Source: an uncultured Bacteroidales bacterium
Lineage (GTDB): Bacteria > Bacteroidota > Bacteroidia > Bacteroidales > Bacteroidaceae
Assembly: GCA_902779165.1 (NCBI GenBank)
Contig: CACZAN010000030.1
Location: forward strand, 1 to 40,770
Direction of reading: 5' to 3'
Length of the DNA stretch: 40,770 nucleotides
The notes beneath the pieces are model-generated. The model did not search any database. It was not told the DNA's origin and saw nothing but the letters and a program-made list of their open reading frames with translations. The position numbers and the translations under genes were made by a program. Numbering within the stretch: the first letter of the stretch is position 1; each line of letters opens with the position of its first letter. Below are positions 1 to 40,770 of this stretch, one piece after another.

Positions 1-48
1 AGGTTACTGCCCCGACGAAGTCAGGGGTACCTTTCTCGTTTGCGGGTG

Positions 49-80
49 CAAAGGTACGGCGATTTTTCCGAACTGCCAAA
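49..80 (-). promoter_or_regulatory. Promoter reading leftward out of the window
   Basis: On the minus strand, TTTG (77-80) lies 20 nt before TACCTTTG (49-56), an exact match to the Bacteroidetes sigma-ABfr pattern. The transcript would start near 42 and run off the left edge. Its first 40 nt hold an imperfect GC-rich hairpin (around 10-30). The driven gene is outside the window. Confidence 0.8.
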
Positions 81-125
81 CGTTTTAGCAACTTTTTTAC
101 CGCAAAACCGCAAAAAAATGCAAGA

Positions 126-145
126 TTGTTGATAAGGGTCAACAA
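126..145 (-). terminator. Possible weak terminator of the AraC-like gene
   Basis: A 7-bp stem (TTGTTGA at 126-132, TCAACAA at 139-145) lies downstream of the minus-strand gene. In that direction it is followed after a few bases by a run of T. The stem is short and AT-rich, so this is tentative. Confidence 0.35.
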
Positions 146-170
146 CCTCGCGCGCGTACCTTATTAATAA

Positions 171-210
171 ATAAAAGGGAATCAGGATTAATATATAAAA
201 GGGAATCAGG
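171..210. repeat. 16-bp direct duplication over a stop codon
   Basis: ATAAAAGGGAATCAGG occurs at 171-186 and again at 195-210 (24-bp period). The right copy contains the stop codon of the minus-strand regulator, so the stop signal is duplicated just downstream of itself. Confidence 0.85.
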
Positions 211-1318
211 CATCCAGTTTGTTGGCAAGAACCTCATCAAGAGTCTTTCCAGTGACGCGTTCGAAATTGCTACGGGCAGTCTTCAGGGTGCCAAAACCAG
301 CATCGAGACAATCGCGGATGCCTAATATTTCGCCATAAGAAATCATTCGCTGGAGTTCTGCCACGCGGTAGGCGTTGATGTATTCATGGATATTGTTGTA
401 GCCCTGGCTGCGGACGCACTGGAGGGCGAGGTGCCGGTTGATGCCTGCTCCGGCGCAGAGCTGATCGCGGCCAAAGGTGTAGTCTTTCCAGTCGTCGCGA
501 TGGTGCTGCATCCAATATTCGAGGCATTCGAATCGCCGGAGATTGGCTTCGTTGAAGTCTTCTTCCTTGTCTTCCTCAATGGCTACGGTGGCATCAAAGT
601 CGGGAGCCTCCTCCACGGTCTTTATCGCGGGCTGGGGCAGACTCAGGGCCAGGGTCTCGAGAGCGCGCATACACATATAGACATTGGCACAGGTGAAGAG
701 TATCACCCACACCTCGAAGAGTGGTACGGTGAACTTCAGGATGACCCAGAGGTAGAGGCAAGAGATGAAACCGAGGAACGTGGTATAGACGCGGAGGTAG
801 CCCGGCACATGGGGCTGGCGGAGCATGGTCCGCGGCAGACGCAGGATGTTGACGACGTAGTACACGCTGACGCCGAGCATGGCGGCGCGAAGCAGCATAT
901 CAAGTGTGAAGAAGGCATCGCCAAGTTCCTTCCAGGTGTAGTAATTCGGAGAGGTCACCCCAATCTTGGTAAAGAAGAGGTAGAGTATGGTGAGGATGAT
1001 CACGGGGAGGGCATATTTCCACATACGCTTCCACTGTAGATAACCTGGCATGGAGACTCCTAACGGATAGATACTCTGCAGGAAGGTGAAAGCCATGAGG
1101 CCCATGAGTGTACCAGGGTGAAGCATGGCGGGGCGCGTGGTTTCGATAACAGCGGCAAAGGGTATGACACACACCACCGCCGCACCGAAGATCCCAACGA
1201 CCGACGCGATGGAGAGGTATTGAATCTTGTGGCGGGCGAAGAGGGCCATCACAGACGCCATCACAAGATGGGTGACAGCCACCACAAGGAGTACACTATG
1301 GAGAGATACGATGCTCAT
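206..1318 (-). CDS. Membrane-bound AraC-type transcriptional regulator
   Basis: A 370-aa protein. Residues 1 to about 220 hold roughly six to seven hydrophobic segments separated by short charged loops. An acidic linker (about 225-260) follows, then an AraC-like helix-turn-helix region (about 270-365) with the pattern FGRDQLCAGAGINRH and a second helix pair ending near FERVTGKTLDEVL. This layout, an integral-membrane sensor with a C-terminal AraC DNA-binding domain, recurs in Bacteroidetes. The signal and targets are unknown. The ATG at 1318 has a consensus promoter upstream (1360-1391), and the gene is divergent from the purine nucleoside phosphorylase gene. Regulation of its neighbour is possible but not shown by the sequence. 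Confidence 0.8.
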   Translation of the reverse strand: MSIVSLHSVLLVVAVTHLVMASVMALFARHKIQYLSIASVVGIFGAAVVCVIPFAAVIETTRPAMLHPGTLMGLMAFTFLQSIYPLGVSMPGYLQWKRMWKYALPVIILTILYLFFTKIGVTSPNYYTWKELGDAFFTLDMLLRAAMLGVSVYYVVNILRLPRTMLRQPHVPGYLRVYTTFLGFISCLYLWVILKFTVPLFEVWVILFTCANVYMCMRALETLALSLPQPAIKTVEEAPDFDATVAIEEDKEEDFNEANLRRFECLEYWMQHHRDDWKDYTFGRDQLCAGAGINRHLALQCVRSQGYNNIHEYINAYRVAELQRMISYGEILGIRDCLDAGFGTLKTARSNFERVTGKTLDEVLANKLDA

Positions 1319-1359
1319 TGGAAATAAAAAAAACAGGCCAAAATGGCTGAAAAGTCAGG

Positions 1360-1391
1360 CAAAGGTAGGCAAAAATCGCGGTTTGAGCAAA
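1360..1391 (-). promoter_or_regulatory. Promoter of the AraC-like gene
   Basis: Minus strand TTTG (1388-1391), 20 nt, TACCTTTG (1360-1367): exact consensus. Transcription should start near 1353, giving a leader of about 35 nt. Confidence 0.85.
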
Positions 1392-1430
1392 TTTAACAGC
1401 CGAAAATATGGCGGATTCCCATTTTATCCT

Positions 1431-1438
1431 TAACTTTG
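1431..1438 (+). promoter_or_regulatory. -7 element for the PNP-thiL-lpxK operon
   Basis: TAACTTTG matches TAnnTTTG, 34 nt before the PNP start codon. The -33 box is only partial (TATG at the expected distance). Confidence 0.6.
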
Positions 1439-1471
1439 CGGTGCAAAACCCACGAAAACTGACAAAACGGT

Positions 1472-2293
1472 ATGTACGCAAAGATTCAAGAAACAGCCTG
1501 CTGGCTGCGCGAAAGGATGCCCAGCAAGCCAACAACCGCCATCGTCCTGGGAACGGGTCTCGGACAGCTGGCAGAGGAGATTCAGATAACACTCGCCATC
1601 AACTACAAGGATATTCCGAACTTCCCGGTCTCGACCGTGGAGGGTCACACGGGACGTCTGATTTTCGGGAAACTGGGTGACCGAGATATCCTGGCGATGC
1701 AGGGGCGCTTTCACTTCTACGAGGGCTACTCCATGAAAGAGGTGACGTTCCCCGTGCGCGTGATGCATGAAATAGGTATCAAGACGTTATACGTCAGCAA
1801 TGCCTCCGGCGGCATGAACCCCAGTTTCAAAATTGGTGACATCATGGTCATCACCGACCATATCAATTTCTTCCCCGAGCATCCGCTGCACGGGCCCAAC
1901 CTTCCGATGGGCCCCCGCTTCCCCGACATGCATGAGGCATACGACAAGAAGCTGATAGAGCTGGCCGACACCATCGCTTCTGAAAAGGGCATCAAGCTGC
2001 AGCACGGCGTGTATCTGGGCACACAAGGTCCCACGTTCGAGACGCCCTCCGAGTACCGAATGTATCATATACTGGGCGGCGACGCTGTGGGCATGAGCAC
2101 CGTGCCCGAGGTCATTGTGGCTCGCCACTGCGGCATCAAGGTCTTCGGAGTGAGCATCATCACGGACCTCGGCGTGGAGGGCATTGTCTGTGAAGTAAGC
2201 CATGAGGAGGTGCAGAAGGCAGCCAACGCCACCCAGCCCATCATGGCCGATCTGATGCGTGAAATGATAAATCGCAACGAGGTTGCGGAGTGA
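1472..2293 (+). CDS. punA: Purine nucleoside phosphorylase, trimeric PNP family
   Basis: A 273-aa enzyme for phosphorolysis of purine (deoxy)nucleosides to base and (deoxy)ribose-1-phosphate in cytosolic purine salvage. It aligns along its length with the mammalian-type low-molecular-mass PNP family: glycine-rich phosphate loop GTGLG (27-31), GHTGR with His59, QGRFHFYEGY with Arg79 and His81, the base-binding Glu190 in TFET, and GMST (207-210). The base-recognising Asn of the family (human Asn243, in the context SLITN) is replaced by Asp232 (SIITD), which may shift base preference. The stop overlaps the region where thiL begins, so PNP, thiL and lpxK are probably one transcript. The symbol punA is assigned by family resemblance. 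Confidence 0.92.
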   Translation: MYAKIQETACWLRERMPSKPTTAIVLGTGLGQLAEEIQITLAINYKDIPNFPVSTVEGHTGRLIFGKLGDRDILAMQGRFHFYEGYSMKEVTFPVRVMHEIGIKTLYVSNASGGMNPSFKIGDIMVITDHINFFPEHPLHGPNLPMGPRFPDMHEAYDKKLIELADTIASEKGIKLQHGVYLGTQGPTFETPSEYRMYHILGGDAVGMSTVPEVIVARHCGIKVFGVSIITDLGVEGIVCEVSHEEVQKAANATQPIMADLMREMINRNEVAE

Positions 2294-2315
2294 AAAATTC
2301 TTAACAGATAATCCA

Positions 2316-3401
2316 TTGGAAATTGCAGAACTGGGTGAGTTCGGACTTATTCACCACCTCACCAACGACATAGAGACAAAAAACAGCGAGACGCTGAAGG
2401 GCGTGGGCGATGACTGCGCCATCCTCCAATATCCCGAAGGCCGACAGGTGTTGGTCACCACCGACCTGCTGATGGAAGGTGTGCACTTCGACTTGCAGTA
2501 CACGCCGTTGAAGCATTTGGGCTACAAGAGTGCCATGGTGAACCTCTCTGACATCTATGCCATGAATGGGCGGCCGCGCCAGATGACGGTATCGCTGGCC
2601 GTCTCCAAGCGTTTCAGCGTGGAAGACCTCGAGACATTCTACGAGGGATTGCGACTGGCATGCGACGCGCATGGATGCGACATCGTGGGCGGCGACACGA
2701 CCTCTTCGCTTACAGGGCTGGCCATCAGCATCACGTGCATCGGCGATGCGGCCCCCGACAAGGTGGTCTATCGCAGCGGGGCGCGAGATACGGATCTCAT
2801 TTGCGTATCGGGCGACCTCGGAGCTGCGTATATGGGGTTGCAGCTGCTGGAGCGCGAAAAGGCAATATACAACAGCCAACTGGAGAATGAAAAATTAAGA
2901 ATGAAAAATGCGTCCGAGGGAGCCAAGGCGGTTGAGGAGTTCCAGCCGGACTTCAGCGGACGCGAATATCTGCTGGAGCGGCAGCTGAAGCCCGAGGCAC
3001 GGCGTGACATTATCCAAGCATTGGCCGAAGCGGGGATTGTACCCACGGCCATGATAGACATCAGCGACGGCCTGAGCAGCGAGCTGATGCACATCTGCCA
3101 ACAGAGCCATACGGGCTGCCGGATCTTCGAAGAGCGACTGCCCATCGACTACCAGACAGCGGTCATGGCCGAAGAACTGAACATGAACGTGACCACATGC
3201 GCCCTGAATGGCGGTGAGGACTATGAGCTGCTGTTCACCGTACCCCTGACTCAGCACGACCGCGTCAGCGCCCTGCCGGATGTGAAAATTATCGGACACA
3301 TAACCCGTCCGGAACTTGGACTGCAGCTGGTTTGCCGCGACGGGGTGGAGATGGCATTGAAAGCACAAGGCTGGAACCCGTTGAAAGTTGAAAGTTCTTG
3401 A
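2316..3401 (+). CDS. thiL: Thiamine-monophosphate kinase
   Basis: Phosphorylates thiamine monophosphate to thiamine diphosphate with ATP (AIR synthase/PurM-like fold). Motifs: GVGDDCAIL, the metal-binding DLLMEGVHFD, VGGDTT, IDISDGL, and GGEDYELLF near the C-terminus. No ATG is available. The frame opens with TTG at 2283 (overlapping the end of the PNP gene) and a second TTG at 2316. I chose 2316 because it gives MEIAELGEFGLI, the usual start of Bacteroidetes ThiL. Oddities: residues about 189-205 are extra relative to the family and come from an AT-rich repeat (2883-2910), and the last residues (LKVESS) and the stop codon lie in repeat-like DNA. Confidence 0.9.
   Translation: MEIAELGEFGLIHHLTNDIETKNSETLKGVGDDCAILQYPEGRQVLVTTDLLMEGVHFDLQYTPLKHLGYKSAMVNLSDIYAMNGRPRQMTVSLAVSKRFSVEDLETFYEGLRLACDAHGCDIVGGDTTSSLTGLAISITCIGDAAPDKVVYRSGARDTDLICVSGDLGAAYMGLQLLEREKAIYNSQLENEKLRMKNASEGAKAVEEFQPDFSGREYLLERQLKPEARRDIIQALAEAGIVPTAMIDISDGLSSELMHICQQSHTGCRIFEERLPIDYQTAVMAEELNMNVTTCALNGGEDYELLFTVPLTQHDRVSALPDVKIIGHITRPELGLQLVCRDGVEMALKAQGWNPLKVESS
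2883..2910 (+). repeat. AT-rich interspersed repeat inside thiL
   Basis: A 28-bp stretch with two related units, GAATGAAAAATTAA and GAATGAAAAATG, reads in frame as ENEKLRMKN inside ThiL. Its composition resembles intergenic Bacteroidetes repeats and is unlike the GC-richer flanking codons. Confidence 0.6.
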
Positions 3402-3428
3402 AGTATCAAGCGACCAAAGGTCGAGCGG
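3394..3428 (+). repeat. Interspersed repeat, copy 1
   Basis: Matches 40561-40597 closely: GTTCTTGAAGT, one variable base, TCAAGCG, a small hairpin core (ACC AAA GGT here), then GAGCGG. The TGA stop of thiL (3399-3401) is inside it. It separates thiL from lpxK. Confidence 0.65.
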
Positions 3429-3466
3429 AAAAGTTGAAAAAATGAAAGGTTGACATTCGAGAAATA

Positions 3467-4543
3467 TTGGAAGGAGATCTGATACATATTAATGACTGGT
3501 TGCGGCCCCTCTCGTGGCTGTATGGGATGGGTATATGGCTGCGCAATTGGATGTTCGACAGTAAGATACTGAAAGAACAAGAGTACGAGCGTCCGATTAT
3601 TTGCGTAGGTAATCTCACCGTGGGAGGCACAGGAAAAACGCCTCATACCGAGATGTTGCTTCGGATGCTGCAGAAGGATTACCGTGTGGCAATACTCAGC
3701 CGGGGATACATGCGGAAAAGTAGCGGGTATCGTCTGGCCACGAAGCAGACTACCATGCCAGAAATAGGCGACGAACCCTGGCAAATCAAGCAGAAATTCC
3801 CCGATGCCATCATTGCCGTCGACGGTAACCGCCGACGTGGATTGCAGCACCTGTTCAATGACCCCGAGACACGCGACGTGGATGTCGTGCTGCTTGACGA
3901 TGCATATCAGCACCGTTATGTTCATGCTGGACTAAACCTCCTGCTGACGGACTACCATCGCCTGATCACCGACGACGTGCTGCTGCCTGCGGGCCGTTTG
4001 CGCGAGCCAGTGAGTGCCAAGAACCGTGCTAATGCAGTGATTGTCACGAAATGTCCGGCAGCCATGAAGCCCATGGACTACCGTGTCATCCAGCACGCCC
4101 TGAGCCTCAAGCCCTACCAGCAACTCTTCTTCTCCACCTTCAGGTATGGCCGTCCCTACCGCCTCTTCAGCGACACCCCTGGGGTGGAAGAAGAACTGAC
4201 GCCCGACACACACGTCCTCCTCATCACCGGTATTGCCTCACCACAGCAGATGATTCTCGACTTGCAACGTCAGACACGACATATCACCCCTATATCCTTC
4301 GCCGATCATCATGAATTCCGACCGCGCGATATCCAGAAGATAGAATCTGCCTTCACAGACCTTCAGGGCAGCAAGCGTCTGATTATCACTACGGAGAAAG
4401 ATGCCACCCGCCTTCTTCCCATTAAGGATCTTTCGCCCATTGTGCGTCGCCACATCTACGTCCTGCCCATCGAAGTCGAAATACTCCGCGATCAGGGCGA
4501 TGAATTCCGCCGCCTCATTTTCGATTACATCTCCTCAACATAA
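3467..4543 (+). CDS. lpxK: Tetraacyldisaccharide 4'-kinase (lipid A synthesis)
   Basis: Phosphorylates the 4' position of the tetraacyl disaccharide precursor of lipid A at the inner membrane. The 358-aa length is normal for the family. The N-terminal hydrophobic helix (PLSWLYGMGIWLRNW) is typical, and the Walker A motif VGNLTVGGTGKTPHTE spans about residues 46-61, followed by SRGY and VDGNRRRG. DVVLLDDAYQHR is the conserved acidic/DDxxQH motif. No ATG fits: an in-frame stop lies at 3443, and TTG at 3467 is the first usable start, giving the expected N-terminus. It is last in the PNP-thiL-lpxK cluster and ends at a bidirectional terminator shared with gyrB. Confidence 0.92.
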   Translation: MEGDLIHINDWLRPLSWLYGMGIWLRNWMFDSKILKEQEYERPIICVGNLTVGGTGKTPHTEMLLRMLQKDYRVAILSRGYMRKSSGYRLATKQTTMPEIGDEPWQIKQKFPDAIIAVDGNRRRGLQHLFNDPETRDVDVVLLDDAYQHRYVHAGLNLLLTDYHRLITDDVLLPAGRLREPVSAKNRANAVIVTKCPAAMKPMDYRVIQHALSLKPYQQLFFSTFRYGRPYRLFSDTPGVEEELTPDTHVLLITGIASPQQMILDLQRQTRHITPISFADHHEFRPRDIQKIESAFTDLQGSKRLIITTEKDATRLLPIKDLSPIVRRHIYVLPIEVEILRDQGDEFRRLIFDYISST

Positions 4544-4565
4544 AGTCTGTTTCTTTTAACAAAAT

Positions 4566-4597
4566 AAGAAGGCGCCCCTTTACTGGGACGCCTTCTT
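4566..4597. terminator. Bidirectional terminator between lpxK and gyrB
   Basis: A 9-bp stem AAGAAGGCG/CGCCTTCTT (4566-4574 with 4589-4597), with further C:G pairs inside, has a T run after it on the plus strand and A-rich sequence before it. It serves the convergent lpxK and gyrB transcripts. Confidence 0.85.
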
Positions 4598-4620
4598 TTT
4601 CCGATATAAGCTACAGGCTC

Positions 4621-6603
<1,983 letters not shown>

Positions 6604-6668
6604 TTAGAATCTGAGAGCTAAGAAGTCCTATTGTGAGGCTTGGGGGGCCTCCTGGGCTTTTTGCGGCG

Positions 6669-6700
6669 CAAAATTAATAAAAATATGGGAAACAGCGAAA
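6669..6700 (-). promoter_or_regulatory. Promoter of gyrB
   Basis: Minus strand TAATTTTG (6669-6676) matches the -7 consensus. At 20 nt upstream is TTTC, one mismatch from TTTG. The predicted leader is about 75 nt. Confidence 0.65.
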
Positions 6701-6760
6701 TTTCAGAGCCTCTTTTTCGCGTGCGCGCGCGTAAAAAGCAAAAAAACGCAGCTGAGAGGC

Positions 6761-6792
6761 AAAAAAGAGCAGCGAACCTCACGGTTCACTGC
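6761..6792 (-). terminator. Intrinsic terminator of the tRNA-Glu/rpsT transcript
   Basis: Minus strand hairpin GCAGTGAACC (6792-6783), GTGA loop, GGTTCGCTGC (6778-6769): 10 bp with one G-U pair, followed by a T-rich run (6761-6767). Confidence 0.85.
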
Positions 6793-6865
6793 CCTTACAA
6801 CAGAAATATGTACTCTTTGCTATGGACTATTAGTTTTACCCATATCAGGTAAAACGGAAGGGAGT

Positions 6866-7120
6866 TCAAGCTAACTTTTGGATATGGCGAGCCAACTTGG
6901 ACTTCAAGTTGGAAGCCTTATTCTTGTGGATTAAATTGGTCTTTGCGAGTTTGTCGAGCATCTTCTGCACGGCGGGGAACTGATTTTCAGCCTCGGCCTT
7001 ATCGGTCGTGGCGCGGAGCTTACGTACTGCGGCACGCATAGCTTTTGCATAATAGCGATTATGCAGGCGGCGCTTCTGCTCCTGACGGATTCTCTTTAGC
7101 GATGACTTATGATTTGCCAT
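6866..7120 (-). CDS. rpsT: 30S ribosomal protein S20
   Basis: An 84-aa, strongly basic, all-helical protein of the small subunit that binds 16S r[29 protein letters not shown] is followed by [13 protein letters not shown] and a lysine-rich C-terminus ([17 protein letters not shown]), the full family length. It lies 45 bp downstream of tRNA-Glu on the same strand with no promoter of its own visible, so the two are probably cotranscribed from 7289-7320. A clear terminator follows. Confidence 0.97.
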
Positions 7121-7165
7121 TTCGAATTACGTTACTTTTGACTATTTACTATTAAGGATACTTAG

Positions 7166-7237
7166 TAGTCCATAGCAGAGTCGAACTGCTCTTTAGAGAA
7201 TGAAAATCTCTCGTCCTAACCGATAGACGAATGGACC
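7166..7237 (-). tRNA. tRNA-Glu (TTC anticodon)
   Basis: Reads as a complete cloverleaf on the minus strand. The acceptor arm is GGTCCAT/ATGGACT, the anticodon stem-loop AGAGATTTTCATTCT has TTC at the anticodon position, and the T arm contains AGTTCGACTCT. The 3' CCA is not encoded. It is upstream of rpsT on the same transcript. Confidence 0.95.
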
Positions 7238-7288
7238 AGCCTTGCTTGAATCACACATTCATGTTGCCCGAAGTGTGATTTGCGGGTG

Positions 7289-7320
7289 CAAAGGTACGGC
7301 ATTTTTTCGTTTCCACCAAA
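7289..7320 (-). promoter_or_regulatory. Promoter of tRNA-Glu/rpsT
   Basis: Minus strand TTTG (7317-7320), exactly 20 nt, TACCTTTG (7289-7296). The downstream bases are the same as at the 49-80 promoter (CACCCGCAAA), suggesting a shared strong stable-RNA-type promoter. Confidence 0.88.
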
Positions 7321-7391
7321 TATTTCCGCGAAAAAAGTTACGAATTAAGCAATTTTCGTCCTTATCCAGCCCATATTCCATGTATTTTCGC

Positions 7392-7399
7392 TACTTTTG
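7392..7399 (+). promoter_or_regulatory. -7 element of recO
   Basis: TACTTTTG, 20 nt before the recO ATG. No clear -33 TTTG at the right distance. Confidence 0.6.
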
Positions 7400-7419
7400 C
7401 AGGCAAAAAGTAGATAATT

Positions 7420-8139
7420 ATGCAATCCCACGGCATCGTTCTACATTCCCTTCGCTACGGCGACCAGCAGATTATTCTCGACATCTTCACGGAGGTGGCG
7501 GGAACGGTGTCGTTCATCGTGCGCCTGCCTCGAGGCGGCAAACGAGGAGCGCGAGCCAGCGTCTGGCAGCCCTTGTCGCTCGTGGAGGTTCTATGGGAGC
7601 CCCGTCCGAAAGCGGACTTACAAAAACCTCAAGAACTGGCGCTTTGGCAGCCATGGCGCGACATTCCTTTCCAGCCTGCGAAAGCGGCAATGGGGCTATT
7701 CCTCTCAGAATTTCTCTCCCACGCTTTGCGCTCAGAACAGGAGAACGGTCCCCTTTTCGATTTCCTGACGAGTAGTCTGCACTGGTTAGACGAAGCCGAC
7801 CGGCGCTTTGCCAACTTCCATGTGGTATTCCTGCTCCACCTCTCGCGCTTTCTGGGTTTCATGCCTAATGCCGACGATTGGGAACCTGGCGCCTTCTTCG
7901 ACCTGCAGGCCGCATCTTTCACACTCTCCCGCCCCTTACATCCTTTTTATATAGACGCCGAGGAGTCTTCGCTGGTCTCGAAATTCCTGAGAATGGACTA
8001 TCGCTCAATGCGTGCCGTGGGACTGAACGGAGCCGCCCGTCGGCGCACCCTGCAGCTCATCATTCTCTTCTACCGGCTTCACATCCCAGAATTCCCGGAA
8101 GTGCGCAGTCTCGAAGTGTTGGCAGACGTCTTCTCCTAA
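7420..8139 (+). CDS. recO: DNA repair protein RecO
   Basis: A 239-aa recombination mediator that helps RecA load on SSB-coated DNA and anneals strands in the RecFOR pathway. The N-terminal OB fold begins MQSHGIVLHSLRYGDQQIILDIFTE, then FIVRLPRGGKRG. A helical C-terminal domain with FLLHLSRFLGFMPN and LQLIILFYRLHI is typical of Bacteroidetes RecO. The C4 zinc-finger cysteines of some family members are absent. The ATG at 7420 sits just after a -7 promoter element. It converges on the helicase gene with only 13 bp between them. Confidence 0.9.
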   Translation: MQSHGIVLHSLRYGDQQIILDIFTEVAGTVSFIVRLPRGGKRGARASVWQPLSLVEVLWEPRPKADLQKPQELALWQPWRDIPFQPAKAAMGLFLSEFLSHALRSEQENGPLFDFLTSSLHWLDEADRRFANFHVVFLLHLSRFLGFMPNADDWEPGAFFDLQAASFTLSRPLHPFYIDAEESSLVSKFLRMDYRSMRAVGLNGAARRRTLQLIILFYRLHIPEFPEVRSLEVLADVFS

Positions 8140-8152
8140 ACCAGAGTGTTCC

Positions 8153-10099
8153 TTACTTTTTCTTTTTCTTAGGATAGCGACGTGCCCACCCTTCTTCGCT
8201 AAAGTCAGGTTCATCGTCACGGAAAGCCGGACTATCCGAACGATTAAAGAACTGTCGCCAATCACCAGACTTATTGCCCTTGTCCTTTCGACTCGTCAGT
8301 TTCTCCTGTCCACGACTCTTGCGTCCGCCCTTCTTGCCTTCGGCTTTCTGCTGTGTCATTTCGAGACGGCGCTGGGCACGGTTCTTCCGTTCTGGCGCAG
8401 GCCTGTCGCCCTTAACCTTACGTGTTTCCTTCGGAGTCCCTTCCACGGGTGCAGGCTCTGCATAATCCACTCCGACATGACGCCCTTTGTGTTGCAGTCC
8501 CTGCATCGCTAGCAGAATACGCTGCGCCTCACCCTCCGGCACCTCGAAGAACGAGAAACGGGGACGTAGATCTATGCGTCCGACATCAATTTTCGGACCA
8601 TCGACATGCCGATTGATATATCCTATAATCTCACGAGCATAGAAACCGTCGGCCTTACCCAAAGTGATGAACATCCGCTTGTAGCCCGGCTCTGCATCAT
8701 GATCGCCCACACGGCGGTGAACCTTTCGTCCCTCAGCAGCCTTGCCTTTTTCTTTTTTCTCGGCTGCCACTTCCTCGATTTCAGGGGCATTGGCATAGTA
8801 AGCCAGAAAGCGGCCGAACTCGCGACTGACAATACGCTTCAACAGATCTTCTTTATCCAACCACTCGAGTTTGCGTCGCACCTCCGGCAGGAACTCTTCG
8901 ATTTCCTCCTCGTCGACCTCCACGCGTTCAATATCATCTATGACCTTCCAGAGCTGTTTGGAACAGATTTCCTTGGGCGAGGGCAGCGTGCCTCGCACGA
9001 ATTCCTTCTGTATAAGACGCTCTACCTCGCGAATACGTCCGCGTTCGCGACTATGGACGATGCAAATGCTGGTACCCTTCTTGCCGGCACGGCCCGTGCG
9101 CCCACTTCGATGGGTATAAACTTCGCTGTCATCGGGCATTCCATAATTAATGACGTGGGTGAGATCATCAACATCTAATCCGCGTGCCGCCACGTCTGTC
9201 GCCACAAGCAATTGGATTCGATGCTGACGGAAACGTTGCATGGTGAGGTCGCGCTGCTGCTGCGAGAGGTCGCCATGAAGGGCGTCTGCATTGTAGCCGT
9301 CCTGTATCAGTTTGTCGGCTATCTCCTGTGTTTCGAGGCGGGTACGACAGAAAACGATGGCATAGATCTTCGGGAAATAATCCACCACACGCTTCAGAGC
9401 GAGGTACTTGTCGCTCGCGCGTACCATATAATATATATGATTAACATTCTCGGCTCCTTCGTTACGACTGCCGACCACCACCTCACGGGCATCACGCAGG
9501 TAGTTCTTTGCAATACGCTCTATCTCCTTGCTCATTGTGGCAGAGAAGAGCAGAGTGCGATGCTCCTCCGGCACGCCCCCGAGTATGGCATCGATACTCT
9601 CGGAGAAACCCATTGACAGCATCTCGTCAGCCTCATCCAGCACGACCGAGTGGACATTATCCAATCTTGCTGCGCCACGATTCATCAGGTCGATGAGCCT
9701 GCCAGGCGTTGCCACAATAATATGCACTCCCTGTTTCAGGGCACGCATTTGCGGCACAATATCGGCTCCGCCATATACGGGAAGGATGCGCACTTCGGGC
9801 AGGTATTTCGAGAAGGATTCAAGGTCGTCGGCAATCTGCAGACAAAGTTCCCGCGTGGGAGAGAGGATGACGGCTCGGGTCTGGGCAGGCTCCAGGGGCT
9901 CTGCCACCAGTCGCTGCAGCAGCGGCAGTCCATAGGCTGCGGTCTTGCCCGTACCGGTTTGGGCGAGTGCCACAAGATCCTGTGAGGTTTCTATTTGATG
10001 CGGGATGACGGCCTCTTGCACGGGCATAGGTGCCTCAAAGCCGAGTTCGGTGATGGCGCGAAGCAAGGGTTCGCAAATACCAAGTTCTTGGAAGGTCAT
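8153..10099 (-). CDS. deaD: DEAD-box ATP-dependent RNA helicase with DbpA-type RNA-binding domain
   Basis: A 648-aa helicase that remodels RNA, probably in ribosome assembly or mRNA decay. Motifs in order: Q-motif region PMPVQEAVIP, Walker A AQTGTGKT, PTREL, GG, TPGR, VLDEADEML, SATM, then the second RecA domain with LVATDVAARGLDV and HRSGRTGRAGK. After a charged linker comes a DbpA-like RNA-binding fold (about residues 455-530, FITLGKADGFYAREIIGYIN), then a Lys/Arg-rich disordered tail. An ATG further upstream exists at 10150, but Met at 10099 (MTFQELGICEPLL) is the family start. Symbol by family; it could equally be named csdA-like. Confidence 0.92.
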   Translation of the reverse strand: MTFQELGICEPLLRAITELGFEAPMPVQEAVIPHQIETSQDLVALAQTGTGKTAAYGLPLLQRLVAEPLEPAQTRAVILSPTRELCLQIADDLESFSKYLPEVRILPVYGGADIVPQMRALKQGVHIIVATPGRLIDLMNRGAARLDNVHSVVLDEADEMLSMGFSESIDAILGGVPEEHRTLLFSATMSKEIERIAKNYLRDAREVVVGSRNEGAENVNHIYYMVRASDKYLALKRVVDYFPKIYAIVFCRTRLETQEIADKLIQDGYNADALHGDLSQQQRDLTMQRFRQHRIQLLVATDVAARGLDVDDLTHVINYGMPDDSEVYTHRSGRTGRAGKKGTSICIVHSRERGRIREVERLIQKEFVRGTLPSPKEICSKQLWKVIDDIERVEVDEEEIEEFLPEVRRKLEWLDKEDLLKRIVSREFGRFLAYYANAPEIEEVAAEKKEKGKAAEGRKVHRRVGDHDAEPGYKRMFITLGKADGFYAREIIGYINRHVDGPKIDVGRIDLRPRFSFFEVPEGEAQRILLAMQGLQHKGRHVGVDYAEPAPVEGTPKETRKVKGDRPAPERKNRAQRRLEMTQQKAEGKKGGRKSRGQEKLTSRKDKGNKSGDWRQFFNRSDSPAFRDDEPDFSEEGWARRYPKKKKK

Positions 10100-10133
10100 G
10101 TAATATGGCTGATGTAATATAAATGTAGAAGAG

Positions 10134-10173
10134 AAAAAAATAGTCCGCAACTCCCCAAGAGAGAATTGCGGAC
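10134..10173 (-). terminator. Terminator of the tRNA-Asn transcript
   Basis: An 8-bp GC-rich stem GTCCGCAA/TTGCGGAC is followed on the minus strand by TATTTTTTTT. It lies between the second tRNA-Asn and the helicase gene. Confidence 0.75.
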
Positions 10174-10184
10174 CATCGTCTTCG

Positions 10185-10258
10185 CGCTTCAGGATGGGCT
10201 TGAACCAACGACCCCCTGATTAACAGTCAGGTGCTCTAACCAACTGAGCTACTGAAGC
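10185..10258 (-). tRNA. tRNA-Asn (GTT), distal copy
   Basis: Acceptor GCTTCAG/CTGAAGC, D arm AGCTCAGTTGGTTAGAGC, anticodon stem-loop CTGACTGTTAATCAG with GTT, T arm GTTCAAGCC, discriminator G. Identical to the proximal copy 92 bp away; 3' CCA not encoded. Confidence 0.96.
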
Positions 10259-10276
10259 AGGCTTTTCCGAGTTTGG

Positions 10277-10350
10277 CGCTTCAGGATGGGCTTGAACCAA
10301 CGACCCCCTGATTAACAGTCAGGTGCTCTAACCAACTGAGCTACTGAAGC
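10277..10350 (-). tRNA. tRNA-Asn (GTT), proximal copy
   Basis: Same sequence as the copy at 10185-10258. The two form a tandem duplication of tRNA plus short flank and share one promoter (10438-10468). Confidence 0.96.
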
Positions 10351-10437
10351 AGTCTTTTCGGTCTCCTTTTTGGGGAGAAAAGCGCAGAAACGAGGGATAA
10401 ATTCGCGTTTTAACGCTTTTTTCTCGGAATTGCGGGG

Positions 10438-10468
10438 CAAAAGTAGTGCTTTTCTCAATAAAAAACAA
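10438..10468 (-). promoter_or_regulatory. Promoter of the tandem tRNA-Asn genes
   Basis: Minus strand TTG (10466-10468), 20 nt, TACTTTTG (10438-10445). It overlaps, on the other strand, the promoter of the downstream kinase. Confidence 0.75.
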
Positions 10469-10476
10469 TACTTTTG
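10469..10476 (+). promoter_or_regulatory. -7 element of the PfkB-family kinase
   Basis: TACTTTTG lies 18 nt before the ATG at 10495, implying a very short leader. It is back to back with the tRNA promoter. Confidence 0.65.
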
Positions 10477-10494
10477 CAAAAAAATTTGCGGTAT

Positions 10495-11478
10495 ATGACA
10501 AAAATAATAGGAATTGGGAACGCTTTAGTGGATGTTTTGATCCATTTGGAGGACGAAACGCTGCTACAAACGCTTAAATTGCCAAAAGGTGGCATGACCC
10601 TCATTGATGAGGTACAACTGACCGCCATCAACAATGCCACAGCCCACCTTCTTCGCCATCGCGCCACAGGGGGGAGCGCTTCGAATACCATCCATGCACT
10701 GGCTTCGTTGGGTGATAACGTTGGATTCATCGGCTCAGTCGGCGACGACGAGACGGGGATCTTCTTCTGCCGTCAAGCAGAGGCACGCGGCATAGAAACA
10801 CATATCTCAACGGTGAGCGGAATGACCAGCGGCACCGCCACCACCCTTATCACCCCCGACGGCGAACGCACCTTTGCCACACATCTGGGTGCAGCCACAC
10901 AAGTAGTGCCGGCAGAAGAATTCCCTGCTATCATCCGCAAGCAGTCCTCCTCACAGGACATCCTCCATATTGAGGGCTACCTCGTTCAGGACCACCAACT
11001 CATCGAGCAGCTGCTTCGCGAAGCCAAGGCAGCAGGAATGATGATCAGCTATGACCTCGCCTCATGGAATATCGTTGCTGCCGACCGTCCATTCATCCAG
11101 CACTTAGTGGCTGACTACGTGGATTTCGTATTCGCCAACGAGGAAGAGGCGGCCGCCTTCAGCGGACAACAAGATCCGGAAGAGGCCCTGCGAATACTTA
11201 AAGAACAGGCATCCGTAGCCGTTGTAAAGGTTGGCAAGCGGGGAGCCATGGGATGCCACAACGGCGTCAAAGCCTTTGCCCCAGGCCTCGTGCGGAAAGT
11301 TGTAGATACCACCGCCGCTGGCGATTTCTTTGCCGCGGGCTTCCTCCACGGATGGATCCACGGACTACCCCTCGACCGCTGCCTCGACTACGGCAACCGC
11401 ATTGCCGCCGAAATCGTACAAGTCGTGGGCACTCAGGTCGCCGCCGACCGTCTGCTGGCCGCATTAGAATACTCATAA
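10495..11478 (+). CDS. PfkB/ribokinase-family kinase, adenosine kinase-like
   Basis: A 327-aa sugar/nucleoside kinase. The N-terminal substrate lid region has GIGNALVDVLIHL and the PfkB signature region GGSASNTIHALASLG. The C-terminal ATP/anion-hole motif is VVDTTAAGDFFAAGFLHG, with the catalytic Asp in AAGD. Bacteroidetes proteins of this form are usually annotated adenosine kinase (adenosine + ATP to AMP). The substrate is inferred, and other nucleosides or sugars are possible. The frame extends to a TTG at 10474, but the ATG at 10495 gives the normal start and fits the promoter. It is followed by a 9-bp repeat tract and the S41 protease gene. Confidence 0.85.
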   Translation: MTKIIGIGNALVDVLIHLEDETLLQTLKLPKGGMTLIDEVQLTAINNATAHLLRHRATGGSASNTIHALASLGDNVGFIGSVGDDETGIFFCRQAEARGIETHISTVSGMTSGTATTLITPDGERTFATHLGAATQVVPAEEFPAIIRKQSSSQDILHIEGYLVQDHQLIEQLLREAKAAGMMISYDLASWNIVAADRPFIQHLVADYVDFVFANEEEAAAFSGQQDPEEALRILKEQASVAVVKVGKRGAMGCHNGVKAFAPGLVRKVVDTTAAGDFFAAGFLHGWIHGLPLDRCLDYGNRIAAEIVQVVGTQVAADRLLAALEYS

Positions 11479-11483
11479 TCCCC

Positions 11484-11534
11484 ATCAACCCCATTAGCCC
11501 CATTAGCCCCATCAGCCCCATCAGCCCCATAATA
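11484..11534 (+). repeat. 9-bp tandem repeat (CCCCATTAG-type)
   Basis: About five and a half units of CCCCATnAG-like sequence (variants CCCCATCAA, CCCCATTAG, CCCCATCAG) fill most of the 68-bp gap between the kinase and S41 genes. The same motif family recurs after the S41 gene at 13176-13247. Confidence 0.85.
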
Positions 11535-11546
11535 TCATAAAAAAGT

Positions 11547-13181
11547 ATGAAACAACTTCTCCCCTTAACCCTCCTGCTGCTGCTCCTCTCCCACCCCACC
11601 TCAGCCCAGCAGAAGAAAGAACAGACTGGTTTCGATGTCACACGCAACCTCGAAGTCTTCGCAGATATCTATCGTCAACTCGACATGTTCTACGTCGACA
11701 CCATCTCTGCAGATACCGCCATCCAATGGGCCATCAACGGGATGTTGCAAGAGATAGACCCCTATACCGTCTACTTCCCCAACGACGACCAGGACGACCT
11801 GCGCCGCATGGCCACAGGCCGCTATGCCGGCATCGGAGCACTCATCCGCGCCTACAAGAAACTCGACCGCTGTGTCATCGAGGAACCCTATGAACATTGT
11901 CCGGCTCAGGAGTCGGGCGTGCGCGCAGGCGATATTATTATAAGTATAGACGGGCGCGACATCAAAGGGTGGCCCACCTCGCGCGTTAGCGAGAACCTGC
12001 GCGGCGAGGCCGGCACCACTTTCGAACTTATTGTGCAGCGCCCAGGCGAGACAAATCAGCGTTCCTTCAAGATCACCCGCCGGCAGATCCAGCAGCCCTG
12101 CCTGCCTTGGTATGGCATCGTCGACGAAGCATCCCATACCGGCTACCTCCTTCTGACCGAGTTCACCGACCAGAGCGCCCGCGAGGTGCGCCACGCCATT
12201 CTCGACATGAAGCAGCAGGGCATGCAACGCCTCATTTTCGACCTGCGCGACAACTATGGAGGCTCTGTCAGCGAGGCCGTAGAAATCGTGGGGTTCTTTG
12301 TTCCGCGAGGCACTCTGGTGGTATCCACGAAAGGCAAAGTGCCCGCCACCTGCCACGACTACCAGACCCCTGCCGAACCCATAGACACGGTTATGCCCGT
12401 CGCCGTACTCGTGAATTCCAACAGCGCCTCAGCCGCAGAAATCGTTAGTGGAGCCCTGCAGGACCTCGACCGCGCCACCATTCTCGGTCAGCGAACCTAT
12501 GGAAAGGGACTTGTGCAGGGTGTACGCGAGGTTTCCTATCGCGGACAACTGAAGATTACCACCGCCCGTTACTACATCCCCTCAGGCCGCTGCATTCAGG
12601 CTTATGACTTCCGTCATCGCACAGCCGAAGGTGCCGCCACGACGCTTCCCGACAGCCTTACACGCGAGTTCCACACCCGACAGGGACGACCTGTGCGCGA
12701 TGGCGGAGGCATCCTCCCCGACAGCATCCTCGCCGTGGATTCAGTGCCGACGATGGTCTATGATCTCTTCAACTCCGACACCTTCTTCAACTACATCACC
12801 TCCTACGTCACCCGTCACCCCACGGCACCCCAACCCGGAGCCTTCAGCCTCAGCGACGAGGACTATGCCGCCTTCTCTGACAGCATTGCTTCCAGCAACT
12901 TTACCTACAACGGTCGCACCGCTGCCGCCCTCGACCAACTGCGGCAGCTCGCCCGTATTGAGGGACGTCTGGAACACGCTTCAGCAGAGTTCGACGCCTT
13001 GGAGCAGAAGCTGAAAGAGAACGATGTCGCCACCGACCTCCATCGTTTCCGCCATCATATCCAGCCCTATCTGGAGACCGAAATCATCAGTCGCTACCAC
13101 TTCCAGCAAGGCGCCCTGCACCACCAGATGCTTCAAGATCCAGGAGTGAAGAAAGCCATAGAAACCCTCAACACCCATTAG
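11547..13181 (+). CDS. Exported S41-family C-terminal processing peptidase
   Basis: A 544-aa serine protease of the CtpA/Prc (S41A) family, probably periplasmic. A signal peptide (about 1-20, LLPLTLLLLLLSHPTSAQQ) is followed by a helical region with YVDTISADTAIQWAINGMLQEIDPYT, a PDZ domain (about 90-170, ESGVRAGDIIISIDGRDIKG), and the catalytic core. There NSNSASAAEIVSGAL supplies the Ser, and RTYGKGLVQ the general-base Lys. About 190 residues follow the core, a common Bacteroidetes extension. It acts on protein C-termini; substrates are unknown. Its stop codon falls at the first units of a 9-bp repeat tract, and a similar tract precedes its start. Confidence 0.92.
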   Translation: MKQLLPLTLLLLLLSHPTSAQQKKEQTGFDVTRNLEVFADIYRQLDMFYVDTISADTAIQWAINGMLQEIDPYTVYFPNDDQDDLRRMATGRYAGIGALIRAYKKLDRCVIEEPYEHCPAQESGVRAGDIIISIDGRDIKGWPTSRVSENLRGEAGTTFELIVQRPGETNQRSFKITRRQIQQPCLPWYGIVDEASHTGYLLLTEFTDQSAREVRHAILDMKQQGMQRLIFDLRDNYGGSVSEAVEIVGFFVPRGTLVVSTKGKVPATCHDYQTPAEPIDTVMPVAVLVNSNSASAAEIVSGALQDLDRATILGQRTYGKGLVQGVREVSYRGQLKITTARYYIPSGRCIQAYDFRHRTAEGAATTLPDSLTREFHTRQGRPVRDGGGILPDSILAVDSVPTMVYDLFNSDTFFNYITSYVTRHPTAPQPGAFSLSDEDYAAFSDSIASSNFTYNGRTAAALDQLRQLARIEGRLEHASAEFDALEQKLKENDVATDLHRFRHHIQPYLETEIISRYHFQQGALHHQMLQDPGVKKAIETLNTH

Positions 13182-13247
13182 TCCCATTAGACCCATTAGC
13201 CCCATTAGACCCATTAGACCCATTAGACCCATTAGACCCATTATCCC
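13176..13247 (+). repeat. 9-bp tandem repeat (CCCATTAGA-type), eight units
   Basis: Eight consecutive 9-bp units, mostly CCCATTAGA with variants ending T, C or TC, run from the stop codon of the S41 gene almost to the ATG of the next gene. Each unit carries TAG in one frame. Confidence 0.9.
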
Positions 13248-13248
13248 T

Positions 13249-14484
13249 ATGAAAAAAAGAAAAGCCCAGAACACCAATCAAGCCATCATGCGCGGAGTCA
13301 TCGCTATGGCGCTCATCGTACTCCTCGTCTGCTACCTCTTCCTGACTATGGTTTCCTGCTCTCCCGCCGGCGAGCGGTTTCACATACAAGGAACCATCAG
13401 CGGGGCAGAAGACTCCACCCTCGTGCTCGAGGCCATGACACTCAACGGCGTGAGAGCCATAGACTCCCTACAGCTGAAAGCCGACGGCAGCTTCGACTTC
13501 GCCGTACTGCCAGACACCAGCTCCTCACCCGAATTCTACCGCCTGCGCATCAGTTCGCAATACATAAACTTCGTCGTGCCCGCTCCAGAGGATTCGACCC
13601 TCACACTGCCCTCCGATATCACCATCCAGGCACCCTACGACCACATGGCCTCAGCCTACGAGATTCAGGGCAACGAAGCGTCGCGGATCATGAAGACCGT
13701 CACGCTGCTGAACATCCAACTCCAGCAGCAGTTCTCACAGCTCGACAAGGACGGCTCGCTCTCGGCACTCGAAAAGATGGAACGTGCACGCAGCCTTATC
13801 AGCACCTACAAGCAGACCCTCAAGCGCGACTATATCATGGCAGATCCCGCCTCGCCTGCCGCCTACTTCGCACTCTTCCAAACCGTAGGCGGACAAATGC
13901 TCTTCAACCCCGAGGACGACAAGAACGACGTCCAATGCTTTGCCGCCGTAGCCACACAATGGGAGCTCCACTATCCCGGTGCCCTGCGCACAGAGAACCT
14001 CCGCAACATCGCCCTCAGAGGAATGCGCAACACCCGTCAGGTACGCACCGTAGAAATACAACTCGACGGCGAAAAAGTACACGAAATAGGCATCATCGAC
14101 TTCGGATTCAACGACATCAACGGCCACGAGCGGCGCCTTACCGATTTCGCCGACAACGTCATCCTCCTTGATTTCACCGCCTACAGCCTGCCTGCCAGCC
14201 AGCAGCGCAACATCCAGTTGCGCGAACTCTACAACAAATACCACAGCCGAGGACTCGAAATCTATCAGGTAAGTTTCGACAGCGACCCGCACTACTGGAA
14301 GACCATGTGCGAGCAGCTTCCGTGGATCTGCGTGCATTGCCCCGAAGGCTTCGACAACGATATGGTGCGACTCTATTCCGTAGAAACCATCCCCGCCTAC
14401 TTCCTGATAGGCAGAAATAGCGAACTAAAAGCCCGTTCAGAGAACATTCCTGATATTCAGAAGGCCATAGAAGCAGAACTTTAG
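13249..14484 (+). CDS. Thioredoxin-fold lipoprotein (DUF4369-like N-terminus) lacking CxxC
   Basis: A 411-aa envelope protein. A basic N-terminus and hydrophobic helix end in a lipobox (TMVSC, Cys about 37). Residues about 40-130 resemble the DUF4369 beta domain (FHIQGTISGAEDSTLVLEAM, LKADGSFDF) that precedes TlpA/AhpC-like domains in Bacteroidetes. The C-terminal 130 residues read as a TlpA-type thioredoxin fold (NVILLDFTAYSLPASQQRNIQLRELYNKYHSRGLEIYQVSFD, then VETIPAYFLI with the cis-Pro). The redox motif WCxxC is replaced by YSLPAS, so disulfide chemistry is not expected. Role unknown. It follows the S41 gene across a repeat tract. Confidence 0.8.
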   Translation: MKKRKAQNTNQAIMRGVIAMALIVLLVCYLFLTMVSCSPAGERFHIQGTISGAEDSTLVLEAMTLNGVRAIDSLQLKADGSFDFAVLPDTSSSPEFYRLRISSQYINFVVPAPEDSTLTLPSDITIQAPYDHMASAYEIQGNEASRIMKTVTLLNIQLQQQFSQLDKDGSLSALEKMERARSLISTYKQTLKRDYIMADPASPAAYFALFQTVGGQMLFNPEDDKNDVQCFAAVATQWELHYPGALRTENLRNIALRGMRNTRQVRTVEIQLDGEKVHEIGIIDFGFNDINGHERRLTDFADNVILLDFTAYSLPASQQRNIQLRELYNKYHSRGLEIYQVSFDSDPHYWKTMCEQLPWICVHCPEGFDNDMVRLYSVETIPAYFLIGRNSELKARSENIPDIQKAIEAEL

Positions 14485-14502
14485 CACTTTTTCATAAAAA
14501 AA

Positions 14503-14534
14503 TTTGGTCAGTCCGAAAATAAGTCTTATCTTTG
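14503..14534 (+). promoter_or_regulatory. Promoter of greA
   Basis: TTTG (14503-14506), 20 nt, TATCTTTG (14527-14534): exact consensus. Transcription should start near 14541, giving a leader of about 115 nt. Confidence 0.88.
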
Positions 14535-14566
14535 CACTCGCTAAGGCAAGAAAACACATTGCAAGA

Positions 14567-14596
14567 AGGGTTCCGTGCACCGAAACGGAGTCCTTT
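14567..14596 (+). promoter_or_regulatory. Hairpin in the greA leader
   Basis: AAGG..TCCGT (around 14567-14577) can pair with ACGGA..CCTT (around 14584-14595), followed by TTGCTTTTG. This looks like an attenuator-type stem between the greA promoter and its start codon, about 60 nt before the ATG. Confidence 0.4.
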
Positions 14597-14655
14597 TGCT
14601 TTTGTCTTTCTCAGAATATCCATACCATCCGGAACAAACAACTAAAAATAAAGAT

Positions 14656-15126
14656 ATGGCTTACATGACACAGAAGGGCTACGACAAACTCGTAGCCGAG
14701 CTCCAACAGCTCGAAGCTGTAGAGCGCCCAAAGGCTTCTGCAGCCATCGCCGAAGCCCGGGATAAGGGCGACCTCAGCGAAAACGCAGAATACGATGCAG
14801 CCAAGGAAGCACAAGGACTGCTCGAAATGAAGATAACACAGCTCAAGGCTACCATCGCCGATGCCAAGATTATCGACACCAGCAAGCTGAACGCCGACAC
14901 CGTGCAGATCCTCACCCACGTGGAACTGAAGAACGTCAAGAACGGCGCCAAGATGGCCTACACCATCGTCAGCGAGACCGAGGCTAACCTCCGCGAAGGC
15001 AAAATCAGCGTCAAGACCCCAATTGCCCAGGGACTCCTCGGCAAGAAGGTCGGCGATGTGGCCGAAATACGCGTGCCCCAAGGACTCATCCACCTCGAGA
15101 TCCTTAGCATCAGCTACGACGAGTAA
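14656..15126 (+). CDS. greA: Transcription elongation factor GreA
   Basis: A 156-aa factor that rescues backtracked RNA polymerase by stimulating transcript cleavage. The N-terminal coiled coil carries the catalytic acidic tip (DKGDLSENAEYDAAKEAQ, with the conserved Asp/Glu pair), and the C-terminal FKBP-like domain ends GLLGKKVGDVAEIRVPQG. ATG at 14656 gives MAYMTQKGYDKL, the family start. The frame also opens upstream with a GTG at 14575, but that segment (HRNGVLLLLSFSEY) lies in the leader. It has a strong promoter and is probably cotranscribed with the HIT gene 53 bp downstream. Confidence 0.96.
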   Translation: MAYMTQKGYDKLVAELQQLEAVERPKASAAIAEARDKGDLSENAEYDAAKEAQGLLEMKITQLKATIADAKIIDTSKLNADTVQILTHVELKNVKNGAKMAYTIVSETEANLREGKISVKTPIAQGLLGKKVGDVAEIRVPQGLIHLEILSISYDE

Positions 15127-15179
15127 CTCTATGCGCCAACCGTCAATTTCGTCTAACCGTATATTCGTCAAATTCACCT

Positions 15180-15581
15180 ATGTCCATCTTCAGTAAAATC
15201 GCCGCAGGCGAAATCCCCAGCTACTGTTGCGCCAGCAACGACGAGTTCTACGCCTTCCTCGACATCAGTCCCCTCGTGAAGGGCCACACCCTCGTCATTC
15301 CCCGTCGCGAAGTCGATTACATCTTCGACCTCACCGACGAAGAGATAGCCCGCCTCCACGTCTTCGCAGCCCATGTGGCACGCGCCATCAAGACCGTCAT
15401 CCCCTGCGTGAAGGTCGGTCAGGCCGTACTCGGACTCGAAGTGCCCCACGCCCACATCCACCTCATCCCCATGCAGAGTGAGCGCGACATGCTCTTCTCC
15501 AACCCCAAGCTCCAGCTGCCGGCAGAGGAGATGCAGGCCACAGCCGATGCCATCCGCCGTGCCTTCGAGCAGGAAGCTTAA
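15180..15581 (+). CDS. HIT-family nucleotide-binding protein
   Basis: A 133-aa histidine-triad hydrolase of the HinT type, which acts on purine nucleoside phosphoramidates or related adenylated compounds. The N-terminus SIFSKIAAGEIPSY is standard. The triad is VPHAHIHLIPM (about residues 99-109). The family DISPLVKGHTLVIPRR segment is present. It sits behind greA, a common Bacteroidetes arrangement, and is followed by two hairpins and then about 670 bp without an intact gene. Confidence 0.93.
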   Translation: MSIFSKIAAGEIPSYCCASNDEFYAFLDISPLVKGHTLVIPRREVDYIFDLTDEEIARLHVFAAHVARAIKTVIPCVKVGQAVLGLEVPHAHIHLIPMQSERDMLFSNPKLQLPAEEMQATADAIRRAFEQEA

Positions 15582-15592
15582 TCAGCAAAACA

Positions 15593-15670
15593 GGTTCAAG
15601 ACCTATTATTTGAACCCGCCCTACTACAGAACAGGTGCATACGTTCCTCCTTTGTGAACACGTATGCACC
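15593..15670 (+). terminator. Two successive hairpins after the HIT gene
   Basis: First stem GGTTCAA/TTGAACC (15593-15599 with 15610-15616); second stem GGTGCATACGT/ACGTATGCACC (15634-15644 with 15660-15670), followed by CGTTTCG. The second is an 11-bp perfect stem but has only a weak T run, so termination is likely rather than certain. Confidence 0.55.
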
Positions 15671-15688
15671 CGTTTCGTATCCAGTCAA

Positions 15689-15908
15689 CGTCCTTTCGTT
15701 GCGGCCTCCACGTATATACATGACGACGGTTACGTATATACATAAAGGCAGTTATGTATATACATGTAAGCCGATACGTCCTAATGCGGAAGACGATGCG
15801 TCCTAATGCGGAAGACGATGCGTCCTATTGTGGAAGACGATACGTCCTATTGTGGAAGACGATACGTCCTATCACAGAGACGCCTACGTCCCGTAGGTCG
15901 ATTTATCG
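15689..15908. repeat. 22-bp period tandem array, ten diverged units
   Basis: Unit boundaries fall exactly every 22 bp from 15689 to 15908. Almost every unit begins CGT (CGTCCTA or CGTATATACAT) and most end TA or TG. Units 5-6 (15777-15820) are identical, and so are units 7-8 (15821-15864), each with GGAAGACGAT. Units 2-4 are a CGTATATACAT subgroup. 22 is not divisible by 3, and no coding function is evident. Not a CRISPR: the units abut without spacers. Confidence 0.85.
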
Positions 15909-15934
15909 CAGGAAACGGGGTTTCTTACTACCAC

Positions 15935-16257
15935 AGAAAAAAATTTTTTCTCAAAATAGACTACACACTACAGCACCCTCCTCTCCTTTTCCACATAAAC
16001 AGAAAAGAAAAGTGAGCCGATAAGCACATTTTCATGTAGTCTGTAGTCTGTTTTGAATAAAAATATTTTTTTGAATGACTACTACGCATAGTGTCAACAC
16101 GCTGAAAATTGACTTTGAATAGAAAAAGTTGTCACTTTAGGAGGTAACACAGAGATGAAATGGAATTGGGACACAGGAGAACCAAAGCAGGGGTACCATT
16201 GCGGCACCCTTGCTTCAGTGTAGTGTGTAGTGTTTTTGAAAAAACATTTTGTTTTTT
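15935..16257. repeat. Three copies of an AT-rich TGTAGTnTGTAGT repeat
   Basis: Copies of about 39 nt at 15935-15973 (minus), 16035-16073 (plus) and 16219-16257 (plus) share TGTAGTnTGTAGTnT followed by TTTTGA and an A/T run. The outer two are inverted and bracket about 250 bp. The stretch contains no convincing gene. The right copy ends at the stop of the surface-protein remnant. Confidence 0.6.
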
Positions 16258-16516
16258 ACTTCACCAGCACTTTTTTCCTCGTGCCGTCGCGCATTATCAG
16301 TACGTTAACACCGCGTTGTGGCATATTCAACTTGCGTCCTGCTGCATCATAGATGGCTTGGACACCTTGCAGGTTTAATGCAGATAGTCCATGGATGCCA
16401 TCCACGATGTTCGCGTAGTATTCGATGTCGTGTGCCGGCATCGTCTCATACATCTCGCCCTCCCATCCGATGAATGTGTAGCGGGCCGCATCTTCTGGCG
16501 TGTAGTTCCTTATACT
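16256..16516 (-). pseudogene. C-terminal remnant of a secreted surface protein (InlB-like repeat plus sorting tail)
   Basis: An open segment of 86 residues without a plausible own start. It reads NYTPEDAARYTFIGW...TMPAHDIEYYANIVDGI, which resembles the InlB/Flg_new beta-repeat found near the end of BspA-type proteins. The tail is IYDAAGRKLNMPQRGVNVL...KKVLVK, the usual Prevotella C-terminal secretion/anchoring tail. It is in the same reading frame as the upstream secreted protein (16523-17434), separated from it only by TAG, CGA, TAA. It is therefore either the lost C-terminus of that protein or the remnant of another gene. Confidence 0.65.
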
Positions 16517-16522
16517 TTATCG

Positions 16523-17434
16523 CTATTCTCCACCTCTCTCTTGAATGGGGCCTACAGGTCTTACACTCAATCGGGATTTTTCTTCAGGGGTAAGTTGATA
16601 GACGGTGTCAACTACAGCCTGATAGAAGTCACGATCTAAGTACTTATACTGCAAATCGGTCGTAAAGACTTTTGCTTGCCGTCCATCGGGCAGGGTGATA
16701 TCCTCCACACGGGCATCAGAGTCATAGCTCGCCTTGAATTCATCAAAATCTATACACTGACCATCATAGTATAGGAACATATCATAAAATGTATGCCCCA
16801 ATTCAACGCCAGCAAGGTGAACATTATTCAGTGCCAAAATTGTGGAGGTTTTATAAACTGGATCTAAAACATACCAGGCCTCAACGGGAGCCTCTGGATT
16901 AAAGAAACCATTACCCAATTGGATTTGGGCGTCTTTTCTATAATCCCCCTTATGATAATTCCATCCATCAAAATCTTTATTCTTTTCCCAGCCCAAAGTA
17001 CTGAGGTCTGGAACAGCTATGTTGCTATGCTGGATTTCATACCAGCCTGCACTTGCTAAATTCCTACTAGACCAAAATGTATTTTTAAACAAAACTTTTT
17101 CTCCAATCTCTGTTGTTCCCCATCCTCCTCCACGAAGGAGATGACCATAATCCCCATTATGCGTCCCAGATGCTGAGCTATAGGGTTCAACAAACCAATG
17201 CACAGGTGGAGTAATCATAACAGACTCCGCCCTTCCATCATCATAGGTTTTCTCACGGACTACATAATACATGGAACTAAGCGTCAAATTATATTGAGGC
17301 TCGCTCCAATGATAAAACTTTTGATAAGTAACCTTTATTGGTTCTTCTTCGTTTGGGTTTTGCGCATAGACATTGTCAATAGAACATATAAGTGCTGTCA
17401 GATAGACTACGCAAAGAATATTTTTCATTTTCAT
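16523..17434 (-). CDS. Secreted protein of unknown function, possibly truncated
   Basis: 303 aa with a clear signal peptide (MKMKNILCVVYLTALICS...VYA, cleavage before QNPNEEE). The body is rich in Trp, Tyr and Gly with beta-type patterns (HLLRGGGWGTTEIGEKVLF, LGNGFFNPEAPVEAWYVLDP), and I recognise no domain. It ends ...PVGPIQERGGE at TAG. Two codons later there is a second stop, and the frame then continues into a surface-protein tail (16256-16516), so the protein has probably lost its C-terminal sorting domain. It begins 33 bp after the BspA-like gene and is likely on the same transcript. Confidence 0.7.
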   Translation of the reverse strand: MKMKNILCVVYLTALICSIDNVYAQNPNEEEPIKVTYQKFYHWSEPQYNLTLSSMYYVVREKTYDDGRAESVMITPPVHWFVEPYSSASGTHNGDYGHLLRGGGWGTTEIGEKVLFKNTFWSSRNLASAGWYEIQHSNIAVPDLSTLGWEKNKDFDGWNYHKGDYRKDAQIQLGNGFFNPEAPVEAWYVLDPVYKTSTILALNNVHLAGVELGHTFYDMFLYYDGQCIDFDEFKASYDSDARVEDITLPDGRQAKVFTTDLQYKYLDRDFYQAVVDTVYQLTPEEKSRLSVRPVGPIQERGGE

Positions 17435-17467
17435 AATACTTCTTGTTTTAGGAGGGTGATGTCACGT

Positions 17468-20400
17468 TTATATCTTTACTTTTACAGATTTTGTGGCTGT
17501 ATGGATCACATAGAAGCCACGTGGAGGCAACACAACAATGGCACACCCGTCGGGGGCCGCCTGAATCATCTTTACCAAGCTCCCGTCCAAACGATAAACA
17601 TGGACGGATTCGCGGGCAGCAAGGCCACTTAATAGTACGCGATTGCCTTCGACTTTTATCTTTATGTCGTCGGATGTTCGTTCAAGGTCATTTTCAATAC
17701 CGTCAGGAATGGTGCTCAGCCCCTTGATGTGCTTGAAATACTTCCATCCTTCGGCTTGACGGTAAGCATCTATTGCGTCATCAGGTACATAAAGAATAGC
17801 CTGTTCATACCTGCTAAAGGGGAACGTCCTCTCATGGATAGCACAGGGCCTGTTCGGCAAGGCGATGATATCCGTCAATCCCTCACAGATATCAAAGGCC
17901 GCATACCCGATGCTATCTACGCTTTCGGGAATGGTAATCGAGTGAAGACTCCAGCAATGCAGGAAGGCATTGACTCCTATCCTCCTGATACCTTCAGGCA
18001 AAGCAAAGTGCTGTCGGTCGGAACAGTAGGCAAAAGCATAATCACCTAAATACTCCGTGCCGGATGGGATGGGGGCCTCCGCTGCGGCTGCAACAATGGT
18101 GTTGGTGGCAGTCTCGAAGATGGCATTTCCATTGTTTCGAGTGTCATACCTTTTGTTGTCAGCAGCCACGGTAAGCGACTTCAAGCTTTGACACTCTTCA
18201 ACCACGTTGCGACCCACATAGCTTACTGATGCTGGAATATGGAGCGACGACAGGGCAACACAACGGTTGAAAGCATAACGGTCAATGCGTTCCAATCCTT
18301 CAGGAATGCTAATGGATTTCAGGCCCTTGCACGATGTGAAGGCATTGCGACCTATAGACTTCAAGCCAGACGGCAAAGCAACCTCTGTGAGATTTGTACA
18401 AAAAGCAAACGTCCACTCTCCGATTCGTTCTAATCCTGTCGTTAGCGCAAGGGCTTTCAGATTCGTGCAACCGGCAAAAGCGAAGTTGTGTAATCGCTTA
18501 ACGCTTGCAGGAATGCTCAGTTCTTTCAGTCCAGGACATCCTGCAAAGGATTCAGGTCCGATTTCCTGAATACCATTTTCAATCGTCAACGAGGTCAGTA
18601 GTTCACAATCTGAGAAAGCAGCTCGTCCTATTTGTTCAATGGTAGCAGGAATGATCACCGATTCTAATTCTGATTCACAAAAGGCATAATGACCGATGCG
18701 TTTGACGCTTGCAGGAAACGTTACCGTCTTGAACCCCTTGAACCCCGCAAACGATGCGTCATTGACTACTGTTACACCATCAGGTATCTTCAATTCGGTA
18801 ACAAGCTCTTCATTTACATAGAGGTATAGATTGTTATTTATCTTGTATTCATATATATCTGTCCAATACCCCGGCTCTCTAAGTTCCCCGTTGTTATTTG
18901 TAAAATTTATGGCACACCAGGCAGACAAATCTTCAATATAAATATTACAGATGGAATGATTGGCCAGATCTGCTTGTATCTCGTTGACTGTTTTAGGGAT
19001 TCTGATAGAGGTCAGGCTTTTAGAATCAAATGTACCATTAGCGATTCGAGTAACCGTATATGTAATGCCGTTATGTGTTACAGTAGGGGGAATCACCACG
19101 TCTCCTTCGTAAGCTGGTTCTGCCCTCACAAGTTCCACTTCTTGGTTCTTGATAGAAAAGACGTGGTAATTCATGTTGTCAACAGTGAAAGAGACCACCT
19201 CTGGGTCGTCATCATCTGTGATGCGGCAAAACATATCCCATCCCGAGGCTTGAAGGTATTCGGCCTTCGTACCCTGCGGAACAAACAAGATACTATGTCT
19301 CTGCGTACTTGGCGAAAAAGTACTTGAATAGTCAGCAGCTCCGCTGATATACCCCCTTTGATAGATTGTCGGAGGTTGTGTACATTCTACTATAAGAGTA
19401 TCTATTTTCAGCCCCCAAAGCGCTTTCCGTTCCATGTTCTTCATCTGAGATGGAATGATTATTTTTTTCAGTGAAGTGCAATTTGCAAAAGCTGAGTTTT
19501 CAAGCGTTGTAATGCTTTGAGGGAAGTGTAGTTCTTTGAGGGAAGAGCAACCGTAGAAGGCCGCTGTTCCTATGACAGTAACAGATTCGGGAATAGAGAG
19601 TTCAAGAATCGAAGAACAATTATAGAACATATAATTTCCTATACGTTTTTGCGTCGCAGGAATTCTAACAGAAGTGAGTTTCTTACAATTGGCAAATGCC
19701 CAATCCCCAATGCTTTGTACATGATCGCTTATGATGGCTTCAGTTATTGAAGAACAATTATAAAATGCATGTTCTCCTATTTTGGTGAGGCTCTCCGGAA
19801 AATTCACAGTGGTAAGGCTTGTGCAATTCTCGAATGCATTATTCTCAATAACCGACAATCCCTCTGGCAGGATGATGGAACGTAAAAGATAACAGTTCTG
19901 AAAAATATTATTTGCGATGCCTGAGGTACCTTCTTTAAGTACAATATCTGTTTTTTTAGACATTTGTCCTTTATATGCATAGGCCCAATTACTTAAATAT
20001 ACGACCCCATCGGGCAAGCTTTCGTACCATAACGTTTTAGCGAAGACATCTTTGCCGATACTCGTCACACTTGTCGGGAATATGATCGTTTGCAACTGAC
20101 TGCAATATGCAAAAGCATTACTCCCGATTGTCACCATTTCTTTAGGCAGAGCTATGGACGTCAAATTTTCGCAACCAGAGAAAGCATAATCACCGATGCT
20201 GGTCACACTCTCGGGAATAGCGACAGATGTCAGACCAATGCAACCAGAGAAAGCATGATTACCTATTGTTGTAACACACTCAAGATTAATGGATTTCAAT
20301 CCATGACAACGTTGAAAAGCATAATTCCCAATGGATGTGATTCCAGTTGGAATAACCGTATTCCGGCAACCACAAATCAGCGTGTTGGTAGCTGTTTCAA

Positions 20401-21649
20401 CAATAGCATTGCAGTCCTCGCGTGAATCATAAAACTGATTATCCTTGTCAACAGAAAGAGAGGTAAGACTTGAACAACAAGCAAGGATCCCATGCCCAAT
20501 GCTCTCTATATTCTTGGGTATATGAAAAGATTCTAAATCATAACAATTAGCAAAAGCTGAATCATTTATTTTCTTGATACTTTCAGGAATTTGGATGGAG
20601 GTCAAATCGCGACATTCCCAAAAGGCATTGGCTCCAATGGTGGTAACACCCTCTGGTATAATCGTGTTCTTACAACCTCTTATTATGGTGTTGGACACTG
20701 TCTCTATAAGAGCATTACAATTATTGCGAGAATCATATACTTCATTTTCAGGTGCAACAGAAATCGATTCTATCCAATCACAGCCTTCAAATGCATCAGA
20801 CGCTATATCCGATATGTTTTTTGGGATGGTTATTGAAGTAATCATATCACAACCATCAAACGCTTGGCTTCCTATAGATGTCAAGCTCTCTGGCAACGTG
20901 ATCGGGGTGAGCCTATAGCAATACTTAAAGGTCTCATCCTCTATGCGAGTCAAGCCCTCAGGTAGAACCACATTTATAAGAGATGAGCACCCAGAGAAAG
21001 CACCTCGTCCCACATGTTGTACGCTATTAGGAAGTGTAATAGACGTCAGTCCAGAACAGTCGCGAAAAGCATACTCTCCGATGCCTGTTATGCCTTCAGG
21101 AATATGGATCTTGGTATCCTCCTTCATTTCTCCCTTATACTTATAAACCACTTTCCCAGCATATACAATGCCATCAGGATGAGAGTTATACCATTCCGTT
21201 TGGGTGAAAGCATCATTACCTATAGAATTCAGGCTTTGAGGGAATGTGATGGATTTTAGATAGTAACAAAGTCCAAAAGCACCACTACCTATGCTCGTTA
21301 ATCCTTCAGGTAAAGAAATTGTAGTAAAAATTGCAGCGTAAAACGACTCCTTGCCGATGTATTTAAGACTCTTAGGAAGTGTAACAGATTTTATCATCGC
21401 CCTCGAAAATGCTTCATCATCAATTCCTGTAACTACATACTCCAAATTATTATTCACAACAGTCTCTGGTATGACTACATCCTTAGCGTGAAATCGTAAA
21501 TACTTGTCATCTTGGGTATCCCATGTGACACTTACCTGATTAGGAAAGGTTTTGTTATAATTGTAGGCTATTCCATCTACAATAAAATCGTATGCAAAGA
21601 TATAGCTGCACACCCATGAGAACAAGCATAATACGATGAATCTTTTCAT
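17468..21649 (-). CDS. BspA-like leucine-rich repeat surface protein
   Basis: A 1393-aa exported protein with signal peptide MKRFIVLCLFSWVCSYIFA. Most of it consists of LRR_5/BspA-type repeats of about 23 residues (pattern ITSIGxxAFxGCxxLTSIxLPExV) in two blocks, roughly residues 60-770 and 880-1310. A non-repeat linker carrying VDNMNYHVFSIKNQEVELVRAEP lies between them and echoes the N-terminal domain. A C-terminal domain (LLSGLAARESVHVYRLDGSLVKMI...GFYVIHTATKSVKVKI) looks like a type IX-style sorting tail. BspA proteins mediate host-protein or bacterial adhesion; the ligand here is unknown. The gene has a long structured leader and lies in an AT-richer accessory block. Confidence 0.9.
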   Translation of the reverse strand: MKRFIVLCLFSWVCSYIFAYDFIVDGIAYNYNKTFPNQVSVTWDTQDDKYLRFHAKDVVIPETVVNNNLEYVVTGIDDEAFSRAMIKSVTLPKSLKYIGKESFYAAIFTTISLPEGLTSIGSGAFGLCYYLKSITFPQSLNSIGNDAFTQTEWYNSHPDGIVYAGKVVYKYKGEMKEDTKIHIPEGITGIGEYAFRDCSGLTSITLPNSVQHVGRGAFSGCSSLINVVLPEGLTRIEDETFKYCYRLTPITLPESLTSIGSQAFDGCDMITSITIPKNISDIASDAFEGCDWIESISVAPENEVYDSRNNCNALIETVSNTIIRGCKNTIIPEGVTTIGANAFWECRDLTSIQIPESIKKINDSAFANCYDLESFHIPKNIESIGHGILACCSSLTSLSVDKDNQFYDSREDCNAIVETATNTLICGCRNTVIPTGITSIGNYAFQRCHGLKSINLECVTTIGNHAFSGCIGLTSVAIPESVTSIGDYAFSGCENLTSIALPKEMVTIGSNAFAYCSQLQTIIFPTSVTSIGKDVFAKTLWYESLPDGVVYLSNWAYAYKGQMSKKTDIVLKEGTSGIANNIFQNCYLLRSIILPEGLSVIENNAFENCTSLTTVNFPESLTKIGEHAFYNCSSITEAIISDHVQSIGDWAFANCKKLTSVRIPATQKRIGNYMFYNCSSILELSIPESVTVIGTAAFYGCSSLKELHFPQSITTLENSAFANCTSLKKIIIPSQMKNMERKALWGLKIDTLIVECTQPPTIYQRGYISGAADYSSTFSPSTQRHSILFVPQGTKAEYLQASGWDMFCRITDDDDPEVVSFTVDNMNYHVFSIKNQEVELVRAEPAYEGDVVIPPTVTHNGITYTVTRIANGTFDSKSLTSIRIPKTVNEIQADLANHSICNIYIEDLSAWCAINFTNNNGELREPGYWTDIYEYKINNNLYLYVNEELVTELKIPDGVTVVNDASFAGFKGFKTVTFPASVKRIGHYAFCESELESVIIPATIEQIGRAAFSDCELLTSLTIENGIQEIGPESFAGCPGLKELSIPASVKRLHNFAFAGCTNLKALALTTGLERIGEWTFAFCTNLTEVALPSGLKSIGRNAFTSCKGLKSISIPEGLERIDRYAFNRCVALSSLHIPASVSYVGRNVVEECQSLKSLTVAADNKRYDTRNNGNAIFETATNTIVAAAAEAPIPSGTEYLGDYAFAYCSDRQHFALPEGIRRIGVNAFLHCWSLHSITIPESVDSIGYAAFDICEGLTDIIALPNRPCAIHERTFPFSRYEQAILYVPDDAIDAYRQAEGWKYFKHIKGLSTIPDGIENDLERTSDDIKIKVEGNRVLLSGLAARESVHVYRLDGSLVKMIQAAPDGCAIVVLPPRGFYVIHTATKSVKVKI

Positions 21650-21679
21650 AATAATTCAAATTTTTTAGTGTTCACATAC

Positions 21680-21868
21680 AAAAAAGCGTGGGAGTCCGTA
21701 CCTGTTGCTCGTCCCGCTGCTCTAGGCTCTAGCATTGCCCATCTGTCAAGAACGATGCAACGCAGAAGCCCACGCGAGAAGATATGTGGTATGCCGCTCG
21801 CGTGTACCAAGATTTTATAGTACACTGAGGGCTATACGGTAACATATTCCCACATAGGACATCTACCG
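21680..21868 (-). promoter_or_regulatory. Structured leader of the BspA-like gene, candidate attenuator
   Basis: On the minus strand, in 5' to 3' order: stem CGGTA/TACCG (21864-21868 with 21837-21841); stem GTGTAC/GTACAC (21825-21820 with 21807-21802); stem CACGCGAG/CTCGCGTG (21804-21797 with 21778-21771, 8 bp perfect); stem GCGTGGG/CCCACGC (21775-21769 with 21692-21686), then six T (21685-21680). The last two stems share 21771-21775 and cannot form together, as in an antiterminator/terminator pair. The T run ends 30 nt before the start codon. No ligand class is recognised. Confidence 0.55.
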
Positions 21869-22051
21869 TTGCTTTGTAATCTGACAGATTAGGAATTTGC
21901 TAGATTCGAGCAGTCAAAGAACAAAGCGCTGAGTAAACGCCTTTTACATTATATGTGTCCCACCCTCCCAGCTTCTGCATCAAGGCTTCTTTTTAGGCTT
22001 TTCAACCTCATTTCAGCCCATTTTGCGTCCACTTTCATGGCAAGGACGTTG

Positions 22052-22082
22052 CAAAAATAGGAATAAGTCGCGAGTTGGCAAA
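22052..22082 (-). promoter_or_regulatory. Promoter of the BspA-like gene
   Basis: Minus strand TTTG (22079-22082), 19 nt, TATTTTTG (22052-22059). Start near 22045, implying a leader of about 395 nt before 21649. Confidence 0.75.
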
Positions 22083-22105
22083 GAAAAAGGCGAGAAATTT
22101 GTGTT

Positions 22106-22140
22106 TAATGGATAATTTATAATGTATAATTGATAATGAA
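22106..22140. repeat. AT-rich interspersed repeat (TTATAATGTATAATTGATAATG type)
   Basis: About 35 bp built from TAATTTATAATGTATAAT and TTGATAATGAAGG, resembling the intergenic AT-rich repeats common in Prevotella and Bacteroides genomes. It lies upstream of the BspA promoter. The rest of 22083-22324 shows no gene. Confidence 0.45.
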
Positions 22141-22324
22141 GGAGATAAAAATGCAGAAAAACGTGTCCATTTCGCCAGACAAAGCGAAGAAATCTGCAAA
22201 AAAGTTTGGCGGAATCAGAGAATTTGCGTTACTTTGCAGTGTCAGAATGTCGTCAGAGGGCGCGAAACGGCAATGCCGCTTGCTTTCGTAGCAAGATCTT
22301 CAAGCTGGACCTTTCTGACCCACA

Positions 22325-22355
22325 ATGAGGACATAGCCCCAAAGGTTATGTCCTC
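22325..22355 (-). terminator. 13-bp inverted repeat at the 3' end of the orphan gene
   Basis: TGAGGACATAGCC (22325-22337) pairs with GGTTATGTCCTCA (22343-22355) with one G-U pair. The right arm contains the last codons and stop of the gene at 22346-22738. There is no T run, so it may act in mRNA protection rather than termination. Confidence 0.5.
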
Positions 22356-22738
22356 AGTCTTTCTATGACATCCGAAATTATTTGTCTGATGGTATCCTTT
22401 TCTACGGGTAAGAAGGCAGAAGCATCTAAGACGACAGCATTGTTCCTGTGAACAATATAACAATATTCAAGGGAGCCATCAGAGAAATCTTCATGACGAC
22501 CAAGTAAGCCAGATATTATTTTGCGATCTCCAAGCTTACCATTAATGGTGTACTCTGGATTTTTATGTCCGATGGTCATGAGATGCTCATTGATAATGAT
22601 ATACATATCATCGGAACATCGCAAAAGTACCCTGGCAACCCTTATGTTGTCTGCAAGCTCTGTCTGATCTGCACGAACGCTAATTAACAGACGATTTCCA
22701 TATAATCCATCAGTAATATATTCCTGTATATCACTCAT
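22346..22738 (-). CDS. Hypothetical protein, unrecognised family
   Basis: 130 aa, soluble, mixed alpha/beta composition, with no signal peptide or membrane segment. N-terminus MSDIQEYITDGLYGNRLLISVRAD, C-terminus VEKDTIRQIISDVIERLRT (amphipathic helix). I recognise no domain. It is supported as a real gene by an exact consensus promoter 20 nt upstream of the ATG and a stable inverted repeat at its 3' end. It stands alone in the AT-richer accessory block. Short orphan proteins in such places can be immunity or defence accessory proteins, but nothing here shows that. Confidence 0.7.
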   Translation of the reverse strand: MSDIQEYITDGLYGNRLLISVRADQTELADNIRVARVLLRCSDDMYIIINEHLMTIGHKNPEYTINGKLGDRKIISGLLGRHEDFSDGSLEYCYIVHRNNAVVLDASAFLPVEKDTIRQIISDVIERLRT

Positions 22739-22757
22739 ATCTTAGTTATTTCTTCAG

Positions 22758-22789
22758 CAAAGATAGATAAGTTTGGTGATTCTGCCAAA
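22758..22789 (-). promoter_or_regulatory. Promoter of the orphan gene
   Basis: Minus strand TTTG (22786-22789), 20 nt, TATCTTTG (22758-22765): exact consensus. The leader is only about 15 nt. Confidence 0.85.
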
Positions 22790-22854
22790 GAAATTACCGA
22801 CTTTTTTAGTTTCAGGCATGAAATGCCCTGTATATTGCCAGTCAATGCGAAGGA

Positions 22855-22906
22855 AATGACACCTTATTATATTTACGTGCGCGCGTAAGGATAATAAGGT
22901 GTCATT
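22855..22906 (-). terminator. 52-nt hairpin after pyrH
   Basis: A perfect 16-bp stem, AATGACACCTTATTAT (22855-22870) with its reverse complement (22891-22906), encloses a second stem TTACG/CGTAA (22873-22877 with 22884-22888) and a GC loop. It ends the psd-pssA-pyrH unit but lacks a T run. Confidence 0.6.
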
Positions 22907-22927
22907 CGAATGGAAATATCCGAAAAG

Positions 22928-22975
22928 GGGAGGGCGAGGAAGCGGAGAGCGAGGAAGGGGAGAGCGGGAAAGTAG
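22928..22975. repeat. Polypurine tract with 15-bp period
   Basis: Three diverged 15-bp units of the type GGAGAGCGAGGAAGG, almost pure purine on the plus strand, lie between the pyrH stop and the large hairpin. Confidence 0.6.
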
Positions 22976-22982
22976 AGGATGA

Positions 22983-23690
22983 CTACTTGTGGACGAGGGT
23001 GCCGATGGGCTGACCGTCGATGACCTTGCGGAGGTTGCCGACGACATCCATGTTGAAGACATAGATGGGGAGGTTGTTCTCCTTGCACATGGTAGTGGCG
23101 GTGAGATCCATGACCTTCAGGCCACGGGTGTATATTTCGTCGAAGGTGATCTCATCGAACTTGGTGGCGGTGGGGTCTTTCTCCGGATCTGCGGTATAGA
23201 CGCCGTCAACACGCGTGCCCTTCAGCATCACGTCGGCTTCGATTTCGATGCCGCGGAGGGAGGAGCCTGTGTCGGTGGTGAAATAAGGATTTCCCGTTCC
23301 AGCAGACATGATGACGACTTCGCCGTTCTCCAGAGCTTCGATGGCCTTCCACTTGGAATAGAATTCGCCGATGGGTTCCATGCGGATGGCGGTGAGCACA
23401 CGGCTCTTGACACCGATGGCTCCGAGTGCTGAGCTGAGTCCGAGAGAGTTGATGACGGTGGCACACATTCCCATCTGGTCGCCTTTGACTCGGTCGAAGC
23501 CCTTGCCGGCTCCTGAGAGTCCGCGGAAGATGTTTCCGCCACCTATCACGATACCTATTTGCACGCCGAGGTCGTGGATTTCTTTAATCTGTTCTGCATA
23601 TTCAGCAAGGCGATGTTCGTCGATACCGTAGCGTTGGGTGCCCATGAGGCTTTCGCCCGAGAGCTTGAGGAGGATGCGGTGGAACTTCAT
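22983..23690 (-). CDS. pyrH: UMP kinase
   Basis: A 235-aa hexameric UMP kinase of the amino-acid-kinase fold (UMP + ATP to UDP), essential for pyrimidine nucleotides. Motifs: KLSGESLMG at the N-terminus, VIGGGNIFRG (ATP site), DQMGMCATVINSL, and the C-terminal LMLKGTRVDGVYTADPEKDP/FNMDVVGNL region. The frame is open further upstream to 23834, but Met at 23690 (MKFHRILLKLSGE) is the family start. It lies 34 bp after pssA, probably the last gene of psd-pssA-pyrH. Confidence 0.96.
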   Translation of the reverse strand: MKFHRILLKLSGESLMGTQRYGIDEHRLAEYAEQIKEIHDLGVQIGIVIGGGNIFRGLSGAGKGFDRVKGDQMGMCATVINSLGLSSALGAIGVKSRVLTAIRMEPIGEFYSKWKAIEALENGEVVIMSAGTGNPYFTTDTGSSLRGIEIEADVMLKGTRVDGVYTADPEKDPTATKFDEITFDEIYTRGLKVMDLTATTMCKENNLPIYVFNMDVVGNLRKVIDGQPIGTLVHK

Positions 23691-23724
23691 AGATAATGAA
23701 TCATTGAAATATTGAAAATTGAGA

Positions 23725-24429
23725 TCATTTTTTTGCTCTCTCCAATTGCCATGCGCCGATGGAGAGAACGATGTACCAGAGGATGATGGCGGTGATGGCG
23801 GTAATGCCCAGAGGCAGTAATGCCAAGCAGCCAATGAGGAAAAGGTATTTCACTTTGTTGTCCTGCCAGGAGAAGTTCTTGAACTTCAAGGCAAACAGCG
23901 GTATTTCTGCGATGAGAAAGAAGCTGAAAGCCAGCACGAAGAGGAAGAGGAAGACGGCGTTGAAACGCTGGGAACACAGGAAGGGCAGCTCGCCCACGAT
24001 GAGGGAACCCCAGAAGAGGGCGTTGGCAGGGGTGGGCAGGCCGATGAAGCTGGTGGACTGTCGGCTGTCGAGGTTGAACTTGGCCAGGCGCAGTGCCGAG
24101 AAGGCAGCCATGATGAAAGCCGTATATGGAAGATATGGTGCAGCGGATGCAAGCCACTCGGGATAATGTACCATGCCGAAGAGTTGGAAAATCATGGCAG
24201 AGGGGGCCACACCGAAAGTGACGACATCAGCAAGCGAGTCCAGTTCCTTGCCGATAGGAGAACTGATACCCATTGCGCGGGCAACCATTCCATCGAAGAA
24301 ATCAAAGACAGCGCCGGCGACAATCATGGCGAGAGCCCAACCGAAATGGGCATGAAAAGCAGCACCTGTAGCCATACAGCCGCAGATGAGGTTGCAGCAG
24401 GTCAGAGCGTTAGGGAAATTGAGTAACAT
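23725..24429 (-). CDS. pssA: CDP-diacylglycerol-serine O-phosphatidyltransferase
   Basis: A 234-aa integral-membrane enzyme making phosphatidylserine from CDP-diacylglycerol and serine. The CDP-alcohol phosphatidyltransferase signature is complete: DGMVARAMGISSPIGKELDSLAD, fitting DG-x2-AR-x8-G-x3-D-x3-D. About six to eight membrane segments surround it, ending in a basic tail (ERAKK). It is downstream of psd, which decarboxylates its product, so the two form the phosphatidylethanolamine branch in one operon. Confidence 0.95.
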   Translation of the reverse strand: MLLNFPNALTCCNLICGCMATGAAFHAHFGWALAMIVAGAVFDFFDGMVARAMGISSPIGKELDSLADVVTFGVAPSAMIFQLFGMVHYPEWLASAAPYLPYTAFIMAAFSALRLAKFNLDSRQSTSFIGLPTPANALFWGSLIVGELPFLCSQRFNAVFLFLFVLAFSFFLIAEIPLFALKFKNFSWQDNKVKYLFLIGCLALLPLGITAITAIILWYIVLSIGAWQLERAKK

Positions 24430-24484
24430 GTTAATGGAGTTTCGGAATGATGGGTTGAGGGACTGGCGGGCGGAACAAAAGGTC

Positions 24485-25183
24485 TTATGCCGGAAGTTTG
24501 GCTATAATCGTCTGGTTGCCGGTTGCTTTCTGCCCTACTTTCACAAGCACCTCTGTACCAAGCGGAAGATAGACATCCACGCGCGAACCGAATTTAATAA
24601 AGCCCAGATGCTCGTCGATGAAGCATTCTTCTTCCACGGCGGTATAGGTGACCACACGACGGGCCACGGCACCAGCCACCTGACGGGTGAGGATATCGAT
24701 TCCCTCAGGAGTCTCGATGACCACCGTTGAGCGTTCATTGTCTGTGCTGGCCTTGGGCAACCAAGCAGCCATGTAGCGTCCGTCGTGGTGCTCTACTTTC
24801 TTCACGACACCATCGACGGGTACCCAGTTGGCGTGGACGTTGAAGATGCTCATGAAGATGCTCACCATCAACCGTCGGTCATGAAAGTATTCGTTCTCTT
24901 CCACTTCCTCGACGACGACAACCTTTCCGTCGCAAGGTGCTACCACAATCCCTTCGGTGTCGCCTTCAAAAAGACGTATGGGACAGCGAAAGAAATTCAC
25001 AACGACAAGATAAAGTGTTATAGACAGCACCAGCAAGAGGTAGAAAAAGATGCTGGTGAATCCAAAAGCCCAACCTACAAGAACGCAGAGAATGGCTAGG
25101 CCGATTCCACCCCAAATCAGGGTTTGGGTGCCTTCGCTATGGAGACGGATTTTCTTTCTTAATTTACGCAGTCTTTTTACCAT
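24485..25183 (-). CDS. psd: Phosphatidylserine decarboxylase proenzyme
   Basis: A 232-aa short-form (type II, PSD-A-like) enzyme converting phosphatidylserine to phosphatidylethanolamine. A basic N-terminus is followed by two membrane segments (about 23-62). Conserved blocks are [27 protein letters not shown], and the self-cleavage site FGSR near residue 197, where the Ser becomes the pyruvoyl group. First gene of psd-pssA-pyrH, with a consensus promoter at 25225-25255, divergent from dnaE. Confidence 0.95.
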
Positions 25184-25224
25184 ATTTTTGCCGATTTGAG
25201 TGGTTCGGCGTCCGTTTTTCAGTA

Positions 25225-25255
25225 CAAAAGTAGCAAAAATCTCTCAAGGGACAAA
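25225..25255 (-). promoter_or_regulatory. Promoter of psd-pssA-pyrH
   Basis: Minus strand TTTG (25252-25255), 19 nt, TACTTTTG (25225-25232). Confidence 0.8.
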
Positions 25256-25270
25256 AAAAATCGCTTCTTT

Positions 25271-25302
25271 TTTGGCAGTTTGGAGGAAGAATAGTACTTT
25301 TA
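25271..25302 (+). promoter_or_regulatory. Promoter of dnaE
   Basis: TTTG (25271-25274), 20 nt, TACTTTTA (25295-25302, one mismatch). About 30 nt from the predicted start to the ATG at 25338. Confidence 0.75.
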
Positions 25303-25337
25303 TGCCCGTTTTCGGACAATACATAAAGAAATACCCT

Positions 25338-28300
25338 ATGCAAGACTTCGTACATCTGCACGTACACACCCAATATTCGCTCCTCGATGGCCAAGCTGCG
25401 ATTCCCAAACTCGTAGATAAGGCTTTGAGGGACGGAATGCGTGGCATGGCGGTGACAGATCACGGCAATATGATGGGGATAAAAGAGTTCTTCAACTATG
25501 TCTCCAAGACGAACAAGAAATTGAAGGACGAAGGCAAGGAACCTTTCAAGCCGATTTTCGGTTGTGAGATGTATGTTGCAGAGCGCACCCTCTATGACCG
25601 CGACAAGGATCTTGACCGCGCACGCTATCACCTCATCGTCTTGGCGAAGAACGAAGTGGGTTATCATAACCTGGTGAAACTGGTGTCGAAAGCCTGGGTA
25701 GACGGGTTCTACAACCGTCCCCGTACAGACCACGACGAACTCAAGAAACATGCCGAAGGGCTCATCGTGTGCTCAGCCTGTCTGGCTGGCGAGATCCCCC
25801 GTCTGATTCTGAAAGGCGACCTGAAGGGTGCCGAGGAACGCATCCTCTGGTACAAGAGCATCTTTGGCGAGGACTACTATCTTGAAATGCAGAGGCATAA
25901 GGTGACCAATCCCACCCAGCGCGCCAACCGCGAGACGTATCCCCTTCAGCAACAGGTAAATGCGGAGCTCATCAAACTAAGTCAGAAGCTGGGCGTGAAG
26001 CTCATCTGCACCAACGACGTACACTTCGTAGACGAAGATAATGCCGAAGCTCACGACCGCCTGATCTGTCTGGGTACAGCACGCGACCTCGATGACCCCA
26101 AGCGCATGCTCTACTCTAAGCAGGAGTGGTTCAAGACGCGCGAGGAGATGAACGAACTATTCCAGGATGTGCCAGAGGCACTGGCCAACACCTGTGAGAT
26201 TTTGGATAAGGTCGAGGTTTACAGCATCGACCACTCTCCCATTATGCCGAACTACCAGATTCCCACCAGTTTCGGCACAGAAGAGGAATACCACCAGCGT
26301 TTCACTGAGGAACAGCTTTTTGAGGAATTCACCCGAGACTACGAGGGAAATGTCGTCTGCGACCGCGACGAAGCTGAGAAGAAGGTGAAACGCTTGGGAG
26401 GCTGCCAAAAGCTATACCGCCTGAAACTTGAAGCTGACTATCTGGCGAAACTGACCTACGACGGAGCCAAGAAAATCTACGGCACTCCACTCTCTTCAGA
26501 AGTGGACGACCGCATCCGCTTCGAACTCCACGTGATGAAGACGATGGGTTTCCCAGGCTACTTCCTCATCGTGCAGGACTACATCAATGCGGCACGCTAT
26601 GAGCTGGGAGTCAGCGTGGGGCCTGGTCGTGGCTCTGCAGCCGGAAGTGTGGTAGCTTACTGCTTAGGAATCACCAAGGTAGACCCCATCAAATATGACC
26701 TGCTGTTCGAGCGTTTCCTGAATCCCGACCGTATTTCGCTGCCTGATATTGATGTCGATTTCGATGACGACGGGCGCAATAAGGTGCTTTCGTGGGTGAC
26801 TCAGAAATACGGCGAGAACAACGTGGCGCACATCATCACCTATGGAACCATGGCCACCAAATCAGCCATCAAGGATGTGGCCCGTGTGCAGAAACTGCCG
26901 CTCGACGTAACCAATGCACTCGTCAAAACCATACCCGACCGCCTGCCCGATAATCCCGATGGTTCACCACGCAAGATGAACCTGAAGAATGTCATCGCCT
27001 GTGTTCCCGAAATGCAACAGGCGGCGGCCTCCCCCAATCCGCTGATGAGCGACACCATACGCTATGCTCAGATGCTGGAAGGTAATGTTCGCAACACGGG
27101 CGTTCACGCCTGCGGAGTCATTATCTGTCGCGATGATGTCAGCGATTGGGTACCCATCTCCACCGCCGATGACAAGGAGACGGGCGAGAAGATACGCTGC
27201 ACTCAGTATGAAGGTTCCGTTATCGAGGATACAGGCCTCATCAAGATGGACTTCCTCGGACTGAAAACCCTGAGTATCCTCAACGAAGCTGTCAGAAACA
27301 TCCACGACAGTCTCGGCATCAATATAAACCTCGATAAAATCGATATTGAGGATCCTGCAACCTATCAACTTTACTGCGACGGCCTGACGGTGGGAACCTT
27401 TCAGTTCGAGTCGGCAGGTATGCAGAAATACCTCCGCGAACTGCAACCATCCACCTTCGAGGACCTCATCGCCATGAATGCCCTCTACCGCCCAGGGCCC
27501 ATGGACTATATTCCAAACTTCATCGACCGCAAACAAGGTCGCCAGCCGGTAGAATATGACCTCCCATGTATGGAGAAATACCTCAAGGACACTTATGGTA
27601 TCACGGTCTATCAGGAGCAGGTGATGTTGCTGTCGCGACTGTTGGCAAACTTCACCCGTGGAGAAAGTGACAACCTCCGAAAGGCCATGGGCAAGAAACT
27701 GAAGGACAAGCTAGACCACATGAAGCCCCAGTTCATCTCGCAGGGCGAAGCCAACGGCCATGACCCCAAGATTCTGGAAAAGATATGGAGCGACTGGGAG
27801 AAATTTGCGTCCTACGCATTCAACAAGAGTCATGCCACCTGCTACTCCTGGGTTGCTTACCAGACAGCTTTCCTCAAGGCAAACTTCCCCGCGGAATACA
27901 TGGCTGCCGACATGAGCCGGAATCTGGATGACATCACCGAAATCACCAAGCTGATGAGTGAATGCAAGGACTTGGGCATTAGTGCCTTAGGACCAGATAT
28001 CAACCAAAGCCGCCAAAAGTTTAGCGTAGACGATGATGGAAACATCCGCTTCGGACTTGGAGGCATCAAGGGACTGGGCGAGGCCGCCGTGGAATCCATC
28101 ATCGCTGAGCGCAACCACGGAGGACCTTATCTCAGCGTCTTCGACTTCGTGCAACGAGTAAATCTTCAAGCTCTGAAGCGAAGCGGACTGGAGAGTCTGG
28201 TGCTCAGCGGAGCACTCGAATCCGTGCAGCCCGACATCCGTCGGGAACAGTACTACGGCCTCACTGCCAAAGGCGAACTCTACCTGGATGTGCTCATGCG

Positions 28301-29066
28301 CCACGGAGCTCTCTATCAGCAGAGCAAGTTCGAAGCGGAAGTTTCGCTGTTCGCTGGTATGGACGAGGTGGAAGTCACCACGCCTCCTATCCCCACACAA
28401 TATGAGGAATGGAGCCAGCTGGAATTACTGAACAAGGAACGCGATCTCATCGGCATATACCTCTCTGCACACCCTCTGGACGAATATTCCATCATTCTGA
28501 CGGATGTATGCAACACCCACGCTGCAGATATGAAGAACTTCGACGAGCTGGTAAACCGCGAAATCACCTTTGGAGGTATCGTGACGGGCATCCGGACAGG
28601 AGTGGGCAAGAACAACAAGCCTTATGGTATCGTGACCATCGAGGACTACACGGGCAACATGGAACTGCCGCTCTTCGGACAGGATTGGACCAAGTGGGGA
28701 CTCTACATGACTGAAGGAGCGGCCCTCTTCATTACCGCTCGCATGCAGCCCCGGCCCTACAACCCCGACCGCATAGATATCGTCGTCGGCAGTATCAAGT
28801 TCCTGTCAGAAGTGAAGGACGAGCTGGTGGAAAACATCACCATCACCATTCCTCTCAGCGCGTTGACCAAGGACCTCGTACTCAGCCTGCAGGAACTGAC
28901 AGACAACACACCCGGCCCGACGGCAGTATACTTCCGCATACTGGATCCTGAAGGAATCAACAACATGAAATTCCACAGCGGCAACAGACAGATTACCGTA
29001 TCAGGACCACTACTCAACTATCTGAAGTCGCACCCGGAGCTGTCCTACAAAATCAACGCATCCTGA
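25338..29066 (+). CDS. dnaE: DNA polymerase III subunit alpha
   Basis: The 1242-aa replicative polymerase catalytic subunit. An N-terminal PHP domain (FVHLHVHTQYSLLDG) is followed by the polymerase palm with GPGRGSAAGS and the catalytic acidic motif LPDIDVDFDDDGR. After this come IITYGTMATKSAIKDVAR, TGVHACG, the fingers region with YRPGPMDYIPNFIDRK and YQEQVMLLSR, SHATCYSWVAYQTAFLKANFPAEYMAA, and a C-terminal OB fold (EITFGGIVTGIRT). The frame opens earlier at 25200, but that would place the start upstream of the promoter. ATG at 25338 (MQDFVHLH) matches the family. Confidence 0.97.
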   Translation: MQDFVHLHVHTQYSLLDGQAAIPKLVDKALRDGMRGMAVTDHGNMMGIKEFFNYVSKTNKKLKDEGKEPFKPIFGCEMYVAERTLYDRDKDLDRARYHLIVLAKNEVGYHNLVKLVSKAWVDGFYNRPRTDHDELKKHAEGLIVCSACLAGEIPRLILKGDLKGAEERILWYKSIFGEDYYLEMQRHKVTNPTQRANRETYPLQQQVNAELIKLSQKLGVKLICTNDVHFVDEDNAEAHDRLICLGTARDLDDPKRMLYSKQEWFKTREEMNELFQDVPEALANTCEILDKVEVYSIDHSPIMPNYQIPTSFGTEEEYHQRFTEEQLFEEFTRDYEGNVVCDRDEAEKKVKRLGGCQKLYRLKLEADYLAKLTYDGAKKIYGTPLSSEVDDRIRFELHVMKTMGFPGYFLIVQDYINAARYELGVSVGPGRGSAAGSVVAYCLGITKVDPIKYDLLFERFLNPDRISLPDIDVDFDDDGRNKVLSWVTQKYGENNVAHIITYGTMATKSAIKDVARVQKLPLDVTNALVKTIPDRLPDNPDGSPRKMNLKNVIACVPEMQQAAASPNPLMSDTIRYAQMLEGNVRNTGVHACGVIICRDDVSDWVPISTADDKETGEKIRCTQYEGSVIEDTGLIKMDFLGLKTLSILNEAVRNIHDSLGININLDKIDIEDPATYQLYCDGLTVGTFQFESAGMQKYLRELQPSTFEDLIAMNALYRPGPMDYIPNFIDRKQGRQPVEYDLPCMEKYLKDTYGITVYQEQVMLLSRLLANFTRGESDNLRKAMGKKLKDKLDHMKPQFISQGEANGHDPKILEKIWSDWEKFASYAFNKSHATCYSWVAYQTAFLKANFPAEYMAADMSRNLDDITEITKLMSECKDLGISALGPDINQSRQKFSVDDDGNIRFGLGGIKGLGEAAVESIIAERNHGGPYLSVFDFVQRVNLQALKRSGLESLVLSGALESVQPDIRREQYYGLTAKGELYLDVLMRHGALYQQSKFEAEVSLFAGMDEVEVTTPPIPTQYEEWSQLELLNKERDLIGIYLSAHPLDEYSIILTDVCNTHAADMKNFDELVNREITFGGIVTGIRTGVGKNNKPYGIVTIEDYTGNMELPLFGQDWTKWGLYMTEGAALFITARMQPRPYNPDRIDIVVGSIKFLSEVKDELVENITITIPLSALTKDLVLSLQELTDNTPGPTAVYFRILDPEGINNMKFHSGNRQITVSGPLLNYLKSHPELSYKINAS

Positions 29067-29131
29067 TCCCTTTGTCTTCGAATCATTACAAACTATTACA
29101 TATACATTAACTACAAAAAACTATTACAACT

Positions 29132-29449
29132 ATGGCATTAGCAATTACTGATTCCAATTTTGACGAATTGGCTGCCCAAGGCAAGCCAATGGTCGTAGAT
29201 TTCTGGGCTACATGGTGTGGTCCTTGCAAGAAAATCGGTCCCTACATTGAGGAACTGGCTGAACAGTATGCAGATTCAGTCATTATCGGAAAAGTCGATG
29301 TCGACGAAAACGATGGACTGGCCATCCGCTTTGGCATCCGTAATATTCCTACGGTACTCTTCTTCCGCAACGGCGAGATTGTGGACAAACAGATCGGAGC
29401 TGCACCTAAAGCAGCCTTCGAAGCCAAAATCCAAAGTCTGCTCAAATAA
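29132..29449 (+). CDS. trxA: Thioredoxin
   Basis: A 105-aa classical cytosolic thioredoxin, a general disulfide reductant fed by thioredoxin reductase. Active site WCGPCK (about residues 28-33) in FWATWCGPCKKIGP, conserved VDVDEN and the cis-Pro of NIPTVLFF. 65 bp after dnaE with no consensus promoter visible, so it is probably cotranscribed. Confidence 0.96.
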   Translation: MALAITDSNFDELAAQGKPMVVDFWATWCGPCKKIGPYIEELAEQYADSVIIGKVDVDENDGLAIRFGIRNIPTVLFFRNGEIVDKQIGAAPKAAFEAKIQSLLK

Positions 29450-29464
29450 TTGACATACAAGACG

Positions 29465-29782
29465 ATGGAAGACGATTTCATGGCTCAAGCCGAAGATGAC
29501 CTCCAGACCGTGGAGTTCATCCGTGCCTACCTCCCACAAGATCTGAAGAGTCGCTTCACCGACGACGACCTCTTCTATTTCATCGACCTGCTGGCCGACT
29601 ACTACGTAGAGAGCGGACTGCTCGACGCAGAACCCGACGCCGACGGATTTGTGGATATCGACACAGAAAGCGTGGCAAAAGCTATCGCCGAGCGTGCACG
29701 CAAAGAGAAATATGGCGACTTCTCGCCAGAAGAACTCATTTGGGTTGTTCAGGGCGAACTGGAATTTGGCGAACAAGAATAA
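29465..29782 (+). CDS. Conserved acidic protein of unknown function
   Basis: 105 aa from the ATG at 29465 (a TTG at 29450 is also in frame). Very acidic, rich in Asp/Glu (LPQDLKSRFTDDDLFYFIDLLADYYVESGLLD, DADGFVDIDTESVAKAIAERARK), predicted mostly helical, cytosolic. The position directly after trxA is one I recall for similar small proteins in other Bacteroidales, but I know of no function. The 15-bp gap to trxA suggests the same transcript. Confidence 0.75.
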   Translation: MEDDFMAQAEDDLQTVEFIRAYLPQDLKSRFTDDDLFYFIDLLADYYVESGLLDAEPDADGFVDIDTESVAKAIAERARKEKYGDFSPEELIWVVQGELEFGEQE

Positions 29783-29810
29783 ATAGAGAAACGAGTTAGA
29801 AGACATCCAT

Positions 29811-31778
29811 ATGAAAAGCTCTGTATTTGCTTTACTCCTCACGGGGAGTATCTTGCTTGTGTCGTGCCACAGCACCCCCGCCGTCTTCCAGTCCGAAGGC
29901 AACGGAGCGGTGGAAGTAAACCGCATCGACCCAACCAACTGGTTCGTGGGACTAAAAGATCCTTCGCTGCAACTGATGGTCTATGGACCAGGCATCCGCG
30001 ATGCAGAGGTATATGTAGACGGAGCTCAATTGGATTCCATCGTACGATTGGACTCTCCCAACTATCTGCTGCTATACCTTAATATTAAGAACGCGCACGC
30101 AGGGGAACTGCCCATCGCCTTCTGCCGCCCGAACTCTGAGGATAAGACCATCATCCGCTATGAGTTGCGCGAACGCGAGAAGACTGGCGAGGAACACGAA
30201 GGTTTCTCGAACTCCGACGTTCTCTACCTTCTGATGCCCGACCGCTTCGCCCAGGGTCCGAACCACCCGGCTCAGATTGCCGGCCTGAACAACTATGTCG
30301 AGGACCGCACGCAGCCCAGCTTGCGCCACGGAGGTGACCTCGAGGGCATCCGCCAACATCTGGATTACTTCAGCGAATTGGGCGTCACGGCCCTGTGGTT
30401 CACGCCCATTCTGGAAAACAACTCACCCGACGATCACGGCTTCAGCACCTACCACGGCTATGCCACCACGGACTACTATCGGGTAGATCCGCGTTTCGGC
30501 ACCAACGAGCAGTACCGCCAACTCATCGACGATGCTCACGCCCATGGTCTGAAAGTTGTCATGGACATGATCTTCAACCACTGCGGCTTCGATCATCCCT
30601 GGGTCACCGACCTGCCCGCTAAGAACTGGCTGAACATCTCTGAATGGCTGGAAGGCCACGACCGCCGCGATGAGAGCGGCGCCGTGTATCCTACGGAACA
30701 GTTCCAGCAGACGAGCTACAAGATTACTCCTGTCTTCGACCCCTATGCCTCAGAAGTCGATATGCGTGAGACCGTGGATGGATGGTTCGTAGCAACCATG
30801 CCCGACCTCAACCACCGCAACCAGCACCTGATGACCTACCTTATTCAGAACTCCATCTGGTGGATCGAGACGGCAGGAATCGATGGCATCCGTATGGATA
30901 CTTATCCTTATGCAGACGCCACGGGGATGGCACGTTGGATGCAACGTCTGGACATGGAATACCCGAACTTTAATGTCGTTGGCGAGACTTGGGTCACAGA
31001 ACCGGCCTACACCGCCGCCTGGCAGAAGAACTCACGCATGACGGACTACAACAGCTATCTCAAAACCGTCATGGACTTCAGCTTCTTCGACAGGTTGGCA
31101 AAAGCTAAGAACGAGGTGACAGATGCCTGGTGGGACGGCTACAACCGTCTCTACAACAGCCTGCTCTACGATTATCTGTATGAGGATCCCACCCATGTGA
31201 TGGCCTTTATTGATAACCACGACACCGACCGTTTCCTCGGTACTGCACAGGGTCCCCTGCGCATCGAGAAGCTGAAGCAGGCACTGGCGCTGCTGCTCAC
31301 CCTGCCACGTACTCCGCAGCTCTACTACGGCACCGAAATCCTCATGGACGGCACCAAGGAGGTCACCGATGGCAATGTACGTTGCGACTTCCCTGGCGGA
31401 TTCCCAGGGGACACCCAAAATGCCTTCACGGCTGAAGGACGCACGCCCCAGCAACAGGAGATGTTCCAGTGGCTGAGCAACCTTCTCCATTGGCGACAGG
31501 GCAACGAGACCATCATCAGCGGCTACACCACTCAGTTCATCCCCTGGAAGGGAGTATACGTCGTCGCCCGCCGCTTGCACCGCAACACGGTCATCACCGT
31601 CATCAACGGCACCGACGAGCCCGCTACACTTGAGGTGGCCCGCTTCGCAGAGCTGCTTGATACAGAAGGTACAGCCACCAGTACAAACGCCATAGATATT
31701 CCCACAGGACGATCCTTCGACCTGTCGCAGGATGTGGCGCTTGCACCACGCGAGGGACTTGTTCTGGAGCTTCAATAA
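29811..31778 (+). CDS. GH13 alpha-amylase-family lipoprotein (neopullulanase/cyclomaltodextrinase type)
   Basis: A 655-aa exported glycosidase for alpha-1,4-glucans or maltodextrins. The signal peptide ends in the lipobox LVSC (Cys about 19). Residues about 30-130 look like the beta-sandwich found before cyclomaltodextrinase-type GH13 barrels. The catalytic barrel shows VLYLLMPDRFAQG, GVTALWFTPI, VVMDMIFNHCG, the nucleophile Asp in GIDGIRMDTYPY (about 363), the acid/base Glu in VVGETWV (about 392), and the third Asp in FIDNHDTDR (about 470). A C-terminal beta domain follows. There is no acidic export signal after the Cys, so it probably faces the periplasm. No SusC/D pair is nearby. Exact specificity is open. 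Confidence 0.9.
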   Translation: MKSSVFALLLTGSILLVSCHSTPAVFQSEGNGAVEVNRIDPTNWFVGLKDPSLQLMVYGPGIRDAEVYVDGAQLDSIVRLDSPNYLLLYLNIKNAHAGELPIAFCRPNSEDKTIIRYELREREKTGEEHEGFSNSDVLYLLMPDRFAQGPNHPAQIAGLNNYVEDRTQPSLRHGGDLEGIRQHLDYFSELGVTALWFTPILENNSPDDHGFSTYHGYATTDYYRVDPRFGTNEQYRQLIDDAHAHGLKVVMDMIFNHCGFDHPWVTDLPAKNWLNISEWLEGHDRRDESGAVYPTEQFQQTSYKITPVFDPYASEVDMRETVDGWFVATMPDLNHRNQHLMTYLIQNSIWWIETAGIDGIRMDTYPYADATGMARWMQRLDMEYPNFNVVGETWVTEPAYTAAWQKNSRMTDYNSYLKTVMDFSFFDRLAKAKNEVTDAWWDGYNRLYNSLLYDYLYEDPTHVMAFIDNHDTDRFLGTAQGPLRIEKLKQALALLLTLPRTPQLYYGTEILMDGTKEVTDGNVRCDFPGGFPGDTQNAFTAEGRTPQQQEMFQWLSNLLHWRQGNETIISGYTTQFIPWKGVYVVARRLHRNTVITVINGTDEPATLEVARFAELLDTEGTATSTNAIDIPTGRSFDLSQDVALAPREGLVLELQ

Positions 31779-31815
31779 GGCCTACAGGGAATCCTCCCCC
31801 TACCGTCTTCCGGGC

Positions 31816-34395
31816 CTATCGCTCAATCTTATAAGTTCCGGCAGAGTACTCTCTGACTGTAGATTCGCCGGGCACTACCACGCTTGCCGTGGCGCCACGA
31901 GGAATAGTGAATGTCCACAACCACTTATTCCCTTCGTAGCGCCACGCGCTTTTTATGGTGCCAGCTACTGAATGGTACTCCGCGGTTAGGTGACCGAGGC
32001 GCTTATCAGGCTGAGGACGCATGATGATATGCTGAAAGCCGGGCTGAGCCGGGTCGGCAGCAATACCCGCCGCTGTCTCCCACAGCCATTGGCCTACGCA
32101 CCCATAAGCGTAGTGATTGAAGCTGTTCATGCCCTGCGGGCCCATACCCTTATCCACCATATAACTGTTCCAGCGTTCCCAGATAGTAGTAGCGCCGTTA
32201 TCCACCGAGTAGAGCCAGCTGGGATTCTTGCGTTGGAAGAGCAGGTCGTAGGCGAGGTCCGTCATTCCATTCTCTGTCAGGGTGGGCAGGAGGATGCTGG
32301 TACCGAGGAAGCCCGTTTGCAGGCAGCCGTCATGTTCTGCAAAATTCTCGCGCAGCCGGGCAATCATCGCCGTTTTGGCATCGCCTTCCACCAGCCGATT
32401 CTTCAGGGCAAACAGGGCTGGCGTCTGCATGGTATTCAGCACCTGAGTCTTGAAGGTCCCGTCAGCATTCAGGAACTGGTTGCGAAGATACTCCCTCGCC
32501 GCAGCCTGCATCTGGCGATAGGCCGAAGCATCGCGGCCCGTGGCCGCAGCCATATCGGCCATCATTCCTGCATCGATAGCCCAATAACTGGCACTGAGGT
32601 AGCTCCAGTAACTGACGGCATCAGGCTTGGGCTTGCCGTCTTCATGCGACCGTCCGCTACAGCTCTCCAACGGCTCGTAGCTCAGCCAGTCAGCCCACTG
32701 GTAGTTGCCGTTTTCCCTACTCAACGATTCGTGGTCATAGCGGTGTTCATTGATATGGCTGATAAAGTGCTGCATGGCATCCCAGTTCTCTTCAATAATG
32801 ATGCAGTCGCCGAACTGCTTCCACACCGTCCAGGGCACGATGATACCTGCATCCGCCCAGCCCAGACGCATCATCCCCGCATCACCATATTGTCCCCACG
32901 GAGCCACCCCTGGGAAGCCTCCTTCAGGACTCTGGGTGTCGCGCATATCGCGCATCCATTTATGGAAGAAGCGGTCGGTGTTGGCGAAGAAAGTACCCGT
33001 CTCTGCGAACACCTGAGTATCTGCTGTCCAGCCTTGCCGTTCGTCACGTTGCGGACAATCGGTGGGCACAGAGAGATAATTCGAGCGCATGCCCCACAGG
33101 ATATTGGACAACAGACGATTGATGCTTTCATCGCCCGTCGTAATGGACCCGATTTCAAGGTGTTGACCTATCGAGGTGACAGGAATCGAACGAATAGACT
33201 TTATGTGCACGTCATCCGTAGCGCTAATACTGACATAACGATAGCCGAAGAAAGTGCCTCGGGGCAGGAAATGTTCATAGTCCTTGCTGCCGGCGAAGGT
33301 GTATTCCAGACGCATGTGAACGTCCTCTGTACGCAGATTCCTACGGTGGACGCTGCCTTCCGGGCCATCCATGCCGCGGCCTTTGGCCCCGTTGCCGTCG
33401 TTCAGCAGTTCCCCAGGCAGACATGTCAGCGTCGTTCCCTCGGCCGCCTTGAAGACAAAAGAGGGCACGGCTGCCGCATTCTGTCCGAAGTCCACCACCA
33501 GCGTTTCGCCCGGCTTGACAACGATGTCCTTTCCTTTTGGGAATTCAGCAATCACCACCACCTTTCCGTAAGCATCGCTCGTAGCCCCCTGCACCCCTCG
33601 CCAGACATAAGCATCCACGGGTTCCAGCGCGATATCATGGCGCAGATAGACCTCGGCTCCTGTGGAGGGCAGCAACTGGCCGCTGAACTCCGTGTTCACC
33701 TCGGGTGTCGCGAGGAGTTCCGGCGTCGCATAGCCGGGTTGCACCCGGGCATCATAGTATTCTCCCTCGAAGATGCCGGATCTGCGCACGGGACCTGCAA
33801 CACCTGCCCGCCAATCCTTCAGGTTCGTGCCATAAAGCTTTGAACTGCCATCGGCAAACGTCAGTTCCAGCACTCCTCGGAAGGCACACTTGCGACCTAT
33901 CATTCCTTCGTTTCCGCCAGGAGTGACTATCTTGTCTCCCCACCAGCCCGGAGTGACCTGAACGGCGATGACATTTTCGGCAGCTTTCTTGCAACAGTAA
34001 ACCGACGTGATATCATAGGTGAACGTGCGTTTGGTCTTCTGCGGATGCGTGAAGCCCGGCCTCAGCACCTCCTCCCCCACGGGCTGACCGTTAACAAACA
34101 GGTCATACACACCCAATCCAGCGGTCATCCATCGCGCACGAACGACTTTCTGTTCGTTCTTCACTCTGGAAAGGAACCAACTGGCACCTTCGGCAGAGCA
34201 TCCGTTGTGACCATTGTCCACACGGCCTGTAATCACAGGAGCATCAGCAGCAGAAATCCATTGAGAGACTTCCCACACCTGCTTATCGAGAGCGTCCACA
34301 CGTGTCGCAACGGGAGATGTCGAGCGGCAACTGCCAAAGAGAGCGATGACCGTCACCACAGCCAACGTCCAAAGAGAAAAGTTTTCTTTACGCAT
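31816..34395 (-). CDS. GH78 alpha-L-rhamnosidase, lipoprotein
   Basis: An 859-aa exported enzyme releasing terminal alpha-L-rhamnose from plant pectin side chains or glycosides. Signal peptide with lipobox FGSC (Cys about 23). N-terminal beta-sandwich domains include RARWMTAGLGVYDLFVNGQPVGEEVLRPG (the GH78 N-domain pattern). The domain before the barrel has PRGTFFGYRYVSIS, and the (alpha/alpha)6 barrel has the hallmark DCPQRDERQGWTADTQVF with the catalytic acidic residues. A C-terminal beta domain (IMRPQPDKRLGHLTAEYHSVAGTIKSAW) is present. The frame extends upstream to 34599, but the ATG at 34395 gives the signal peptide and lies after the promoter. It converges on the GH13 gene. Confidence 0.92.
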   Translation of the reverse strand: MRKENFSLWTLAVVTVIALFGSCRSTSPVATRVDALDKQVWEVSQWISAADAPVITGRVDNGHNGCSAEGASWFLSRVKNEQKVVRARWMTAGLGVYDLFVNGQPVGEEVLRPGFTHPQKTKRTFTYDITSVYCCKKAAENVIAVQVTPGWWGDKIVTPGGNEGMIGRKCAFRGVLELTFADGSSKLYGTNLKDWRAGVAGPVRRSGIFEGEYYDARVQPGYATPELLATPEVNTEFSGQLLPSTGAEVYLRHDIALEPVDAYVWRGVQGATSDAYGKVVVIAEFPKGKDIVVKPGETLVVDFGQNAAAVPSFVFKAAEGTTLTCLPGELLNDGNGAKGRGMDGPEGSVHRRNLRTEDVHMRLEYTFAGSKDYEHFLPRGTFFGYRYVSISATDDVHIKSIRSIPVTSIGQHLEIGSITTGDESINRLLSNILWGMRSNYLSVPTDCPQRDERQGWTADTQVFAETGTFFANTDRFFHKWMRDMRDTQSPEGGFPGVAPWGQYGDAGMMRLGWADAGIIVPWTVWKQFGDCIIIEENWDAMQHFISHINEHRYDHESLSRENGNYQWADWLSYEPLESCSGRSHEDGKPKPDAVSYWSYLSASYWAIDAGMMADMAAATGRDASAYRQMQAAAREYLRNQFLNADGTFKTQVLNTMQTPALFALKNRLVEGDAKTAMIARLRENFAEHDGCLQTGFLGTSILLPTLTENGMTDLAYDLLFQRKNPSWLYSVDNGATTIWERWNSYMVDKGMGPQGMNSFNHYAYGCVGQWLWETAAGIAADPAQPGFQHIIMRPQPDKRLGHLTAEYHSVAGTIKSAWRYEGNKWLWTFTIPRGATASVVVPGESTVREYSAGTYKIER

Positions 34396-34432
34396 AGTTC
34401 TATCTATTTTAGGTTTGTTGCATTTGCTGCTG

Positions 34433-34440
34433 CAAAGATA
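34433..34440 (-). promoter_or_regulatory. -7 element of the rhamnosidase gene
   Basis: Minus strand TATCTTTG about 38 nt before the ATG. No good -33 TTTG at 19-20 nt. Confidence 0.6.
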
Positions 34441-34583
34441 GCGATTTAGAGATAAAAAGAGAATGTGAAGAAAAGAAAAATGAAGAAAACGGCTAAAAAA
34501 AGATAAATAAAAGAGGAAAAGAGCCTGTAAACGCAGAATCATTTCACTTTCCAACTCTCTGTTCTCACCTTTTCTCCGCTTTT

Positions 34584-34615
34584 TTTGGTCGTTCAACAAA
34601 AACTGCGTATCTTTG
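34584..34615 (+). promoter_or_regulatory. Promoter of purE-ispG-cysS
   Basis: TTTG (34584-34587), 20 nt, TATCTTTG (34608-34615): exact consensus, about 35 nt leader to the purE ATG at 34657. Confidence 0.88.
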
Positions 34616-34656
34616 CAGTCGAAAACAAAGCATTATCTATCATTCAATATGCGCGT

Positions 34657-35196
34657 ATGACTCCATTGGTTTCTATCATCATGGGCAGCACTAGTGACCT
34701 GCCGGTCATGGAGAAAGCTGCCAAGTTCCTCGACGAATTGGAAGTGCCGTTCGAGATGAACGCTCTTTCGGCTCATCGCACTCCGGCAGAAGTAGAGAAA
34801 TTCGCTATCGAGGCCGAGGGCCGGGGGCTGAAAGTCATCATTGCTGCAGCAGGTATGGCTGCCGCCCTGCCTGGTGTGATTGCCGCACAGACAACGCTGC
34901 CCGTCATCGGCGTGCCCATCAAAGGAATGCTCGACGGCCTCGATGCTCTGCTTTCCATCGTCCAGATGCCTCCCGGAATACCTGTAGCTACCGTAGGAGT
35001 GAACGGCGCACAGAACGCTGCCGTGCTGGCCTGCGAGATGTTGGCGCTGACCGACCCTGCGTTGGCCGAACGAATGCATGAATACAAGAAAGGGCTGGAA
35101 CAGAAGATTGTGAAAGCCAACGCCGAACTGGCAGAAGTGAAATATAAGTTTAAATGCCCCTCACCCCGCTCCCCCCGTGGGGGGGAGGGCCTCTAA
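34657..35196 (+). CDS. purE: N5-carboxyaminoimidazole ribonucleotide mutase
   Basis: Converts N5-CAIR to CAIR in purine synthesis (class I PurE). 179 aa. Motifs: IIMGSTSDLPVM (phosphate loop), NALSAHRTPAE with the catalytic His, IAAAGMAAALPGVIAA, GVPIKGMLDGLDALLSIVQMPPGIPVATVGVN. The family normally ends close to AEVKYKFK. Here the last 13 residues ([13 protein letters not shown]) are encoded by copy 1 of the GC-rich palindromic element, which has replaced or extended the native C-terminus. The frame is open upstream to 34585, but Met at 34657 is the family start. Confidence 0.94.
   Translation: MTPLVSIIMGSTSDLPVMEKAAKFLDELEVPFEMNALSAHRTPAEVEKFAIEAEGRGLKVIIAAAGMAAALPGVIAAQTTLPVIGVPIKGMLDGLDALLSIVQMPPGIPVATVGVNGAQNAAVLACEMLALTDPALAERMHEYKKGLEQKIVKANAELAEVKYKFKCPSPRSPRGGEGL
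35156..35188 (-). repeat. GC-rich palindromic element, copy 1 (in purE)
   Basis: 33 nt in reverse orientation. The core is CTCCCCCC-CAC-GGGGGGAG (8-bp hairpin, 3-nt loop) with a tail CGGGGTGAGGGGC. It is read in frame as the PurE C-terminus ([10 protein letters not shown]) and forms an inverted pair with copy 2. Confidence 0.9.
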
Positions 35197-35232
35197 TATA
35201 GGTGATTTTGGCATTTATTATAGAGTCTTCTT

Positions 35233-36840
35233 ATGAATCATAGCAATATAAGCAGTAACGCAGCTCTCCCCCCCACGGGGGGAGCGGGGAGCGGGGCTAG
35301 AAGACGCCCCACCCACGAAGTGCGCGTTGGCAATATCGGCATCGGAGGACAGAATCCCGTGCGGGTGCAGTCTATGTGCACGACAAGCACGATGGACACC
35401 GACGGGTGTGTGCAGCAGATCCTGGCGATTGCCAGAGCTGGCGGCGAGCTGGTGAGGCTGACGACGCAGGGAGTGCGCGAAGCCGAGAACATGCGGATTA
35501 TCCGCGAACGCGTGAGGGCTGCTGGCTGTGACGTGCCCCTCGTGGCCGACGTGCACTTCAACCCCGCCGTGGCCGACGTCGCGGCGCGCTATTGTGAGAA
35601 AGTGCGCATCAACCCCGGCAACTATGTCGATGCAGCGCGGAAGTTCAAGAATCTGGAGTATACCGACGAGGAATATGCCGCCGAACTGCAGAAGATCGAA
35701 GACCGGCTCATACCCTTCCTGAACATCTGTCGTGAATATGGCACCGCCGTACGCATCGGAGTGAACCACGGCTCCCTGAGCGACCGTATCATGAGCCGAT
35801 ATGGCGACACCCCCGAAGGCATCGTAGAATCGTGTATGGAGTTCCTTCGCGTATGTGTGCGCGAGAACTTTAATAATGTCGTCGTCAGCATCAAGGCATC
35901 GAACACCGTAGTGATGGTTGAATCGGTGCGCCTGCTCTGCAAAGCGATGGATGCCGAAGGAATGACCTTCCCGCTGCACCTCGGGGTGACAGAAGCCGGC
36001 GAGGGAGAGGACGGTCGTCTGAAGAGCGCTGTGGGAATTGGAGCCCTGCTCATAGATGGCATTGGCGACACCATACGTGTCAGCCTCAGCGAGCCGCCGG
36101 AGAACGAAATCCCCGTGGCCTACTCCTTGCTGCAAGCCGCACGACTGCGGTTCACCAAGACAGAGTATATCAGCTGTCCCGGCTGTGGTCGCACGCTCTA
36201 TGACCTGCCCGCCACCATCCAACGTATCAAAGCAGCCACCAGCCATCTCACAGGATTGAAGATTGCCATCATGGGATGCATCGTCAACGGACCCGGAGAA
36301 ATGGCAGATGCGGACTACGGTTATGTGGGTGCTGCGCGCGGCAAGGTCAGCCTCTATCGCGGCAAGGAATGCGTGGAAAAGAACATCCCCGAAGAGGAAG
36401 CGGTGCAGCATCTTCTTGCAATCATCGGCCCCTCTCTAACTCCCCCCGTGGGGGGGAGGACCTCAAGTCCTTTGAGGGAATATCAGACTGCTGATTCAGG
36501 AAATTATCCGTTATTAAAGGATTTTGCTCGGGAGAACAGGTATCATCCTACCGAGGCGGAATCATTATTGTGGGAACGTCTGAAAGGATATGCCTTGAAA
36601 TATCCTTTTAGAAGACAACATATAGTTGGAAATTTCATTGCAGATTTTGCATGTCTTCCAAAGAGATTAATCATTGAACTGGATGGTGGCTACCATCAGT
36701 TGCCTGACCAGCAGGTGAGTGATGCTGAAAGGACGAATTGGCTTGAGCAACAGGGATTCAAAGTGATTCGATTCTCGAATGAAGAAGTCATAGGAGATAT
36801 AGAACATGTATTATCAATAATTAAAGAACACTTGAAATAG
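35233..36840 (+). CDS. ispG: IspG (HMBPP synthase) fused to a C-terminal DUF559 nuclease-like module
   Basis: IspG makes HMBPP from MEcPP in the MEP isoprenoid pathway, using a 4Fe-4S cluster. Residues about 25-290 form the TIM barrel ([48 protein letters not shown]). Cluster ligands: CPGCGR and GCIVNGPGE. The B domain resembles the long plant/chlamydial type ([17 protein letters not shown]), yet the A* insert of that type is absent. Residues 11-21 ([11 protein letters not shown]) come from palindrome copy 2, residues about 399-408 from copy 3. From about 413 to 535 a DUF559 domain follows: [41 protein letters not shown], with the Asp and ExD of PD-(D/E)XK enzymes. The module could also start independently at TTG 36472. 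Confidence 0.9.
35265..35297 (+). repeat. GC-rich palindromic element, copy 2 (in ispG N-terminus)
   Basis: 33 nt, same core, tail CGGGGAGCGGGGC. Read as [10 protein letters not shown] within IspG. Near-perfect inverted partner of copy 1, with the purE stop and ispG start between them. Confidence 0.9.
36428..36460 (-). repeat. GC-rich palindromic element, copy 3 (end of ispG)
   Basis: Exact reverse complement, over 33 nt, of copy 4 at 36865-36897. Tail GTTAGAGAGGGGC. Read as SLTPPVGGR at the junction between IspG and the DUF559 module. Confidence 0.93.
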
Positions 36841-36842
36841 AT

Positions 36843-38378
36843 ATGGAAACAAGAGGAAATGAAATCCTCCCCCCCACGGGGGGAGTTAGAGAGGGGCTAT
36901 TAATATACAACACCCTTTCACGCACGAAAGAACTATTTCGTCCTGTTGTTGAGGGGCGTGTAGGCATGTATGTCTGCGGCCCCACCGTCTACGGCGACGC
37001 CCATCTGGGTCACGCCCGACCAGCTATCACCTTCGACCTCCTGTTCCGCTATCTGCAACATATCGGCTACAAGGTGCGCTACGTTCGCAATATCACAGAC
37101 GTAGGACATCTGGAACACGATGCCGACGAGGGCGAGGACAAGATTGCAAAGAAAGCACGACTGGAACAGCTGGAGCCCATGGAAGTGGCACAGTACTACA
37201 CCAACCGCTTCCACGATGCCATGCGCGCCCTCAACTGCCTGCCGCCTTCCATCGAACCCCACGCCACGGGCCACATCATCGAACAGATACAGCTGGTGAA
37301 GGAAATCCTGGCGAACGGCTATGCCTACGAGAGCCAGGGCAGCGTATACTTCAACGTGGAGAAATACAATGAGAAGTACCGCTACGGAAAACTGTCGGGA
37401 CGCAACCTGACAGATGTCATCAACAACAGTCGCGAACTCGACGGCCAAGGCGAGAAGCACAACCAAGTGGACTTCGCCCTCTGGAAATGCGCGCAGCCCG
37501 AACACATCATGCGCTGGCCCTCGCCCTGGAGCGACGGGTTCCCCGGCTGGCACTGTGAGTGCACAGCTATGGGACGCAAATACCTGGGCAACCACTTCGA
37601 CATCCACGGAGGAGGCATGGACCTCGTATTCCCCCACCACGAGTGCGAGATTGCGCAGGCCGTGGCCAGTCAGGGCGACGATATGGTGAAGTACTGGATG
37701 CATTGCAATATGATCACCATCGGCGGTCAGAAAATGGGCAAGTCGTTGGGCAACTTCATCACTCTCAACGAGTTCTTCACAGGCAACCACGAGAAACTCT
37801 CACAAGCCTATTCGCCCATGACCGTACGCTTCTTCATCCTCCAGGCCCATTATCGTTCAACCGTGGACTTCTCGAACGAAGCCTTGCAGGCGGCCGAGAA
37901 AGGACTACAGCGACTGACGGGTGCCATCGCAGATCTGAAGCGCATAGCCCCCGCCAAGGAAAGCGATGCCGAAACACACAAGGTGGCCACGGAGCTGCGC
38001 CAAAAGTGCTACGACGCCATGAACGACGACCTGGCCTCGCCCACCGTCATCAGCCTGCTGTTCGAAGCCTCATCCACCGTCAACCGCGTGCTCGACCATA
38101 AGGGCAACATCAGTGCAGAAGATCTCGAGGAACTGGGATCCACCATGCACCTCTTTGCCGAGGACATACTTGGACTTCTCCCCCCCACGGGGGGAGGCAG
38201 AGAGGGGCAAAGAGAGGAAGCCTTCGGACAGGTCGTGGATATGCTGCTGGAACAGCGCGCCATCGCCAAAGCCAACAAGGACTGGGCCACCAGCGATAAG
38301 ATTCGCGACAGCCTGGCAGCCCTCGGCTTCGAAGTCAAAGACACCAAAGACGGCGCCACCTGGACCCTGAACAAGTAA
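36843..38378 (+). CDS. cysS: Cysteinyl-tRNA synthetase with two palindromic-element insertions
   Basis: A 511-aa class I synthetase charging tRNA-Cys. [10 protein letters not shown] is the HIGH motif and [12 protein letters not shown] the KMSKS motif. Zinc ligands lie in [18 protein letters not shown] and PHHECE. The C-terminal helical domain ends with [29 protein letters not shown]. The usual Bacteroidetes N-terminus runs straight into IYNTL. Here [19 protein letters not shown] precedes it, encoded by palindrome copy 4. A second insertion, [12 protein letters not shown] (about residues 445-456), is encoded by copy 5 in the anticodon-binding region. Both are in frame and the catalytic motifs are intact, so the enzyme should work. 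It starts 2 bp after the DUF559 stop. Confidence 0.95.
36865..36897 (+). repeat. GC-rich palindromic element, copy 4 (in cysS N-terminus)
   Basis: Same core plus tail GTTAGAGAGGGGC, read as [10 protein letters not shown]. Perfect inverted partner of copy 3. Confidence 0.93.
38177..38208 (+). repeat. GC-rich palindromic element, copy 5 (inside cysS)
   Basis: 32 nt, same core, tail GGCAGAGAGGGGC, read as [10 protein letters not shown]. Single copy, plus orientation, no partner in the window. Confidence 0.9.
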
Positions 38379-38468
38379 TAATGATACGTCAGAATTGCTA
38401 AACCTGCCTTGCAAAAGCATCGTTTGCCTCAAAAAATAAGGGACAACAAGCAGTTTTTTGACACTATA

Positions 38469-38500
38469 TTTCTTCATCTCGAAAGAATTTTGTACTTTTG
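38469..38500 (+). promoter_or_regulatory. Promoter of pckA
   Basis: TACTTTTG (38493-38500), with TTTC (one mismatch) 20 nt upstream at 38469-38472. Leader about 68 nt. Confidence 0.7.
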
Positions 38501-38574
38501 TCGCGCTAAAAAGGCACATACGCCTATGCAACAACACTGATTTTTTTTCGTTTAACCACTAAAATACAAAAGAA

Positions 38575-40197
38575 ATGGCAAAATTTGATGCTTCTGTTTT
38601 AGAGAAGTATGGCATCAAGGGTTCTACCGTGATTGCCTATAATCCGTCGTATGAGTTCCTCTTTGAGGAGGAGACCAAGGCTGGCCTGGAAGGCTATGAA
38701 GTCGGTCAGGAGACTGAACTCGGAGCTGTGAACGTGATGACTGGTATCTTCACCGGCCGCTCCCCCAAGGACAAGTACATCGTTGACGATGCCCAGAGCC
38801 ACGACAAGGTATGGTGGACCTCTGAGGCCTACAAGAACGACAATCACCCCATGAGCGAAGCCGTCTGGGCACAGGTCAAGGATATCGCCACCAAGGAGCT
38901 CTCCGGCAAGAAACTCTACATCGTAGACGCCTTCTGCGGCGCCAACGAAGCTACCCACCTCGCCGTGCGCTTCATCCTTGAGGTCGCTTGGCAGGCACAC
39001 TTCATCAAGAACATGTTCATCCAGCCCACCGAGGCTGAGCTCGAGAAGTTCGAGCCCAACTTCGTCATCTACAACGCCTCCAAGGCAAAGGTGGAGAACT
39101 ACAAGGAACTCGGCCTCAACAGCGAGACTTGCGTAGCCTTCAACACCACCAGCCGCGAGCAGGTTATCATCAACACCTGGTACGGTGGCGAGATGAAGAA
39201 GGGTATGTTCTCCATGCAGAACTACTACCTCCCCCTCCAGGGCATCGCCAGCATGCACTGCTCCGCCAACACCGACATGGAAGGCAAGAACACCGCTATC
39301 TTCTTCGGCCTCTCCGGAACCGGTAAGACCACCCTCTCCACCGACCCGAAGCGTCTGCTCATCGGCGACGACGAGCACGGATGGGACGACGAAGGCGTGT
39401 TCAACCTCGAAGGAGGCTGCTATGCCAAGGTCATCAACCTCAGCAAGGAGAACGAGCCCGACATCTACGGCGCCATCAAGCGCGACGCCCTCCTCGAGAA
39501 CGTCACCGTGGACAAGGACGGTAAGATCGACTTCGCCGACAAGAGCGTCACCGAGAACACCCGCGTCAGCTATCCCATCGAGCACATCGAGAAGATCGTG
39601 AAGAAGGTCAACGGCAAGAGCGCAGGTCCCGAGGCCAAGAACGTCATCTTCCTCAGCGCCGACGCTTTCGGCGTGCTGCCTCCCGTCAGCATCCTCACCC
39701 CCGAGCAGACGAAGTACTACTTCCTCAGCGGCTTCACCGCTAAGCTCGCCGGCACAGAGCGCGGCATCACCGAGCCCACGCCCACCTTCAGCGCTTGCTT
39801 CGGCCAGGCATTCCTCGAGCTGCATCCCACGAAGTATGCCGAGGAACTCGTGAAGCGCATGGAGAAGAGCGGTGCCAAGGCTTACCTGGTCAACACCGGC
39901 TGGAACGGCACGGGCAAGCGCATCAGCATCCCCGACACACGCGGAATCATCGACGCTATCCTCGACGGCAGCATCCTCAAGGCTCCCACCAAGAAGATTC
40001 CTTTCTTCGACTTCGAGGTGCCCACAGAACTGCCCAACGTGAATCCCGCCATCCTCGATCCTCGCGACACCTACGCAGAGGCCAGCATCTGGGAGGAGAA
40101 GGCTAAGGATCTCGCCGCACGCTTCATCAAGAACTTCGGCAAGTACACCACCAACGAAGCCGGCAAGGCTCTCGTGGCCGCTGGTCCGAAGCTCTAA
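38575..40197 (+). CDS. pckA: Phosphoenolpyruvate carboxykinase (ATP)
   Basis: A 540-aa, full-length ATP-type PEPCK interconverting oxaloacetate + ATP and PEP + CO2 + ADP. In Prevotella/Bacteroides it commonly runs in the CO2-fixing direction on the way to succinate. Motifs: [12 protein letters not shown] (substrate Arg), [16 protein letters not shown], the P-loop [13 protein letters not shown], metal-binding [19 protein letters not shown], and NTGWNGTG. Codon use is the most strongly biased in the window, typical of a highly expressed gene. It has its own promoter and is followed by strong terminators. Confidence 0.98.
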
Positions 40198-40231
40198 GAA
40201 CTGAATCAGCAGCTAAGAACTGAATCAGCAG
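40194..40231 (+). repeat. 19-bp exact tandem duplication over the pckA stop
   Basis: CTAAGAACTGAATCAGCAG occurs at 40194-40212 and 40213-40231 with no spacer. The first copy contains the TAA stop. Confidence 0.92.
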
Positions 40232-40240
40232 TATTGATAA

Positions 40241-40268
40241 GGGGTGAACGTCCTGTTCACCCCTTTTT
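40241..40268 (+). terminator. Intrinsic terminator of pckA
   Basis: A perfect 9-bp stem GGGGTGAAC/GTTCACCCC (40241-40249 with 40255-40263), loop GTCCT, followed by TTTTT. Confidence 0.93.
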
Positions 40269-40288
40269 CTGTAGCCCCCCAACAACAC

Positions 40289-40329
40289 CAAAAGCCCCGC
40301 CACGTCCCTTCGACGCAGCGGAGCTTTTT
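40289..40329 (+). terminator. Second terminator-like hairpin
   Basis: AAGCCCCGC can pair with GCGGAGCTT (one mismatch), followed by TTTT. It probably backs up the pckA terminator. Confidence 0.6.
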
Positions 40330-40386
40330 CTCATTATCTTATTTTCTCATTCTCTTATTTTCTCATTCTCTTATTTTCTCATTCTC
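40328..40386. repeat. 16-bp tandem repeat, about 3.7 units
   Basis: Units TTCTCATTCTCTTATT (first unit with A for C) at 40328, 40344, 40360 and a partial one at 40376. Non-coding. Confidence 0.85.
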
Positions 40387-40391
40387 CCATG

Positions 40392-40490
40392 CTACCGCAC
40401 GATGCCAGCGGCATGAGCACTGATGGTGGTGATGAGTGCCGTCAGCACTGCAATCACGATGTCAATGACGCGCTTCAGCGTCCTCTTTGT
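40392..40490 (-). pseudogene. Small hydrophobic protein remnant (resembles 'smalltalk'-type peptides)
   Basis: The minus strand reads TKRTLKRVIDIVIAVLTAL followed by ITTISAHAAGIVR and TAG: a short basic segment and one hydrophobic helix. This resembles the 30-aa smalltalk-type peptides annotated in Bacteroidales. No ATG, GTG or TTG lies at the front; upstream comes TTA AAT and then TAA within an AT-rich repeat. The start has probably been lost, or a rare start (CTG, ATT) is used. Confidence 0.45.
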
Positions 40491-40560
40491 ATTTAATTGT
40501 TAATTGTCACTTGTTAATTGTTTGACGTTTCGCAAGTGATGCCGTAGGCATCTGACAATG

Positions 40561-40652
40561 GTTCTTGAAGTGTCAAGCGTCCCTTTGGGCCGAGCGGCCA
40601 GCCATTTCCGCCCGGCGCTCTGCGACGCTTCACGCTTGAAGAATGGCTGGTA
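40561..40652. repeat. Interspersed repeat copy 2 within a large imperfect inverted repeat
   Basis: 40561-40597 matches the thiL-end repeat (3394-3428). 40562-40581 pairs with 40624-40643 at 17 of 20 positions, and CCAGCCATT (40598-40606) pairs with AATGGCTGG (40642-40650). No gene is visible. Confidence 0.65.
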
Positions 40653-40671
40653 TTGAGGATGTTAACGGATA

Positions 40672-40764
40672 GCGTGCCGTAGGTACGCGACAGGGATTTG
40701 ATGTCGCGTACCTAAAGGCACGCATATTCCCTGTCCCTTATGTACCAGCCAATGAATTGGCTGG
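40672..40764. repeat. Nested palindromes at the window end
   Basis: Hairpin of GCGTGCC/GGCACGC (40672-40678 with 40717-40723) plus AGGTACGCGACA/TGTCGCGTACCT (40681-40692 with 40702-40713), then a second hairpin CCAGCCAA/TTGGCTGG (40745-40752 with 40757-40764). The window ends just after it. No coding region is seen from 40491 to the end. Confidence 0.8.
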
Positions 40765-40770
40765 CTACCT

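Follow-up and report, generated by a model that had tools for sequence, protein, structure and literature searches.

The 470-bp segment that lies between ispG and cysS in the analysed DNA is probably a minimal mobile element, in which a DUF559 nuclease moves and multiplies its own type of palindromic unit both in cis and in trans. As the best reading of the data, it would represent a system that resembles REP sequences and their RAYT transposases but is run by a nuclease of the Vsr/homing type. The analysed DNA, here called the window, is a stretch of 40,770 nt, which corresponds to contig C30 of genome G000 (3.59 Mb in 75 contigs, 86% complete). The coordinates of its relevant features are listed in Table 1.

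Table 1. Location of the DUF559 element, its neighboring genes, and the related palindromic units in the window.
Feature	Position	Strand	Remarks
Whole element: left arm, DUF559 gene, right arm	36428..36897	+	470 bp
Left terminal inverted repeat	36428..36460	+	Exact reverse complement of 36865-36897
Right terminal inverted repeat	36865..36897	+	Hairpin 36867-36885, G-rich tail outer; in frame in CysS
DUF559 (PF04480) nuclease domain	36511..36837	+	Predicted PD-(D/E)XK fold; Pfam, alignment, AF2, PDB matches
Fused ORF: IspG (PF04551), then DUF559 in frame	35233..36840	+	535 aa
cysS	36843..38378	+	Start codon within element, directly before right arm
Cargo-less unit, left arm of upstream inverted pair	35156..35190	+	In frame, C-terminus of AIRC/purE-like ORF
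Cargo-less unit, right arm of upstream inverted pair	35263..35297	+	In frame, N-terminus of ispG
Single unit inside cysS	38178..38208	+	In frame

A sequence-only reading of the window had proposed that perfect 33-bp inverted repeats bracket a DUF559 gene that is fused in frame to ispG, and both parts of this description hold. The two arms (36428-36460 and 36865-36897) are exact reverse complements over 33 nt, whereby the perfect match extends no further on either side. Each arm contains a hairpin with an 8 bp stem and a 3-nt loop, and a tail beside it. In the left arm, these are an outer C-rich tail (36428-36439) and a hairpin (36440-36458) with -9.2 kcal/mol as ssDNA (z -1.9 versus shuffles). 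The G-rich strand of the arm reads CTCCCCCCCACGGGGGGAG-TTA-GAGAGGGGC. In Pfam, the fused ORF (35233-36840) scores 410 bits for GcpE/IspG and 106 bits for DUF559 in one frame, and the start codon of cysS (36843) lies inside the element, whereby the right arm is placed in the N-terminus of the cysS frame. The gene order is a purE-like gene, ispG, cysS, and then another ORF at 38575-40197. The palindrome of the window (family A) has the core CTCCCCCCnnnGGGGGGAG, of which five mismatch-free copies are present within 3.1 kb, namely the two arms, the pair at the purE/ispG junction, and the single unit in cysS; all five read in frame within ORFs. A further copy with 3 mismatches is found at 10658, where shuffled sequence gives an expectation of 0.21 for copies with up to 3 mismatches. 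Throughout the 3.59-Mb genome, the core occurs without mismatch at 8 places including the 5 in the window, and the backwards control gave 0. The upstream pair (35156-35190/35263-35297), which had been taken for a MITE-like derivative without cargo, is real and 91% complementary, but by eye its interior is unlike that of the window element. Since stop codons are largely absent from the element arms in several frames, insertions would be tolerated inside genes, and ispG and cysS would therefore merely gain some residues. Frames that read through into DUF559, as in the ispG fusion, were found in 15 of 105 elements from the genus of the window.

The window protein matches the DUF559 profile with 106.3 bits compared to a curated cut-off of 20.6. 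In an alignment of 51 sequences, the invariant residues include E17, D45, E56, D58, H62, D71, and R74 (fragment numbering), and for the AF2 model of the DUF559 fragment (pLDDT 86.5) the PDB matches yielded NGO0050 as the nearest solved fold, followed by a homing nuclease. Among characterised folds, those of the homing nuclease I-Bth0305I and of Vsr come closest, and the predicted nuclease has both the PD-(D/E)XK fold of this type and the acidic/histidine core. Selection on DUF559 genes is strongly purifying (median dN/dS 0.08), and among 80 loci two reading frames carry in-frame stops. I-Bth0305I, which we take to be a homing endonuclease of the EDxHD type, is intron-encoded and carries further DNA-binding parts. 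It homes to the intronless allele, whereas the element described here would spread palindromes in the proposed reading. Vsr is tied to cytosine methyltransferases, whereas the recurrent partner of DUF559 here is a palindrome pair. The view that DUF559 has no assigned role stands only with one exception, since VsrA of Caulobacter, a DUF559 protein, is already reported (PMC12907096) to be Vsr-like and to be needed for the SOS response upon loss of the methyltransferase ScmA.

Elsewhere, palindromic inverted repeats flank DUF559 genes far more often than controls, as had been expected from the window, and the association is specific in sequence. With a score of at least 14 in the flank comparison taken as matching inverted arms, such arms were found for 112 of the 128 DUF559 genes sampled in the genus versus 31 of 383 with swapped flanks, and for 61 of 89 outside the genus versus 40 of 265, whereby some swapped-flank matches are expected because elements share palindrome families. 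The genus sample was composed of 30 loci plus loci chosen among the matches listed, and comprised 131 elements, 128 of them with at least 250 nt on both sides. Perfect inverted repeats of at least 16 nt within 500 bp occurred at 17 of 31 genus loci (L001 and L017-L046, a few of them truncated at the end of a contig) versus 1 of 62 shifted windows. From genome contigs, the best 80 of 577 loci were used, from which 8 cut by contig ends were dropped; the remaining loci reached a score of at least 14 in 53/72 cases versus 5/270 shifted windows, and of at least 20 in 43/72 versus 0/270. Among loci from a plasmid collection, 6 of 12 scored at least 14, the arm-bearing ones stemming from cyanobacteria, Deinococcus, Sphingomonas, Novosphingobium, and Sinorhizobium. 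The control gene cysS had matching arms in none of 26 cases. Altogether, matching arms were seen in Proteobacteria, Cyanobacteria, Deinococcota, Chloroflexi, Nitrospirota, Omnitrophota, and the genus of the window (Bacteroidota), and the median element size is 488 bp (161 elements scoring at least 16). Arm distances and protein distances co-vary (Mantel r 0.25, n 102, and 0.35, n 56; neither value was reached in any of its 999 permutations), which at the level of sequence shows one inherited unit, whereby recognition does not follow from covariation alone. A score below 14 was obtained for 28/89 DUF559 genes outside the genus and 16/128 inside. The enterobacterial ycjD-type genes L079, L090, and L092 had no matching arms, so that some DUF559 genes exist without palindromic repeats. 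At the Neisseria locus L089, matching units are present by eye in direct orientation on one strand; with an inverted score of 11 it was not counted as an inverted-arm case. Tails point outward in 73 and inward in 10 cases in the genus, versus inward in 38 and outward in 7 elsewhere, and these opposite directions are not explained by a single element definition.

In the samples from inside and outside the genus, the typical unit is made up of a C-rich arm, a loop, a G-rich arm, a short spacer, and a G-rich tail. The tail mirrors the G-rich arm above its own shuffled-tail mean in 86 of 94 units (p = 7e-15), whereby units of 94 of the 161 elements could be scored. This geometry was already in print (PMC4666352), a point absent from the sequence-only reading: the TM/TM_ECO (PIT) motif likewise has a C-rich arm, a loop, a G-rich arm, a spacer of ~3 nt, and a mirror-symmetric G-rich tail, and likewise occurs in inverted pairs. 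According to that paper, this intrastrand triplex motif is found in more than 260 genomes; E. coli MG1655 carries 23 copies, among which inverted pairs occur five times, and triplex formation by the TM_ECO strand was demonstrated in vitro (PMC4666352). The authors call the origin of TM unclear and state that no transposase or integrase remnants ever came to light near TM sites. TM/PIT repeats were thus published as orphans without a mobility gene (PMC4666352), whereas the units described here bracket a DUF559 gene. By their shared geometry, the DUF559 units may be capable of triplex formation as well. In MG1655, a gap of 167 bp separates TM_ECO no. 9 (1,351,204-1,351,239; position from PMC4666352) from ycjD, the DUF559 gene of E. 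coli (1,351,407-1,351,760); with 23 copies in 4.64 Mb, we estimate that any one gene of comparable length would by chance have a TM copy at most 200 bp away in ~0.4% of cases. In the main text of the TM paper no word starts with 'nuclease' or 'DUF' (PMC4666352), and in the open literature, to which most subscription journals do not belong, no paper was found that joins DUF559/YcjD to palindromic repeats, which is weak evidence.

The genome of the window contains two strong DUF559 matches and one marginal match (20.7 bits, in a 1305-aa frame). The second strong gene (L001) lies between inverted repeats of 35 nt that match perfectly and belong to a different palindrome, family B. With 2 mismatches allowed, the core of family B has 73 matches in this genome (32 forward, 41 reverse; 72 positions), 29 of them mismatch-free, and the backwards control gave 0. 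Of the 73, 46 form 23 inverted pairs in which the two start positions are separated by less than 200 bp. Across the genus, 362 B-unit matches were found in 34 of 139 genomes. The sizes of 43 B pairs form a deletion series of 113-193 bp (19 pairs), 290 bp, 377 bp with a truncated DUF559, and 470-635 bp (22 pairs). The mini pairs are conserved over 22 inner columns with 12.7 bits versus 2.6 bits just outside the arms, and have two kinds of inner end, which resemble both ends of the DUF559-bearing L001 element. Internal deletion derivatives as known from MITEs, with intermediates of 290 and 377 bp and conserved inner ends, are thus present in family B, the family examined. When each end was assigned to the kind nearer to it, 16 of the 22 minis proved to be mixed, whereas the other 6 carried the same kind twice; random pairing gives 10.4 mixed pairs and reached 16 in 1188 of 100,000 trials, whereby the sorting is loose for several mini ends and other B-type DUF559 elements fit less well than L001. 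In a reverse test that started from spacing, three wide-spaced B pairs among the matches listed were searched for DUF559 only. The pair in G006, with units 470 bp apart, holds a DUF559 gene of 131 bits that was absent among the matches listed in the genus profile search, and the pair in G011 (343 bp apart) holds a truncated DUF559 of 27 bits; in that of G034 (256 bp apart), no DUF559 was found. At least two B copies were present in 11 of 13 genomes with a sampled B-type DUF559 versus 10 of 60 others (Fisher p = 5.6e-6), a comparison for which only part of the DUF559 genes of each genome was sampled; G138 has 44 B copies and no sampled B-type DUF559.

DUF559 was found in 100 of the 139 genomes of the genus, which are incomplete. 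The ispG-cysS junction is visible in 26 of 30 loci, and the expectation that relatives have empty alleles was borne out: 18 junctions are without the element, one of these with other sequence there, while 4 are intact (G000, G011, G017, and G018) and 4 degenerate (L171, L173, L174, and L188). By coordinates, DUF559 also adjoins cysS in G103 and G034. In many element-less alleles, ispG ends with ...HADGRC and cysS begins with MNQPLLIYNT or similar; in the filled alleles, both gene ends are replaced and cysS starts inside the element. Further insert sites, named valS, purL, hisS, and the like by reading of the sequence, were searched in relatives in 7 of 10 cases, 6 of which were aligned. At each of these six sites at least one relative is without the insert and has ~15-40 nt of other sequence there, and at two of them one relative carries a different GC-rich insert. 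The valS units are common to G011 and flank native valS coding sequence, which suggests that single units can arise on their own. One element is present in G125 and absent in G132, two genomes that are 95% identical around cysS and 83% at the site concerned, the one usable site of this pair. Exact junctions were sought in this pair and in relatives of lower identity, all of which differ by more than the insert; none was close enough for a clean single-step insertion, as ~15-40 nt also differ. A search of the 43 B pairs for target-site duplications of 2-8 nt gave no excess over shuffled pairing. In E. coli, the alleles examined at alx-sstT and ygfF-gcvP point to deletion or replacement and not to clean insertion. 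The ycjD region (3.3 kb) is found at ≥80% in one place in 3362 of 5426 E. coli genomes; two genomes without the region carry efflux genes at this place (see also PMC12817139), which is therefore not an empty site in them, and ycjD was rejected as a clean presence/absence case.

The mobile element proposed from the window thus finds support in the arm association and the element-less junctions, from which, by comparison, we infer its mobility. The element would be composed of one DUF559 gene between two inverted palindromic units, each with a hairpin and a G-rich, triplex-capable tail. During replication, the unit would become accessible as a cruciform or a folded single strand, whereupon DUF559 would recognise the fold of its own unit and nick or cut at its edge. 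Strand transfer or repair synthesis would then copy the freed or broken end to another location, and the new insertion would arise without target duplication, often replacing a few tens of bases. Products in cis would be nuclease-bearing elements of ~490 bp, and products in trans inverted pairs of 113-193 bp as well as single units without the gene. Internal deletion, as in the family B series, would lead to MITE-like derivatives that may still be mobile in trans. Catalytic action on the unit, the route by which it is copied, and present-day activity are likewise conjectural, and the insertion chemistry is a guess because target-site duplications are absent.

In Rickettsia, palindromic elements are inserted in frame in housekeeping genes, a trait they have in common with the units described here, and to our knowledge they have no mobility gene. 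For the REP/REPIN-RAYT systems, the features compared here are drawn partly from general background. REP units are GTAG-tagged, whereas the window unit has a putatively triplex-capable G-rich tail; no GTAG tag is present in the window arms, which read GCCCCTCTCTAACTCCCCCCGTGGGGGGGAGGA and its complement. RAYT is an HUH tyrosine transposase, whereas the enzyme here is a predicted PD-(D/E)XK nuclease; no HUH (Y1) domain was recognised between the window arms, only DUF559. As far as PMC3733652 describes them, REP/REPIN and RAYT (TnpA_REP) systems have in common with the present one short palindromic units, often in inverted pairs, a small gene bracketed by its own units, many gene-less copies, several specific families per genome, and some copies in genes. 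The parallel drawn earlier, with a Vsr-like nuclease in place of RAYT, suits the bracketed gene, the gene-less and often paired copies, and the predicted fold. Compared to insertion sequences, terminal inverted repeats are present and target-site duplications were not found for the 43 B pairs. The same text mentions insertions of the Rickettsia type and CGTC-tagged REPs without a dedicated transposase (PMC3733652). One pattern for such REPs was searched as flanking unit at 44 DUF559 loci, and the sole match, L082:1213, is by eye not such a unit.

It is unlikely that DUF559 is a passenger of palindromes that spread otherwise, by slippage, another transposase, or recombination, its gene having been picked up by pairs already in place or being directed to such pairs, as would be the case for a homing endonuclease with its insertion sites there. 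The valS units around native sequence, the missing target duplication, the homing nuclease as nearest fold after NGO0050, and the replacement of the old ispG-cysS intergenic region, as palindrome-palindrome cassette exchange would produce, all suit a passenger. However, the two arms of each gene match each other and track the protein, the minis keep conserved subterminal ends like those of the nuclease element, the palindrome type of a genome follows its DUF559 type, and 2 of the 3 wide-spaced B pairs held DUF559, whole or truncated, in the search for this domain. The gene-less B copies in 10/60 genomes without a sampled B-type DUF559, the loose sorting of mini ends, and the opposite tail directions count, together with the valS units, the missing duplications, and the lack of a clean single-step insertion, against the nuclease-run mobile palindrome.

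The armless genes, including the ycjD type, also count against it, and VsrA (PMC12907096) points to a host role. Still less probable than a passenger is, in our view, a host function, in which the cell employs DUF559 as a Vsr-like nuclease for repair or restriction and the palindromes are shared terminators or mRNA stabilisers that insulate a risky gene. The requirement for VsrA in the SOS response, the strong purifying selection, and the armless YcjD-type genes would agree with it, yet terminators need not be mutual inverted copies, whereas swapping the flanks abolishes most of the matching. The spread of B units over 34 genomes, the copies located within genes or at gene ends, and the patchy presence of the gene in incomplete genomes of one genus also argue against such a function. 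That the elements were mobile long ago and now only decay, the pattern being one of inheritance and deletion, is very improbable. Degenerate ispG-cysS junctions, the two frames with in-frame stops, and insertions common to species, as for valS and G011, are what decay would leave; the low dN/dS, the perfect 33-35-bp arms, the 29 mismatch-free B cores in one genome, and the difference between G125 and G132 are not. Overall, none of these three models agrees with the data as well as a mobile palindrome run by a nuclease.

We lean towards an even wider reading, in which DUF559 proteins would be the mobility enzymes of widespread single-gene elements of ~400-650 bp. These would recognise a palindrome made of a hairpin and a triplex tail and would have spread gene-less TM/PIT repeats through the genomes of many phyla, whereby ycjD of E. 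coli would be a stranded or domesticated member. If true, this would account, at once and in a testable way, both for what an abundant domain does and for where an abundant repeat comes from. It would also represent a second, unrelated invention of the REP/RAYT lifestyle, with a Vsr/homing-type nuclease replacing the HUH transposase. It would explain why housekeeping proteins such as IspG and CysS contain unusual in-frame insertions or fusions, which annotation would take to be native, and would bear on the genome instability that has been reported for E. coli near triplex motifs. Moreover, a small and specific nuclease with recognition of folded DNA could be developed into a tool.

Within the set of 161 DUF559 elements with well-matching arms, the G-rich tail of the palindromic unit mostly faces outward, away from the gene, in elements of the genus to which the window belongs; in elements from outside that genus, it mostly faces the gene. 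In a Neisseria gonorrhoeae record (L089), the DUF559 gene is flanked on either side by units that, judged by eye, are direct repeats of each other and not inverted ones. In the Novosphingobium and Sinorhizobium loci, where the matching arms are long, more than one hairpin could be seen by eye in each arm.

Coordinates of the long matching arms and of the tRNA genes in the window
Feature	Location	Length	Strand
Long matching arm, Novosphingobium	L086:1397-1463	66 nt	
Long matching arm, Sinorhizobium	L088:1339-1453	114 nt	
tRNA gene, first of two adjacent genes of equal score	window 10185-10258		minus
tRNA gene, second of two adjacent genes of equal score	window 10277-10350		minus
Third tRNA gene	window 7166-7237		minus

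The DUF559 frames of loci L094 and L104 are each interrupted by a single in-frame stop, and perhaps these are decaying copies. In E. coli HS (L251), the annotation marks the DUF559 gene ycjD as incomplete, and the fabI start is located about 106 bp nearer to ycjD than in a K-12-like strain (L253).

At ygfF-gcvP and alx-sstT of E. coli (L372, L373, and L376), copies of the published intrastrand triplex motif (TM) occur as pairs, nos. 10+11 and 12+13, whose interiors are alike and about 28 nt long. These pairs look as if they were minis, that is short inverted unit pairs without a DUF559 gene, of one family. In E. coli strain P19_598, one TM unit is gone together with the interior.

At the ispG-cysS junction of genome G130 (L196), about 270 bp of other sequence is present where the element would be. 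In the hisS-like gene, the place that corresponds to the L208 site (G000:C25) is filled in genome G060 by a different palindromic insert (L239/L244). From this comparison, the hisS-like site would resemble a hot spot for independent insertions.
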